A stretch of 58,099 nt of DNA from Bacteroidota bacterium. GTDB lineage: Bacteria > Bacteroidota > Bacteroidia > B-17B0 > Aurantibacillaceae. The stretch covers positions 1 through 58,099 of the forward strand of contig JAUXSA010000065.1 in the NCBI GenBank assembly GCA_030681615.1, written 5' to 3'. Below the pieces are notes generated by a model. The model made no database searches and was not told where the DNA came from. It was given only the letters and a program-made list of their open reading frames with translations. Position 1 is the stretch's first letter, and each line of letters begins with the position of its first letter. Below, one piece after another: positions 1-58,099 of this stretch. The position numbers and the translations under genes were made by a program.

Positions 1-276
1 AGTAACAAAACCTACTGCAATGTAAGCCCAGGTCATACCTGTACTTGGTCCGTGAGACATTGCCTCAGACATAGCGGCACCCGCTGATCCAGCTTCGCCT
101 GACATTCCTTCTAAAGCAGAAGCTCCTGCTGTTACAGCACCCATTACAGTAATTAAAGTAATGTAGCCTAAAATTGCTAAGCCAGCAGCAATAAATGATA
201 AAATACATAAAACAGTTAAAAATACCGGTCTTTTTGCGGCATCAGTAGTTGGTGTTGTTTGTGTTTGTTGTTCCAT
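1..276 (-). CDS. Small membrane protein, C-terminus cut by window edge
   Basis: The reading frame starts at an ATG (complement of 274-276) and stays open to the left edge, so 92 residues are visible and the C-terminus is missing. A short Gln/Thr-rich polar N-terminus (MEQQTQTTPTTDAAKRP) precedes a strong hydrophobic segment at about residues 18-52. A small-residue Ala/Gly/Ser/Met-rich loop follows, then the start of a second hydrophobic segment. This looks like an integral membrane protein of a few helices. I do not recognise the family and propose no function. It is transcribed leftward, away from the M61 peptidase gene, which lies downstream of nothing it shares. Confidence 0.7.
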   Translation of the reverse strand, partial: MEQQTQTTPTTDAAKRPVFLTVLCILSFIAAGLAILGYITLITVMGAVTAGASALEGMSGEAGSAGAAMSEAMSHGPSTGMTWAYIAVGFVT

Positions 277-382
277 TGTTTAGTTTTTTTTAGTTAATAT
301 TTAGATTGAAATTAATTTTTTCTTTCAAACTACAAGAGTCTATTTTGAAAAAGTTTTTAACATTTTTTTGTATTAGTCTCTA

Positions 383-2098
383 TTATAAGGCTTTCCATAT
401 ATTAAAATTAACGTTTTCATCGTTTTTTGCTTTTAAATTGGGGCTAAAAAAGTAAGTATTGCCTTTCTTATCCCCCTGCAAAACAATTGTTTTTATGTGT
501 TCAGCCGAATTTACCGTTAAAATTATCTCGCTTTCATCCTTAAAATACTGGAGCCAGTTGTTCAGGTTATTTTTTAAGGCAATACCATTAACAGCTAAAA
601 TTTCATCATTATTAAATAACCCGGCTTTCCATGCAGGAGAATATGGCGCCACTAAGGTTATTTTAGAATTAAATCCATGATCCATTGCCTTAAAGCCATA
701 TTTATGTTCGCATTCATTTACGTTGGCTTTTTTTATAAAGTCAATTCCAATATAGTCGAAACATGGTTTTAATTCCGCTTCAAAATCCTGGGGCGAATAC
801 ACATGGCTTTTAAAGAACTCATTCATTTCTACACCACTTACTTCGTTCACCAATTCAATAATGTCACTCTCAGAATAACCAATTTCTTTTTTTCCATAGC
901 GCTCATATAATAATACACATACATCGCGCAATCGTTTTTTATTTTGGGTGGCTTGCAAAATTTTTATGTCCAGCATAAATGCAATTAAACTTCCCTCATC
1001 ATAAATATTTGTTTTGCGATAGGGTGCGCCGGGCACATAACCATCCAACCATGTTTCCCAACTGCTATCGGCCACAGATAAATTGTAACGACCGTAATTA
1101 TGAAAATGTTTTGTTAAGCGTTCTTCAAGCGTTTTAAAATATTGTTGTACCGTAAAAACATTAGAGCTTAATAATAATTTATCGCCATAATAAGTGGTAA
1201 AGCCTTCATACACATAACCCGTTTTGGCATAATTTTCTTTAGTGTAATCGTAAGGCAACATTTCTTTTGGGCGAATAGTTTTAATATTCCACGAATGAAA
1301 TAATTCATGACAACTCACACCTAAAACATCTTCGTAAGTTCCACCGGCGTTAATGGCATAACCCGGCCCAATAGCAATAACGGTGTTCTTAACATGTTCA
1401 ACACCATGATAAAATTTAAAAGGCAATACCTGGAAAATAAAATGGTACTCGTCGGTTGTAAAATCATTCCAGAATTCAATTTGTTTTTGTGTAAACGCCG
1501 AGAAGTTTTCTTTCATTAATTTAAAGTCGGGCTGGCACTCGCCAATAAAATGTAAATAAAATTTAATGTTGTTTACCTCGTAAAAGTCAGATTGAATTTT
1601 TTCGGAAGCAACAAATGGTGAATCAACCAACGCTTCAAAATTTTTCGCAATTAAAACATTTTTTTCTTTTTGAAGAGAGCAGACGATCTTATAATTTTCA
1701 GGCACGTTCAATTCTACCCTGTGCTCCTCCTCCATTCTTCCCACCACATACATGCAACAATGCACAGGATTCATATACAATTGTTTTGTATCTGCAAAAC
1801 AGGCGCCGGCATTTAATTCGGCAGAGTAATAACTGTAAGTAACTTTAATGGACGATTGTCCTTGTGTGTCTATTTCCCAAAGATCTTTGTTCAGTTTGTG
1901 ATAAGCCAAAACTTCGTTCTTATCATTAAAAACATCTACCCGTTTAATATTTTTGGCGAAATTCCCCAACTCGTAACGGCCAGGGCGCCATGCGGGCAGT
2001 TGCAGTTGCAACGTATCCTGGGCAATGGCGTCAACAAACATATCAATATACACATAATGCGATGCCGGGTTTTTTTGATACATTAAATATTTTATCAT
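383..2098 (-). CDS. M61 family metallopeptidase with PDZ domain
   Basis: A 571-residue zinc peptidase of the M61 (glycyl aminopeptidase-like) family, which in known members cleaves N-terminal residues from peptides. The N-terminal ~190 residues match the M61 beta-sandwich domain. The zinc motif HELFH is at 264-268, with the third ligand Glu298 in VYEGFTTYYG, and a PDZ-like domain covers roughly 465-545 (PYSPAWKAGL, DEILAVNG). Length is normal for the family. The ATG at 2098 is preceded by no obvious signal peptide, so the enzyme is probably cytoplasmic or exported by another route. The gene stands alone, divergent from the TPR gene at 2346 across about 250 bp. Confidence 0.93.
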   Translation of the reverse strand: MIKYLMYQKNPASHYVYIDMFVDAIAQDTLQLQLPAWRPGRYELGNFAKNIKRVDVFNDKNEVLAYHKLNKDLWEIDTQGQSSIKVTYSYYSAELNAGACFADTKQLYMNPVHCCMYVVGRMEEEHRVELNVPENYKIVCSLQKEKNVLIAKNFEALVDSPFVASEKIQSDFYEVNNIKFYLHFIGECQPDFKLMKENFSAFTQKQIEFWNDFTTDEYHFIFQVLPFKFYHGVEHVKNTVIAIGPGYAINAGGTYEDVLGVSCHELFHSWNIKTIRPKEMLPYDYTKENYAKTGYVYEGFTTYYGDKLLLSSNVFTVQQYFKTLEERLTKHFHNYGRYNLSVADSSWETWLDGYVPGAPYRKTNIYDEGSLIAFMLDIKILQATQNKKRLRDVCVLLYERYGKKEIGYSESDIIELVNEVSGVEMNEFFKSHVYSPQDFEAELKPCFDYIGIDFIKKANVNECEHKYGFKAMDHGFNSKITLVAPYSPAWKAGLFNNDEILAVNGIALKNNLNNWLQYFKDESEIILTVNSAEHIKTIVLQGDKKGNTYFFSPNLKAKNDENVNFNIWKAL

Positions 2099-2330
2099 TT
2101 TAAGAGCGGGTTGTGAGCCTGTTTAAATTTTATCTAATTATTTTGTTATTTATCTTTTTGGCTGCAATATCGTTCCTCCCCACAAGTTGGCTCAAATATA
2201 CTAAGATATTTGCCCTTCGCCGAAGTAACCAACTTCGACTGCAAAATTTGCCTCATTTCGCTAAAAATATAGAATAACAATTCTAAAACATAAAACTTAA
2301 ACTGGCTCTTAATTTTTATTTATAAATGTA

Positions 2331-2338
2331 TATATTTG
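2331..2338 (+). promoter_or_regulatory. Bacteroidota -7 box (TATATTTG) before the TPR gene
   Basis: TATATTTG fits the Bacteroidota -7 consensus TAnnTTTG. Its last base lies only 7 nt before the GTG start at 2346, which would give a leaderless or nearly leaderless mRNA. I see no convincing TTTG -33 element at the usual distance, so this rests on one box. Confidence 0.35.
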
Positions 2339-2345
2339 AATTATT

Positions 2346-3437
2346 GTGAGGCACCTATTTTTTATTTTTTTTATACTCAACTTATTAAACGTTTGCGGCC
2401 AAGATATTGACTCGCTTAAAACCGTTGCAACAAAATTACCACACGATACCGATAGGGTTAATTTGTTTTACAACGAAGGTTTTTCTCATCGCACAAGTAA
2501 CGCACAATATAGTTACGATTGTGCCAGAGCCGCCGAAAATTTTGCACAAAAAGCCAGCCTGCCTTTATACTCTGCCAAAGCAAGTAATTTGTTAGGTATT
2601 TTATATTATCGCAAAGGCGATCTTATTTCAGCATTATCGCATCACAAAAAAGCTTTAAAACTACGATCGATCATAAATGATAAAAAAGGAATTGCACAAA
2701 GTCAAACTAATTTAGGAAATATTTATTCAGAACTGGGCCGCTATAAATTAGCAGAAACTGCTTATTTAAGCGCACTCGATATTAATAACGAATTAAATAT
2801 TGAAAAACAAATAGATAACTGTCTTTTAAATCTTGGTGTATTAAGCACCGAACTTAAAATGATAAACGTGGCCGAAAGTTATTTTAACCGCGCTTTAAAG
2901 AATTCAGAAAAAAGATTTGATTACGAGATGCAGGCCTCCTGCTTAAATAATTTAGCAGTAATAAATACCATCCGGCAAAACTACGATGCCGCTATAGCCA
3001 ACAGCCTTAACTCTATTAAAGTAAAAAATTTAATGGATAATGAAATGGAAATGGCCGACTCGTATTTAAATATTGCTGTTGCCTACATTAAGAAAAAAGA
3101 GGCATTGCCAGCGCTGGAAAATTTAAAAATAGCCGATAGCATTATTTTAAAGTTCAATTATCTTGCCGCTAAAATTCAATCGCTAAAAGCCTATTCAGAA
3201 TATTATGAACTGGAACATAATTATGAAAAAGCTTTTGCGCAATTACAACTCTGCACTATTTTAAAAGACAGTCTTGCAAAAGCAAATAAAAAAATTGACG
3301 AGAATAATTTTATGGAAACCTCAGCCGAAGAAGTAAGTGAAGTAAGATCTTCTGGCGGATTTTCGGTGATCTACTTTAATCTAATGATGATCGTATTGAT
3401 ATTGTGCGGCCTATTTATTTTTAAACATAAACGATGA
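2346..3437 (+). CDS. TPR protein with signal peptide and C-terminal membrane anchor
   Basis: A 363-residue protein. The start is GTG; no ATG fits. A hydrophobic signal peptide (residues 1-18, ending near NVCGQ) leads into about five tetratricopeptide repeats from roughly 60 to 310 (for example LNNLAVINTIRQNYDAAIAN). One transmembrane helix at ~343-359 is followed by the basic tail KHKR. The post-signal sequence DIDSLKTVATKLPHDTDR resembles the DSLK...HDTTR signature of the TPR sensors at 30.4-35.6 kb, so it belongs to that family. It ends at the anchor, without a kinase, DNA-binding or phosphatase output domain. Its stop overlaps the next start by 4 nt (ATGA), implying co-translation with the SUI1-like gene. 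Confidence 0.85.
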   Translation: MRHLFFIFFILNLLNVCGQDIDSLKTVATKLPHDTDRVNLFYNEGFSHRTSNAQYSYDCARAAENFAQKASLPLYSAKASNLLGILYYRKGDLISALSHHKKALKLRSIINDKKGIAQSQTNLGNIYSELGRYKLAETAYLSALDINNELNIEKQIDNCLLNLGVLSTELKMINVAESYFNRALKNSEKRFDYEMQASCLNNLAVINTIRQNYDAAIANSLNSIKVKNLMDNEMEMADSYLNIAVAYIKKKEALPALENLKIADSIILKFNYLAAKIQSLKAYSEYYELEHNYEKAFAQLQLCTILKDSLAKANKKIDENNFMETSAEEVSEVRSSGGFSVIYFNLMMIVLILCGLFIFKHKR

Positions 3438-3775
3438 GTAAAAAAGATAAAAGTAAAGGCGGTTTAGTGTATTCTACCAATCCAAATTTTACGCCCGATA
3501 ATTTTGAAGAGGAAGAAGAAATAAATTTAAAAACAGGGCAACCTCCTTTAAAAGTTTATTTAGATCGTTTGGGTGGCGGCAAATCTGTTTCCCGGATCAA
3601 TGGTTTTACCGGTAAAACCGGAGATATAGAAACCCTGGGTAAATTATTAAAACAAAAATGCGGTGTTGGTGGCACCGTAAAAGACCGCGAAATATTAATT
3701 CAGGGTGATCATCGCGATAAAATTATTTTATTGCTCTTAAAAGAAGGTTATAAAGCCAAAAAGGCGGGTGGATAA
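3434..3775 (+). CDS. SUI1/eIF1-like translation factor (YciH family)
   Basis: 113 residues matching the bacterial SUI1 (eIF1/YciH) family, small proteins thought to influence start-codon selection. An acidic N-terminal tail (NFEEEEEINL) precedes the SUI1 core, with the conserved GKTGDIETLGKLLKQKCG and GGTVKDREILIQGDHRDKI segments. Length is typical. It overlaps the TPR gene by 4 nt, and its 3' end faces the T9SS gene across an inverted-repeat element. The family's role in bacteria is poorly defined. Confidence 0.93.
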   Translation: MSKKDKSKGGLVYSTNPNFTPDNFEEEEEINLKTGQPPLKVYLDRLGGGKSVSRINGFTGKTGDIETLGKLLKQKCGVGGTVKDREILIQGDHRDKIILLLLKEGYKAKKAGG

Positions 3776-3788
3776 GCTCTAAAATTAA

Positions 3789-3857
3789 GCCACAGATTTC
3801 GCTGATTCACACAGATATTTAATAAAAATAATCCGCGTCATCTGTGAAATCTGTGGC
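3789..3857. repeat. Convergent-junction inverted repeat, copy 1 (69 bp)
   Basis: The outer arms are GCCACAGATTTC at 3789-3800 and GAAATCTGTGGC at 3846-3857. Imperfect inner arms (CACACAGAT on the left, GCGTCATCTGT on the right) surround an AT-rich centre. The element lies between two convergent genes and ends 8 bp before the stop of the T9SS gene. Related copies are at 39383-39466 and 43105-43177. The transcript would fold into a long hairpin in either direction, so a bidirectional terminator or REP-like element is plausible. Confidence 0.85.
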
Positions 3858-3865
3858 AATAAAAA

Positions 3866-4648
3866 TTAATCCAACACAACTTTCTTCACTTGCGCATGTT
3901 TCCCTTGCTCAATGCGTACAAAATAAACACCTTTTGGGTTTTTGCTGATATCAATTTCTTTGTCGTAAGCGCCAACAAAGTTTGGTAAATTTTCGCTGTA
4001 CACTTTTTTACCTTCAATGTTTAAAATAGTTATTTCGGCATCTCCTTTTTCGGGTAAAGAAAAACTTAAATTAAATTTACCGTTGTTTGGGTTGGGATAA
4101 AAGTTCATTTTATCTACTGCCAGTTTTCCATCCGTTTCACTCGTCTGGTTTATCTTTTTAAGTTCGGCAGCATCCGCATCCGTGATCTTTACATTTTTGA
4201 TAACCACTATTTTTGTTACATTTTTTCCGTCCTTTTTATCACAACTTTTTCCGTCTTCGTTAATAACGATCATTTTTTTTACACCCTTTTCATTCGGATC
4301 TACACCTGCTTCCTTTAACGCTTTTTCAATTGCCGCATCCAGCTCAATCCCTTCGCCTTTGCGAATAACCTTTATATGTTCTTCATCGCCCTTCACTTCG
4401 TTACCATTAATAATAATTACCTTTTTCATTTCGCCGGGCTTGCCATCGCCTGTTTCAATCATCTGGATATTCGGTTCATGGGCATTAAGGGTAGAAACGT
4501 CATCAGTGGTGTAAGTGGTATCTGTTACCTTCTCAACGCCGTTAATGTTCTCAATTTTTTTAATACGCACGGTGGCTTGTTTTTTTTCTTGTGCCGTTAC
4601 CAAAGCTGTGCTTAGGATCAAAGCGGCTGTAATTAGAGTTGTTTTCAT
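3866..4648 (-). CDS. Secreted T9SS type A sorting-domain protein, function unknown
   Basis: 260 residues. A signal peptide (MKTTLITAALILSTALVTAQ) is followed by a Lys/Glu/Asp-rich middle with repeated KKxIxINxxG units near residues 75-90 and 122-140. The end is a T9SS C-terminal sorting domain from about 180: FYPNPNNGKFNLSF, then GVYFVRIEQG and KKVVLD. The protein should be exported by Sec and moved to the surface by T9SS. The middle region is unrecognised. It is divergent from a histidine kinase gene with ~145 bp between them, so it may be a target of that system; that is inference from position only. Confidence 0.88.
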   Translation of the reverse strand: MKTTLITAALILSTALVTAQEKKQATVRIKKIENINGVEKVTDTTYTTDDVSTLNAHEPNIQMIETGDGKPGEMKKVIIINGNEVKGDEEHIKVIRKGEGIELDAAIEKALKEAGVDPNEKGVKKMIVINEDGKSCDKKDGKNVTKIVVIKNVKITDADAAELKKINQTSETDGKLAVDKMNFYPNPNNGKFNLSFSLPEKGDAEITILNIEGKKVYSENLPNFVGAYDKEIDISKNPKGVYFVRIEQGKHAQVKKVVLD

Positions 4649-4684
4649 AATTTTATTTTTTTTAAGAGGTTAATATTTATGATA

Positions 4685-4692
4685 CAAAATTA
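4685..4692 (-). promoter_or_regulatory. -7 box (TAATTTTG) for the T9SS gene
   Basis: On the minus strand this reads TAATTTTG, fitting TAnnTTTG, 36 bp upstream of the ATG at 4648. A TTG lies further upstream, but at shorter than the usual spacing. The same octamer precedes the T9SS gene at 22944. Confidence 0.4.
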
Positions 4693-4793
4693 CCTTTGGC
4701 ACAAGCGCAACAGGGTTAAAGCGCGGTTAAACTTAGTTAAGGAAAAGTTAAAGTCAAGCCCTGTAAGTTAAATAGTTCCTAAATTTGGTACAC

Positions 4794-6365
4794 TTGAAAA
4801 CCTCCAAACGTTATATCCCCATTTTAATTAGTCTGGCTTTGCTATGCTTAATTGCCCTGCAAATAGTCTGGTTATTTTCTGTTTATCAATACAAACAACA
4901 GGAATTATTAGATAACACCCGCGAGGCTGTTTTGGAAACTGCCGGACGTTTAAAAGGAAATGAGGACTCTAAATTTATTCTTAATAATATAGATTCTTTA
5001 TTGGTAAAAGATTCGGTTAGTCCGCTCGTAAAAGAAGATCTGAAATTTGTTGTTGCAAATATCAAGAATAAATTAAAGATCGACTCAATGGATCTGGATC
5101 AAAAAAATGATCGCGAAATAAGGATCATCTCCGATACCTCAGCTACTACAACTGTAGTTAAGATAGGTTCTGATAAAAAACATAAAGTTATCATTCATTC
5201 CGAATCTCACTTTACACTCAATCCAAAAAAGAAAGCAAAGGAACTTGAAAAATTATTTTTAAAAATGGCCATAAGCGCTAAAGATGTACAAAAAAATATT
5301 GATGAACGCGTTGACACAATAGCCTTGAAAAATCTTTTACGCGATGCACTTTTAAAACGTGGTATTGATCTTTTGCCGCAATATGGTATTACTTTCTTTC
5401 CGGGAAATAATAAGCCCGGCTCAATCCCCTATCATATTGTATTTAATACACCCGGGTATAAAAAAATTTTACCGGCCATGGTTAATATAGAGCTTTTTCC
5501 GGGCGAGGTATTTGGCGGCATGCTTTTTATTAAACTTGGTTACAACCAGTCAACCACCAATTTTATTATTAAACAAATGGCTGGACTACTTGCTTTATCT
5601 TTATTTATTACATTGCTTATTGCTTTTGTCATGATCCATATTTTTCGCCGCATGTTAAGCCAGGAAAAACTACATCAATTAAAGAACGATTTTATTAATA
5701 ACATGACGCATGAATTAAAAACGCCCATCGCCACTATTTCATTAGCAACCGACGCTTTAAATAATCCGCTGGTAAAGAACGACGAAGAGAAATATAAAAA
5801 TTACACGCGCATTTTAAAAGAAGAGAATCATAAATTAAATATTCATGTAGAACGAGTACTACAAATGGCCATGCTTGATAAAGGCGAACTGCAACTAAAC
5901 AAACAACGGGTTGATCTTGTGGCCATCATACAAAATGCTATTGCTACGTTTAAATTACAGGCGCAGCAACAAAATGCCACCATTAATTTTACCCCTTCAC
6001 AAAAAGAGATCATTATCACCGGCGATAAATATCATTTACTCACCGTGTTTTGTAATTTAATTGATAATGCTTTAAAATATTCCGACAAAAATTGTGAGAT
6101 AACTATCTCTGCCGCACAAAATTCAACCAGCACAGCTATTTTTATTAAAGATAATGGTATGGGTATCGATCCATCGTTGCACGAAAAAGTATTTGAGAAA
6201 TTTTACCGCGTACAAGGCGGCAACCTGCACGATACAAAAGGTTTTGGTTTAGGTTTAAGTTATGTTAGGTCTATTGTTGAAGCACACAACGGCACCATCA
6301 TGTTACAAAGTGAAAAAAATAAAGGCAGCGAATTTATTATAAAACTCAACAGCTATGCAAACTAA
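4794..6365 (+). CDS. Sensor histidine kinase (two transmembrane segments, HisKA/HATPase)
   Basis: A membrane-bound two-component sensor kinase. Residue numbers count from a TTG at 4785. TM1 is ~11-31, a periplasmic sensor region of ~230 residues has no recognised domain, and TM2 is ~264-287. The HisKA box FINNMTHELKTP contains the phospho-accepting His309. The ATPase N-box is NLIDNALKYS, the G1 box DNGMGI and the G2 box GFGLGL. No ATG is available. I prefer the TTG at 4794 because it gives a compact MKTSKRYIPI start; 4785 is possible. The stop overlaps the response regulator by 11 nt, so the two form an operon. The pair resembles RprX/RprY-type systems. Confidence 0.92.
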   Translation: MKTSKRYIPILISLALLCLIALQIVWLFSVYQYKQQELLDNTREAVLETAGRLKGNEDSKFILNNIDSLLVKDSVSPLVKEDLKFVVANIKNKLKIDSMDLDQKNDREIRIISDTSATTTVVKIGSDKKHKVIIHSESHFTLNPKKKAKELEKLFLKMAISAKDVQKNIDERVDTIALKNLLRDALLKRGIDLLPQYGITFFPGNNKPGSIPYHIVFNTPGYKKILPAMVNIELFPGEVFGGMLFIKLGYNQSTTNFIIKQMAGLLALSLFITLLIAFVMIHIFRRMLSQEKLHQLKNDFINNMTHELKTPIATISLATDALNNPLVKNDEEKYKNYTRILKEENHKLNIHVERVLQMAMLDKGELQLNKQRVDLVAIIQNAIATFKLQAQQQNATINFTPSQKEIIITGDKYHLLTVFCNLIDNALKYSDKNCEITISAAQNSTSTAIFIKDNGMGIDPSLHEKVFEKFYRVQGGNLHDTKGFGLGLSYVRSIVEAHNGTIMLQSEKNKGSEFIIKLNSYAN

Positions 6366-7041
6366 AATATTATTGGTTGAGGATGAGAAAAATTTTGGAG
6401 CCATCCTTAAAGATTATTTAAAGATGAATGATTTTGCAGTTGACTGGTGCGAAGATGGTGAGCAAGGTCTGCAAGCATTTAAAGCGTCTAAATTTGATCT
6501 TTGTATCATAGACGTTATGATGCCAAAAAAAGATGGCTTCACTTTAAGCTCCGAAATAAAAGCCATTAACAAAACTATTCCCTTACTTTTTCTTACCGCC
6601 CGCGGCATGCGCGACGATATAATAAAAGGGTACAAATTGGGCGCTGCTGATTATATTACTAAACCTTTTGATTCTGAATTACTCTTATTAAAAATAAAAG
6701 CTATTTTAAATAACCAATCTAACACTATTAACGACAACGAATTTTTGCACCAACTGGGCGAATTTAATTTTAATGCCAAACTGCGTTCTTTAAAAAGAAA
6801 AGACCAGGAAATAAAACTCTCACCCAAAGAAGCAGCACTTTTAAATTTATTGTGTCAACATAAAAATGACGTTCTTCTTCGCGAAAAAGCCCTAAAACAA
6901 ATTTGGACAGAAGATAATTATTTTACCGCCCGCAGTATGGATGTTTATATTGTAAAACTCCGCAAGTATTTATCTGCCGATGCTTCTATCGAAATTAATA
7001 ATTTGCATGGTAATGGTTATAGCCTTTTGGTAAAGACTTAA
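6355..7041 (+). CDS. OmpR-family response regulator, partner of the upstream kinase
   Basis: 228 residues. The receiver domain (1-120) carries the acidic pair in LLVEDEKNF, the phospho-acceptor Asp53 in CIIDVMMPKKDG, a Thr in FLTARG, and Lys in GAADYITKPFD. A winged-helix DNA-binding domain fills 128-228 (LSPKEAALLNLL, ARSMDVYIVKLRKYL, NGYSLL). All catalytic residues are present, so it should be a working transcription factor controlled by the kinase with which it overlaps by 11 nt. A repeat-rich region starts directly after its stop, with no simple terminator hairpin in front of it. Confidence 0.95.
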   Translation: MQTKILLVEDEKNFGAILKDYLKMNDFAVDWCEDGEQGLQAFKASKFDLCIIDVMMPKKDGFTLSSEIKAINKTIPLLFLTARGMRDDIIKGYKLGAADYITKPFDSELLLLKIKAILNNQSNTINDNEFLHQLGEFNFNAKLRSLKRKDQEIKLSPKEAALLNLLCQHKNDVLLREKALKQIWTEDNYFTARSMDVYIVKLRKYLSADASIEINNLHGNGYSLLVKT

Positions 7042-7388
7042 ACCTTTTTTAAAATCTTTTATAATTTTCTTTAACCAACTTTTTCTTGACAAAAAGTTGG
7101 CAAAAGTCAAGGCTGCATAAAATTAAACTAAAATCTTTGTGTCTTTAAGCTGAAGCCATGAACTCGGGCCAAAGATAAATTCTGAGTGCCCTCAAACAGC
7201 ATGGCTTCTCCGCACAACCTGCCCAAAAAAGTCGTCACGAAAATTCTAAATGCCTATTTGTCGAAGACTTTTTTGTGCCCGCATTTAAAGCCATAAAGAT
7301 TTTCACGTTTAATTTTATGAGGCCGGATTGCGTGGTTTGCTCCCGCGGATAACTCAAACATCTATGCGCCTATGCAATACGAGATGCT

Positions 7389-7701
7389 GTCCGCGTAAGC
7401 AAACACAGCATAATGGCCTCAAAGAAATTCCGTACGATTTGAGTTTTAATTTTTTATCCTGGCAAATTTTAAGAGCATAATCCAAAGAAAATATTTGTGC
7501 AGCTAGCTGCGCTTAAAATTATTCGAGCCCGCGCTGTTTGAGCCCCTCGCAAATGAGTTGTCGAATGGGGCGAGTTTGCGGGCGACTCAAAAAAAATTTA
7601 AAACTACAAATCAAGGAATTTGTTTGTGAGCCTTGATTTTTTGGTTACTTTTTGATCAAGCAAAAAGTGACGGCAAGAAATAAGTTCAGAAATTATTTAT
7701 G
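7389..7701 (+). repeat. Dispersed structured repeat, copy A (core)
   Basis: This is the conserved core of a long non-coding repeat inside the gene-free interval 7042-7809. From GTCCGCGTAAGC it runs through CTCAAAGAAATT, a small palindrome GCAGCTAGCTGC, the block GAGCCCGCGCTGTTTGAGCC, GGCGAGTTTGCGGGCGAC, and the hairpin ACTTTTTGatcaagCAAAAAGT, to GTTCAGAAATTATTTATG. The same order occurs in copies B (15011-15319) and C (17229-17598, opposite strand). A is the most divergent. Nothing in 7042-7388 looks coding; it holds looser matches to the flanks of the other copies. Confidence 0.8.
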
Positions 7702-7757
7702 TCTTGTTTTTTGGTTGCCGCAGCACATCGAAAATATGAAAAAAATATTTCCGAAAT

Positions 7758-7790
7758 AAAAAAAGCCTGTCATTTCTAACAGGCTTTTTT
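7758..7790 (-). terminator. Rho-independent terminator of the Asp-box T9SS gene
   Basis: Stem AGCCTGT (7764-7770) and ACAGGCT (7779-7785) with an 8-nt loop, flanked by A and T runs on both sides. It sits about 20 bp beyond the stop of the minus-strand gene and could work in either direction. Confidence 0.85.
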
Positions 7791-7809
7791 AAAAAGAAAA
7801 AATAATTAT

Positions 7810-9927
7810 TTATTCTATAACCAATTTCTTAGTTGTTGTCAAACCACCATTCTTAACATTTACAAAGTAAATACCGCTTTTTAAATTTGAAAGATCTACT
7901 TCCATTTCGTTATTACCATATTGAGCTTTGTAAGAATTTTGTTTTACAACCTGACCTAAATAATTTAAAACAGAGATCTCTAAATTAGATGTAGCATCTA
8001 ACGTTAAAGCAACCATACATTTTTCGCTTGCAGGGTTTGGATATAAGGCAAATTGTACTGCCTCTTTTTTGTTCTCGTTTAAACCATTCGGAATAGGGAA
8101 AGCAAAATTTAAATTTTCAGTAGTGTAATAGTGTGTGTTAGAACCACCTTGTATATAAGGATTACTGTTTGTAACCGTTAAAGGCATTTTTACCACTACT
8201 GTATTTCCACTTGCGGCAGTTGTAACTGCGGCAGAACCTGTAGTTGGAGATGAAAAGTGGAACATAGCCCTACTGGCTACATTTGGGTTAAAACCTGTTG
8301 CCGGTTTGGTAATGTTTATTTCGGTTGGCGATAAGTTTATTCCATTTATTGGCGAAGCAGACCACATTCTTGCTTTTACATTTGGTAATGTATTCCATTT
8401 TTTACCGGCTTGTGTAAAGTTAGAATCCGATTCGGCCCAGGTATAAGTAAGAAATTGTCCATCCGGTGTTCTGCTTAATGTGATACGCGAGTCTGAAGTT
8501 ACTTTACCTGCGTCATCATCCCAAGGGTTATCGTTAAATCCGGGGTTACCCGAAACCGAGCTTGGTGCTTCGCTGCCAAGAGAATCTACAGTAATAAAAT
8601 CCCATGCTGCAGATCCGTCTCCATAAAAATCATATAAGTAAGGATGTTGGTTGGGGCCATGTGCCCATGTATATTCTTCGGTTGTATAACCCGGTGTGTA
8701 CGCTAACGAATCCACATCAGGACTTGCAGTACTTGCAATAACGCCTGCAATATGTAATTTGTTATTGGCATCCACTGCAAGATCAAATCCTTCGTATGGA
8801 TTAAAGAAAGGTATTTTCAATGACGGATTTGCATTTGTTGGGTCTAACCTGTTCTTTATTAATTGGTATGGCGCTGAATTAAAATCAATACCCGGTAATA
8901 ATGTCCACGAGGTACCGCTGTTGGTAGTTTTATAAACTATCGGTTGCCAGCCCATGTTTGATAATGTAGCGCCTGTTCTGCTTCCTAAGAACACAACGTA
9001 TCCCACTGTGCCGGCTTCGTTCCAGGCCATAGTAGCGTTTGAGTTCATTTGTAAATAAAGATCAGATTTTACAGCTACTGGTGGTACTATCGAATCGGTA
9101 AACCAGGTAAATACACCGGCAGTAAAAACACCTTTTTGTATAACAGCACCTCTTGCATCAACCGGTGCAGCATCCGGATCAGGAATTAACTGACCCATTG
9201 ATCTTACAATACCATCATCTGTAGATGAGAAACCATATACCGGCCAATCGTTAGAATATACGTTTGGACCAAACGGGCCAGCGGTACTAAAAAATTGTTG
9301 TGCATTTGGTGTTTGGCTGGCGGTATTATTAAATACAGTAGAACCTGCCACTGCTAATTGTTTACTTGCAAAAAAACTTCCACTCCAGTTACTGCCTGTA
9401 ACACACGGACCAGAGGCTACCACATAAGCATTTGCTACGTTGGTATTTCCAGGAGGGTTATATACTGCACCTTGCGGGTAACGGCCAGGGTTAGTGGCAT
9501 CAGACCAAATACAGGTACTGTCCCAGCTTGTTCCCCAGTCGCCAGAGATCATGGCAACTATAACACCTGTATTATCTACAGGGTTACCTACATAAGTAGC
9601 ACTTTTACGGTGAATAAAAGAAACCACATTTATATTATCATTATAGTGTAATGGTCTTTCTGCATTAATAACCACACCATATATATTTGCCGACGCTGAA
9701 AACGGGCTAAATGTATTAACGTTTGCGCTGCCTTTTTGCACAGGCCCCGGTAAGGGGTTATTTGCAACCGTTGTTCTATTAATATTAAGTTTATCTTTTT
9801 CAAGAGCCCCTTTATTTTTTGTGGCCAGGCGTTGCTGCATATTAATAACGCCGGTTGCTTTTGTACGGTCTTGTGCGTTAAAAGTAAGTACGCCAAGAGC
9901 CAGAATTGTAGTAAATAATCTAGTCAT
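7810..9927 (-). CDS. Large T9SS-secreted protein with Asp-box (sialidase-like) motifs
   Basis: 705 residues. A signal peptide (MTRLFTTILALGVLTFNAQ) and a T9SS type A sorting domain over the last ~80 residues (FALYPNPASEKCMVAL, SGIYFVNVKNGG, KKLVIE) mark it as exported and surface-attached or released. The body has Asp-box-like motifs typical of BNR/sialidase beta-propellers: SGDWGTSWDS, TTNSGTSWTLL and SSTDDGIVRS. I see no sialidase active-site set, so a catalytic role is not supported; adhesion or glycan binding is only a guess. It is divergent from recA and has its own terminator. Confidence 0.88.
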   Translation of the reverse strand: MTRLFTTILALGVLTFNAQDRTKATGVINMQQRLATKNKGALEKDKLNINRTTVANNPLPGPVQKGSANVNTFSPFSASANIYGVVINAERPLHYNDNINVVSFIHRKSATYVGNPVDNTGVIVAMISGDWGTSWDSTCIWSDATNPGRYPQGAVYNPPGNTNVANAYVVASGPCVTGSNWSGSFFASKQLAVAGSTVFNNTASQTPNAQQFFSTAGPFGPNVYSNDWPVYGFSSTDDGIVRSMGQLIPDPDAAPVDARGAVIQKGVFTAGVFTWFTDSIVPPVAVKSDLYLQMNSNATMAWNEAGTVGYVVFLGSRTGATLSNMGWQPIVYKTTNSGTSWTLLPGIDFNSAPYQLIKNRLDPTNANPSLKIPFFNPYEGFDLAVDANNKLHIAGVIASTASPDVDSLAYTPGYTTEEYTWAHGPNQHPYLYDFYGDGSAAWDFITVDSLGSEAPSSVSGNPGFNDNPWDDDAGKVTSDSRITLSRTPDGQFLTYTWAESDSNFTQAGKKWNTLPNVKARMWSASPINGINLSPTEINITKPATGFNPNVASRAMFHFSSPTTGSAAVTTAASGNTVVVKMPLTVTNSNPYIQGGSNTHYYTTENLNFAFPIPNGLNENKKEAVQFALYPNPASEKCMVALTLDATSNLEISVLNYLGQVVKQNSYKAQYGNNEMEVDLSNLKSGIYFVNVKNGGLTTTKKLVIE

Positions 9928-10130
9928 GTTTCTTTAATTTATATAGTAAATATAAGGCTTTTGACTGTTAAAATAACATTTTTTTATAATACTACAATCT
10001 GTAGCAAGAGATTGCTATAAAATGCGCATACCTTTGTGTATAAGTTAGGGTAAAAAGTGGAGATTGATTGCGGAGAAAGAAAAAACAAGCCCTAACTTTA
10101 TTTAAAGCGTAATCAAATAAACTAAATATC

Positions 10131-11186
10131 ATGGCAAAAAAAAATGCAGAAGAAGTACTGGAAGTTTCGGAAAAAAAGACCGTTAATTCCGAAAAATTAA
10201 AAGCGCTTCAATTAACATTAGACAAATTAGAAAAAACATATGGTAAGGGTACCATTATGAAACTGGGCGACACCAAGATCGAACCCATAGAGGCTATCTC
10301 TACCGGATCTTTAGGTTTAGATATTGCCCTGGGCATTGGTGGTTTACCAAAAGGCCGTGTAGTAGAAATTTACGGACCAGAATCGTCAGGTAAAACAACC
10401 TTAGCAATACATGCTATTGCATCTGTACAAAAAGCGGGTGGCATTGCAGCCTTTATTGATGCAGAACATGCCTTTGACCGTTTTTATGCCGAGAAATTAG
10501 GAGTAGATACAGGAAGTTTATTGATCTCTCAGCCCGATAACGGCGAGCAGGCTTTAGAAATTGCCGATAATTTAATACGTTCGGGTGCTGTTGATTTGGT
10601 GGTGGTAGACTCCGTTGCTGCACTTACGCCAAAAGCCGAAATAGAAGGTGAAATGGGTGATAGCAGAATGGGTTTACAGGCACGTTTAATGAGCCAGGCC
10701 TTACGTAAATTAACCGGCACTATTAATAAAACAGGTTGCTGTTGTATTTTTATCAATCAATTGCGCGAGAAGATCGGCATTATGTTTGGTAATCCGGAGA
10801 CAACAACAGGTGGTAACGCTTTAAAATTCTACGCTTCGGTGCGTTTAGATATTCGCAGGATAAGCCAGTTAAAAGAAGGCGATACGGTAATGGGTAACCG
10901 TGCGCGTGTTAAGGTGATAAAAAATAAATTAGCGCCACCATTTCGTATGGCCGAGTTTGATATTATTTTTGGAGAAGGCATTAGTAAAGTAGGCGAGATA
11001 ATTGATATTGGCGTTGAGAAGAACATTATTAAAAAAGCCGGATCTTGGTTTAGTTACGAGGATACCAAATTAGGCCAGGGCCGCGACGCCGTAAAAGCCT
11101 TATTTGCCGAGAACCCTGATCTGGCGCAAGAGATTGAAGATAAAATTAAAGCTGCTTTAATAGCAGAGGCTGCGCCTGCTGAGTAA
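10131..11186 (+). CDS. recA: Recombinase RecA
   Basis: 351 residues, the normal RecA length. RecA coats single-stranded DNA, drives strand exchange and stimulates LexA-type autoproteolysis in the cytoplasm. Walker A is GPESSGKTT. Other RecA signatures are [52 protein letters not shown] and the loop [16 protein letters not shown] Lys/Glu-rich N-terminal extension (~25 residues) and an acidic C-terminus are usual. It starts at an ATG and is monocistronic: divergent from the T9SS gene and followed by a hairpin. I do not see a clear SOS operator upstream. Confidence 0.99.
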
Positions 11187-11342
11187 GGTTTAGCTGTTAA
11201 TGAGATTTGTTAATCGCAGTTAGACAGTAGAAGCAATATTTCATTGCGCCCTATCTGTCTTATTGCGGTTAATCCCGATTTAGTGATTGTTAAGATTTTT
11301 TTTGAGGTTTGTTGCCAGAAATCTTTACAATCACTTACATCG

Positions 11343-11365
11343 CAGGCAGTTCTTTCAACTGCCTG
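11343..11365 (+). terminator. Probable terminator downstream of recA
   Basis: A perfect 9-bp stem CAGGCAGTT/AACTGCCTG with a 5-nt loop is followed by only three T residues. It lies ~155 bp after the recA stop and before the defence-like genes, so it may insulate the two. The short T run lowers confidence. Confidence 0.55.
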
Positions 11366-11472
11366 TTTAGGATTTAAATAAGGTCATCTTTTCTTAATTG
11401 AAGGGGTGGCTTTTTTTATTTTAAAATATACTAAATGACATAAAACCGTAAATTAGCTTCTTAACTCAAGAA

Positions 11473-13452
11473 ATGAAACGTCATTATTATTCGGAAAAAA
11501 TTTCAAATTTTCTCAAATCTTCTTCAACGGATATTTTGGGAATTCTTGCGGATAATAACGAATTTGCTTTAGAGCAAACTCAAAAAGAATCTTGGAACCA
11601 AGAAATAAAAATTTTGAAAGAAGTTTTAAAAAATTATTCAGGATCCATTTTTTTTGAATATTCTATTCCTAGGATGGGAAAAAGAATTGATGTTGTTGTC
11701 CTTATAAAAAACGTGATTTTTATTTTAGAGTTTAAAGTTGGCGAAAAAGAGTTTCTTTTAAACGCTCTTGATCAAGTTTCAGATTACGCCCTTGACCTAA
11801 AAAACTTTCATGAGACAAGTCATAAACATCTGATTGCACCAATACTAATTGCCACTAAAGCCAAAGCCGTTTTACCAATTATTTCTATAACACATCATAA
11901 TGATAATATTCTATTACCAATAAAAACAAATATCGAATTATTATCCCAAGTTATTTCTGATGTGTTAAAGTTTGCAGATGGTGAAAATATTAATTTGGAA
12001 AATTGGGCAGAAGGTAGTTATTCGCCAACTCCAACTATTATCGAAGCTGCTATGGCTTTATATAATGGACATTCTGTTTCTGAGATTTCAAGAAAAGATG
12101 CAACAGCAAAAAACTTAAAGAATACAAGCGAAGCAATTTTAAAAATTATTCTAAAAGCTAAAGAGAATAAGGAAAAAGCAATTTGTTTTGTTACAGGTGT
12201 CCCCGGCGCAGGAAAAACATTGGTAGGCCTTAATGTAGCATCAAAACATTTCAATAAAACAGAGAGGTCTTCAACTGTATTTTTATCTGGGAATGGGCCC
12301 TTAGTAGCTATTTTAAGAGAAGCTCTTACTAGAGACAAAGTTAAAAGAGAAAAACAAAAAGGGAATAAGAAAATAAAAAAAGGAGAAGTTTTAAGTTCTG
12401 TTAAAGCTGTTATCCAAAACGTACATCACTTTCGCGATGAATGTTTAAAGGATTCAAATAAAGCCCCTTTTGAACATGTAACAATTTTTGATGAAGCACA
12501 ACGAGCATGGAATCAAGTCCAAACTTCTAATTTCATGCAACGTAAAAAAAATCATCCTAACTTTTCTCAATCTGAACCAAACTTTCTTATCTCATGTCTT
12601 GACCGACATAAAGATTGGGCAGTAATTGTTTGTCTTGTAGGAGGTGGGCAAGAAATTAATACAGGAGAGGCAGGAATTAGTGAATGGGTTGAATCATTGA
12701 ACGTTTCATTTCCTAAATGGAATATTTATGTTTCTGATAAATTAACAGATAGTGAATATTCAGCAGGTAATGCGTTAAAGACATTGGAAAAACACAAACA
12801 TGTTAATTATGATGAATCATTACATCTTTCTGTTTCTTTACGCTCATTCCGAGCAGAACATCTTTCTTTGTTAATGAAAAATCTTCTTGATTTAAATCTA
12901 AAAGAAGCGCAAAAAAATTACAAATCCATAAAAAATAAATATCCAATTGTTGTTACAAGGAATTTGGAAAAAGCAAAAAAATGGTTAAGGGAAAAAGCTA
13001 GAGGAAGTGAAAGATATGGCATCATCGCTTCATCTCAAGCACAAAGATTAAAACCTTTAGCAATTAATGTTAAATCACCCATGGATCCTATTCATTGGTT
13101 TTTAGATGAAAAAAATGACGTGCGTTCATCTTATTATCTAGAAGATGTTGCAACAGAATTTCACATTCAAGGCTTAGAATTAGATTGGGCCTGTGTTACT
13201 TGGGATGGAGATTTTCGACACTCGAAAGAAGGTTGGGAACACTTTTCTTTTGTTGGTACGAAATGGCAAAACATTAAAAAAGATGAACGTAAAATTTATC
13301 TAAAAAATGCTTATCGAGTTCTTTTAACAAGAGCTAGGCAAGGAATGATAATAGTAATTCCATCTGGCAATAAAGATGATGTTACACGAAATCCAAAATA
13401 TTACAATGCTACATTTGACTATCTAAAAGAAATTGGATTTGAAATAATTTAA
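11473..13452 (+). CDS. DUF2075 (Schlafen-group-3-like) helicase with N-terminal PD-(D/E)XK nuclease motif
   Basis: 659 residues. The N-terminal ~120 residues carry a nuclease-like motif set: Glu62 (FEYS), Asp73 (RIDVVV), Glu86-Phe-Lys88 (ILEFKVG) and Gln101 ([10 protein letters not shown]), the PD-(D/E)XK pattern. The DUF2075 superfamily 1-type ATPase follows: Walker A GVPGAGKT (240-247), Walker [10 protein letters not shown] (338-344 for DEAQRAW), GGGQEI, and an arginine-finger motif [11 protein letters not shown] near 622. The family turns up repeatedly in defence islands, but its biochemical role is unproven. The gene is visibly more AT-rich than recA, and a 98-codon partner follows 33 bp later. 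A DNA-degrading defence effector is my inference. Confidence 0.88.
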
Positions 13453-13485
13453 CAATTAAAGTTTTAATTTTAAAATCGTTTAAGC

Positions 13486-13782
13486 ATGAAAAATATTAAG
13501 TTTAATTATTTGTATCGAGATGCCGGTAATTATAAAACTTATGGATTTATAATATTTAAAAATCCAGAAAAACTATCTTTGCCGTTTATTGAAAAAGAGA
13601 TTAGAAAGCGGTTAATTGATTCAGAATTTTTTGAACCTTCTAAATTTAAAATACCACACCTAGTTAATAAAGATTTTGTTTATAATAATGATTTAGACCA
13701 TTCTTGGAATGAATTTGAATCTATCGAAGAAACTGATGAAAATCCTTCTTCTAGAAGTATTAACGAATTAATTACTACTTAA
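13486..13782 (+). CDS. Small conserved-looking protein, partner of the DUF2075 gene
   Basis: 98 residues, acidic at the C-terminus. The start KFNYLYRDAGNYKTYG suggests a small alpha/beta domain, followed by an IEKEIRKRLIDSEFF helix and the motif LDHSWNEFESIEE. I believe I have seen similar small proteins in other bacteria, but I cannot assign a function. It begins 33 bp after the helicase stop, on the same strand and with the same AT-rich composition, so both are probably co-transcribed. An inhibitor, adaptor or antitoxin-like role would fit a two-gene defence unit; the sequence alone does not show it. Confidence 0.75.
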   Translation: MKNIKFNYLYRDAGNYKTYGFIIFKNPEKLSLPFIEKEIRKRLIDSEFFEPSKFKIPHLVNKDFVYNNDLDHSWNEFESIEETDENPSSRSINELITT

Positions 13783-13811
13783 CTAGGCTCACTTTTTTTG
13801 AAATAAATCCT

Positions 13812-13901
13812 ATGCGCCCCACCCCTTTCCATAATTACCTCATCCGTCCCATGCAGCAAAACGATGCGGCATATGAACAAAGTGCAAGATCAGTTGTTTA
13901 A
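13812..13901 (+). pseudogene. Possible N-terminal remnant of a GNAT acetyltransferase
   Basis: A 29-codon frame beginning at ATG 13812 encodes MRPTPFHNYLIRPMQQNDAA and nine more residues, then TAA. The segment YLIRPMQQNDAAY resembles the first strand and helix of many GNAT acetyltransferases (IRPM..D.). No continuation is found in any frame; the next sequence leads into a lipoprotein gene. A decayed, truncated gene is the simplest reading, though a match this short could be chance. Confidence 0.35.
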
Positions 13902-13929
13902 ATTAATAGAAGTTCAAAATTTTGAAGCC

Positions 13930-14169
13930 ATGAAAAGAACACAATTATTTTTACCGGCAGCAGGCTTATTTATCTTTTTTGTTTTTGCATTAAGCGCTTG
14001 CAGAAAACACACCTGCCAATGCACCACCTATAGCACAGCTAATCCTGAACCCACCGGTTATACTACCTTTACGGTTAAAGGCTCTGCGGCTAAAAAGAAA
14101 AAATACTGCACTAATCGCTCTACCAAACCAGATGCCAACGGAAGTTATATGCAATGTGTTATAAAATAG
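13930..14169 (+). CDS. Small cysteine-rich lipoprotein
   Basis: The ATG at 13930 gives a 79-residue product with a lipoprotein signal peptide: KRTQLFLPAAGLFIFFVFAL followed by lipobox LSAC, so Cys is about residue 26. The mature part is short and has several further cysteines (CRKHTCQCTTYS, KKYCTN, MQCVIK). An upstream in-frame ATG at 13864 would add a hydrophilic stretch before the signal sequence and is unlikely. Function unknown. It lies 23 bp before the SRPBCC gene on the same strand. Confidence 0.7.
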   Translation: MKRTQLFLPAAGLFIFFVFALSACRKHTCQCTTYSTANPEPTGYTTFTVKGSAAKKKKYCTNRSTKPDANGSYMQCVIK

Positions 14170-14192
14170 TTTAACTGATAAAACAAACAAGT

Positions 14193-14648
14193 ATGAAAAA
14201 ACTACGTTACGAAATTACGATCAATGCCAACCGCGAAAAAGTGTGGCAAGCCGTTACAGGAAATAAAACCTACACAGAATGGACCGCTCCCTTTAATGCC
14301 GGTTCTTATTTTGAAGGCGGCTGGAACGAAGGCGATAAGATCCGCTTTATAGGCGCAGACGCTGAAGGACAAGTTGGCGGCATGCTTTCTCAAATAGAAA
14401 AAAGTGAGCATCCTTCTTATATCTCCATTAAACATTATGGCCAAATTGTAAAAGGTAAAGAAGATACCACAAGCGATGAAGTAAAAAAATGGGCGCCTTC
14501 TTACGAGAACTATACGTTCGAAAAAATAAACGATACCACTACACGCTTTATCACAGAGTTGGATAGTGCCGATGAATGGGCTACTATGATGGAAGAGATG
14601 TGGCCAAAAGCGCTTAAGAAATTAAAAGAAGTAGCAGAGAGACCTTAA
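14193..14648 (+). CDS. SRPBCC (AHSA1-like) domain protein
   Basis: 151 residues matching the START/Bet v1-like (SRPBCC, activator of Hsp90 ATPase homologue 1-like) family: KLRYEITINANREKVWQAVT at the start, then TYTEWTAPFN, GSYFEGGWNEGDKIRF and a C-terminal helix WPKALKKLKEVAER. Members bind hydrophobic ligands in a deep cavity; the ligand cannot be read from sequence. Full length, cytoplasmic. It follows a small lipoprotein gene, and repeat-B sequence begins immediately after its stop. Confidence 0.88.
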   Translation: MKKLRYEITINANREKVWQAVTGNKTYTEWTAPFNAGSYFEGGWNEGDKIRFIGADAEGQVGGMLSQIEKSEHPSYISIKHYGQIVKGKEDTTSDEVKKWAPSYENYTFEKINDTTTRFITELDSADEWATMMEEMWPKALKKLKEVAERP

Positions 14649-15010
14649 TTTTTTGCTTGCTATCGCACCGCCTCGCTCAATGCTTCACATTGCCGTCATC
14701 AAGCAAAATTGAGGGCAAGAATAAAGTTCAGAAATTTCTTTATGTTTTTTTCGTCACTTTTGTAGCGCAAAAGTAACCAAAACGCATGGCAAAACGATCT
14801 TTCTTCCCACTCTTGATTTTTTTTGAAAGGCTAATAAAGTAAAAAATTCTGTTCCTCGTATTAATTTGGGAAGAACAGAATTTTAAACGACAAGCGCCTT
14901 TATTGCCTTTCTACAAAAAAATCAATTCACCCCTCCCGCGCCAAGCGTTTTGCCCAGCCCACGCACCGAAAACCCAAACACCTAACCGCAGAATTATTTT
15001 ACGTAGATCT

Positions 15011-15319
15011 GTCCGCGTAAGCACACACAGGTTGTCCGGCCTCAAAGAAATTGTGATAGATTTGTGTTTTAATTTTCGTGACAGATTTTAAATGCATAAA
15101 TGGTTTTATGTATTTGAGCAGCATTGATGCATTTAAAATCCTATGAGCCCGCGCTGTTTGAGCCACTCGCACAGCATTTCTTTAATGTGGCGAGTTTGCG
15201 GGCGACCGCTTAAAATTAAAACTACAAATCGAGCAATTTCTTTGTAAGCCTTGATTTTTTGCTTACTTTTTGATCAAGCAAAAAGTGAGGGCAAGAATAA
15301 GGTTCAGAAATTATTTATG
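15011..15319 (+). repeat. Dispersed structured repeat, copy B (core)
   Basis: This is the core of the same repeat as copy A, inside the gene-free interval 14649-15422. It shares GTCCGCGTAAGC, CTCAAAGAAATTG, GAGCCCGCGCTGTTTGAGCC, GGCGAGTTTGCGGGCGAC, the ACTTTTTGatcaagCAAAAAGT hairpin, and GTTCAGAAATTATTTATG. Positions 15038-15206 match the complement of 17403-17572 (copy C) at roughly 95% by eye. A further partial copy of the right end (CAAGCAAAA..TGAGGGCAAG, GTTCAGAAAT) lies at about 14700-14745, and hairpin-rich sequence continues to 15390. Confidence 0.85.
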
Positions 15320-15422
15320 CCTTGATTTTTTGTTTGCCAACTCGCTCAATGCTTTGCATGGCCGCCATCAAGGAAAAAGTGACGCCAAATATTTATTAGA
15401 AAAAATTTTAAATAAATGTTTT

Positions 15423-16256
15423 TTACTGCAGAAAAAAACTGATCGTTTTTTCGATTACCTCTTTTGCCATTTCGGGAAGCGGCAATGTAAAATGATGTTT
15501 CACGCCAAAGGTATGATCACCATTTTCTATTTTTAAAAGCTTGCCGTGTTTTGCGCTGTACAAGAGTTCTTCGGCATCGTGATATTTAACTGCTGTATCA
15601 GCGGTGCCATGCACAATTAAAAAAGGAATGCTTAACCGCTTTACAGCATGGTTAATGTTGAGGCGTTCTTTATTTGCTAAAATGGTTTCGTAAAACTGGT
15701 AATACAATGGCATATCTTGTTTAGTGCGCGCATTTTTGGCATACACAACACCATTGCGTTTCCAGGTTTCTATTGTTAGGGGTTTGTTCCTGTCCATCTG
15801 GCTTACCGAGGCCCAAGTAACCATCTTTTTTACGCGGCTGTCTTCTCCTGCTTTTAAAATGGTAATACCACCGCCGCGACTATGCCCGAGTAAATATAAT
15901 TTATTAGCGTCGCTTTCATTTTTAAGGTCAGCAAAACTTAAGCTCCAGTCCATTACTTTTTTGAGATCGTCCAACTCAATAATATAATTGTTATTGCCAA
16001 ATGCTTCGAGGTCGCCAAAGTTTTGGGGATCGCTAACCGTAGTGCCGTTGTGCGAGAAATTAAATTTAATGAAGATAAAACCAGCCTCTGCAAATTGCTG
16101 TGCCAGGTAATTAAAATGCCCCCAATCTTTAAAGCCTTTAAAGCCATGCGAAAAGATCACAATTGGTTTTGCTGTTCCGTCGTCTTTATAAAAACAATCC
16201 AACAAAATAGCTTTGTCTTTGCTTCCGGCAATTTGAAGATCTTTAATGTTTCTCAT
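15423..16256 (-). CDS. Alpha/beta hydrolase (dienelactone hydrolase/acylpeptidase-like)
   Basis: About 277 residues from ATG 16256 (an upstream frame adds nine residues without family resemblance). The fold is clear: oxyanion region FSHGFKGFKDWGHFN, nucleophile elbow GHSRGGG with the catalytic Ser, an acid residue near IVHGTADTAVKY, and a C-terminal His in NGDHTFGVKHHF. The substrate is unknown. There is no signal peptide. The gene is divergent from the L,D-transpeptidase gene, and this pair is bracketed by inverted repeat copies B and C. Confidence 0.9.
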   Translation of the reverse strand: MRNIKDLQIAGSKDKAILLDCFYKDDGTAKPIVIFSHGFKGFKDWGHFNYLAQQFAEAGFIFIKFNFSHNGTTVSDPQNFGDLEAFGNNNYIIELDDLKKVMDWSLSFADLKNESDANKLYLLGHSRGGGITILKAGEDSRVKKMVTWASVSQMDRNKPLTIETWKRNGVVYAKNARTKQDMPLYYQFYETILANKERLNINHAVKRLSIPFLIVHGTADTAVKYHDAEELLYSAKHGKLLKIENGDHTFGVKHHFTLPLPEMAKEVIEKTISFFLQ

Positions 16257-16520
16257 TGTTACAAATATACTAAAGAGTTGCATGAAAATATTTAACTGAA
16301 AATTGGCGTCTTTGGCCTGTTATGACGTCTTTGATATTTTTATATATTTCGTCCCCCCCACCCCCACCTTCTTCTCCCAACTTCATTTTGCTTCGCAAAA
16401 CCTCCAAAGGAGGATACATTGTGTGCTCACGGCGTCATAAAATTTGATAAAAAAGAATTGTAATATTCTTTTTTATTTTCGCTTTTGTATCTTTATACTA
16501 TCTCAAGTATTATTTTTTAA

Positions 16521-17174
16521 ATGAAATTTATTTTCGGTATTTGCATTTTTGTTTTAGTAGGCTTAATGCTGTTCTTTACGTTGGGTTCATCTACCACAGT
16601 TAAAGAAGTTACCTCTAACAAAACAAATGTCACCAAACCAAAAGCAAACCTCGCCACGCTTCGTGCTAAAGCAAAAGAAGCGCTCGCATTTTGTAAAACA
16701 AAAAAATTTAATACAGACTTCTGCATCTTAATAGATATGAGTCTACACTCCGGTGTAAAACGTTTTTTTGTGTGGGACTTTAAAAATGATTCTATCACCA
16801 ATAGTTTTTTGGTTGGTCATGGTTGTTGTGATAATCCATGGAGTCACGACGACTCAAAAGAAAAAGCAGGCTTTAGTAATGTTGACGGTAGTCATTGTTC
16901 TTCCCTCGGTAAATTTAAATTGGGCGAACGTGCTTACAGCGATTGGGGCATCAACATCAAATACTTTATGCACGGCCTCGACAAAACAAATAATAATGCA
17001 CAGGCAAGATTAATTGTTTTTCACTCATGGGAAGTAGTGAGTGATACCGAAGTGTACCCCGCCGGAACACCCGAAGGTTGGGGTTGCCCAACGATCTCTA
17101 ATAATGCAATGAAGATCATTGATCCAAAATTGAAGGCATCAAAACATCCTGTTTTGATGTGGATCTTTAAATAA
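16521..17174 (+). CDS. L,D-transpeptidase-like (YkuD_2 / murein L,D-transpeptidase catalytic domain) protein
   Basis: 217 residues. An N-terminal hydrophobic segment (IFGICIFVLVGLMLFFTLGS) acts as signal or anchor, followed by the YkuD_2-type domain. Signature pieces are VGHGCCDNPWSH, SHCSSLGKF, the catalytic region FHSWE, and PEGWGCPTIS with the probable nucleophile Cys. Relatives are described as murein L,D-transpeptidase catalytic-domain proteins, acting on periplasmic peptidoglycan; activity of this group is less well established than for classical YkuD enzymes. Full length. It is divergent from the hydrolase, with repeat C starting ~55 bp after its stop. Confidence 0.88.
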   Translation: MKFIFGICIFVLVGLMLFFTLGSSTTVKEVTSNKTNVTKPKANLATLRAKAKEALAFCKTKKFNTDFCILIDMSLHSGVKRFFVWDFKNDSITNSFLVGHGCCDNPWSHDDSKEKAGFSNVDGSHCSSLGKFKLGERAYSDWGINIKYFMHGLDKTNNNAQARLIVFHSWEVVSDTEVYPAGTPEGWGCPTISNNAMKIIDPKLKASKHPVLMWIFK

Positions 17175-17228
17175 CATCGTTGTGGGATACAAGAATGAAC
17201 AATCTTAAGTTGGTTTATAATTTTTTGC

Positions 17229-17598
17229 CTTACTTTTTGTCTTAACACAAAAAGTAACAAAAAAGTCAAGGCTCACAAAGGGCAAATAAGCTGTGCTTAT
17301 TTGAGCCGGCACGCGCGCAGTTTGATTTGTAGTTTTTCTTGCACACAGGCTGGCTCGTCGCTAAAAATGTTTGCTAAACATTTTCTTAACGCTCCGCCCT
17401 AAGTCGCCCGCAAACTCGCCACATCAGAGAAATGCTGTGCGAGTGGTTCAAACAGCGCGGGCTCATAGGATTTTAAATGCAGCAATGCTGCTCAAATACA
17501 TAAAACTATTTATGCATTTAAAATCTGTCCACGAAAATTAAAACACAAATCTATCGCAATTTCTTTGAGGCCACCTCACTTGGTGTGCTTACGCGGAC
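17229..17598 (-). repeat. Dispersed structured repeat, copy C (core, inverted)
   Basis: Read on the minus strand, this follows copies A and B: GTCCGCGTAAGCACACC, CTCAAAGAAATTG, a hairpin GCAGCATTGCTGC, GAGCCCGCGCTGTTTGAAC, GGCGAGTTTGCGGGCGAC, and the ACTTTTTG/CAAAAAGT arm. It carries about 65 bp not seen in A or B, including the hairpin AAAATGTTTgctAAACATTTT (17364-17384), and another, CAAATAAGCtgtGCTTATTTG (17283-17303). The wider interval 17175-18006 has no gene. Confidence 0.85.
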
Positions 17599-17730
17599 TG
17601 ATTTTGCGGATGGTAATTCTGCGTACAGATGTTTGAGTTTTCGATCTTGATCTTTTGTAGAGATAGCCAGCGAGCTATGCTTAGGCGGTTAGTTGATTAG
17701 GCACGCAGAAAGTGAAGCTTAGCGAGACGG

Positions 17731-17817
17731 CAAATGTGTTTTACACATTTGAGCGGGATTGCGGGCAGCGCGTTTTGCCTAACACACAAACTGGCCTAAA
17801 TATGCACTGCATATTTA
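17731..17817. repeat. Cluster of short perfect hairpins beside repeat C
   Basis: CAAATGTG-TTTTA-CACATTTG lies at 17731-17751, and the perfect 21-bp palindrome TAAATATGCA-C-TGCATATTTA at 17797-17817. Like the hairpins inside repeat C, each is an AAAT-starting arm of 8-10 bp around a very short loop. No T run follows, so they do not look like simple terminators. Confidence 0.6.
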
Positions 17818-18006
17818 TCCTGCGCCAAAAGTGACAAAAAAGATTGTGCTGCAACACACGGTCTGGCCTTTGCATCCAACCATATATATATATCGGAAAA
17901 AGTGACAAAACAGACAAAGAAAAACATCATAAGAAATATTAAAAAAATTGTTTAACTTTATTTTAGCAAGAACAATATGTTTTTGCGACATGGCGCAAAA
18001 TAAATA

Positions 18007-18633
18007 ATGAACAAAAACCAAACTGCTGTTGCAGTATTTAATAAAAACGCAAATTTATACCAGGACAAATTTATGGACGTAAATTTGTACGGGAAATCTT
18101 TGGATCTGTTTTGTAGTACACTAAAAAAAGATGCAGAAATTTTAGAACTCGCATGCGGTCCTGGTAACATAACGAAATATTTATTAGATAAACGTGCTGA
18201 CTTTAAAATATTAGGAACCGACCTTGCACCCAACATGGTGGCCCTTGCTAAGATAAATAATCCAACCGCTGAATTTAAAGTAATGGATTGCAGGGAAATT
18301 AATAAGCTTGAAAAAAAGTACGACGCTATAATGTGCGGGTTTTGTTTGCCTTATCTTTCAAAAGAAGAAGCCATAAAACTAATTGCAGATGCTTCGCAAC
18401 TATTAAAGCCCGGTGGCATTATTTACATTAGCACTATGGAAGATGATTATGCAAAGTCTGCTTTTAAAAAAGGAAGTACAGGCGAAGAGATCTTTATGCA
18501 TTACCATCAGGCCGATTATTTAACGCAGGCTTTGAAGGAAAATAAATTTATGGTTATAGATCTTAAGCGTCAGGATTATCCAGAAAAAGACGGAACCAAA
18601 ACAACTGACCTGATCCTGATATCAGAAAAATGA
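18007..18633 (+). CDS. Class I SAM-dependent methyltransferase
   Basis: 208 residues with the Rossmann-type methyltransferase fold. Motif I is EILELACGPGNITKYLL, motif II ILGTDLAPNMV, then FKVMDCREI, motif IV YDAIMCGFCLPYLS, and LLKPGGIIYISTM. The substrate is not evident; the family spans small molecules and macromolecules. The ATG is preceded by the repeat-rich interval. Its stop overlaps the next start by 4 nt (ATGA), so it is translationally coupled to the GNAT acetyltransferase; the two may modify related small molecules, which is inference. Confidence 0.92.
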   Translation: MNKNQTAVAVFNKNANLYQDKFMDVNLYGKSLDLFCSTLKKDAEILELACGPGNITKYLLDKRADFKILGTDLAPNMVALAKINNPTAEFKVMDCREINKLEKKYDAIMCGFCLPYLSKEEAIKLIADASQLLKPGGIIYISTMEDDYAKSAFKKGSTGEEIFMHYHQADYLTQALKENKFMVIDLKRQDYPEKDGTKTTDLILISEK

Positions 18634-19100
18634 AAATAGATTACATCATTGCAAGTTTAAACACAGAGTTTGAAGATGGAAGAAAATTGTTCCAGCACTA
18701 TGCTAATTCGTTGAAGGTGGATCTTGCTTTCCAGGATTTTACAAAAGAGTTAAAGATGATAGACATGCAATACAACAAACCCAGTGGTGCTTTGTTGTTA
18801 GCATACAATGGCCCAAACGCCATTGGCTGTGCAGCTATACGCGAATCGGATAAAGATACCGCCGAACTAAAACGTATGTTTGTTTTACCGGAATTCCGTA
18901 AACAGAACATCGGAAAAACATTACTGCAAATGATCGTAGATCATGCAAAAAAATTACATTATGTAAAAATAAGGTTAGACACTTTACCGGATATGCTCGC
19001 CGCTCAGGAATTGTATCGCGCCAATGGTTTTTACGAAATTCCTTCTTACCGTTATAATCCCATAAGAGGAACGGTGTACATGGAAAAGAAATTAATTTAA
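18630..19100 (+). CDS. GNAT family N-acetyltransferase
   Basis: 156 residues with a GNAT core: GCAAIRESDKDTAELKRMFV, the acetyl-CoA binding loop FRKQNIGKTLLQMIVDHA (variant of R/Q-x-x-G-x-G/A), and a C-terminal LYRANGFYEI motif. It transfers an acetyl group from acetyl-CoA to an unknown amine. It overlaps the methyltransferase gene by 4 nt and converges on the response-regulator gene with only 2 bp between stops. Confidence 0.93.
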   Translation: MKIDYIIASLNTEFEDGRKLFQHYANSLKVDLAFQDFTKELKMIDMQYNKPSGALLLAYNGPNAIGCAAIRESDKDTAELKRMFVLPEFRKQNIGKTLLQMIVDHAKKLHYVKIRLDTLPDMLAAQELYRANGFYEIPSYRYNPIRGTVYMEKKLI

Positions 19101-19102
19101 GC

Positions 19103-19792
19103 CTATCCTATTACCTTTTTATTGATACGGTAACCCTTACCTTTTTGCGATTGAATGATACGCTTGCCAAAGAACTGGCGAATGTTATAGATGTGCACAT
19201 CGATCGTGCGTTTTTTTGCAACCTCTTCGTCCAGCCAAATTAAACCTGCAATTTCAGTTTTGGTAAAAAATTTATCAGGGGTATTATACAATAACTCAAA
19301 CACTTTAAATTCTTTTCGCGGTAATTGGATGGGTACACCTTTATTAAAAATTAAAAATTTCTCGTCATCCAGTATTACTTCTTTAGGTACACCACTTTTA
19401 ATTTTTATCCGGCGTTTTAATAAATTCTTTAAAAACAAGATCATCACCCCCGGTTTAGAATGAAAATTAATAAAAGAATCGGCCCCCGAAGCAAAAGCAA
19501 TTTCCTGTGCAAAATCATCTTGCTTTTCAGAATAAATTATAACGAAAGGCTTTGAACTAAAATTTCGCTGTTTTATTTCTTTCGTAATTAAAACTGCATC
19601 GTTAGGAGTAAGATCTAAATTCAAAAAAATAATATCACAGTCGTTCTTTTCAAGTGTCTCAAAAAATTCGTTCTCCTGGTTACAAATAAAAACATGGGTA
19701 TAAGTGTTCTTAATAAGATCTATGGTTTTAAAGATCTTATTGATAGAATTATCAAAGAATACTATAGAATAATTATTAGGGTTCATAACCAA
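19103..19792 (-). CDS. Response regulator with atypical receiver and winged-helix DNA-binding domain
   Basis: 229 residues. The C-terminal ~95 residues form an OmpR/PhoB winged helix (LPRKEFKVFELLYNTPDKFF, KRTIDVHIYNIRQFFG, GKGYRINKK). The receiver half is degenerate: the usual acidic pair is reduced to FFDNS, and the phospho-acceptor strand reads IIFLNLDLTPND, so the canonical Asp aligns with Asn58 (Asp60 is two residues on). The Lys lies in an extended NFHSKPG. It may act without phosphorylation. It follows the SpoIIE phosphatase gene by 57 bp on the same strand, suggesting one unit. No kinase is adjacent. Confidence 0.85.
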   Translation of the reverse strand: MVMNPNNYSIVFFDNSINKIFKTIDLIKNTYTHVFICNQENEFFETLEKNDCDIIFLNLDLTPNDAVLITKEIKQRNFSSKPFVIIYSEKQDDFAQEIAFASGADSFINFHSKPGVMILFLKNLLKRRIKIKSGVPKEVILDDEKFLIFNKGVPIQLPRKEFKVFELLYNTPDKFFTKTEIAGLIWLDEEVAKKRTIDVHIYNIRQFFGKRIIQSQKGKGYRINKKVIG

Positions 19793-19849
19793 GAACGTAA
19801 AGTTTGGTTATTAAGTTTAACTCTAAGCCAAGCAAAAGTTAATTTAATA

Positions 19850-20695
19850 TTAAATAAACTCAATCCCCAATAAACAAATATCGTCGGTCTGTTCATTTAT
19901 CCCTTTCCAAAGCTGAAAATGGCTTTCTACCTCAGAAAATTGGCTATCCATAGTCAAATTGGTAATAGAATTTAAGTAGTTCTTAAAGTTGCGGCTACCC
20001 AGTTTTTTAGAATGGGTACCGCCAAACTGATCCTGAAAACCGTCGCTATACAGATACACCTTGCTGGCTTCTTTTAGTTTACAATATTGCGTGGTAAATT
20101 GGCGGTCGGTTTCTATTTGCCAGCCACCAATAGGGAAACTATCACCGCAAAGGTTAATGGGTTCAGCATCATTTCCTGTAATTAAAATATTTGAGTTGGC
20201 TCCTGCAAATTGAAAATCGCGTGTAACAGGGTTAAAAGCGATAAGCGAAATTTCCATCCAATCGTTATTTAAATTGGCATCATCTTCGTGCCGCTTAAAT
20301 GTTTCTATCCATTTTTTATCTATCTCTTTTAGGATCTCGCCCAGGTCGGAATATTTTTTGGAATACACAATATAATTTAAAAAGCCAATGGCCAGTGTAG
20401 ATAACATAGCGCCGCTAACACCATGGCCTGTGCAATCGCCCACGGCATAATAACTCCATCCGTCTTTTTTACCCAACCAAAAAAAATCGCCGCCTATTAT
20501 TTGTAAAGGGTTATAAAAAACAAAATAAGGATGGCCATTTTTTTTAAAGTGTCTTTCCTGCGGCATCATACCTTGTTGTACAGATGAGGCATAATACAGG
20601 CCGTCTATAAGATCTTTGTTCTTTTTTTCAAGTACCTGGTAAGCTTTCGAAATTTCGTGAGAAGGATTTTGGTGTATAAATAGTTCTGTTGTCAT
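19850..20695 (-). CDS. SpoIIE/RsbU-type PP2C serine phosphatase
   Basis: 281 residues. A short N-terminal coiled segment (VLEKKNKDLIDGLYYASSVQ) with a QGMMPQ motif leads into the PP2C-like domain: IIGGDFFWLG, VGDCTGHGVSGAMLS, NDWMEISLIAF, YSDGFQDQFGG and QTDDICLLGIEF. The metal-binding Asp residues are present. Members dephosphorylate anti-sigma-factor antagonists or similar partners. It lacks the TPR and membrane parts of the 33.4-kb paralogue, so it is likely cytosolic. It probably shares an operon with the downstream response regulator; the upstream gene is 161 bp away. Confidence 0.93.
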   Translation of the reverse strand: MTTELFIHQNPSHEISKAYQVLEKKNKDLIDGLYYASSVQQGMMPQERHFKKNGHPYFVFYNPLQIIGGDFFWLGKKDGWSYYAVGDCTGHGVSGAMLSTLAIGFLNYIVYSKKYSDLGEILKEIDKKWIETFKRHEDDANLNNDWMEISLIAFNPVTRDFQFAGANSNILITGNDAEPINLCGDSFPIGGWQIETDRQFTTQYCKLKEASKVYLYSDGFQDQFGGTHSKKLGSRNFKNYLNSITNLTMDSQFSEVESHFQLWKGINEQTDDICLLGIEFI

Positions 20696-20856
20696 ACAAG
20701 AACAAAGGAACAGAACAGTAATAATTTTAAAGGTAATTTATAATTAACTGAAAGTTAATTTAGCCGAGGGCTAATAAATCTTAGATAAAAATTTTTTTGG
20801 CTACCATCGCAACCCGATAGACTTCGGGAGGCTTAAATGTGTTGAACACCTTTGCC

Positions 20857-21249
20857 CTAGGCTGAAAATATTTTGTGTGCCGAAATGTTTAAAACCGCAA
20901 AGATCTTTTGAGTTTCGTTAAACAGGCTTTTGGTATTTTCGGGATGCTTATGTTTTAGTTCTTTAAAGAAAGCATCCATTTTTGAGGCCCACACTTTTAC
21001 GATCTTTAAATTTTTTTTGGCAATAACGGTCTTTAACTTTGTATTCTTGTCTATTTCAATTGCAAGTTCAGAAATAATAGCTTTGATCTTTTTATCGTTA
21101 GCCGATTCAGAAAGTTCTGTTTTTGTATAAATGAGTTTTAACAGATCAACATTCAAATGGTAATTGGCAAGCAACGCTTCCAGTATAAATCCTTTCTTAG
21201 AGGCTGTGTCAATATTTTTTAGTGCTAGTAATATTTTTTTCTCTGTCAT
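20857..21249 (-). CDS. Uncharacterised helical protein
   Basis: 130 residues, lysine-rich and almost entirely predicted helix (KKILLALKNIDTASKKG, LLKLIYTKTELSES, VWASKMDAFFKELKHKHP), with no signal peptide or membrane segment. I do not recognise it. The helical pattern could be a four-helix bundle (Hpt-like), but no phospho-accepting His motif is obvious. It lies upstream of the SpoIIE phosphatase on the same strand. The 161-bp gap between them contains an imperfect hairpin ACCCGATAGActTCGGGAG near 20812. Confidence 0.6.
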   Translation of the reverse strand: MTEKKILLALKNIDTASKKGFILEALLANYHLNVDLLKLIYTKTELSESANDKKIKAIISELAIEIDKNTKLKTVIAKKNLKIVKVWASKMDAFFKELKHKHPENTKSLFNETQKIFAVLNISAHKIFSA

Positions 21250-21260
21250 ATATAAATTAA

Positions 21261-21292
21261 AAAACGCCTGCTAAAGATAGCAGGCGTTTTTT
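21261..21292 (-). terminator. Strong terminator of the beta-helix T9SS gene
   Basis: A perfect 13-bp stem AAAACGCCTGCTA (21261-21273) and TAGCAGGCGTTTT (21278-21290) with loop AAGA. On the minus strand it ends in a T run. It lies 20-50 bp beyond the stop of the 21310-22944 gene and just upstream of the next minus-strand start. Confidence 0.9.
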
Positions 21293-21309
21293 ATGAATAA
21301 GCTTAAATA

Positions 21310-22944
21310 CTATTTGCTAACTACTAATTTAACAGTTTCTTTACCGTTAGTAGAGTTTAATGTTACAAAGTAAACTCCGTTATTTAAATTTGAAGTGTTT
21401 AAAGTGAAAGTATTTTCACCACTTACTAAATTTTGGTTAATAACAGGTGTGCTTACCAATTTACCATTGATATCGTAAATGTTAACGTTTAACGAAGAAG
21501 CATTAACAGCGTCAATTACTAAAGTAGCAACATCTGCAGCAGGATTAGGATAAACACTTACAAATTTATCAGAAAAATTTGCTGAATTTTTAATGCCGGT
21601 AAATGAAGAACCAAAAACTGTATTTGTAAATGCAGCGCCAGTTGCAGCAGAAGAACCTGTATTTAAACGAGGGTCAGGTGTTGTTCCTAAAGCTGTAAAG
21701 ATATTTACCCAATTGATCTGAGCAATTGTTGTAGTTGTATCATTTCCATTAGCTCCGAAAAAAGTAGCATAAAAAGAATTAGCAGCAGTTACAACTTTTG
21801 TAGCAGTTGCATAGTTAGTTAAAATATTATTAGAAAAATAAGCATTACCCGAAGTGTATTGCGCTTCTGTATTTGCAGCTTCTATTGATAAACCTTTTTC
21901 CCAACCGGTACTTAATGAGTTAAAAACTGAAACAGCAGAATTTCTACGAAGACGGAAAGATTTTTCAAATTTTTCTCCAACAGGTAAACCAATTGTACCG
22001 TTACCTTTTGGACCAACAACTGTAATGTTAGAAAATACTGGTCTTGTAAATGGTGTAGCAGAAGAACCCGTTCCATCATTATCACACTCCCATGCATTTG
22101 AATCACCAATAGCATCAGAAAGATCTTTATCTCTGATAATTAATCCGAATTGAATACGGCCTCTGAATCCAAAATCACAATCAAAATCATCATCTAAACC
22201 ACGGTAAGCTATTAACCATTTTGCATCAACTGTACCACCAAACCACTCAAAAGAATCATCTCCTGAGAATGAAACCTGGATGTGATCCATTTGTGTAGCA
22301 GAACCAACTGAACCTAATGTTAAACCATTGATCTCTTTATTTGGTTGTAAAGCTATACCAGCAAATTCAATACGGATATATTTTAAAACACCTGAGTTGT
22401 CATTATCATTAGTACCACCAAATTCAGTATCAAGAGTTGGTGTAATACCTTCAATATTTGCTACACCACCAGGTTGATTATTGATAGCATTTCCCAAAAC
22501 CACTAAACCACCCCAATCACCTTCTGCTCTATTACCTACAGATTCGTTTGAAGTAAAAACAATTGGACTAGCCATAGTACCCGCTGCGTTAATTTGAGCG
22601 CCTCTTGTAATGATCAAAGATCCTTGAGTTGCTTTATCACCACGAATAATTGTACCTGGTTGAATAGTTAATACAGCATTGTTCTTTACATATACTTTGT
22701 TTTGTAAACAAACAATACCACTCCATGTTGTATTAGCAGTAATATCTGCAGATACTGTTTGCGTTGCAGCACCATAAACTGTATTTTCAGGATCAAAATT
22801 TGACCAACCTGAAGTCCAGTTTGTAGCAGGTGTGTTATCTGTTACAGGAAAAGCACCTTTGTAAGAAGTCGCCGTCCAGAAAGGGGCTTGAGCATTCATT
22901 AATGTGCAGGCTAATAATGCTGCTGATAAATAAATTTTTTTCAT
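21310..22944 (-). CDS. T9SS-secreted surface protein, probably beta-helical
   Basis: 544 residues. The signal peptide is MKKIYLSAALLACTLMNAQ. The body has stacked short beta repeats (VYVKNNAVLTIQPGTIIRGD, SLIITRGAQINAAGT, PIVFTSNESVGNRAEGDWGG) like right-handed beta-helix surface proteins. Asp-rich stretches follow (FGGTNDNDNSG, YRGLDDDFDCDFGFRGR) that could bind calcium. The T9SS type A sorting domain is VYPNPAADVATLVI..GVYFVTLNSTNG..VKLVVSK. It lies 181 bp downstream of the TonB receptor on the same strand, and similar pairs occur in other Bacteroidota, suggesting a joint role in capture and uptake at the surface. The ligand is unknown. Confidence 0.88.
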   Translation of the reverse strand: MKKIYLSAALLACTLMNAQAPFWTATSYKGAFPVTDNTPATNWTSGWSNFDPENTVYGAATQTVSADITANTTWSGIVCLQNKVYVKNNAVLTIQPGTIIRGDKATQGSLIITRGAQINAAGTMASPIVFTSNESVGNRAEGDWGGLVVLGNAINNQPGGVANIEGITPTLDTEFGGTNDNDNSGVLKYIRIEFAGIALQPNKEINGLTLGSVGSATQMDHIQVSFSGDDSFEWFGGTVDAKWLIAYRGLDDDFDCDFGFRGRIQFGLIIRDKDLSDAIGDSNAWECDNDGTGSSATPFTRPVFSNITVVGPKGNGTIGLPVGEKFEKSFRLRRNSAVSVFNSLSTGWEKGLSIEAANTEAQYTSGNAYFSNNILTNYATATKVVTAANSFYATFFGANGNDTTTTIAQINWVNIFTALGTTPDPRLNTGSSAATGAAFTNTVFGSSFTGIKNSANFSDKFVSVYPNPAADVATLVIDAVNASSLNVNIYDINGKLVSTPVINQNLVSGENTFTLNTSNLNNGVYFVTLNSTNGKETVKLVVSK

Positions 22945-22998
22945 TTTTTTGTTTTTATTTGATTAATTGATTTGATTACAAGTTCATTTTTTACACCA

Positions 22999-23006
22999 CA
23001 AAATTA
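22999..23006 (-). promoter_or_regulatory. -7 box (TAATTTTG) for the beta-helix T9SS gene
   Basis: Minus-strand TAATTTTG, 55 bp upstream of the ATG at 22944 and identical to the box before the T9SS gene at 4648. It lies between the TonB-receptor terminator and this gene, supporting separate transcription. No clear -33 element. Confidence 0.4.
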
Positions 23007-23081
23007 AATGAAAGACGTTTGTTTTATGTTACCCAACTTTTATTAAAGCCTTACACTTACATTAATTTAAGGTTAACAAAA

Positions 23082-23104
23082 AAGGCTGTGGTTTACACAG
23101 CCTT
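23082..23104 (-). terminator. Terminator of the TonB-dependent receptor gene
   Basis: A perfect 9-bp stem AAGGCTGTG/CACAGCCTT with loop GTTTA, followed on the minus strand by a run of T residues. It is 22 bp past the receptor stop, so the receptor and the downstream T9SS gene need not share a full-length mRNA. Confidence 0.88.
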
Positions 23105-23125
23105 AACATTAAATTATCTTTACTA

Positions 23126-26008
23126 TCAAAACCTGCAACTTATGCTAAGATTAATAGTTTGGCCATAAGTTGTTTCCTGCCAACGGTTATCAATTCCTTT
23201 ATCATATTTTTTATTTCCATTCAGATCCTGAAAGAATAACAATTTTTGAGCTAAAGCATCTCTTACATTTAACTTAACTTCAAAATACTTTGCAAATTGT
23301 TTTGTTACCTGAAGATCCAATACGTGCCTGTAGTTTTCCCAAACATCTGGCTCCTGAATATTTCCAACAATAAAGATCCGTTGACCTACAACATTATAAG
23401 AAGCACTTGCTGTCCAGTTATGTTTTGGATGCATAAATTGTATCCCTGCATTTAACAGGTAAGGTGATTGACCTTGCAAAGGACGATTTGTAACTGATCC
23501 GGCAATAAGAGCGGTATCTATTTTAACTTTAGATTGTATAAATGCTGCGTTTGCAAAAAAGGTAGTATTATTTAAAAATATACTTGAATCGTTTTTTGTA
23601 AATACTCCTAATTTAAAACGGTATTCTAATTCTGCACCAAAATTTTCTGCACCTATAACATTTGTATAGTATAATTCATTCCCACCCGAAACACCAGTCC
23701 TATTTATTAATTCAATAGGATCTTTAAACTGTTTGTAAAATCCACTTACACTTAATAACTGGCCGGCTCCCGGAAAATATTCAAAACGCACATCTGCATT
23801 ATCTATTGTTGCTCTTTTAAGTTGTGTATTACCTGATAAAATATTATCAAAAACGAAATTATAAAAAGCAAACGGAGCTAACTCTCTGAACTCAGGACGA
23901 GAAACTGTTTTATAATAACATAAACGTATATTTATTTTATCGTTTAGCGAATAAATAAAGTTTGCCGAAGGTAATGGATCTATAACGGTTGTATCAATTG
24001 CTTTTTCTTCGTTTGTACCCAGTTGCAAATATTTAAAATACTGCCTGTATGATTCAAAGCGAACACCGCCAACTAACCTGAATTTTTCGAATATTTTTGT
24101 ATCGATCATAGCGTAACCTGCATGCAGTGTTGCAGAGGCCGTATAACTATCTGTTACTTTAGTGGCCTCATCTAATTTAAATCCGCCTAACCCATTTTCC
24201 TGCAACCCTAAATGTTCAGGACTAAAAATTTCATCTTCCGATAACAGAAGTATTTCGTTGTCGAAATTTGCTTTTGGAGTGGTGGTTTTTTTATATCTTG
24301 AAAAACCTAAACTTCTTACATTAAATGTTCTATCGCGCAATTGATGCATGCCGCCGATTTTAAATTCTGTTTTAATATGCTTTAAGTTTGCCGGCATCGA
24401 AAAATCATATTTAAAACTATATATTTTTTCTTTTGTATATGCCCAAAACATATTTCCCGCAGCACTTGGTATAGATCCGTTGGGCTGAACAACTGCCGCG
24501 TAAGGCAATGTATCGTCTGCAGCCAATGATATTTTTTGATAGATGACCCTACGTTGATTGGGTATGGTTCTGTTTACTTCATTATAACCCCCAATATATT
24601 TCATTTTTATTTTGGGTTTGGGTAAATAGTGAGTACCCTCTAACTGACTACTAAAAAGTATATTTTGTGTAAACCAACGGTTAGATGCTTTTTCAAAAGT
24701 GGCTTCTTGGTTTGTTAAAAGAAAATCGGCGTCACGCACACCGTTACGAATATTTACCTTGTCATCCGAATTAATGCTAAATAAATTTTTTATACTTAGT
24801 TGATTATTTTCATTGAATTTATATGCCAGATTAAGTAATGAACTATTTAATATAGACTGGGTATAAATTGTATCCGTTAATTCAACTTTCATTAAAGCGT
24901 CGTTTGTGTTTTTTGCATCCTGCTCTTCAAACTCACGTCTGATATTTTGATTTGTATTTGTACTGTTGCGATAAGATGTTGCAAAAATAAAACCAAAATC
25001 ACGTTTAAATAATTTAAAATTTCTGCCAATAGAATATTGCAATGCAATTTGCGGTAAAGCCTGTTTATTTTTTATTGCCCAGGATGGTGTCATTTTTTTT
25101 GCTAACTCCGCTTTAGCGTCTGCCTTTAAAGTATCAAATACCTTTGTTTCAGGAATCTCATCAGACAATGCACGGCTTCCGTCATCAATGCCCAGCCAAT
25201 CCGTTTTTCCACCATCATAGGTTTTAAAAGGCTTAAAGGTTGTTAACGAGTTATATCCACCTGAAATAGAAAAATTCATGAAATTTTTTTCAGGAATGCT
25301 TTTTGTATTTATATTAATGATTCCTCCGGCAAATTCGCCCGGCATATCGGGTGTGGCAGTTTTAATAATAACCAGGTTATCTAACATTTCTGCCGGAAAT
25401 ATATCAAAGGCAAATGCTTTACGATCACTTTCAGAGCTTGGTAATGGGGCGCCATTAATATATGCAGCATTATACCTATCACTTAATCCACGTATAATGG
25501 CAAATTTATTATCTTGTATACTTGCGCCGCTCACGCGTTTTAATACATCACTTGTATTCCTATCTGGTGTTTTACGAATAGTTTCGGCGGATATACCATC
25601 GCTAACGCTGGCATTATTCTTTTGCTGAAGCACCAGGGCCGTATTATTCTCCTTATTTAAAGTAACTACAACTTCTACTTCGTTAAGATCCTGAGATGAG
25701 GATGCATCTAATAGAACATTTACATCAATAACATCATTTTCTTTTACCTCTACACCTGCAATTTTTTTTGTGGTATAAGAAATGTAGCTTATAACAAGGG
25801 TTACTTTGCCAACCGGTACACCGGTCAATACAAATTTACCGTCAAAATCGGCACTTGCCCCTTTACCAGTGCCTTCCACAAGAGCAGTAGCGCCAGGAAG
25901 GGTCTCGCCGGTTTTTGAGTCTAAAATAGTGCCGGATATTTTACCTGTTTGACCAAGACTAGTTAATAGTGCACAACTTAATAAAACAGAGAGGAATAAT
26001 TTTTGCAT
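23126..26008 (-). CDS. TonB-dependent outer-membrane receptor with carboxypeptidase-regulatory-like domain
   Basis: 960 residues. After the signal peptide (MQKLFLSVLLSCALLTSLGQ), a CarboxypepD_reg-like domain covers ~20-105 (GKISGTILDSKTGETLPGA). The plug domain is at ~130-250 (TPDRNTSDVLKRVSGASIQ, IRGLSDRYNAAYINGAPLPS, GEFAGGIININTK). A long beta-barrel ends in the outer-membrane signature NLSISCRF with terminal Phe. It imports a ligand across the outer membrane using TonB energy; the ligand is not evident. Neighbours are a T9SS surface protein downstream and a divergent PhoB-like regulator, so control by that regulator is plausible but inferred. Confidence 0.95.
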   Translation of the reverse strand: MQKLFLSVLLSCALLTSLGQTGKISGTILDSKTGETLPGATALVEGTGKGASADFDGKFVLTGVPVGKVTLVISYISYTTKKIAGVEVKENDVIDVNVLLDASSSQDLNEVEVVVTLNKENNTALVLQQKNNASVSDGISAETIRKTPDRNTSDVLKRVSGASIQDNKFAIIRGLSDRYNAAYINGAPLPSSESDRKAFAFDIFPAEMLDNLVIIKTATPDMPGEFAGGIININTKSIPEKNFMNFSISGGYNSLTTFKPFKTYDGGKTDWLGIDDGSRALSDEIPETKVFDTLKADAKAELAKKMTPSWAIKNKQALPQIALQYSIGRNFKLFKRDFGFIFATSYRNSTNTNQNIRREFEEQDAKNTNDALMKVELTDTIYTQSILNSSLLNLAYKFNENNQLSIKNLFSINSDDKVNIRNGVRDADFLLTNQEATFEKASNRWFTQNILFSSQLEGTHYLPKPKIKMKYIGGYNEVNRTIPNQRRVIYQKISLAADDTLPYAAVVQPNGSIPSAAGNMFWAYTKEKIYSFKYDFSMPANLKHIKTEFKIGGMHQLRDRTFNVRSLGFSRYKKTTTPKANFDNEILLLSEDEIFSPEHLGLQENGLGGFKLDEATKVTDSYTASATLHAGYAMIDTKIFEKFRLVGGVRFESYRQYFKYLQLGTNEEKAIDTTVIDPLPSANFIYSLNDKINIRLCYYKTVSRPEFRELAPFAFYNFVFDNILSGNTQLKRATIDNADVRFEYFPGAGQLLSVSGFYKQFKDPIELINRTGVSGGNELYYTNVIGAENFGAELEYRFKLGVFTKNDSSIFLNNTTFFANAAFIQSKVKIDTALIAGSVTNRPLQGQSPYLLNAGIQFMHPKHNWTASASYNVVGQRIFIVGNIQEPDVWENYRHVLDLQVTKQFAKYFEVKLNVRDALAQKLLFFQDLNGNKKYDKGIDNRWQETTYGQTINLSISCRF

Positions 26009-26124
26009 TTTTGTGTTATAATATACGCCACAAAAAAAGCAATTGTAAATTACGGCTACTTAAATTTGATGTTACCAAAAGTTTAACTTAATTGTTGCTT
26101 TTAGTTTATAATTTAATAATTAGT

Positions 26125-26132
26125 TAACTTTG
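26125..26132 (+). promoter_or_regulatory. -7 box (TAACTTTG) for the PhoB-like regulator
   Basis: TAACTTTG matches TAnnTTTG and lies 46 bp upstream of the ATG at 26179, a normal leader length. The preceding sequence has only weak TTG candidates for a -33 element. Confidence 0.45.
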
Positions 26133-26178
26133 GGGAATAGCCATTGTAGTAATTTTAACCCGAACACAAACACAAAAT

Positions 26179-26862
26179 ATGAGCAATTCTAATTTTAAAA
26201 TACTGTTGGTTGATGACGAGCCGGATATTGTAGAGTTTTTAGGTTACAATTTAAAAAAAGAAGGCTACACCATACTAACGGCCAATAACGGAAAAGATGC
26301 TGTAGAGATCGCCAAAAAAGAAATTCCCCACTTAATAGTACTAGACGTAATGATGCCTGATATGGATGGGATAGAGACCTGCAGGGAATTACGTGAACAA
26401 AAAAATTTACAGGAGGTTTTAATTGCCTTTTTAACTGCCCGCAGCGAAGATTATACACAAATTGCAGGTTTTGAAGTGGGCGCAGATGATTATATTACTA
26501 AACCAATAAAGCCACGCGTGTTTATTAGCCGTGTAAAAGCCTTATTGCGTAGGTTACAGGCAAATAATATTTCAGAATCGGTTATAGAGTTTGGCAATAT
26601 TCGTATTGACAAAGAAAAACACGTGGTGTATAAAGGCCAGGAGGAAATAGCTTTACCTAAAAAAGAATTTAAATTGTTTTCTTTACTTAGCAGCAAACCA
26701 GGTAAAGTTTTTACCCGCGAATTTATTTTAGATACTGTTTGGGGCGATGAAGTAGTTGTTGGCGACAGAACTATTGATGTACACATTCGCAAACTCCGCG
26801 AAAAAATTGGCGACGATTATTTTAAGACCGTAAAAGGCGTAGGTTACAAATTTGAGTTTTAA
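26179..26862 (+). CDS. PhoB/OmpR-family response regulator without adjacent kinase
   Basis: 227 residues with a complete receiver: acidic pair in LLVDDEPDI, phospho-acceptor Asp56 in LIVLDVMMPDMDG, LTARS, and Lys in GADDYITKPIKP. The winged helix follows at ~130-227 (LPKKEFKLFSLLSSKPGKVF, DRTIDVHIRKLREKIG, VKGVGYKFEF). All key residues are intact. In contrast to the 4.8-7.0 kb pair, no histidine kinase is next to it, so its partner must be elsewhere. It is divergent from the TonB receptor. A 27-bp perfect palindrome lies after its stop. Confidence 0.95.
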   Translation: MSNSNFKILLVDDEPDIVEFLGYNLKKEGYTILTANNGKDAVEIAKKEIPHLIVLDVMMPDMDGIETCRELREQKNLQEVLIAFLTARSEDYTQIAGFEVGADDYITKPIKPRVFISRVKALLRRLQANNISESVIEFGNIRIDKEKHVVYKGQEEIALPKKEFKLFSLLSSKPGKVFTREFILDTVWGDEVVVGDRTIDVHIRKLREKIGDDYFKTVKGVGYKFEF

Positions 26863-26946
26863 TTCTCAACCAATTTCCTGACATCCTGAAAATGGCCATC
26901 TATTTATTCTCTTTGTTATAATCTTCTTTGCTTTAATATTTAAAAA

Positions 26947-26973
26947 TTGGAGGTCACAAATTGTGACCTCCAA
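26947..26973. repeat. 27-bp perfect palindrome between convergent genes
   Basis: TTGGAGGTCACAA, then A, then TTGTGACCTCCAA: 13-bp arms around one central base. As RNA it could form an 11-bp stem with a 5-nt loop. It separates the regulator (+) and the XRE gene (-), so it may terminate both. No T run follows on either strand, and the GAGGTCA half-sites also look like a protein-binding site. Confidence 0.7.
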
Positions 26974-26996
26974 GTATATTAAATTGGGATCGGAAG

Positions 26997-27374
26997 TTAT
27001 TTCTTTTTACCGTATTTTCTTTTTGGTTTAGCGGCAGAGCTTTTAGATGATGGTATTTCTTCTCTTAGCTTAGCAATTTCTTTAGTTAGTAATTGAACTG
27101 CCTGGGCAATTTCAGATAATTCTTCTTTAGTGGCAAAACCGTAATCGGTTTTGGTTTCTTTAATATTCGCTTTCTTTTCTTCGAAAAAATCACTAACATT
27201 TACTTTTAATGTTTTTGCAATTTTCATCAAGTGAGTAGAGCTTACATCAATCTCACCACGCTCTATTTTACCATAATTGCCTGAACTCATGCCAATCTCC
27301 TCTGCCACGTTATCCTGGCTTAAACCACTCACTGCCCTTAATTGACGTATTTTTTCGCCTACTTTTTTGTTCAC
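26997..27374 (-). CDS. XRE-family regulator, probable controller of the MmeI-like system
   Basis: About 125 residues from a GTG at 27374 (a TTG two codons earlier, at 27380, is the alternative). The HTH_3 domain occupies the first ~65 residues: KIRQLRAVSGLSQDNVAEEI and YGKIERGEIDVSSTHLMKIA. A Lys/Glu-rich helical segment follows (EELSEIAQAVQLLTKEIAKL), then a basic tail ending KRKYGKKK. It is divergent from the restriction-modification gene across ~100 bp holding two identical palindromes, the layout of restriction-modification controller proteins. It is somewhat longer than typical C proteins, so a general XRE regulator remains possible. Confidence 0.88.
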   Translation of the reverse strand: MNKKVGEKIRQLRAVSGLSQDNVAEEIGMSSGNYGKIERGEIDVSSTHLMKIAKTLKVNVSDFFEEKKANIKETKTDYGFATKEELSEIAQAVQLLTKEIAKLREEIPSSKSSAAKPKRKYGKKK

Positions 27375-27409
27375 ACACAAATTTCACTCGCTTTTGGATA
27401 TTTAAACAA

Positions 27410-27441
27410 TCATTTAATGATATATATTTGTCATTTAATGA
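27410..27441. promoter_or_regulatory. Paired palindromic operator flanking a -7 box
   Basis: TCATTTAATGA occurs twice, at 27410-27420 and 27431-27441. Each is a perfect palindrome around one base, and the two are 21 bp apart (two helical turns). Between them TATATTTG (27423-27430) fits the Bacteroidota -7 box on the plus strand, pointing at the MmeI-like gene at 27477. A dimeric XRE protein bound to both sites would cover this promoter. Confidence 0.7.
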
Positions 27442-27476
27442 GTTTTTTGTACTATTATATATTATTAAACACTTAG

Positions 27477-30221
27477 ATGCCTACACTTAGCTGGAATGAA
27501 ATAAAAGACAGAGCGGTTAAATTCTCTAAAGAATGGGAAAACGACTTTAATGAAGATGCGGAAGCGAAATCATTTATGGACGAGTTTTTTACCATCTTCG
27601 GAACATCACGAAGGAGAATTGGTGCTTTTGAAAAAAACATAAAAAAAGAAGATGGCAAACAAGGCTTTATTGATTTTTTATGGAAAGGGATGGTTTTAAT
27701 TGAATTCAAATCCAAAGGAAAAGACCTCGATAAAGCACATAAACAAGCTAAAGATTATTTTCCAGGCTTAAAAGATAACGAACTTCCAAAGTATATTTTA
27801 GTTTCTGATTTTGCGCGATTTCGTTTATATGACATTGAAGAAGATAAAACGATTGAGTTTGAATTAAAAGATCTGGTAAACAACGTTCAACACTTTGGTT
27901 TTATTGCTGGCTATCAGAAAAAGATATATCGCGAACAAGATCAGGCCAATATAAAAGCAGCAGAATTAATGGGTAAACTTCACGACCGTTTAAAAGAGAT
28001 TGGTTACGATGGTCATCCTTTAGAAATTTATCTTGTCCGTTTATTGTTTTGCTTGTTTGCTGAAGACACCACCATATTTAACAAACAACAATTTCAGGAT
28101 TATATCGAACAGCGCACAAATGAAGATGGAAGCGATCTTGCGCCTAAGCTCCAGGAATTGTTTCAAGTATTAAATACTGCAGAAGAAAAAAGATTCAAAA
28201 ACCTTGATGAACAATTAGCTGAATTTCGTTATGTAAATGGTAAATTATTTGAAGAGCAATTGCCAACTGCAAGTTTTGATTCTAAAATGCGGCAGGCGCT
28301 ATTAGATTGTTGTTATTTGGATTGGAGTAAGATATCACCTGCTATTTTTGGTTCCATGTTTCAAAGTGTAATGAACCCCGGAGAACGGAGAAATCTTGGA
28401 GCCCATTATACTAGTGAAAAAAACATTCTCAAATTAATAAAACCACTTTTCCTTGATGAACTCAAAGAAGAATTTGAAAGCATAAAAATAAATAAAAATA
28501 AACTTCCTGAATTTCACAGAAAACTAAGTTCATTAAAATTTCTAGATCCTGCATGTGGTTGTGGCAATTTTCTAATAATCACATATAGAGAATTAAGATT
28601 TTTGGAGATTGAAGTATTAGAGGCAATACAAAAAGGACAACAAGTAACAGATATTAGACAATTAATTCTGATTGATGTTGACCAAATGTACGGTATTGAA
28701 TATAAAGAATTCCCTGCTCGTATTGCCGAAGTTGCTATGTGGTTAATAGACCATCAAATGAACATGTTGATCAGTAACAAATTTGGTGATTATTTCGCGC
28801 GTTTGCCTTTAAAAAAATCGCCAACAATTGTACATGGGAATGCACTACAAATTGATTGGGCAAGTATTATCTCTAAAAAAGAGTTGTCATACATTATCGG
28901 CAACCCACCTTTTATTGGCAAACAAGTACAAAGTTCCGACCAGAAAAAGGATATGGAAAAAATATTTGAAGGATTGACCGGAGGAGGGACTTTGGATTAT
29001 GTTAGCGCTTGGTTTATTAAGGCAGCACAGTATATTCAAGATACAAAAATCAAAGTTGCATTCGTTTCTACTAACTCAATATCGCAAGGAGAACAAGTAG
29101 GAATTGTATGGGGTTTGATGTTTACGAAATATAAAATAAAGATACATTTCGCGCATAGAACTTTTAAATGGGGGAATGAGGCAAAAGGGAATGCTGCTGT
29201 ACATGTTGTAATTATCGGTTTAGCTAATTTCGATATTAATGAAAAAAGGATATTTGAATACGAAGACATAAAAGGAGAAGCGCATGAAATAAAAGCTAAA
29301 AATATTAATCCTTATTTGGTTGAAGGGAAAGATATATTTATCTCTACAAGAACTACCCCTTTGTGTAATGTTCCTGAAATTATAAAAGGTAGTGAGACTA
29401 CCGATGATGGTCATTTCATGTTAACGTTAGAAGAGGTAAATCAATTAAAGGAAAAGTATCCTCAAAGTTCGAAATTTATTAGGCCATTTATTGGCGGTGG
29501 CGATTTTATTAATGGAAAGATTAGGTATTGTCTTTGGTTGAAAGATTCCCCACTTAATGAAATACGGCAAATCCCTCTTATCCAAGAACGAATAGAAAGA
29601 GTAAAGAATTTTAGATTGGCAAGTAATAAAGCTAGAACAAGGCATTGGGCGAACTTTCCTACTTTGTTTTCTGAGGACAGGCAACCTAAAACTAGATATC
29701 TCGTGTTTCCTAAAGTTTCTTCGGAAAGAAGAGCTTATATACCATTTGCCTTTGTTGAACCAGAATTTATTATTAATAACACAGCTTCATTTATTCCCGA
29801 GGCGAGCCTTTATCATTTTGGAATTTTAGAAAGTAAAATGCATATGGCTTGGACAGGTTACGTTTGCGGAAGGATGAAAAGTGACTTTATCTACTCAAAT
29901 AAAATTGTATACAATAATTATCCTTGGGCAGAAAATGTGAGTGATAAGCAAAAAGCAAGTGTGGAAAGGGCAGCCGAAAATGTCCTCAAATCTAGAATGG
30001 AATTCCCAAAGTATTCCTTAGCCGACCTTTACGACCCGTTTACTATGCCGCCGTCTCTTGCCAAAGCTCACCAAGAATTAGATAAAGCAGTTGATTTGTG
30101 TTATAGACCACAACCATTTGTAAACGCTGCAAAAAGGATAGAATTTTTATTTGAACTTTACGAAAAATACACAGCAGACCTGTTTACTACAGAAAAAGTA
30201 AAGAAAGTAAAAAAGAAATAA
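27477..30221 (+). CDS. MmeI-like type IIL restriction-modification enzyme (nuclease and adenine methyltransferase in one chain)
   Basis: 914 residues, close to MmeI in length and recognisable along its full length. The N-terminal nuclease has Asp66, Glu76 and Lys78 (LIEFKSKGKDLDKAHKQAKD), the same spacing as MmeI's D-X9-EXK. A helical linker (LYLVRLLFCLFAEDTTIF in MmeI; here IYLVRLLFCLFAEDTTIF) follows. The methyltransferase has AHYTSEKNILK, motif I DPACGCGNFL (357-366) and motif IV NPPF (476-479), an N6-adenine type. The C-terminal target-recognition domain contains GRMKSDFIYS with Lys801 and Asp803. Such enzymes bind an asymmetric site, methylate one strand and cut ~20 bp away. It starts at ATG. 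Likely controlled by the divergent XRE protein. Confidence 0.95.
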   Translation: MPTLSWNEIKDRAVKFSKEWENDFNEDAEAKSFMDEFFTIFGTSRRRIGAFEKNIKKEDGKQGFIDFLWKGMVLIEFKSKGKDLDKAHKQAKDYFPGLKDNELPKYILVSDFARFRLYDIEEDKTIEFELKDLVNNVQHFGFIAGYQKKIYREQDQANIKAAELMGKLHDRLKEIGYDGHPLEIYLVRLLFCLFAEDTTIFNKQQFQDYIEQRTNEDGSDLAPKLQELFQVLNTAEEKRFKNLDEQLAEFRYVNGKLFEEQLPTASFDSKMRQALLDCCYLDWSKISPAIFGSMFQSVMNPGERRNLGAHYTSEKNILKLIKPLFLDELKEEFESIKINKNKLPEFHRKLSSLKFLDPACGCGNFLIITYRELRFLEIEVLEAIQKGQQVTDIRQLILIDVDQMYGIEYKEFPARIAEVAMWLIDHQMNMLISNKFGDYFARLPLKKSPTIVHGNALQIDWASIISKKELSYIIGNPPFIGKQVQSSDQKKDMEKIFEGLTGGGTLDYVSAWFIKAAQYIQDTKIKVAFVSTNSISQGEQVGIVWGLMFTKYKIKIHFAHRTFKWGNEAKGNAAVHVVIIGLANFDINEKRIFEYEDIKGEAHEIKAKNINPYLVEGKDIFISTRTTPLCNVPEIIKGSETTDDGHFMLTLEEVNQLKEKYPQSSKFIRPFIGGGDFINGKIRYCLWLKDSPLNEIRQIPLIQERIERVKNFRLASNKARTRHWANFPTLFSEDRQPKTRYLVFPKVSSERRAYIPFAFVEPEFIINNTASFIPEASLYHFGILESKMHMAWTGYVCGRMKSDFIYSNKIVYNNYPWAENVSDKQKASVERAAENVLKSRMEFPKYSLADLYDPFTMPPSLAKAHQELDKAVDLCYRPQPFVNAAKRIEFLFELYEKYTADLFTTEKVKKVKKK

Positions 30222-30371
30222 TGTTATTATCAAATATACATCTTCCTTCTTATTTCTAGTTTAAGATCATGCTTTTTGTGAATTTATATTGCTTTAAGGG
30301 CCTATTGGCCACAAAAACAATTTTTCCTTATATCTTCTCAAAAAATATAATTAGTTTAGTAAATCGAACTA

Positions 30372-33300
30372 ATTAAGAAATATCTGGTATCGGGAATTAT
30401 TTCCCTGTTTTTTTCTTTTCAGGTAATTGCACAACAAAGTGTAATTGATTCATTCAAACTTTTATTGGCCAATGCCAAACACGATACCACACGTTGCCGA
30501 ATTCTACTTGCAATGGTAGAAGCTGAAAGCGAAGAAAAAATATGGCAGGCATATAATAAACAAGCAAAAACCATTGCTGAAAAAAATATTGCCAGTGGCG
30601 ATAAGCTAAAAAAAGTTTATTTGAATTTTCTTGCTTCCACTCATAATAATATTGGCGTTGGGGCAACATATAGCGGTGACAATAACAAGGCGCTCCAAAA
30701 TTTTAAAGAAAGTTTATCGATCAGTAAACAGATCGGTGATAAACATCTTGAAACAGAAGCGTTAAATAATATTGGATATGTTTATGATATACAAGGCAAC
30801 ATTCCACTTGCCCTTGAATATTTTCACGAATCTTTAAAACTCTATGAAATGCTTAAAAACGACTTTGGCACTTCTAACACCTTAAATAATATTGCAACCA
30901 TTTATGCAAAACAGGGCGAAAGGGATAAAGCATTAGAGTATCACAACAAGAGCTTAAGAAAAAGAGAACATATAAATGATAAAGCCGGTATAGCCCAGTC
31001 GTTAAACAACATTGGCGCTATTTACGATGCAGATGGCGGAACGAGATCCCTTGAGTTTTATCAAAAAAGCTTTGCAATTTACAAGGCGATAGGAGATCAG
31101 CTTGGTATTGCAAATGCCTCCAACAACATCGGTTCTATTTATCACCGACAAGGCAACAACTCATTAGCCTTGAGTTATTTTGAGATGAGTTTAAAGATCC
31201 ATAACGAACTCCAAAATAAAAGCGGCGCTGCTTTTACACTTAATAATATTGCCTCGCTATTCTTAAAAAATAAAAATTACGATGAGGCCCTGCCTTATGC
31301 CTCTAAAAGTATGCAGGTTGCTAAAGAAGTTGGATACCCCGAAAGGATAAAAAGTTCAGCCGACATTTTAAAGAGGATATTCATCCACCAAAAAAAATAT
31401 AAAGAAGCTTTTGAAATGTATGAATTGGAAATTAAAATGCGCGACAGTATTAATAACCAGGAAACACAAAAAGCAGCTGTTAAAAAAGAACTACAATATG
31501 CTTACGAGAAAAAAGAACTGGAAATAAAAGCAAAGCAGGATAAAAAAGATGCCGTCGCTAAAGAAGCATTAAAACAAAAAGAAAAAGAGCGAAATTATTT
31601 TATTGCAGGCTTTGCCTTAGTAATACTTTTGGTTTTATTTATTTTACGAGGATACTGGCAAAAACAAAAAGCGCATAAGATCATTATAACACAAAAACAT
31701 TTGGTAGACGAAAAACAAAAAGAAATTTTAGATTCTATTCATTATGCCAGAAGAATACAGTTAGCTTTATTGCCAAGTGAAAAGTATATTGATAAAACAC
31801 TGAAACAATTAAATAAAAAGGTTTTGTCTTGCTTCTTGCTTCTTGTGTCTTTTGTCTCGTTCTCTCAAAATACTGATTCACTTAAGCTCGCGCTTAAAAA
31901 TGCAACCCATGATACCACGCGCTGCAATATTTTAAATTTGATAGTGGAAACAGAAAGTGATGACGCTATATGGCCGAAATACAATGAGCAACTAAAAAAA
32001 CTAGCCGAAAAAAACATTACAACTAATTCTGAATTCAAAAATATTTATTTAAAATATCTTTCCATAAGTATAAATAATATTGGCGTTCTTTATCAAAGCG
32101 AAGGTAACCTTTCAAAAGGGTTAGAGTCGATGCTTGCATGTTTAAAAATTCAGGAAGAAATAGGTTTTAAGGCCGGGATCGCCGCTTCGCTGAATAGAAT
32201 AGGAATTATTTATGATTACCAGGGCAACCTCTCTAAATCATTAGAAAGCTACGAACGAAGTTTAAAGATAGTTGAAGAAACTGGTGATAAAAGCGCCATT
32301 GCGCATTCATTGAACAACATTGGTTACACTTACATAAGACAAGGAAATATTAAAGGCCTTGATTATTTACACAAAAGCTTAAAGCTTTACGAAGAAATGA
32401 ATGATAAACAAGGGCTATCTAGTTCGCTAAATAACATTGGTTACATTTATGAAGAACAAGGCGATTTTGATAACGCATTAAAATATTATAAAAAAAGTTT
32501 AGTGGTAAGTGAAGAGCTTAAAGAAAAAAAATCAATAGCCCGGGCTTTAAATAATATTGGAGGTGTTTATAGCCGCCAACAAAAGTATGCAGATGCATTA
32601 ACCAATTATCGAAAAAGTATAAAGATCTCTGAACAAATTGGTGATAAAAGTGGGGAGGCTAATGCTCTGGTAAAAATAGGCGCTATTTTTCAAGCCAATG
32701 GTTTTGATTCCGCTAACTGTTCTAAAGAAGATGCCATAAGAAGCCGGCAAACAAAAGCGCTTGCATGTTTTAAAAAAAGTTTAACTATTCGTGAAGAGAT
32801 AGATGATAAAAACGGTATTTGCAATACATTAAATTGTCTTGCCGGGTTAATGCTACAAACCGGTAAAATACAGGAGGCTTTTTTATACGGTAGTAAAGCA
32901 ATGCAAATAGCAAAAGAATTAGGTTATCCCTTAAACATACAATATGTAGCAACAAACCTTAAAACAATTTATAAAAAGCAAAACAAGTATAAAGAAGCTT
33001 TAGAAATGTATGAATTGGAAATGAAAATGAGAGATAGTATAAACAACCAGGAAACACAAAAAGCAGCTATTAAAAAACAAATGCAATATACTTTTGAGAA
33101 AAAAGAATTGGAAACAAAAGCGCAGCAGGATAAAAAAGATGCTATTGCAAAAGAAGCATTAAAACAAAAAGAAAAAGAACGAAATTATTTTATTAGTGGT
33201 TTTAGCATTGTTTTAGTTCTTGCATTGTTTATTTTAAGAGGCTACCGCCAGAAACAAAAAGATAATGCCATTATAACCGCGCAAAAACAATTAGTGGATG

Positions 33301-33416
33301 TAAAACAGAAAGAAATTTTAGATTCAATTCATTATGCTAACCGTATACAAACCGCTTTATTACCAAGCGAAAAATATATTGGCAAGAGTTTAAAACAATT
33401 GAATAAAAAAGTTTAG
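30372..33416 (+). CDS. Fused tandem TPR membrane sensors (two paralogous units in one frame)
   Basis: The frame holds two copies of one architecture. Unit 1 has a signal peptide only if translation starts at ATT 30372 (xKKYLVSGIISLFFSFQVIA); the first conventional codon, TTG 30465, lies after it. TPRs, one TM helix (FIAGFALVILLVLFILRGYW), and a coil ending LPSEKYIDKTLKQLNKKV follow. Unit 2 starts directly with a second signal-like stretch (LSCFLLLVSFVSFSQ), more TPRs, a TM helix and the ending LPSEKYIGKSLKQLNKKV then TAG. Both carry the KEILDSIHYAxRIQ linker that leads into a SpoIIE phosphatase in the next gene, but stop just after it. The junction codon is TTG 31824, where unit 2 has its TAG. 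Confidence 0.8.
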   Translation: MKKYLVSGIISLFFSFQVIAQQSVIDSFKLLLANAKHDTTRCRILLAMVEAESEEKIWQAYNKQAKTIAEKNIASGDKLKKVYLNFLASTHNNIGVGATYSGDNNKALQNFKESLSISKQIGDKHLETEALNNIGYVYDIQGNIPLALEYFHESLKLYEMLKNDFGTSNTLNNIATIYAKQGERDKALEYHNKSLRKREHINDKAGIAQSLNNIGAIYDADGGTRSLEFYQKSFAIYKAIGDQLGIANASNNIGSIYHRQGNNSLALSYFEMSLKIHNELQNKSGAAFTLNNIASLFLKNKNYDEALPYASKSMQVAKEVGYPERIKSSADILKRIFIHQKKYKEAFEMYELEIKMRDSINNQETQKAAVKKELQYAYEKKELEIKAKQDKKDAVAKEALKQKEKERNYFIAGFALVILLVLFILRGYWQKQKAHKIIITQKHLVDEKQKEILDSIHYARRIQLALLPSEKYIDKTLKQLNKKVLSCFLLLVSFVSFSQNTDSLKLALKNATHDTTRCNILNLIVETESDDAIWPKYNEQLKKLAEKNITTNSEFKNIYLKYLSISINNIGVLYQSEGNLSKGLESMLACLKIQEEIGFKAGIAASLNRIGIIYDYQGNLSKSLESYERSLKIVEETGDKSAIAHSLNNIGYTYIRQGNIKGLDYLHKSLKLYEEMNDKQGLSSSLNNIGYIYEEQGDFDNALKYYKKSLVVSEELKEKKSIARALNNIGGVYSRQQKYADALTNYRKSIKISEQIGDKSGEANALVKIGAIFQANGFDSANCSKEDAIRSRQTKALACFKKSLTIREEIDDKNGICNTLNCLAGLMLQTGKIQEAFLYGSKAMQIAKELGYPLNIQYVATNLKTIYKKQNKYKEALEMYELEMKMRDSINNQETQKAAIKKQMQYTFEKKELETKAQQDKKDAIAKEALKQKEKERNYFISGFSIVLVLALFILRGYRQKQKDNAIITAQKQLVDVKQKEILDSIHYANRIQTALLPSEKYIGKSLKQLNKKV

Positions 33417-33429
33417 TTTAGCGGATCTA

Positions 33430-35595
33430 TTGAATAAAATCATAAAATATTTCTTATTTGGCTCAGCGGTACTTTTATTTCAATTAAATTTATTTGGACA
33501 AACTATTGACTCCTTAAAACTTGCACTTAAAACTGCGAAGCACGATACTGTGCGTTGTACTATTTTATCGGCATTGGCCGAAACAGCAAATGAAAATGAA
33601 TGGCCTGTTTTTAATGAACAATTAAGAGTTTTAACCAAAAAAAATGCTGATTTATTAGCCGCTAGTCACCCTTTAAAAAAATTTTATTTAAAACTCCATG
33701 CCTTTGCCTTAAACAACTTTGGATATTTGTATGATGAAAAAGGAGATATTACCAAAGCGCTGGATTATTATTTCAGAAGTATAAAAATTCATGAAGAGCT
33801 CGGGAATAAAAGCGGAATAGCAAGTTCTTTAAACAATATTGGATTTATTTATAAAAAGCAAGGCGATATACAAAAGGCATTAGAATATTATCACAAGAGT
33901 TTAAAGATCAAGGAGGAAATAGGTGATAAAAAAGGTGTATCAAAATCTTTAAATAATTTTGGCAGTCTTTATAAAGATCAGGGCGACCTCTCAAAAGCAT
34001 TGGAATATTATGAAAAAAGTTTAAAAATACTTTTAGAGACGCAAGATAAAAGAGCTATTGCAACTTTAATAAATAATATTGGAACTATTTATAACTCAAA
34101 AGAGGATCTTCCAAAAGCATTAGATTACTGTCAACAAAGTTTAAAACTTAGAGAAGAGGATGGTGACAAAAGCGGAATTGCAAACTCTTTAAGTACGCTT
34201 GCAAATATTTATAAAAAGCAAGGCAACATAACCAAAGCAATAGAGTACCATCAAAAAAGTTTAATAATTTATGAAGAGATCGGCGAAAAAAAAGGAGAAG
34301 CAACTTCAATAATTAACCTCGCAAATATGTTGGCTAAAGGTAACCAACTAAATAACGCATTGCTTTATGCTAATAAGGCCATGAAAATATCTAAGGATTT
34401 AGGTTTCCCTGAGCATATTTATCGCTCGGCAAAAGTCATCAAAACAATATATCAAAAACAAAACAAATTTAAAGATGCATTTGAAATGTTTGAACTGGAA
34501 ATAAAAATGCGGGATAGTATTAATAACCAGGAAACACAAAAAGCCACAGTTAAAAAGCAAATACAATATAAGTACGAGAAATTAGCATTCCAGGATAGTG
34601 TTGCTCACGCTAAAGAAAATGAAATTAAAAATGCTGAAATAGCCAAACAAACAGCCGAAGTGAAAAATAAGAAAAATCAACAATACGGTCTTTTTGGAGG
34701 ACTGGTGCTTGTAATGGTATTTGCGGGATTTATATTTAATCGTTTTAAGGTTACCCAAAAACAAAAACATATTATTGAAATAAAAGAAAAAGAAACACAA
34801 CATCAAAAACATATTATAGAAGAAAAGCACAAAGAAATTACCGACAGTATTAATTACGCTGAAAGAATACAACGAAGTTTTATTGCTACTAAAGAAATGT
34901 TGGACGAAAATCTGAACGACTACTTTGTTTATTTTTTACCAAAAGATGTGGTTAGTGGTGATTTTTATTGGGCAGGTAAACTAAACAACGGAAACTTTGC
35001 TTTAGTAACGGCAGATAGCACAGGACATGGCGTGCCGGGTGCTATTATGAGTTTACTTAATATAACCAGTTTAGAAAAAGCGATTGAAAATTACACCGAA
35101 CCTTCTGAGATTTTAAATTCAACACGTAAAACAATTATCGAGCGATTAAAAAAGGATGGCAGCCCCGGAGGCGGTAAAGATGGAATGGATGCGAGTTTAA
35201 CTGTTTATGATTTTAAAAATAATAAACTAATAATTGCAGCAGCTAATAATCCTATTTGGATCGTTAGAGGACGGAAGGATGAGGCCGAAGTTATCGAAAT
35301 TAAACCTGATAAAATGCCGGTTGGTAAACATGATAAAGATACTGTTTCGTTTACACAACAAGAAATACAATTACAAAGCGGCGATGTTGTTTATACTTTA
35401 ACAGATGGTTTCCCAGATCAGTTTGGTGGCAAAAAAGGAAAAAAATTCATGACAAAAAATTTAAAAGAATTGCTTTCTGCTAACGCTCATTTACCTATGA
35501 ATGAGCAAAAACAAATACTCGAAAAAACTTTTACTAATTGGATTGATAATTTGGAACAGGTTGATGATGTTACTTTAATAGGGGTTAGAGTTTAA
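33430..35595 (+). CDS. TPR-transmembrane SpoIIE-type PP2C phosphatase
   Basis: 721 residues from a TTG. Signal peptide 1-23 (KYFLFGSAVLLFQLNLFG), then six or more TPRs at ~95-340, several exactly 40 residues apart (YKKQGDIQKALEYYHKSLKI and kin). One TM helix is at ~421-437, then a coiled coil with EITDSINYAERIQRSF, and a PP2C domain from ~495 to the end: VVSGDFYWAG (Asp511), ADSTGHGVPGAIMS, GKDGMDASLTVYD, LTDGFPDQFGG, VDDVTLIGVRV. The TPRs should sit in the periplasm and the phosphatase in the cytoplasm. It follows the fused TPR gene by 13 bp, so the array is probably one transcript. Its target is unknown; a SiaB-like kinase lies at 53.8 kb. Confidence 0.93.
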   Translation: MNKIIKYFLFGSAVLLFQLNLFGQTIDSLKLALKTAKHDTVRCTILSALAETANENEWPVFNEQLRVLTKKNADLLAASHPLKKFYLKLHAFALNNFGYLYDEKGDITKALDYYFRSIKIHEELGNKSGIASSLNNIGFIYKKQGDIQKALEYYHKSLKIKEEIGDKKGVSKSLNNFGSLYKDQGDLSKALEYYEKSLKILLETQDKRAIATLINNIGTIYNSKEDLPKALDYCQQSLKLREEDGDKSGIANSLSTLANIYKKQGNITKAIEYHQKSLIIYEEIGEKKGEATSIINLANMLAKGNQLNNALLYANKAMKISKDLGFPEHIYRSAKVIKTIYQKQNKFKDAFEMFELEIKMRDSINNQETQKATVKKQIQYKYEKLAFQDSVAHAKENEIKNAEIAKQTAEVKNKKNQQYGLFGGLVLVMVFAGFIFNRFKVTQKQKHIIEIKEKETQHQKHIIEEKHKEITDSINYAERIQRSFIATKEMLDENLNDYFVYFLPKDVVSGDFYWAGKLNNGNFALVTADSTGHGVPGAIMSLLNITSLEKAIENYTEPSEILNSTRKTIIERLKKDGSPGGGKDGMDASLTVYDFKNNKLIIAAANNPIWIVRGRKDEAEVIEIKPDKMPVGKHDKDTVSFTQQEIQLQSGDVVYTLTDGFPDQFGGKKGKKFMTKNLKELLSANAHLPMNEQKQILEKTFTNWIDNLEQVDDVTLIGVRV

Positions 35596-35656
35596 AGTTA
35601 AACCCAACAAAAGATCCTAACTATTGCTAGAATAACAACAATTCATAAAATAGAAA

Positions 35657-35681
35657 AACCCCGAAAAAATTTCAGGGTTTC
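35657..35681 (-). terminator. Probable terminator downstream of the tRNA
   Basis: On the minus strand, stem CCCTGAAA/TTTCGGGG (one T-G wobble) is followed by TTTTTCTATTTT, ending just beyond the tRNA 3' end. It may also stop plus-strand reading from the TPR-phosphatase gene. Confidence 0.65.
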
Positions 35682-35683
35682 TG

Positions 35684-35757
35684 TGGTCCCACTTGGAATC
35701 GAACCAAGCACCTACTGATTATGAGTCAGTTGCTCTAACCGAATGAGCTATAGGACC
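35684..35757 (-). tRNA. tRNA with CAU anticodon (Met, or Ile2)
   Basis: 74 nt on the minus strand. The acceptor stem is GGTCCTA/TGGGACC with discriminator A and no encoded CCA. The D arm is in TAGCTCATTCGGTTAGAGCA, the anticodon stem-loop is CTGACTCATAATCAG with anticodon CAT, and the T arm is in CTTGGTTCGATTCCAAG. CAU reads Met; if the first anticodon base is modified to lysidine it reads AUA (Ile2). Elongator Met is my preference, from overall resemblance. A broken copy of its 5' part lies immediately upstream. Confidence 0.95.
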
Positions 35758-35780
35758 AAAAATATTTTAAACCCGAATTT

Positions 35781-35830
35781 GTTGCTCTAACCGTCCCGAT
35801 AGCTATCGGGAGAGCTATAGGACCAAAAAT
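35781..35830 (-). pseudogene. Broken partial copy of the adjacent tRNA, split by an 18-bp palindrome
   Basis: Two blocks are identical to the 5' part of the CAU tRNA: GTTGCTCTAACCG (35781-35793, as at 35729-35741) and GAGCTATAGGACCAAAAAT (35812-35830). In the tRNA these are separated by AAT; here by the perfect palindrome TCCCGATAGCTATCGGGA (35794-35811). The match includes 5'-flanking bases but no anticodon or T arm. It cannot form a tRNA. Confidence 0.85.
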
Positions 35831-35884
35831 TTCCCTCAAGAGGGATTGCAAAAATAGATAAAAGCCCCATATTTGCAAAATAAA

Positions 35885-36514
35885 ATGCAACATATAAAAA
35901 ATATCATTTTCGACCTTGGCGGCGTTATCATTAATTTAGATACCACTAAAACCATTGCTGAATTTAATAAACTCTCTTATATGCCTTTTGAGGCCATTTA
36001 TACGCAGGCAGGGCAAAACAGCTTGTTTGACGACTTTGATAAAGGACACATTTCTACCGAAGAATTTTTTGATGAATTAAGAAAAGAACTGCGTTATACC
36101 GGGCCGGATATAGATTTGCTGAAGGCCTGGAACGCCATGCTGTTGGATGTTCCTGAGAAAAGACTGGATACTTTAGTGACAATGAAGCAAAACTATAACA
36201 CTTTTTTATTAAGCAACACCTGCGAACCCCATATTGCGGCTTTTGAGCACGACCTTTACCTTAAACACGGCGTAAAAAATTTTAATGATTACTTTGACGA
36301 AGTTTATTATTCTTGCCGCATGGGAATGCGTAAACCAAACAAGGAGATCTTTGAATTTGTTTTAGAAACAAATAATTTAAAGCCCGAAGAAACTGTTTTT
36401 ATTGATGATTCTATTCAACATGTAAAAGGCGCAGGCGAATGCGGTATTAGCGCTTTTTTACTGCCTAAAGGTGATGAAATAACTGATTTTTTAAAAGGTC
36501 TTGGCTTGCTGTAA
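35885..36514 (+). CDS. HAD-superfamily hydrolase (YihX-like subgroup)
   Basis: 209 residues from ATG 35885 (a TTG four codons upstream also fits). HAD motifs: I is FDLGGVIINLD, where the residue two after the nucleophile is Gly rather than Asp, as in YihX-type sugar-phosphate phosphatases. Motif II is LLSNTCEPH, motif III is the Lys in MGMRKPNKEIFEF, and motif IV is VFIDDSIQHV. The helical cap between motifs I and II is typical of subfamily IA. It probably dephosphorylates a sugar or other small phosphate ester; the substrate is not evident. It stands alone after the tRNA region. Confidence 0.9.
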   Translation: MQHIKNIIFDLGGVIINLDTTKTIAEFNKLSYMPFEAIYTQAGQNSLFDDFDKGHISTEEFFDELRKELRYTGPDIDLLKAWNAMLLDVPEKRLDTLVTMKQNYNTFLLSNTCEPHIAAFEHDLYLKHGVKNFNDYFDEVYYSCRMGMRKPNKEIFEFVLETNNLKPEETVFIDDSIQHVKGAGECGISAFLLPKGDEITDFLKGLGLL

Positions 36515-36623
36515 GCACTATTATTACTGATTAACCCTATAGAATTATAGCTAAAAGTGCTGTTTTTGTTAAATTCACCAAAGCTTAATTTTTCAATTAT
36601 TTTTGCCGTAACTTTATGTTCGT

Positions 36624-37130
36624 ATGAAAAAAGAGGAAAACTCAGAGCAAAACAACGAAGAGAAAAAAGACCCTATTAAAATTACTTTAGCAGATGACGA
36701 CAAAGATGATCAGGATTTATTTAAAGAAGCCCTTGATCATACCTCTGTGCCAACAGAATTAACTACTGAAGATAACGGTCAGGACCTTATGGATAATCTT
36801 CGCGATCCTGAAATTCCTAATCCGGATGTAATTTTTTTGGATATTAATATGCCAGGCAAAAACGGCAAAGAATGTCTTAAAGAAATTAAAGCAGATGAAG
36901 ACCTTAAAGACATACCAACAGTAATGTACACAACATCTACCCACGATAAAGATATTGATGAGACTTATAAAACAGGTGCCAGTTTATATGTACCAAAACC
37001 TTATTCTTTTTCGTCAATCATACTGATCCTAAAAAATATTTTTACGTTTAAGTGGAAGCAACTCTTCTCTAAACCCGATAAAAAGGATTTTGTATTATCT
37101 GAAGAAACCGTTAATGAAAAAAAACAGTAA
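36624..37130 (+). CDS. Receiver-only response regulator (Rcp1-like)
   Basis: 168 residues. A charged N-terminal tail (KKEENSEQNNEEKKDPIK) precedes one receiver domain: acidic cluster LADDDKDDQ, phospho-acceptor Asp73 in VIFLDINMPGKNG, MYTTST, and Lys in GASLYVPKPYS. A ~25-residue tail follows, with no output domain. Such proteins relay phosphate or act by protein contact. A box TATTTTTGC at 36598-36606 fits a -7 element 18 bp before the ATG. No kinase is adjacent. It converges on the hydrolase gene with 10 bp between stops. Confidence 0.92.
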   Translation: MKKEENSEQNNEEKKDPIKITLADDDKDDQDLFKEALDHTSVPTELTTEDNGQDLMDNLRDPEIPNPDVIFLDINMPGKNGKECLKEIKADEDLKDIPTVMYTTSTHDKDIDETYKTGASLYVPKPYSFSSIILILKNIFTFKWKQLFSKPDKKDFVLSEETVNEKKQ

Positions 37131-37140
37131 GACTCTCTTT

Positions 37141-37914
37141 TTATATTGATCTTATAAACAACATTACGGCCTCAAAAAACTCTTTTGGTTTTTCAGCGTG
37201 GATCCAATGTCCCGAGCCTAAAACAGTTTCTAGTTTAAAGTTGGGGAAATGGTCTTTAAAATCAACGAGATCGCTCTCTGCAATGTAATCCGATCTTTCG
37301 CCACGAACCACTAAAGTAGCCACATTGCTGGACCCGGCAGGAATAGCAGCGCCAATGTTATTATAATTTTGTGTAATGGCCTTTAAATTAAAACGCCAAT
37401 CCATAATATTGTTGTCTGTATCGCGCCAATAAATATTTTTTAATAAAAATTGTTTCGTGCCAAAATCATCCAGATACGTATTTAAAATTGCTTCTGCTTC
37501 TTTTCGTGTTTTTATTTTAGAAAAATCCACAGCATTTAATGCTTTTAAGACAGAATCGTGGTGAGGTTCGTAGGCTCTTGGCGAAATATCGGCGACAATT
37601 ATTTTTGAAGCAACGTTTGTATATTTTAACTCGAAGAACATCGCCACTTTACCGCCCATACTATGGCCTAATACAATTGTGTTTTTTAATTTATGTTCAT
37701 CAATAAATTCTTTCAGATCGTCGGCCATTACTTCATAATTCCAAACATCACTGTGCGGCGAAAGGCCATGGTTGCGAAGATCTAAAGTAAAAACATGAAA
37801 TCCTTTTTCTGCAAATTGTTTTGCTAATGTATTCCAGTTATCGCTTTGCCCGAATAATCCGTGCATGATAACTAATGGTTGCCCTTGCCCAAATTCCCTG
37901 TATGCTAATTTCAT
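37141..37914 (-). CDS. Alpha/beta-fold hydrolase (YbfF-like esterase)
   Basis: 257 residues. HGLFGQSDNWNTLAKQFAE supplies the oxyanion region, GHSMGGKVAM the nucleophile Ser, VVRGERSDYI the acid region, and GSGHWIHAEKP the catalytic His. The DLRNHGLSPHSD motif is typical of YbfF/abhydrolase-11-like esterases. The physiological substrate is unknown. Its start overlaps the pdxJ stop by 4 nt (ATGA), so the two are coupled. Confidence 0.92.
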   Translation of the reverse strand: MKLAYREFGQGQPLVIMHGLFGQSDNWNTLAKQFAEKGFHVFTLDLRNHGLSPHSDVWNYEVMADDLKEFIDEHKLKNTIVLGHSMGGKVAMFFELKYTNVASKIIVADISPRAYEPHHDSVLKALNAVDFSKIKTRKEAEAILNTYLDDFGTKQFLLKNIYWRDTDNNIMDWRFNLKAITQNYNNIGAAIPAGSSNVATLVVRGERSDYIAESDLVDFKDHFPNFKLETVLGSGHWIHAEKPKEFFEAVMLFIRSI

Positions 37915-38627
37915 TTCAGTTGTCGTAAATATAATTGTATTGTATTTTCTAAACCCAAATACAAAGCATCGCTAATTAAAGCATGCCCTATCGACACTTC
38001 CAATAAATTTGGAATATGTTGTTTAAAAAATTTTAAATTCTCTAAACTCAGATCGTGTCCAGCGTTAACACCTAATCCTAACTCCCCTGCTAATTTAGCT
38101 GCTGCTGCAAATGATTGAATTACTTTTTCTTTTTCTGTAAAAAACAACCGCGCGTATTCTTCGGTATACAATTCTATTCTGTCGGCGCCGGTTTCTTTTG
38201 CGCCCTTTACCATTTCTAAATTCGCATCTACAAAAATAGAAGTGCGGATATTATTTTTTTTAAATAGCGTGATCATCTCCACTAAATAATCTTTATTCTT
38301 TTTTGTATCCCAGCCATGATCGCTTGTAAGTTGTCCTTGCACATCAGGCACCAATGTAACCTGGTGTGGCTTTACTTCTAAAACAAGATCAACAAATTTT
38401 TGTTCTTTGGGATTACCTTCAATATTAAATTCTGTTTTTAAAATTGGTTTCAGATCACGCACATCTTTATAAGTAATGTGTCTTTCATCTGGCCTTGGAT
38501 GAACCGTTATACCATTAGCACCAAAGCTTTCAATTTGTTGTGCAGCCTTTAAAACATCTGGAATATTGCCTCCGCGCGCATTGCGCAAAGTGGCTATTTT
38601 GTTTATGTTTACGCTTAATTTAGTCAT
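37911..38627 (-). CDS. pdxJ: Pyridoxine 5'-phosphate synthase
   Basis: 238 residues, the normal length for PdxJ, which condenses 1-deoxyxylulose 5-phosphate with 3-amino-2-oxopropyl phosphate in the DXP-dependent vitamin B6 pathway (cytoplasm, TIM barrel). Signatures are LSVNINKIATLRNARGG, GITVHPRPDERHI, FNIEGNP, VTLVPDVQGQLTSDHGWD, RIELYTEEYA, GLGVNAGHDLSLEN and EVSIGHALISDAL. It is transcribed with the downstream esterase. It is divergent from a CBS-domain gene, a neighbourhood I recall from other Bacteroidota. Confidence 0.98.
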   Translation of the reverse strand: MTKLSVNINKIATLRNARGGNIPDVLKAAQQIESFGANGITVHPRPDERHITYKDVRDLKPILKTEFNIEGNPKEQKFVDLVLEVKPHQVTLVPDVQGQLTSDHGWDTKKNKDYLVEMITLFKKNNIRTSIFVDANLEMVKGAKETGADRIELYTEEYARLFFTEKEKVIQSFAAAAKLAGELGLGVNAGHDLSLENLKFFKQHIPNLLEVSIGHALISDALYLGLENTIQLYLRQLK

Positions 38628-38689
38628 TCTGAGGTCTTTAATTATTTGTTACTTTTTGCTAAAACCTCAGTAAAGCTAATTAATTTACA

Positions 38690-38697
38690 TAAATTTG
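38690..38697 (+). promoter_or_regulatory. -7 box (TAAATTTG) for the CBS-domain gene
   Basis: TAAATTTG matches TAnnTTTG and ends 10 bp before the ATG at 38708, which would give a very short leader. No clear -33 element. Confidence 0.35.
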
Positions 38698-38707
38698 AGA
38701 AAGAAAT

Positions 38708-39370
38708 ATGTTAGTAGTTGATTTAATAACAGATGAGATCCCACCCCTTAAGACAACCGATACGGTTGAACTGGCTTTGGATTGGATGGAACAGTTCAAA
38801 GTTTCACATTTACCTGTTGTAAAAGACCGAGAATTAATTGGTTTGGTTTCTGAGACCGACCTTCTTGATTACAATCATCCTGAAGAACAAATTGATGCCA
38901 GCAAATTACATTTAATGCGCCCGGCAATTCATTTGCACCAGCACACTTACGAATTAGTAAAATTAATGACAAGTTTAAACCTTACACTAATTCCTGTGTT
39001 GGATGAGAACGAAAAATATAAAGGTTGCATTACACTAAAAGGCATTGTGCAAAATTTAAGCACTATGATCTCGGTTCAAAATCCGGGTGGTGTAATTGTA
39101 CTGGAATTAAATCAAAATGATTATTCGGTTACCCAGATCGGAAATATTATTGAGGGCAACGATGCAAAAATTTTAAGTCTGCACGTTTCGTCACAACCCG
39201 ATAGTACGAAACTGGAAGTTACTTTAAAAGTAAATCGCGAAGATCTTTCAAGTATCATTCAAACATTTAACCGTTACAACTATGTGATCAAAGCTACTTA
39301 TTCGCATAGCGATTATGAAACGGGTATGAAGGATCGTTTAAACGAGTTTCTTCATTTTTTGAATATTTAA
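38708..39370 (+). CDS. CBS-pair protein with ACT-like C-terminus
   Basis: 220 residues. Two CBS motifs fill ~1-130 (KVSHLPVVKDRELIGLVSET and LTLIPVLDENEKYKGCITLK). A C-terminal ACT-like domain follows (PGGVIVLELNQNDYSVTQIG, KLEVTLKVNREDLSSIIQTF). CBS pairs usually sense adenosine nucleotides; the combination resembles AcuB-like regulators. Cytoplasmic, ligand unknown. It is divergent from pdxJ and convergent with truB across an inverted-repeat element. Confidence 0.9.
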   Translation: MLVVDLITDEIPPLKTTDTVELALDWMEQFKVSHLPVVKDRELIGLVSETDLLDYNHPEEQIDASKLHLMRPAIHLHQHTYELVKLMTSLNLTLIPVLDENEKYKGCITLKGIVQNLSTMISVQNPGGVIVLELNQNDYSVTQIGNIIEGNDAKILSLHVSSQPDSTKLEVTLKVNREDLSSIIQTFNRYNYVIKATYSHSDYETGMKDRLNEFLHFLNI

Positions 39371-39382
39371 ACCAAAATTTTT

Positions 39383-39466
39383 GCCACAGATTTCACTGAT
39401 TTACACAGGTGTTTGTGTTAAATCATTAATTGAAATAAAATCTGTGTCATCCGCGAAATCTGCGGC
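39383..39466. repeat. Convergent-junction inverted repeat, copy 2 (84 bp)
   Basis: The left arm begins GCCACAGATTTCACTGATTT. The right arm ends ATCCGCGAAATCTGCGGC at 39466. It lies between convergent CBS and truB genes, 13 bp past the first stop. Its last base is the first base of the (complementary) TAG stop of truB at 39466-39468. Same family as 3789-3857 and 43105-43177. Confidence 0.85.
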
Positions 39467-40173
39467 TATTTTGTTGCAAATTTATCCGCAAACTCTTGAG
39501 GTGTCACCGCGTTTTCCAATTTAAAATCGCCAATACGTGTGCGGCACAATTTTGTGAGGTGCGCGCCGCTATTTAGGGCGAGACCAAGATCGCGTGCAAT
39601 GCTGCGGATATAAGTTCCTTTACTGCAAACAATTCTAAAACTAACTGTTGGCATGGTGACGTTTGTTATTTCAAATTCTTTAATTTCAATTTCACGCGAT
39701 TTCATTTCCACTTCCTCCCCTGCTCTTGCCATTTCATAAGCGCGTTTTCCGTTTATCATCACAGCACTAAAAATTGGTGGCACCTGTTGTTGGATGCCGG
39801 TAAAATCTTTCGCGGCCTGTTGTATGGCTTCTACTGTAATATGTTCTGTTGGAAATGTTTTATCAACTTCTTTCTCAAGATCAAAGCAAGGGGTTGTAGC
39901 ACCTAGTAAAAAAGTTCCGGTATATTCTTTTTCCATTCCCATTAAGTCGTTAATGGTCTTTGTTTTTTTGCCGGTGCAAACAATTAATAAACCTGTAGCT
40001 AAGGGGTCTAAAGTTCCTGCATGACCGATCTTTGGTTTTGTTTTTACACCATCAACTATTAAAGAAGGGTGTTGTTTGATGGCGTGCTTTAATTTATTAA
40101 CGGCCTGGAAACTGCTCCAGGTGTATGGTTTATCAATAAGTAAAACTTCGCCGGTATAAAAATTGTAATTCAT
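39466..40173 (-). CDS. truB: tRNA pseudouridine-55 synthase
   Basis: About 235 residues from ATG 40173; a longer open frame upstream adds 22 residues that belong to the metF overlap. TruB makes pseudouridine 55 in the T loop of tRNAs. The catalytic motif is KIGHAGTLDPLATGLLIV with the active-site Asp. Other pieces are GEVLLIDKPYTWSSF, FDLEKEVDKTFP, QQVPPIFSAVMINGKRAYE and SKGTYIRSIARDLG. Its start overlaps the metF stop by one base (TAATG), indicating a shared transcript. Its stop codon is completed by the inverted-repeat element. Confidence 0.97.
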   Translation of the reverse strand: MNYNFYTGEVLLIDKPYTWSSFQAVNKLKHAIKQHPSLIVDGVKTKPKIGHAGTLDPLATGLLIVCTGKKTKTINDLMGMEKEYTGTFLLGATTPCFDLEKEVDKTFPTEHITVEAIQQAAKDFTGIQQQVPPIFSAVMINGKRAYEMARAGEEVEMKSREIEIKEFEITNVTMPTVSFRIVCSKGTYIRSIARDLGLALNSGAHLTKLCRTRIGDFKLENAVTPQEFADKFATK

Positions 40174-41126
40174 TAGAACACTTCTTTCGCTACTCTTTTT
40201 GTAGCTTCTGAAGTTCCCATCGTGTAAAAATGTAAGCAAGGCACATTTTCTTTTACCAACTCTTTACTTTGTTGGATGCACCATTTAATGCCTGCTTCTT
40301 TTACAGCTTTGTCGTCTTTACATTTTTCCAACTCTTCGTAAAAAGGTTGAGGAATATCAATGTGAAAAATTTTAGGTAAAGTAGTGATTTGTTTTTTGGT
40401 GCTTAATATTTTTAAGCCCGGAATAATTGGAACTGTAATTCCATTCTCGCGACACAATTTTACGAAAGCAAAATATTTAGCATTATCAAAGAACATTTGT
40501 GTTACCACATATTCTGCACCTGCATCAACTTTTGCTTTTAAATATTTAAGATCGCTGATCATATTGGGCGCTTCAAAATGTTTTTCAGGATAGCCCGCAA
40601 TACCAATACAAAAATCAGTTGGTGCAGCATCTTTCATTTCTTCATCCAGATATTGCGCGCGGTTCATTTCTGTAATTTGTTTTACAAGGTCAATGGCGTA
40701 TGGGTGTCCGCCTGGCTCGGGTACAAAAGCGGGTTCTGTTTTAATACTATCACCACGAAGTGCCAATACATTATCAATTCCTAAGAACTGAAGGTCGATC
40801 AAAGCATTCTCTGTTTCTTCTTTTGTAAAACCACCACAAATAATATGCGGCACTGCTTCTACATTATATTTATTCATAATTGCCGCACAAATACCAACAG
40901 TACCCGGACGTTTACGAATGCTTACTTTTTCTAAATAACCACCATCGCGCTTTTTATAGATATACTCTTCACGATGATAAGTAACATCAACAAATGCAGG
41001 TTTAAATTCCATTAACGGATCAATACCATCATAAATGCTTTGAATGCTTTTTCCTTTTAATGGCGGTAGAATTTCAATTGAAAATAATGGTTTCTTACTT
41101 TGAGCAAGCTTTTGTGTTAACTTCAT
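40173..41126 (-). CDS. metF: Methylenetetrahydrofolate reductase
   Basis: 317 residues. This FAD enzyme reduces 5,10-methylene- to 5-methyl-tetrahydrofolate for methionine synthesis. Family motifs are FSIEILPPLKGKS, FVDVTYHREEYI, PHIICGGFTKEE, IDNVLALRGD, GHPYAIDLVKQI, CIGIAGYPEKHFEAPN, GAEYVVTQMFFDNAKYFAFV and IPGLKILST. Length is normal. It is the middle gene of NifU-like, metF, truB on the minus strand, with an 8-bp gap upstream and a 1-base overlap downstream. Confidence 0.98.
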   Translation of the reverse strand: MKLTQKLAQSKKPLFSIEILPPLKGKSIQSIYDGIDPLMEFKPAFVDVTYHREEYIYKKRDGGYLEKVSIRKRPGTVGICAAIMNKYNVEAVPHIICGGFTKEETENALIDLQFLGIDNVLALRGDSIKTEPAFVPEPGGHPYAIDLVKQITEMNRAQYLDEEMKDAAPTDFCIGIAGYPEKHFEAPNMISDLKYLKAKVDAGAEYVVTQMFFDNAKYFAFVKLCRENGITVPIIPGLKILSTKKQITTLPKIFHIDIPQPFYEELEKCKDDKAVKEAGIKWCIQQSKELVKENVPCLHFYTMGTSEATKRVAKEVF

Positions 41127-41134
41127 AAAACGTA

Positions 41135-41368
41135 TTAATTGACAGAGATAATTTCTTTTATTTCGGGAACAGCGCGTTTAATGGTTTCTTCAATTCCTGC
41201 TTTCATGGTCATGTGACTCATGTTACAGGTTTTGCAGGCGCCTTTTAATTCTAATTTAAGGATGCTGCCATCAGTAATATCAATAACCTCTACATTGCCT
41301 CCATCAGCCTCTAAATAAGGCCTGATAGTGTCCAACGCATCTTCAACTCTTTTGTACAATACATCCAT
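41135..41368 (-). CDS. NifU-like C-terminal domain protein (Fe-S scaffold type)
   Basis: 77 residues covering one NifU C-terminal (Nfu) domain: RPYLEADGGNVEVIDITDG, LELKGACKTCNMSHMTMKAG, IEETIKRAVPEI. The CxxC pair (CKTC) binds or transfers an Fe-S cluster between subunits. Single-domain Nfu proteins of this length are common. It is the first gene of an operon with metF and truB. Confidence 0.95.
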   Translation of the reverse strand: MDVLYKRVEDALDTIRPYLEADGGNVEVIDITDGSILKLELKGACKTCNMSHMTMKAGIEETIKRAVPEIKEIISVN

Positions 41369-41567
41369 CAGTAAAAATTTAGGTAAAGATACGAGGTAAA
41401 CAACAACTTACCAAAACTTATGCGTTAATGGCAGTATAGCCATAGATAGCTGCTAAGATATAAGCTATTTCTATAAATTAAATGAACTTAATGCATAAAC
41501 CTTTGTTTTAAAGTTGGGAGTAAGCCGAAAAGCCATAAAGTGAGTAGGCACAAAACTAATTAATATC

Positions 41568-42206
41568 ATGATAAAAAAAATCAAAACAATTGCAGCATGT
41601 ATGATTACGGTTACTATTTTATTTATCGGTTGTAAAAAAGCAACTAATGGAAAAGATGGTACTGCTGGCCCTCAAGGTCCACAAGGTTCTCCGGGAGTGG
41701 TTGCTACTTCTACAGACGGTTTTATTACAGGTACTATTTTGGGGACACGTAAGGACGGCACCCCTTTTAATGAGAATTTTAATTATACAAATTATTGGGG
41801 TGGATCTTCTGCTACGCTTGATAGTATAAGCCCGACCACTTATGTTATTAGTTTTAGCAGGGGAATCGATATTTTAAAACAGGATGGTGCTTATTTTACT
41901 TACATTGCTCCAACCCTTACAGCCACTGCAGGCAGTATATCATTAACTAATTTTGCCTTTAGTAAAACATTAGGTACAAATAAGGAGTTTCAATTTTCAA
42001 CCACTAACAACACCTCACTAAGCGCAACTTCGCTTGTGTACAATAGCAACACAGGACTTTTTACCGGAAATTTTAGCGGTAGTATTGCGGCTATAAATAA
42101 TACTTCCGGTAACTCTGCTACTATATCGGGAAGTTTTCAGGTAACTGTAACTCAGATATATAATTTTATTAAAAAGGGCTCTCCCGTTTCGAGCTCTGCT
42201 CAGTAA
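41568..42206 (+). CDS. Lipoprotein with a short collagen-like stretch
   Basis: 212 residues. Lipoprotein signal peptide with lipobox FIGC (Cys22). Just after the lipidation site come five Gly-X-Y triplets (GKDGTAGPQGPQGSPG). A Ser/Thr-rich, beta-type domain follows, ending in alternating strands (TISGSFQVTVTQIYNF). Such collagen-like spacers often hold a domain away from the membrane. I do not recognise the C-terminal domain. It is an isolated gene with its own terminator; the ~200 bp upstream hold nothing I can name. Confidence 0.78.
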   Translation: MIKKIKTIAACMITVTILFIGCKKATNGKDGTAGPQGPQGSPGVVATSTDGFITGTILGTRKDGTPFNENFNYTNYWGGSSATLDSISPTTYVISFSRGIDILKQDGAYFTYIAPTLTATAGSISLTNFAFSKTLGTNKEFQFSTTNNTSLSATSLVYNSNTGLFTGNFSGSIAAINNTSGNSATISGSFQVTVTQIYNFIKKGSPVSSSAQ

Positions 42207-42226
42207 TACTTATATTTATTGATAAC

Positions 42227-42257
42227 AAAAATCCTGGCTTTAAAAGCCGGGATTTTT
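42227..42257 (+). terminator. Terminator of the collagen-like lipoprotein gene
   Basis: AAAAATCCTGGCTTT and AAAGCCGGGATTTTT form a long stem with one T-G wobble and a T run at the end, 20 bp past the stop. Confidence 0.88.
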
Positions 42258-42358
42258 GTTTACCCAATTTTAAGGTAAGTAAAATAGTTAACTACATTTC
42301 AGAACAAGTATGTTTTGTGATTTGCTAAATGAATTTTATTTTATGTACTTTGCCCATA

Positions 42359-43093
42359 ATGGAAGAAGATAACTTAATTTTTGGTACCCGTGCGGTAATG
42401 GAGGCTTTGGAAGCCGGAAAAGACATTGAAAAAATATTTATTCAAAAAGGCTTATCTAACGAATTATATCATCAATTACGCAATGCTTTAAAAGGCCAGG
42501 CGGTGCCCATTCAAATTGTGCCGCCCGAAAAATTAAAACGCATTACCGATAAGAACCACCAGGGTGTTGTAGCTTATTTAACTGAAATTAATTATTACAA
42601 TTCTGAAGAACTTTTAGGAGAGGTTTTCGAAAAAGGAAAAATTCCTTTGGTCTTAATTTTAGATCGCGTAACAGATGTAAGAAACTTTGGCGCTATTGCC
42701 CGTGGAGCAGAATGCGCAGGAGTAGATTTTATTATTATCCCAAGTCGTGGTGCCGCACAAATTACAGGCGATGCTATAAAAACCAGCGCTGGTGCACTAC
42801 ACCGTATAAAAGTTTGCCGCGAAGATAATTTAAAAACAACGATCGACTATTTAAAAGAAAGTGGTTTGCAAATAGTTTCCTGTCACGAAAAAACAGATAA
42901 TTTAATTTACGATGCTGATCTTACAAAACCTACTGCCATTATTGTTGGTAGCGAAGAGAATGGCATTAGCAACGAATATTTAAAACGCAGCGATATACAG
43001 GTAAAAATTCCGATGGCCGGTAAAATAGCCTCGTTAAACGTTTCTGTAGCTTCGGGTATTGTTTTGTTTGAAGCTGTTAAACAGCGCTTATAG
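42359..43093 (+). CDS. rlmB: SpoU/TrmH-family 23S rRNA 2'-O-methyltransferase (RlmB-like)
   Basis: 244 residues from ATG 42359; an in-frame ATG at 42329 is less likely because family similarity begins at EDNLIFGTRAVMEAL. The L30e-like N-terminal domain (IEKIFIQKGL, KNHQGVVAYLTE) precedes the knotted SPOUT domain: LILDRVTDVRNFGAIARGAE, IIVGSEENGISNEYL and IPMAGKIASLNVSVASGIVLFE, the three TrmH motifs. RlmB methylates G2251 of 23S rRNA; assignment against other TrmH paralogues is by overall likeness. It converges on a hydrolase across an inverted-repeat element. Confidence 0.92.
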   Translation: MEEDNLIFGTRAVMEALEAGKDIEKIFIQKGLSNELYHQLRNALKGQAVPIQIVPPEKLKRITDKNHQGVVAYLTEINYYNSEELLGEVFEKGKIPLVLILDRVTDVRNFGAIARGAECAGVDFIIIPSRGAAQITGDAIKTSAGALHRIKVCREDNLKTTIDYLKESGLQIVSCHEKTDNLIYDADLTKPTAIIVGSEENGISNEYLKRSDIQVKIPMAGKIASLNVSVASGIVLFEAVKQRL

Positions 43094-43104
43094 AACAAAT
43101 AAAA

Positions 43105-43177
43105 AGCCGCAGATTTCGCTGATCACACAGAAGAATTTTTCTTCAAAAAAATCTGTGTCATCTGTGCAATCTGTGGC
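43105..43177. repeat. Convergent-junction inverted repeat, copy 3 (73 bp)
   Basis: Left arm GCCGCAGATTTCGCTGATCA..., right arm TGTGTCATCTGTGCAATC then TGTGGC. It is 11 bp past the rlmB stop. Its last base is the first base of the complementary TAG stop (43177-43179) of the hydrolase, exactly as in copy 2. Confidence 0.85.
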
Positions 43178-43971
43178 TAATAACACTTCGCTAAAAATTT
43201 CCGTAAGGCTTTATTGCTTTCACGTGGCGATTCTAAAAAACCCATATGCCCATCGTGCTCTAAATACAAAACACTTTTGTTTTTTATGAGATTAGATTGT
43301 TCCAGCAATTGCTCATAAGGTAAAACATTATCCTGCTCACCAATTACCATCATTATTGGGTATTTTACAAGACTCAAAATAATATCGCGCCTTGGCCGGT
43401 CTTTCATACCTAGCAATGCAGCAATAATTCCCTTTTTACTAGTTCCTTTTGCAATAGTAGTAGCAAATACAATTTCTTCTTTTAAATATTTTAAGTTTTT
43501 TGTAGCAAATAAATTCTTGATGGTTGTTTTTGTATAAATGCCTCTATTGGCTTTAACAGCGGCAATAGCGCGCAACCTGTCTTTTTTCTTCTCTTCACTA
43601 TCAGATAATCCTGAACTGTGATATAAACACAAACCGTTTAAATGATCGGGATAAAGATCGGCAAAAGCCAAACCAACATAACCTCCCATACTATGACCGA
43701 TGATGACATATTTTTTTAAACGCAACGAGTCTAAAACTGCCTTTACGCATTTTGCCATAAGGTCCATGCTATGCGCATAGCCAACGCACTCCGTATCTCC
43801 ATGTCCCGGCAGATCGATGGCAATAACACGATATGATTTTGAGAGTTCATTGGTGGTTTGTTCCCAGATCTTATGCGAGCCTAAAAAACCATGCAACAAT
43901 ACAACTACCTTTCCTTTTCCTTTGTCAAAAAAAGTTACTTTTTCATTTTTATATGTCGTTATTTTTAGCAT
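43177..43971 (-). CDS. Alpha/beta-fold hydrolase
   Basis: 264 residues. Motifs: LLHGFLGSHKIWEQTTNELS, IDLPGHGDTECVG, nucleophile elbow IGHSMGGYVGLAFAD, acid region IGEQDNVLPYE, His in EHDGHMGFLESP. The pattern fits general esterases and MenH-like hydrolases, but no menaquinone genes are nearby, so the substrate is open. No signal peptide. It is divergent from feoA; its stop codon abuts an inverted-repeat element. Confidence 0.9.
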   Translation of the reverse strand: MLKITTYKNEKVTFFDKGKGKVVVLLHGFLGSHKIWEQTTNELSKSYRVIAIDLPGHGDTECVGYAHSMDLMAKCVKAVLDSLRLKKYVIIGHSMGGYVGLAFADLYPDHLNGLCLYHSSGLSDSEEKKKDRLRAIAAVKANRGIYTKTTIKNLFATKNLKYLKEEIVFATTIAKGTSKKGIIAALLGMKDRPRRDIILSLVKYPIMMVIGEQDNVLPYEQLLEQSNLIKNKSVLYLEHDGHMGFLESPRESNKALRKFLAKCY

Positions 43972-44089
43972 CTAATTTGAACACAAATTTAATTGTAAGA
44001 TCGGTATTAAAAAATGATAATTGTTCACGAACTACCACATTTAAGGTATAGGTTATAATATCAAAAAATTATAACTTTATGCTTCATTT

Positions 44090-44317
44090 ATGAACTCTTT
44101 AGACCATCTTAAACCAGGCCAAACAGCAATAATTAAGTCTTTTGTGAACGAAACACTCAGTTCAAAATTAATTGAGATGGGTTGTTTGCCGGGCGAAATT
44201 GTTAGTCTTTCAAAAACGGCGCCCCTAGGCTGCCCTATGGCTATTAACATTGCCGGTTATGAGTTAAGTCTTAGAAAGGATGAAGCTGCCTCGGTTATTA
44301 TAGAATTGGTAGCATAA
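44090..44317 (+). CDS. feoA: Ferrous iron transport protein A
   Basis: 75 residues, one SH3-like FeoA domain: LDHLKPGQTAIIKSF, LIEMGCLPGEIVSLSKTAPL, INIAGYELSLRKDEA. FeoA is a small cytoplasmic partner needed for FeoB activity. It starts 4 bp before feoB, so the two are one operon. A ferric-uptake (Fur) site was not identified with confidence in the upstream 118 bp. Confidence 0.96.
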   Translation: MNSLDHLKPGQTAIIKSFVNETLSSKLIEMGCLPGEIVSLSKTAPLGCPMAINIAGYELSLRKDEAASVIIELVA

Positions 44318-44321
44318 ATTT

Positions 44322-46361
44322 TTGTCGGAAATAAAACGAAATAATTATTTAAAAGTTGCATTGCTTGGAAACCCAAATTCAGGTAAATCGAGCGTTTTTA
44401 ATGGTTTAACAGGTCTCTCGCAAAAAACAGGCAATTATGCCGGTGTTACGGTAGACAGGCAGGAGGGCAAAAGCTCTTATTTACATAACGGAAATAAAGT
44501 AACATTTTCAATTCTTGATCTTCCGGGTGTGTATAGTTTGTTTCCAAAATCGAATGATGAAGAAATTGCCTGCAAAACATTACTAGACGAAAAAGAGAAT
44601 ATTGATGTAGTTGTAATTGTTATCGACGCTTCAAACATAAAACGCAATTTATTATTGGCCACACAATTGATCGATCTTAAATTCAAGACTGTAATAGCCT
44701 TGAACATGATAGATGAGGCAGATAAACAGAATATAAAAATAAATATTCCTGAACTTGAAAAAACACTTGGTGTTGAAGTTATTCCATTAGACTCGCGCAG
44801 ACAAATAGGTTTTTCAAAATTAAAAGAGGCAATTATAAATGCCAAAATAAGCGAAAGTCTTTTTTATGATCTTAACGCTGTTTACATTAAGGAGTACAAC
44901 AACTATAAACATTTTATTTTAGCAACTCTTGCTTCAATAAAAAATACGCAAACAACACAATTAGAAAATGCCGATAAGATCTATCGCTTTAATACCATTA
45001 ATTATATAGTTGCCAAAAGTGTACAAAGCCCCGAACAGTTATCGTCTAAAAAAATAAGTTCTAAAATTGATGCCATTACTACACACAAAATTTATGGCTA
45101 TTTTATTTTATTGCTGGTTCTGTTTTTGGTTTTCCAGTTCATTTTCTTTATCTCCGAAACCCCAATGAATTGGATAGAGACAGTCTTTTTGAATTTGGGC
45201 GATCTTATTCATAACAATTTACCACAAGGACAATTGAACGATCTTATTGTAAACGGATTAATTGCAGGAATTAGCGGCGTGGTGATGTTCATTCCTCAAA
45301 TTGCTTTTTTATTTATGTTTATTGGTTTTTTAGAAGATTCTGGTTACATGGCGCGCGCCAGTTTTATAATGGATAAAATTATGCGACGTTTTGGTTTAAA
45401 TGGCAAATCGGTAATTCCATTAATTAGCGGCACCGCTTGTGCGGTTCCGGCTATTATGGGCACGCGCACCATTAGCAATACAAAAGAGCGCTTAATAACC
45501 ATTTTTATTTTACCATTAATTAGTTGCTCGGCGCGTTTACCTGTATACACTTTGCTCATTTCTGTCATGTATCCCAACAGTAAATTTTTGGGTATTTTTA
45601 ATTCTAAAGGTGCCGTTCTGTTTTTACTTTATATACTTGGGTTTGCCGTCACCCTTTTAACAGCTTTTGTCTTAAAAAAAATATTAAAAACAAAAGAAAA
45701 TTCTTTCTACGTTATGGAATTACCCGTTTATCGTTGGCCACAGGCAAAAAATATAGGCTTAATGGTATTTTCAAAAGTAAAAGTGTTTGTTAAAGAAGCG
45801 GGAAAGGTAATTTTAGCAATATCTGTTATACTTTGGTTTTTAAGTACGCATGGCATAAGTGATGAATTTAAAGCGCTCGAAGATCAAAAGATCGCATTAG
45901 AAAATAATTTATCTGCAAATGATAATTCTGTTGCGCTAAAAAAAATAGAAACTGAAAAATTAGAAAGATCTTATATTGGACAATTTGGACAATTTATTGA
46001 ACCTGCCATAAAACCTATTGGCTACGATTGGAAAATTGGCATAGCCCTTATTACTTCATTTGCAGCGCGTGAAGTTTTTGTGGGCACCATGGCAACCATT
46101 TACCAGGCAAACGATTCGGAAAAAGAAATAGGCATAAAACAAAAGTTATTAATTGAAAAGGACGCGTCTGGAAATTTAAAATATACACCGGCGGTTTGTT
46201 GGTCGTTGTTGCTCTTTTATGCCTTTGCTTTGCAGTGCATGAGCACTGTTGCCGTTGTAAAACGCGAAACAAAAAGTTGGAAATGGGTGTTAGTACAATT
46301 CGCATTTATGTCAACTTTAGCCTATTTATCAGCATTTGGGGCCTACCAACTGCTCTCTTAA
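44322..46361 (+). CDS. feoB: Ferrous iron transporter B
   Basis: 679 residues from a TTG start. The N-terminal G domain has G1 GNPNSGKSS (16-24), a Thr switch in GNYAGVTVDRQEG, G3 DLPGVYSL and a G4-like NMIDE. The membrane part has about eight to ten helices with the two Gate motifs: GVVMFIPQIAFLFMFIGFLE, RRFGLNGKSVIPLISGTACA and CSARLPVYTLL. FeoB imports Fe(II) across the inner membrane under GTP control. Length is normal. No feoC or FeoB-associated small Cys protein follows in the 109 bp before the next gene. Confidence 0.97.
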   Translation: MSEIKRNNYLKVALLGNPNSGKSSVFNGLTGLSQKTGNYAGVTVDRQEGKSSYLHNGNKVTFSILDLPGVYSLFPKSNDEEIACKTLLDEKENIDVVVIVIDASNIKRNLLLATQLIDLKFKTVIALNMIDEADKQNIKINIPELEKTLGVEVIPLDSRRQIGFSKLKEAIINAKISESLFYDLNAVYIKEYNNYKHFILATLASIKNTQTTQLENADKIYRFNTINYIVAKSVQSPEQLSSKKISSKIDAITTHKIYGYFILLLVLFLVFQFIFFISETPMNWIETVFLNLGDLIHNNLPQGQLNDLIVNGLIAGISGVVMFIPQIAFLFMFIGFLEDSGYMARASFIMDKIMRRFGLNGKSVIPLISGTACAVPAIMGTRTISNTKERLITIFILPLISCSARLPVYTLLISVMYPNSKFLGIFNSKGAVLFLLYILGFAVTLLTAFVLKKILKTKENSFYVMELPVYRWPQAKNIGLMVFSKVKVFVKEAGKVILAISVILWFLSTHGISDEFKALEDQKIALENNLSANDNSVALKKIETEKLERSYIGQFGQFIEPAIKPIGYDWKIGIALITSFAAREVFVGTMATIYQANDSEKEIGIKQKLLIEKDASGNLKYTPAVCWSLLLFYAFALQCMSTVAVVKRETKSWKWVLVQFAFMSTLAYLSAFGAYQLLS

Positions 46362-46470
46362 TCAATAAATTTGGTCGTTTATCCTTAAATTCTTCCATTA
46401 ACAACAAATAGGGTTTAATATTTTGGTATTCAATAAATTAATTACATTTTTACAGCCTAATTATTAAAAA

Positions 46471-49155
46471 ATGATCCAACGTATTTTAGTAGGCGCCATA
46501 GTTGCTTCGACATTTATTTCGGCCTGCCATAACACCAAAAAAACAACTACAACCGTGGTTGATAATGAACCTGCTTTTCAATTAGACACAATAAGTGTTG
46601 TTGCAAACGAGGTTCCAAAAAAAGAAGAATACCGTGCTTCAAATCCACAAATAAACGATATCATTCATACCAAACTGGAAGTGAATTTTGACTGGAGCAA
46701 TTCACGAATGAATGGGAAAGCAGAGATCAAAGCAAAACGTTATTTCTACCCCGGCAATATGCTCTACTTAAATGCAAGAGGTATGGATATTAAAAGTGTA
46801 GTTGTATCCGAAGTTGCATTTACACTTGTAAAGAAAAAAGAAGGTACTAAAACTGTTGAATCTGCTGTTGAAACTTTAATGCCAATAAAAACGTCAAGTT
46901 ACACATACGAGAACGATTCATTAAAAATTAATTTGGGAAGAACTTTTACAAATAAAGAAACTTATCATGTGCAGATAGAATATGTTGCCAAACCCAACGA
47001 ATTAAAAGTTGGTGGCAGCAGCGCTATTAGCAGCGATAAAGGTTTGTACTTTATCAATCCAACCGGTGAGAATGCTTACAAAATGCCGCAGATATGGACA
47101 CAAGGCGAAACACAGTCCAACTCAGCCTGGTTCCCAACAATAGATAGTCCGAACGAAAAAATGACGCAGGAGATCTTTATGACCGTAGAAGAAAAATATA
47201 CAACGCTATCTAACGGTTTATTGATTGACGCAAAAAAGAATACAAATGGTACACGCACCGATCATTGGAAATTAGATGAGCCTCATGCACCCTATTTAGC
47301 CATGATGGCGGTTGGTGAATTTAAAAAAGTGACTGATGAGCCCTGGAATGGTAAAGAAGTAAGTTATTATGTAGAGAAAGAATACGAAGCGCATGCCAAA
47401 GCTATTTTTGGAGATACCAAAGAGATGATAGAATTCTATTCGGGTAAATTAGGTGTGCCTTATGCATGGCCTAAATACGCACAAATTGCGGTTCGCGATT
47501 ACGTGAGCGGCGCTATGGAAAACACAAGTGCTACGTTGCATGGAGATTTTGCGGTGTATCAAACTACCCGCGAAACGATCGACGGTAAAAAAGGTAATTC
47601 AATTATTGCACACGAATTATTTCACCAATGGTTTGGCGATATTGTAACCTGCGAAAGCTGGAGTAATTTACCCTTGAATGAAAGTTTTGCTACTTACGGC
47701 GAATACTTATGGGAAGAATATAAGTTTGGAAGAGATGCTGCCGATTATCATCATTACAATAGTCGCGAAGGTTATATGGCTTCAGATAAGGAAGTAAACC
47801 TTATTCGTTTTAATTACGAACAGCGCGAAGATATGTTTGATGGTTTTAGCTATAACAAAGGTGGACAGGTTTTACACATGTTACGTAAAGTTGTTGGCGA
47901 CGATGCGTTTTTTGCTTCTTTAAAAAATTACCTGGAGACCAATAAATTTAAAACAGGAGAGATCCATCACCTGCGTTTAGCTTTTGAAGAAGTAACAGGG
48001 CAGGATATGAACTGGTTCTTTAACCAATGGTTTTTAAGCAGGGGTCGCCCAAAATTAATTGTTACAAAAAATTATAATGCAGTCACAGGTAATGTAGAAT
48101 TAACTGTTGAGCAAACTCAGAACTTTAAAAAATATCCTTTATACCGTTTACCAATTGATATAGATACTTATGTGAATGGAAAAGCAGAACGTACAAAAAT
48201 TGTTGTTACCGATGCAAAACAAACATTTAATATTAAAGTGAGTGGCGCACCACAATTAGTAAATTTTGATGCAGAAAGACAATTGTTGTGCGATCTTGAA
48301 TATATAAGAACGCAAGACGAATTTATTTTTCAATATAAGAATGCGCCTTTGTATGTTGACAGATATGAAGCATTGAAACAACTGGATGAAAAATTAGCGG
48401 ATGCAAATGTGTATGCCATGTTTAAATGGGCTGCAGAAAATGATAAATTTCATGTACTAAGAAATTACGCAGCAAATAAATTAATAGAGGCGCCTGCCGA
48501 TAAAATGGCGGAAGTTAAAAGTACTTTATTATCGATCTACAACAACGATAAAAAAACAAGAACAAGAGCAAATGCATTACGTTTATTGAATAAAAAGTTT
48601 GGCACAGATGCTGATGTTAAAGCATTAAACATAAAAGCACTGAACGAACAATCGTATGCCATTTGCGGTGAGGCTATTGAAGCGCTTTCAAAGAACGACC
48701 CAAAATTAGCAATGGAAAAAGTCAAACAATTTGAGAACGAAACCGGGAAAGATGTGCTTTATCCAATTGGCGAATTATATTCTAACCACGGCAGCGATGG
48801 GCAAATACCTTTTTTCCAAAATAATTTAAAGCAGTTCAACGGTTTTGAAGTAATGGGTTTTATCAGCATGTATGCAAAAACAGCAAAACGTTGTACCGCA
48901 TCCACCTCAGCAATTACAGCTGCTGGCGATCTAAATGCATTAGGCAAAGGCGGGAGCAGATTTACCAAATTCAGTGCAGCAAAAGGCATAAGGGATATTT
49001 TACTTGTTTGGGAAGCAAAAGAAAAAACATTAAAAAGCCAGGTAGCCGCGGCTCAGAAAGAGAATAAAGATGTAAGCGCACTTGAGAAAGAATTAAAACT
49101 GACCACGGAAACAAAAGAGATCATCGCAAAAAAATACAACGAAATAAAGAATTAA
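46471..49155 (+). CDS. M1-family aminopeptidase lipoprotein
   Basis: 894 residues. The signal peptide ends in lipobox ISAC (Cys19), so it is anchored in a membrane. The M1 substrate motif GAMEN is at 347-351, and the zinc site is HELFH (381-385) with Glu404 in NESFATYGEYLW. A C-terminal beta/helical-repeat region completes the fold, ending in a Lys/Glu-rich helix. The enzyme removes N-terminal residues from peptides, probably in the periplasm or at the surface as part of peptide feeding. The gene is monocistronic with its own terminator. Confidence 0.95.
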   Translation: MIQRILVGAIVASTFISACHNTKKTTTTVVDNEPAFQLDTISVVANEVPKKEEYRASNPQINDIIHTKLEVNFDWSNSRMNGKAEIKAKRYFYPGNMLYLNARGMDIKSVVVSEVAFTLVKKKEGTKTVESAVETLMPIKTSSYTYENDSLKINLGRTFTNKETYHVQIEYVAKPNELKVGGSSAISSDKGLYFINPTGENAYKMPQIWTQGETQSNSAWFPTIDSPNEKMTQEIFMTVEEKYTTLSNGLLIDAKKNTNGTRTDHWKLDEPHAPYLAMMAVGEFKKVTDEPWNGKEVSYYVEKEYEAHAKAIFGDTKEMIEFYSGKLGVPYAWPKYAQIAVRDYVSGAMENTSATLHGDFAVYQTTRETIDGKKGNSIIAHELFHQWFGDIVTCESWSNLPLNESFATYGEYLWEEYKFGRDAADYHHYNSREGYMASDKEVNLIRFNYEQREDMFDGFSYNKGGQVLHMLRKVVGDDAFFASLKNYLETNKFKTGEIHHLRLAFEEVTGQDMNWFFNQWFLSRGRPKLIVTKNYNAVTGNVELTVEQTQNFKKYPLYRLPIDIDTYVNGKAERTKIVVTDAKQTFNIKVSGAPQLVNFDAERQLLCDLEYIRTQDEFIFQYKNAPLYVDRYEALKQLDEKLADANVYAMFKWAAENDKFHVLRNYAANKLIEAPADKMAEVKSTLLSIYNNDKKTRTRANALRLLNKKFGTDADVKALNIKALNEQSYAICGEAIEALSKNDPKLAMEKVKQFENETGKDVLYPIGELYSNHGSDGQIPFFQNNLKQFNGFEVMGFISMYAKTAKRCTASTSAITAAGDLNALGKGGSRFTKFSAAKGIRDILLVWEAKEKTLKSQVAAAQKENKDVSALEKELKLTTETKEIIAKKYNEIKN

Positions 49156-49170
49156 AGAAAAATACCTTAC

Positions 49171-49202
49171 AAAGCCCTGCAATTTTTTGTAGGGCTTTTT
49201 TT
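49171..49202 (+). terminator. Terminator of the M1 peptidase gene
   Basis: Stem AAAGCCCTGCAA (49171-49182) with TTGTAGGGCTTT (49187-49198), one G-T wobble, followed by T residues. It lies 15 bp past the stop. Confidence 0.92.
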
Positions 49203-49235
49203 GTTTATACAGCATTATTTGATATTTTTAAACGC

Positions 49236-49640
49236 GTGAAAAAGATCTTAGTAATAATATTTGTGTCGGTTCTTGTTTTTAGTTGTTGTACAACTCCTGA
49301 ATCTATCGATAATAAAGCTTTAAAAGTGGTAAGCCAGTTTAACAGCAAATGCCCTATGATGATTGACCAGGAAACCAGGATGGACGGCATTGAAATTAAG
49401 AACGGTAATACCATCGTTTATAAATACACACTCATAAATTTGTTTGCTTCAAAAGTAGACACGGCCAAGTTTAATTTAGCTTTAAGGCCCGGAATTATTA
49501 ATACTATAAAAACAAATGCTGAATTAGACGAACTAAAACGTATTAAGTCGAGTTTTGAATACTATTATAAAGACCGCGAAGACAAATTCATATATTCTTT
49601 TTTAATTACACCTGAAGACTATAACGATCAAACCCCATAA
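49236..49640 (+). CDS. Small lipoprotein, function unknown
   Basis: 134 residues from a GTG start. Lipoprotein signal peptide KKILVIIFVSVLVFSC with lipobox VFSC (Cys17), then CTTPESIDNKALKVV. The mature domain mixes strands and helices (IEIKNGNTIVYKYTLINLF, SFEYYYKDREDKFIYSFLIT). I do not recognise the family. It begins the plus-strand gene run that reaches 55.5 kb, with only 2 bp before the exonuclease gene. Confidence 0.75.
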   Translation: MKKILVIIFVSVLVFSCCTTPESIDNKALKVVSQFNSKCPMMIDQETRMDGIEIKNGNTIVYKYTLINLFASKVDTAKFNLALRPGIINTIKTNAELDELKRIKSSFEYYYKDREDKFIYSFLITPEDYNDQTP

Positions 49641-49642
49641 AA

Positions 49643-50338
49643 ATGACAACAACAGAAATAGAAAAAATATTATTCATCGATATTGAGACCGTTCCTGTAA
49701 CCTACAAATACAGCGATCTGGACGAGAACACCAAAGAGCTTTGGAATAAAAAATGGCAATACAATAAAGATATTGCGCCCGAGCAACAGTACAATAAAGC
49801 CGGCATTTATGCCGAGTTCGCAAAAGTGGTATGTATTGGTTTAGGCTTTTATAACCAGAAAAAGTTTCGCGTAAAAGCAATTACTTCAGATAATGAATCA
49901 GAAATACTCAATCAATTTGCAGAACTTTTAAAGACGCATTTTAATACTTACAGTCATTTATTGTGCGCACATAATGGTAAAGAATTCGATTTTCCTTTCC
50001 TCTGCCGCCGATTTTTGATCAATAATTTACCACTTCCAAAAACATTACAAATTCAGGGCCTAAAACCCTGGGAGGTAAAACATATTGACACTATGGACCT
50101 TTGGAAATTTGGAGACGTAAAAAATTTTAGCTCGCTTAACCTGCTTGCACATGTTTTGGGAATACCTTCGCCAAAAGATGAAATGGATGGAAGTATGGTT
50201 GGAAAGACCTTTTATGAAGAAAAGAACCTTGAGAAAATTGCGAAGTATTGTAAAAAAGATGTTATCACCCTGGCACGCGTCTATAACCGTTTTGCAGGAA
50301 CCGGAAATTTAAGCGATGATGATATTATTTTTGTGTAA
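49643..50338 (+). CDS. Predicted DEDDy 3'-5' exonuclease (PolB-exo-like)
   Basis: 231 residues. DEDD exonuclease motifs: Exo I FIDIET (Asp13, Glu15), Exo II CAHNGKEFDFPFLCRRF, Exo III YCKKDVITLARVY with Tyr and Asp, so the DEDDy subtype. The family is the stand-alone predicted exonuclease related to the proofreading domain of B-family polymerases. Its cellular role is not settled. Cytoplasmic. Its 2-bp spacing to the preceding lipoprotein gene and 28 bp to gpsA suggest one transcript. Confidence 0.92.
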   Translation: MTTTEIEKILFIDIETVPVTYKYSDLDENTKELWNKKWQYNKDIAPEQQYNKAGIYAEFAKVVCIGLGFYNQKKFRVKAITSDNESEILNQFAELLKTHFNTYSHLLCAHNGKEFDFPFLCRRFLINNLPLPKTLQIQGLKPWEVKHIDTMDLWKFGDVKNFSSLNLLAHVLGIPSPKDEMDGSMVGKTFYEEKNLEKIAKYCKKDVITLARVYNRFAGTGNLSDDDIIFV

Positions 50339-50366
50339 ATTCATACAAATTTAAACACGCTCTTAC

Positions 50367-51359
50367 ATGGTGCCTCGTATAGCAATTATTGGTAGTGGAA
50401 GTTGGGCAACAGCGCTGGCAAAGTTACTGCTAAACAATACTGCAAAAATAAACTGGTTCATTCGCAAGCAGGAAGATATCGATCTTTTTAAAGAATACAA
50501 GAACAATCCAAAATATTTAAGCTCGGTAGATTTTGATATTTCCAAGATCGCTTTTTTTGATTCTATTTCCGATTGCATAAAAAATTCAGATTATCTAATT
50601 CTTGCTATTCCATCTGCTTTTTTACACACATCCTTTTCTGGCTTAAAAGAAAGTGATCTTAAAGAAAAAATTATCTTCTCCGCCATAAAAGGTATTGTGC
50701 CTGAACATAATTTAATTGTGGGCGAATATTTAAATACAGTTTACAATGTTCCCTTACAAAACATTGGTGTAATAACAGGCCCATGCCACGCCGAAGAAGT
50801 GGCCATGGAAAAATTAAGTTATTTAACCATTGCTTCACAAAATACCAAGAACGCAACAACGTTAAGTGAACTTTTAAATTGCCGTTATTTAAAATCATCA
50901 GTAAGTGATGATATTTACGGAACAGAATATTCTGCCGTACTTAAAAACGTAATAGCAGTTGCAGGTGGCATTTGTCATGGTTTAGGTTATGGCGATAATT
51001 TTTTAGCAGTTTTGATCAGTAATGCCATCCAGGAAATAAAACGTTTTGTAGATGCCGTGCATCCAATTGACAGAGATATTAATGCCTCAGCTTATTTGGG
51101 CGATCTTCTAGTAACGGCTTATTCGCAGTTCAGTCGTAACCGTATGTTTGGCACCATGCTTGGTAAAGGCTATGGCGTAAAACGCGCACAGTTAGAAATG
51201 AACATGGTGGCCGAAGGTTATTATGCAGTAAAATGTGTTTACGAAATAAACAAGAATTATAATATCGACATGCCAATTACAAATGCTGTTTATAATATCA
51301 TTTACAAGAACCAGGATGCGCGCAAAGAAATAATTGAATTATCAAATTTGTTATCGTAA
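50367..51359 (+). CDS. gpsA: NAD(P)H-dependent glycerol-3-phosphate dehydrogenase
   Basis: 330 residues, the normal GpsA length. It reduces dihydroxyacetone phosphate to sn-glycerol 3-phosphate for phospholipid synthesis. Nucleotide-binding motif IAIIGSGSWATALAKLL; AIPSAFLHTSF; IFSAIKGIVPEHNLIVGEYL; GVITGPCHAEEVAM; catalytic Lys in EYSAVLKNVIAVAGGICHGL; GDLLVTAYSQFSRNR. The ATG at 50367 gives a compact start. It sits 6 bp before the membrane-protein gene. Confidence 0.97.
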   Translation: MVPRIAIIGSGSWATALAKLLLNNTAKINWFIRKQEDIDLFKEYKNNPKYLSSVDFDISKIAFFDSISDCIKNSDYLILAIPSAFLHTSFSGLKESDLKEKIIFSAIKGIVPEHNLIVGEYLNTVYNVPLQNIGVITGPCHAEEVAMEKLSYLTIASQNTKNATTLSELLNCRYLKSSVSDDIYGTEYSAVLKNVIAVAGGICHGLGYGDNFLAVLISNAIQEIKRFVDAVHPIDRDINASAYLGDLLVTAYSQFSRNRMFGTMLGKGYGVKRAQLEMNMVAEGYYAVKCVYEINKNYNIDMPITNAVYNIIYKNQDARKEIIELSNLLS

Positions 51360-51365
51360 ACCATA

Positions 51366-51998
51366 TTGAAAAATTTTGCTTTAGTTGTTTCTGTTCTTCT
51401 GCATCCATTGTTAATGGCGACTTACGTGTGCCTGTTACTTTTTTTTGGCATTCAAAATACCGTTTACGATTACCTTACCCCTTTTGAGACCAAATGGCGC
51501 ATTTCTATTATTGTATTTATGTTCTCTTTTGTTTTTCCGGTGCTTAATATTTATATCCTCGTAAAACTAAAACGTATTCCTAATCTTACACTTTCCAATC
51601 AAAAAGACCGAACCTTTCCATTATTTATTACAGCATTATTTTATTTTGGCCTGTTCTATTTATTAATGGACGTCAACATTTGGAACAGCGTTAAGCTTTT
51701 TATTATTGGTGGTGCGGTTTGTATTTTAATGACCACACTCATTAATTTAAAATATAAGATCAGCGCACACATGGTAGGTCTGGGCGGTGTATTAGGTATT
51801 TTAATTTCGGTATCGTATTTAATTCATTTTGATATGACACCGTATTACATTGCAACCATTATTCTAGCAGGCATTGTTGCTTTTGCGCGCTTGATTTTAG
51901 ACGAGCACAAACCTGCTCAACTGTATTTAGGCTTTTTTTTAGGATTAATTGTACAAAGCGGTTTGTTTTTTGGTTTACAAAAAGTAACCTTTGTATAA
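51366..51998 (+). CDS. Multi-pass membrane protein, PAP2-like
   Basis: 210 residues from a TTG start, with about six transmembrane helices (starting FALVVSVLLHPLLMATYVCL). The tail LILDEHKPAQLYLGFFLGL and the segment KISAHMVGLGG recall PAP2 phosphatase motifs (…SAH…, R…H…), but the canonical KxxxxxxRP and full SRxxxxxHxxxD are not intact. A role in lipid phosphate turnover next to gpsA would make sense and is inferred. It may not be catalytic. Confidence 0.7.
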   Translation: MKNFALVVSVLLHPLLMATYVCLLLFFGIQNTVYDYLTPFETKWRISIIVFMFSFVFPVLNIYILVKLKRIPNLTLSNQKDRTFPLFITALFYFGLFYLLMDVNIWNSVKLFIIGGAVCILMTTLINLKYKISAHMVGLGGVLGILISVSYLIHFDMTPYYIATIILAGIVAFARLILDEHKPAQLYLGFFLGLIVQSGLFFGLQKVTFV

Positions 51999-52012
51999 TA
52001 CAATAAAGAATT

Positions 52013-53032
52013 TTGAATTTAGTAATAGGCGCTACAGGTATTTTAGGAAGTCATGTTGTTTTGAAACTCTTACAAAACAATGAGCCTGTTATTGCATCAA
52101 AACAAAAAACAAGCGATCTTAAAAAAGTAGAAAAACTTTTCTCTTATTATTGCAGTAATTCTAAAGAGCTTTTCGAAAAAATTAAATGGGTAGAGGTAGA
52201 TGTTACCGATATTTATTCTATCGAAGAGGCTATGAATGGTGTAACAGCCGTTTATAACTGTTCGGGTTTTGTATCATTTAATAAAAGCGAACGTAAAAAG
52301 ATCTTCATTATAAACCAGACAGGCACTGCCAATGTGGTGAATGCCTGCTTGCATAAAAAGATTGAAGCGCTGTGTCACGTAAGTTCAATCGCCACCGTTA
52401 ATAATTCTGATTACACATTACCTCTTAACGAAAGTGTTTTTTGGAAATCATCAGGTAAAGAAAGTGATTACGCTATTAGTAAGTATAATGGAGAAAGAGA
52501 GGTTTGGCGTGGCATTGAAGAAGGTTTAAATGCAGTGATCGTAAATCCGGGAGTGATCTTATCATCCGGTTTTTGGGATCAAAGCAGTTCTAAATTATTT
52601 GATGTTTGTTATAAGGGAAATAAATTTTACACAACAGGTATGGCAGGATATATTGCTGCCGAAGACGTTGCAAACTGTATGTTGCATTTGGTTAATAAAC
52701 GTTTATTCAATAATCGTTATATTTTAATTGAGAATAATTATTCGTTCAAAGAGATACTGGATAAAATTCAAACAGAATTAAAAAGACCAAAACCAACTAT
52801 TCATGCAGCTGAAAATATGCTTGGTTTTGCAAGAATATTGGATGCCTTTGTTTGCGCCTTTTCCAATAAAGAGCGCCGCATCACCAAACCAGTTGTTTAT
52901 GCTGCGCTTAATACCCAATCCTTTTCAAATAATAAGATCAAAGCAAGCTATCCATCCTCGCTTATACCTGTAAATCAAGCAATTGAGAAGGTTTGCGCTG
53001 ATTATTTAGCCGATAAAACTGCTCCGTTTTAG
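52013..53032 (+). CDS. NAD-dependent epimerase/dehydratase-family (extended SDR) protein
   Basis: 339 residues from a TTG start. Extended short-chain dehydrogenase: nucleotide motif LVIGATGILGSHVVLKLL, DVTDIYSIEEAM, AVYNCSGFVSF, catalytic Tyr-Lys in SDYAISKYNGERE, and NPGVILSSGFW. It resembles dihydroflavonol-reductase-like and 3-beta-HSD-like members; the substrate is unknown. It lies 14 bp after the membrane-protein gene. The 109-bp gap after it is the longest break in this gene run. Confidence 0.88.
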   Translation: MNLVIGATGILGSHVVLKLLQNNEPVIASKQKTSDLKKVEKLFSYYCSNSKELFEKIKWVEVDVTDIYSIEEAMNGVTAVYNCSGFVSFNKSERKKIFIINQTGTANVVNACLHKKIEALCHVSSIATVNNSDYTLPLNESVFWKSSGKESDYAISKYNGEREVWRGIEEGLNAVIVNPGVILSSGFWDQSSSKLFDVCYKGNKFYTTGMAGYIAAEDVANCMLHLVNKRLFNNRYILIENNYSFKEILDKIQTELKRPKPTIHAAENMLGFARILDAFVCAFSNKERRITKPVVYAALNTQSFSNNKIKASYPSSLIPVNQAIEKVCADYLADKTAPF

Positions 53033-53141
53033 AAAAACCTCCCTTTTGGGCTAAAAATTAAATTTTATCAATTAAATTTTTGTTTTTGTAGATTAAATAT
53101 CTAATTTAGTCTATTATTTTACCAAATTTTAAGAACTAAAT

Positions 53142-53759
53142 ATGCATATTGCAATTGCCGGGAATATAGGGTCAGGGAAAACTACATTAACATCGTTACT
53201 AGCGAAACATTATAAGTGGCACGCACATTATGAAGATGCAGATGACAACCCTTATTTGAACGATTTTTATGAAGATATGCAGCGCTGGTCTTTCAATTTG
53301 CAGGTGTATTTTTTAAATAACAGGTTTAACCAGATCCTTGAAATAAGAAAAGGTAAACACTCCGTTGTTCAGGACAGAACAATTTACGAAGACGCTTATA
53401 TTTTTGCACCCAATTTGCACGCAATGGGTTTAATGACCTCGCGCGATTACGATAATTATTTTTCATTATTTAAATTAATGGAAAGTTTAATAAAAGCGCC
53501 GGATCTTATCATTTACTTAAGAGCAAGTGTACCTACCCTTGTAAAACAAATTCAAAAACGCGGAAGGGATTATGAGAACAGTATTCGTTTAGATTATTTA
53601 AAGAGGCTGAACGAGCGTTATGAAGCCTGGAGCGGATCGTATGAATCAGGAAAGATTTTGGTAGTTGATGTTGATGATATTAATTTCAGCGAGAGTAAGG
53701 AAGATTTTGGTAAAGTAATTAGAATGATAGATGCTGAACTAAACGGTTTATTTAAATAA
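53142..53759 (+). CDS. Deoxynucleoside kinase (dNK/dGK family)
   Basis: 205 residues. P-loop IAGNIGSGKTTLTSLL, base-binding DDNPYLNDFYEDMQRWSF, FLNNRF, the ERS/DRS-type motif VVQDRTIYEDAYIFA, IIYLRAS, and the LID region KRGRDYENSIRLDYLKRL. It phosphorylates a deoxynucleoside for salvage; the exact base specificity cannot be read reliably. Its stop is immediately followed by the GTG of the SiaB-like gene, so they are co-transcribed. Confidence 0.93.
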   Translation: MHIAIAGNIGSGKTTLTSLLAKHYKWHAHYEDADDNPYLNDFYEDMQRWSFNLQVYFLNNRFNQILEIRKGKHSVVQDRTIYEDAYIFAPNLHAMGLMTSRDYDNYFSLFKLMESLIKAPDLIIYLRASVPTLVKQIQKRGRDYENSIRLDYLKRLNERYEAWSGSYESGKILVVDVDDINFSESKEDFGKVIRMIDAELNGLFK

Positions 53760-54335
53760 GTGAGTTTAACTTTAAATAAGGAATCAGAGTTTTTTGACCT
53801 GCACTTTGCAAAACAGGTGAAAAATGTAAATCAATCAGGCCAATTGATATTAGCCTATGATGGCGTTTTAAATAACGAAACGATCTCTAAACTTGAAACC
53901 GAAATTGAAGGTAAAATTCTTGACAAGAACTTCCCAAAACAAGTTGTAAAAAAGGTTTTCTTTATTTGTGTCGAATCTCTTCAAAACCAGTTAATACACG
54001 GTCACAAAGACGATAAAGGCTCTCAGCATAATTTTTTCTTATTAGGCCATTCAGATAAAGCTGTAAGCATTATCTCTGCCAACCTTATTAATAATTCTTC
54101 CGTTGATAAAGTAAAAAGCCAGATAGAAAAAATAAATTCATTTGATGATCCTGCTGCTTTAAAAGCTTTTTATTTAGAGCATCTTGAGAATAACGAACTA
54201 AGCGATAAAGGCGGCGCAGGTTTAGGGTTTATTACCATTGCCATGAAAAGTGGAAATAAAATTATCCCTTCTTTTGAGATCATCAACGAAAAATACTCTT
54301 TGTTTTTATTAGAGGTAAAAATAAATCTTGAGTAA
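53760..54335 (+). CDS. SiaB-like family protein (DUF6272-type kinase)
   Basis: 191 residues from GTG. Overall likeness is to the SiaB family: a GHKL-like fold with VVKKVFFICVESLQNQLIHG and GGAGLGFITIAMKSGNKI. In Pseudomonas SiaB phosphorylates SiaC, opposed by the PP2C phosphatase SiaA, controlling a diguanylate cyclase. Here the neighbours are a nucleoside kinase and a glycosyltransferase, not SiaA or SiaC, but two SpoIIE/PP2C phosphatases occur elsewhere in the window and could be partners; that link is inference. The assignment is from memory of the family pattern. Confidence 0.75.
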   Translation: MSLTLNKESEFFDLHFAKQVKNVNQSGQLILAYDGVLNNETISKLETEIEGKILDKNFPKQVVKKVFFICVESLQNQLIHGHKDDKGSQHNFFLLGHSDKAVSIISANLINNSSVDKVKSQIEKINSFDDPAALKAFYLEHLENNELSDKGGAGLGFITIAMKSGNKIIPSFEIINEKYSLFLLEVKINLE

Positions 54336-54343
54336 GCCAAAAA

Positions 54344-55504
54344 ATGTCGCAAGATAAACAGGCAATTCTCTTTTTAGCTTCCTGGTATCCAACACCACAC
54401 AACAAAAATCACGGAATTTTTATTCGCAATCACGCTTTAGCATTAAGTAAATATATGCACGTTATTGTTGTATATGCTTATTCTACGAGCACTGCAGAAG
54501 ACTTTAAGATCACAAAAAATAAAGAAGGCGATTTTGAAGAATGGATATTAGAATATAAAAAGTCATCCACACCTCTCATTTCTTTTTTTATAAAATATTT
54601 TCGTTTTAAAAAAGCATATAAATTATTGCTTGAAGAATTAATAAAAAATAATGTTGCTATTAAAGCCATTCAATTGAATGTTATTTTTCCTACTGCCATT
54701 GCCTTGCCAATGTTTAAGAAGCATTATAAAGTACCGTATACCATTGTAGAGCATTGGAGCGGCTATTTGCCCGAAGACGATAATTACAAAAGTGGTATTG
54801 TAAAAGATGCTACAAAAAAAGCTGTAAGATCTGCTTCTAAAATTTATTATGTTTCCGAAAAACAAAAACAAGCCATGCTTGGCCACGGGTTAAAAGGCAA
54901 TTACGAATTACTATATAATGTGGTTGACACCAAACTCTTTAAAGAAAATAAAAACACAAAGAGTCAAAGGCCAATATTACTGCACGTTTCATCTTTAGTT
55001 GAAAGGGAAAAAAATATAAGCGGTACTTTACGTGTTATTCAAAAATTACAAAAAGCTAATTATGATTTCGACCTTTTAATTGTTGGGGGAAATGCAGAAA
55101 CTGTTTCTTTCTATAAGAACGAAGCAAAAAAATTAGAATTAAGCGCTACAACTTTTGTTGGCGAAAAAACTCCTGCCGAAGTTGCGGCTTTTATGCAACA
55201 AGCACATGCTTTGATCTTATTTAGTAATTATGAAGGCATGCCGGTTGTAGTATTAGAAGCGCTTGCAAGCGGGCTGCCTGTTTTTGCCAGCAAAGTTGGT
55301 CAGTTACCAAATATGATCACTACTGACCTTGGAAGACTAGTGAATGTAGGTGATGAAAAAGGACTAGAAAATACTTTGAAAGAATTCCTGGACGGCAAAA
55401 CAAAATTCGCTCCCGAAAAAATGGTAAGCTTTATTTCTGAAAATGCTTCGCCCGAAATTGTAGGAAAAAAACTCGCGGATTTCTACAACTCAGCCTGCTC
55501 CTGA
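54344..55504 (+). CDS. Glycosyltransferase family 4
   Basis: 386 residues with the GT-B fold: N-terminal acceptor half (LFLASWYPTPHNKNHGIFIR, typical of GT4 enzymes) and C-terminal donor half (LLHVSSLVEREKNISGTLRV, LIVGGNAETVSFYK, FVGEKTPAEVAAFM). The retaining-type E-x7-E motif lies in ILFSNYEGMPVVVLEALASG. It transfers a nucleotide-activated sugar to a glycan or lipid; substrates are unknown. It follows the SiaB-like gene by 8 bp and overlaps the convergent rsmA gene by 22 bp at the 3' ends. Confidence 0.93.
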   Translation: MSQDKQAILFLASWYPTPHNKNHGIFIRNHALALSKYMHVIVVYAYSTSTAEDFKITKNKEGDFEEWILEYKKSSTPLISFFIKYFRFKKAYKLLLEELIKNNVAIKAIQLNVIFPTAIALPMFKKHYKVPYTIVEHWSGYLPEDDNYKSGIVKDATKKAVRSASKIYYVSEKQKQAMLGHGLKGNYELLYNVVDTKLFKENKNTKSQRPILLHVSSLVEREKNISGTLRVIQKLQKANYDFDLLIVGGNAETVSFYKNEAKKLELSATTFVGEKTPAEVAAFMQQAHALILFSNYEGMPVVVLEALASGLPVFASKVGQLPNMITTDLGRLVNVGDEKGLENTLKEFLDGKTKFAPEKMVSFISENASPEIVGKKLADFYNSACS

Positions 55505-56265
55505 ACAAATTTAGTTAACTCCACAAACTGTGCTACCGAAAGTTGTTCTGGGCGTTTATCTAAAAGCGGATGCCTTAATTCATTATTATTAAACAAAGTA
55601 CGTACCGAATTACGAATTGTTTTACGGCGTTGATTGAAAGTTGTTTTAACTACTTTTTTAAAAAGGTCCTCATCGCAATCTAATTTCTGAACAGAGTTTC
55701 TTGTTAAACGTATAACAGCACTTTTTACTTTTGGCGGAGGAGAAAAAACATTCTCATGCACTGTAAATAAATATTCTATTTCATAAAAAGCCTGTAACAA
55801 TACGCTTAAGATCCCATATACCTTTGAGCCGGGTTTTTCCGCCAGGCGCATAGCGACTTCTTTTTGAAACATGCCCACTACATAATCCACACTGTTTTTA
55901 TTTTCCAATACCTTAAACATTATCTGGCTCGAGATATTGTAAGGAAAATTTCCAACAACATTAAATTTTTGTCCGGCTAATTTTTGAAGATCTGTTTCTA
56001 AAAAATCAGCTAAAACTATTTTATCTTTCTTCTCAGGATATTTTGTTTTTAAATATTCAACCGATTCTCCATCCACATCCATGGCTAAAAAATTATCCAC
56101 GTCGTTAATAAGAAATTGTGTTAACACCCCGGTACCAGGACCCACCTCAACAATAAAAGAAGTTTTATCTTTTTCTAAAAGAGCGTTTACTGTATTTCGC
56201 GCGATGTTCTCATCGTTTAAAAAATGCTGGCCTAAATGTTTTTTTGCTCTTACAGGTTGTGCCAT
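55483..56265 (-). CDS. rsmA: 16S rRNA dimethyladenosine transferase (KsgA)
   Basis: 260 residues. RsmA dimethylates A1518 and A1519 in helix 45 of 16S rRNA during small-subunit assembly. Motifs: RAKKHLGQHFLNDENIARN, VEVGPGTGVLTQFLI, MDVDGESVEYL, NVVGNFPYNISSQIMFKVLE, VGMFQKEVAMRLAEKPGSK, FSPPPKVKSAVIRL, FNQRRKTIRNSVRTL. It starts 2 bp after the prfB stop, so it is in the same operon, and its last 22 bp overlap the glycosyltransferase end. Confidence 0.98.
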   Translation of the reverse strand: MAQPVRAKKHLGQHFLNDENIARNTVNALLEKDKTSFIVEVGPGTGVLTQFLINDVDNFLAMDVDGESVEYLKTKYPEKKDKIVLADFLETDLQKLAGQKFNVVGNFPYNISSQIMFKVLENKNSVDYVVGMFQKEVAMRLAEKPGSKVYGILSVLLQAFYEIEYLFTVHENVFSPPPKVKSAVIRLTRNSVQKLDCDEDLFKKVVKTTFNQRRKTIRNSVRTLFNNNELRHPLLDKRPEQLSVAQFVELTKFVQEQAEL

Positions 56266-56267
56266 AT

Positions 56268-57372
56268 TTAGTTTTTCTGGTATTGTTTGCCGCCTAAGGC
56301 CATTAAGTATACTTTTATTAATTCGTCCAAATTTCCGTTTAGAACGCCTTCGGCATCTGTGAGTTTAAATTCAGTTCTGTGATCATTCACCATTTTGTAT
56401 GGATGTAAAACATAACTGCGAATTTGTGAGCCCCACTCTATTTTCATCTTCCCATCTTCAACAGCGCTTTTTGCTTCATTACGTTTGCGCAATTCCAATT
56501 CGTATAATTGCGAGCGTAACATTTTCATGGCAAGTTCTCTGTTCCCTAACTGCGAACGTTCTACCTGACAAACAACTACAATACCTGTAGGTTTATGAGT
56601 TAACTGCACTTTACTTTCTACCTTATTTACATTCTGTCCGCCGGCACCACCGCTGCGCGAAGTAGAAATTTCTATATCAGCTGGTTTAATATCAATTTCA
56701 ATAGTATCATCAACAACAGGATAAACATAAACAGATGCAAAGCTGGTATGACGTTTTGCGTTAGAGTCAAAAGGACTAATGCGCACTAAACGGTGCACAC
56801 CATTCTCACCTTTTAAATAACCATATGCAAATTCGCCTTCAATTTGAATGGATACAGATTTTATTCCTGCCATATCTCCGGCATTATAATCCAGTTCTTT
56901 AACTTTATAGCCTTGTTTTTCGGCCCACATTAAATACATACGAAATAACATGCTGGCCCAATCACAACTCTCTGTACCGCCGGCGCCGGCATTTATTTGC
57001 AGGATACAATCCAAATGATCTTCCTCGCCACGGAGCATATTTTTAAATTCAATATCCTCCAGGTTCTTTAAAGCCGATCTGTATTCCGCTTCTGTTTCTT
57101 CTTCTGTGGCATCGCCACTTTTGTAAAATTCGTATAGCGTATTAAGATCCTCTAACTGCGTATGAAGTTTATCAAAAGCACTGGTCCAGGATTTAACCTG
57201 CTTAACTTCATTAAGTGTTTTTTCTGCTTGTTTTGAATCGTTCCAGAAATTTGGATCTAGTGTTTTCTCCTCTAGTAATTCGAGGTCGTGTTTTTTGCGA
57301 TCGTAGTCAAAGAAACCCCCTCAACGCGGCACTGCGATCATTCAAGTCTTTTAATTGCTCATTTGTAAACAT
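56268..57372 (-). CDS. prfB: Peptide chain release factor 2, made by programmed +1 frameshift
   Basis: Translation starts at ATG 57372 and reads 21 codons to an in-frame TGA at 57309-57307. A +1 shift at CTT-TGA-C moves into the frame beginning GAC at 57308, which runs to 56268 and gives about 367 residues, normal for RF2. The short first frame carries [20 protein letters not shown]. The main frame has the peptidyl-hydrolase motif [19 protein letters not shown] and the domain-2 motif [19 protein letters not shown]2 ends translation at UGA and UAA, and the internal UGA makes its own synthesis self-limiting. It shares an operon with rsmA. Confidence 0.97.
57306..57321 (-). promoter_or_regulatory. 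RF2 recoding site (AGGGGG ... CTT TGA C)
   Basis: On the minus strand: AGG GGG TTT CTT TGA C. The purine run AGGGGG acts as an internal Shine-Dalgarno, CTT is the slippery codon and TGA the slow stop. The spacing equals the classic E. coli prfB site (AGG GGG TAT CTT TGA C). Confidence 0.95.
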
Positions 57373-57393
57373 ATTGCAAAGATAATAAAAAAA

Positions 57394-58099
57394 TCAGGAT
57401 TGTTTTTTAAATGGCCAAAAAAATACGTACGCAATTACCATAATGATACCAAAGCTTACAAGACCGGTAACAAAAGCAATATACAAATGCATAAGTATGC
57501 CTAATAAGAGGAGTGGTTTTTTAATCTTATCTATCCATATTAAAACAGGAAATAACAATTGGTACAAAAGCACAAAATAATTAATAAAATACCCGGTAAA
57601 ACCGGTAGCGATAAATGAAAAAGAAAATAAATTAAAATGCTCGATCTTGTTTAATTGAAGAACCGCTGTGCCGTTTAGCCAATCGCTACTGTTTAATTTT
57701 GCAAAACCTGCAATTAAATACACCAATTGAATTTGAATGATAATAGCAAGAGTACCAAAATTGTGCATACATTTTGAAAGCGAATTTTGCCAGCTTAAAT
57801 CCACATTAAATTTTTTTGAAAGAAAACCATTAAAAAATAAGAACTGGTTTAAAAGAAAGTCGCCACCGGTTAAGGTTGGATAGATCTTATTATGAATATT
57901 AATTACCAATAACCAAATAATAAATTCAAATACAAAAGGAATTTTTTTTATAAAATAACTCAGCGCCAAAAAAACCAACATGCCAATAATAAAAAAATAG
58001 CCAAAAGAAGGTTCCGCATCATTATAAAGCAAAAAAGCAAGGTCTTTTATTCTCCCTAAAGAGTAAGGTCTTAAATATGCAATGGCATTTTGTCCGAAA
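57394..58099 (-). CDS. HTTM-domain (gamma-carboxylase-like) membrane protein, N-terminus beyond the window
   Basis: The frame is open to the right edge, so the true start lies outside; an internal TTG at 58032 is not the real start because coding-like sequence (AIAYLRPYSLGRIKDLAF) continues upstream. About 235 residues are visible, with several transmembrane helices and the HTTM-type segments NIHNKIYPTLTGGDFLL, QLVYLIAGFAKLNSSDWLNG and LLFPVLIWIDKIKKPLLLLG. The HTTM family is related to vitamin K-dependent gamma-carboxylase, with unknown bacterial substrates. It lies 21 bp before prfB on the same strand, so the two are probably co-transcribed. Confidence 0.85.
   Translation of the reverse strand, partial: FGQNAIAYLRPYSLGRIKDLAFLLYNDAEPSFGYFFIIGMLVFLALSYFIKKIPFVFEFIIWLLVINIHNKIYPTLTGGDFLLNQFLFFNGFLSKKFNVDLSWQNSLSKCMHNFGTLAIIIQIQLVYLIAGFAKLNSSDWLNGTAVLQLNKIEHFNLFSFSFIATGFTGYFINYFVLLYQLLFPVLIWIDKIKKPLLLLGILMHLYIAFVTGLVSFGIIMVIAYVFFWPFKKQS

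Follow-up and report, generated by a model that had tools for sequence, protein, structure and literature searches.

What does it mean for two membrane receptors to share one open reading frame: has a stop codon been lost, has an assembly joined neighbours in error, or is the join itself part of the gene? The question arises in the window (the whole 58,099-nucleotide stretch of DNA from a Bacteroidota bacterium analysed here), whose longest open frame, at 30363-33416, runs for 1,017 codons through two TPR receptor units and meets no stop up to 33413. A sequence-only reading of this DNA had proposed an in-frame fusion of two TPR receptors, and the frame, free of internal stops, bears this out. 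Judged from sequence comparison, it is probably a real, inherited fused gene, and its likeliest product is a tandem receptor whose topology is consistent and which signal peptidase may cut. Left unrecognised, such joins would be mistaken by annotation pipelines and readers for mutations or assembly errors.

Two phosphatase-less units in one frame

Unit 1 (30378-31823, plus strand) comprises a signal-peptide-like N terminus, a TPR domain, one membrane helix (RNYFIAGFALVILLVLFILRGYW, 31590-31658), a cytosolic coil, a DSIHYARRIQ helix (31731-31760) that lies 28 residues, or four heptads, past the membrane helix, and a basic tail. Unit 2 (31869-33413, plus strand) is built likewise of a TPR domain, a membrane helix (33180-33245), a coil, DSIHYANRIQ (33321-33350) and the tail LKQLNKKV. 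After the TPR domain, the single membrane helix and the cytosolic coil, the two share the words DSIHYAxRIQ...ALLPSEKYI...LKQLNKKV. Their TPR domains match PF13424 above the Pfam cut-off (8.7e-44 for unit 1 and 5.6e-47 for unit 2). A third unit follows on the same strand (33430-35595, candidate TTG start) and is full length, with TPR domain, membrane helix, coil and a SpoIIE phosphatase domain (PF07228 at about 34987-35592, 3.7e-24). The Pfam scan (E up to 0.001) detects no PF07228 in unit 1, unit 2 or the fused chain, nor does it detect a histidine kinase domain in units 1-3.

The start of unit 1 is unusual. No ATG, GTG or TTG lies ahead of its signal-peptide-like stretch (30363-30400), and the best candidate is an ATT at 30378. 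The string ATT AAG/AAA AAA TAT CTG precedes the first array unit at the same place in the related genomes G019 and G006, which suggests a conserved AUU start for that unit.

The two units end alike and then part. From 31809, at the end of unit 1, the DNA reads TTA AAT AAA AAG GTT TTG TCT TGC; from 33399, at the end of unit 2, it reads TTG AAT AAA AAA GTT TAG. LNKKV is encoded at both ends and is followed by leucine (TTG, 31824-31826) in one case and by the stop of the fused frame (TAG, 33414-33416, plus strand) in the other, and the DNA confirms both codons as first reported. After this TTG, unit 1 continues into SCFLLLVSFVSFSQ. The junction (31815-31868, plus strand, TTG included) forms an internal signal-peptide-like segment, KKVLSCFLLLVSFVSFSQ, within which a candidate signal peptidase site precedes a Q. 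The earlier description of such a segment between the units, and of four hydrophobic segments in the fused product, is supported, and the protein sizes given with it hold (482 residues between ATT 30378 and the junction, 530 when counted from the TTG). An open junction is unconvincing by itself, 25 random codons of this composition staying open with a probability of about 0.12; what lifts it above chance is the presence of homologous fused junctions in five genomes. The fold predicted for the fused pair (9 sequences) is confident in the TPR parts and weak at the junction, with pLDDT below 50 (residues 430-497).

Going by motif and alignment, units 1 and 2 belong to a class of TPR-membrane-coiled-coil receptors without a phosphatase domain, in which the SpoIIE/PP2C entry helix DSIxYAxRIQ is retained and tandem arrangement is frequent. 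Counted from the first residue of DSIxYAxRIQ, motif-bearing frames in the fetched stretches either continue for about 242-271 residues (full-length forms) or reach a stop after 26-34 (short forms). The 31 full-length and 23 short units, both window units counted, are lower bounds, the motif rule missing variants (L228 and L229 yielded no unit); the short set consists of 22 phosphatase-less paralogues in the fetched stretches, which stop 26-34 residues from the motif start, plus unit 1. The tail signature L[LM]P[ST][ED]K[YF][ILVM] occurs in 22 of the 23 short units and in none of the 31 full-length ones, which suggests that the short form has been maintained as a class and is not a product of decay. 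Short units, picked by the motif, align through it and retain the heptad-spaced coil: membrane helix and motif are 28 residues apart in both window units, and their distance is a multiple of 7 in 22/31 full-length and 19/23 short units, with helix ends set by a simple rule and binomial statistics that ignore relatedness.

A profile of the short tail finds matches in 161 of 295 genomes sampled from the class, a figure that is no count of short units, as the profile also finds full-length proteins; many of the matches listed lie in frames of 430-560 codons. Within the window's own genome (G000; 4.28 Mb, 199 contigs) unit 2 has 155 matches. The same genome contains 64 SpoIIE matches, of which 63 pass the cut-off and some are fragments, a large phosphatase expansion.

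Recurrence of the fusion at a common locus

Of 87 genomes surveyed in the order, at least 7 carry fused junctions, which are of three dissimilar kinds. Among the matches listed from 40 genomes of the genus and 87 of the order, 12 junctions are homologous to one another and belong to five genomes, the own genome included (G000 with one, G006 with three, G007 with one, G012 with six and G041 with one). Conservation of the junction in relatives, which the sequence-only reading had named as a check, is seen in the four genomes other than G000. In G006 a frame of 2,086 codons carries four units and three junctions, and in G012 one of 2,412 codons carries five units and four of that genome's six junctions. 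Two further fused junctions, in G021 and G080, are dissimilar in sequence.

All 14 fused junctions place a hydrophobic segment in frame after a basic tail, and by inspection each has a signal-like segment whose n-region is basic and whose candidate cut site is preceded by small residues. The residue preceding Gln (13 junctions) or Gly (one) is, by eye, Ala or Ser in every case. Signal peptides were judged by eye and by hydropathy, with hydropathy and charge computed for 13 of the 14. The leucine at the TTG position is kept in 12/12 homologous junctions; its codon is TTG in nine and CTT, TTA or CTG in the other three. For 16 chosen pairs among these 12 junctions, the signal-like segment has a dN/dS of about 0.28, against 0.07-0.11 for the coil, membrane helix, linker and TPR start, values from related, hand-picked pairs with near-saturated synonymous sites, in which selection may partly have acted on separate genes. 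For the tail pN/pS was used because synonymous sites are saturated, and it is 0.13 over the same pairs.

How fusion relates to ordinary tandem arrangement can be gauged from 73 cases in 12 genomes, in which a short unit is followed within 2,600 bases by a same-strand unit (short in 69, full length in four). Thirteen are fused, 15 share the frame with a stop between and 45 lie in another frame; a further sample of 30 cases (18 loci, 12 genomes, two of the loci without a unit) includes one fusion. As the tandem loci were partly chosen for fusion, these fused shares are not rates. Among the 60 unfused cases of the first sample, a candidate start overlaps the stop by four bases in 25 and directly follows it in 11, which suggests that coupled initiation is widespread. 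Seen this way, fusion resembles the extreme of a general tendency to couple translation tightly. The stretch L220 (G226:C22:125000-142000), from a different family of the class, holds eight phosphatase-less units in seven neighbouring pairs, none of them fused.

The array occupies a common locus. Its left mark is an OmpR-type response regulator (26179-26862, plus strand), whose protein is identical in G019 and G006; on its 3′ side lie, directly, a tRNA-Met (35683-35757, minus strand) and then the right mark, a HAD-type hydrolase gene (35873-36514, plus strand). Between the regulator and the array, the own genome carries an HTH gene (26997-27380, minus strand) and an MmeI-type restriction-modification gene (27477-30221, plus strand). 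A relative of the HTH protein (79%) adjoins the G007 array. In G000, G019, G006, G007 and G012 the array has the response regulator on one side and the tRNA-Met with the HAD gene on the other, the tRNA-HAD piece being inverted in G006; the G041 stretch contains regulator and array only. At this locus the units are fused in five of six genomes (G000, G006, G007, G012 and G041) and unfused in G019. Among 17 other regulator loci, the G053 and G055 stretches end too soon, G048, whose regulator is 98% alike, shows no unit in the 4.1 kb beyond it, and the 14 more distant ones have a unit only in G010 and G022, full length in both, and no short-unit array in the stretch. The array is therefore not universal at the locus and is seen there only in near relatives.

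On a tree of the response regulator (660 nt), G000 is sister to G019 (99/96), and both group with G006 (99/99). The unfused G019 is thus nested among fused genomes, which makes fusion the cheaper ancestral state, one split costing less than several fusions, on a tree of one 660-base gene with 15 of 20 inner branches open, beside an array whose units recombine.

Origin of the junction and rival explanations

Unit 1 has a mosaic 3′ end. Compared with its G019 counterpart, to which its TPR DNA is 92.9% identical, it is about 93% alike up to about 31,572 and about 75% beyond: in 75-base bins, identity is 0.84-0.99 from 30,297 to 31,571 and then 0.77, 0.71, 0.77 and 0.63 across roughly the final 250 bases, from 31,572 to the junction. 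The stretch exchanged relative to the G019 orthologue (31572-31823, plus strand) covers membrane helix, coil and tail, and the linker of the G019 unit is not among the five best linker matches of unit 1 (0.799-0.814). Over 34 units, linkers are more alike within genomes (0.833) than between them (0.772), a difference that 0 of 1000 label shuffles equal, and the TPR parts differ less (0.589 within vs 0.572 between; 27 of 1000 shuffles as high). Linker likeness within genomes, together with the break near 31,572, points to an exchange of 3′ ends among units.

The G019 junction is of another make. It carries a 154-bp element with 25-nt inverted ends, which supplies a stop through a TGA on the left and a start through ATG codons on the right. 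In array junctions, elements of about 154 bp lie at L120:6073-6226, L120:7845-7998 and L115 at about 8340-8490, with the inverted ends detected in L120. In a search of 31 genomes of the genus (E up to 0.001) the element is unmatched in the own genome, and a remnant of it at the window junction was accordingly rejected as a candidate; short motifs like its ends occur in two own-genome stretches (L069 and L076), and the ends find matches elsewhere in the genus. At E up to 0.1, no Rfam family matches the G019 junctions.

One rival history, built on the one-base change put forward in the sequence-only reading, is a recent loss of the stop (TAG to TTG) in the own strain, neutral or harmful. Unit 2 does end in the same words followed by TAG, and the closest relative, G019, is unfused. 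The proposal founders on the relative itself: its DNA after LNK is quite different, with the 154-bp element and a diverged 3′ end, so it is no close relative with a stop and similar junction DNA. With the mosaic 3′ end of unit 1, the nesting of the unfused state on the regulator tree, the varied junction codons and recurrence in at least 7 of 87 genomes also against it, this account was rejected and we consider it very improbable. An assembly artefact, in which collapsed or chimeric repeat units made the join, is more improbable still. The 3′ ends of the units are very similar, which is where short-read assemblies err, but homologous joins appear in five genomes and keep the frame despite codon-level differences among them.

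Another possibility is that two separate proteins are made, with unit 2 starting internally at TTG 31824 or another codon and the open frame being incidental. TTG is a frequent candidate start among these units, and the four-base start/stop overlaps and immediate restarts of unfused tandems (25 and 11 of 60) point to coupled initiation as a common arrangement. The specific idea that TTG is a conserved start of unit 2 was abandoned, as the codon varies in three of the 12 homologous junctions and the leucine is constant. In addition, a signal peptide beginning at TTG would have no basic residue, coupling would find no termination in a frame without a stop, and frames as long as 2,086 and 2,412 codons remain open; separate proteins are accordingly an unlikely outcome. 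An alternative that overlaps with the inherited fused gene is a chain that is never cut and works as a single tandem receptor, its two TPR domains accompanied by four membrane segments. It agrees with the consistent topology of the fused junctions, with purifying selection on the fused frame, and with the layout of the related sensor FimS, described as having two membrane helices around its TPR domain (PMC11053733), a layout that favours the uncut form. The Ala or Ser before Gln or Gly at 14/14 fused junctions, and hydrophobic segments as short as those of cleavable signal peptides, speak against it, and a whole chain is a plausible minority outcome.

Topology and possible fates of the chain

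For the inherited fused gene, a coherent mechanism may be outlined. In each unit the TPR domain would lie outside the inner membrane, and a single membrane helix would lead from it to a cytosolic coil in heptad register and, after that, to the entry helix and a short basic tail. In SpoIIE-type phosphatases the entry helix leads into the catalytic domain; units 1 and 2 keep the helix and the register without that domain. The tail of unit 1 would serve a second time, as the positively charged n-region of the signal peptide ahead of unit 2, so that the second TPR domain would be exported again and the topology of both units preserved. The fused junction itself would be of old standing, a module carried from unit to unit as the conserved coil and linker recombine or undergo conversion, and a base change at 31825 is probably not its source.

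The second hydrophobic segment is probably an internal signal peptide. Signal peptidase I may cut there, releasing two receptors in a fixed ratio; if uncut, the product would be one receptor with four membrane segments. Cleavage is the leading candidate among the fates, though held at somewhat under even chances, ahead of a chain left intact, and other outcomes together are given a small share. The likeliest role of the short receptors would be as coil-to-coil partners of full-length TPR-SpoIIE proteins, unit 3 among them, whose activity they would damp or retune. We infer the pairing with unit 3, like translation as one chain, export and cleavage, from sequence features. A broader and rather doubtful extension is a receptor polyprotein, in which variable arrays made as one chain would be cut by signal peptidase into fixed-ratio partners that pair, by way of heptad-matched coils, with full-length TPR-SpoIIE proteins, and recombination in the linker would shuffle the sensors.

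Several known systems share parts of this design. The SpoIIE/PP2C phosphatases RsbU and SiaA have coiled-coil linkers and the same entry helix; the signal in RsbU passes via a coil that brings the phosphatase domains together (PMC12143880), and SiaA dimerises through helices 1-3 (PMC7647112). The SiaA structure 6k4e begins with DSLDYASLIQ, to which the unit 3 motif aligns. Unit 3 has a catalytic domain, as RsbU and SiaA do, whereas units 1 and 2 have none. FimS-type TPR sensor kinases of Bacteroidota have the same order of a TPR sensor outside the membrane, a membrane helix and a cytosolic output (PMC11053733). Unlike FimS, units 1 and 2 have no histidine kinase domain and are fused in tandem, and the NCBIfam FimS-type match of unit 1 is below threshold (107.9 bits against a cut-off of 600).

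This combination offers three linked and testable things: phosphatase-less receptors, a fusion that recurs with up to five units, and a locus with fused and split sister species. Among open-licence papers (titles and abstracts), none was found on fused TPR receptor arrays or on bacterial cutting at internal signal peptides. If the chains are cut there, polyproteins would be a bacterial means of fixing receptor ratios; left uncut, the chains would be tandem receptors of unusual build.

Membrane polyproteins cut at internal signal peptides include the flavivirus envelope polyprotein and the Bradyrhizobium FbcH cytochrome b-c1. Like these, the window's frame joins membrane proteins through an internal signal-like segment. 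It differs from them in that such frames hold two to five copies of one receptor family, and cutting here is a candidate only. A closer parallel within the genus is an RND pump-TolC fusion in G049 (L255:6446-10855, minus strand), where ACR_tran and OEP domains occupy one frame of 1,469 codons with a signal-like segment between them. That fusion is an efflux system and not a receptor array; its outer-membrane part must be released somehow, which makes cutting more compelling there and an uncut chain hard to picture.
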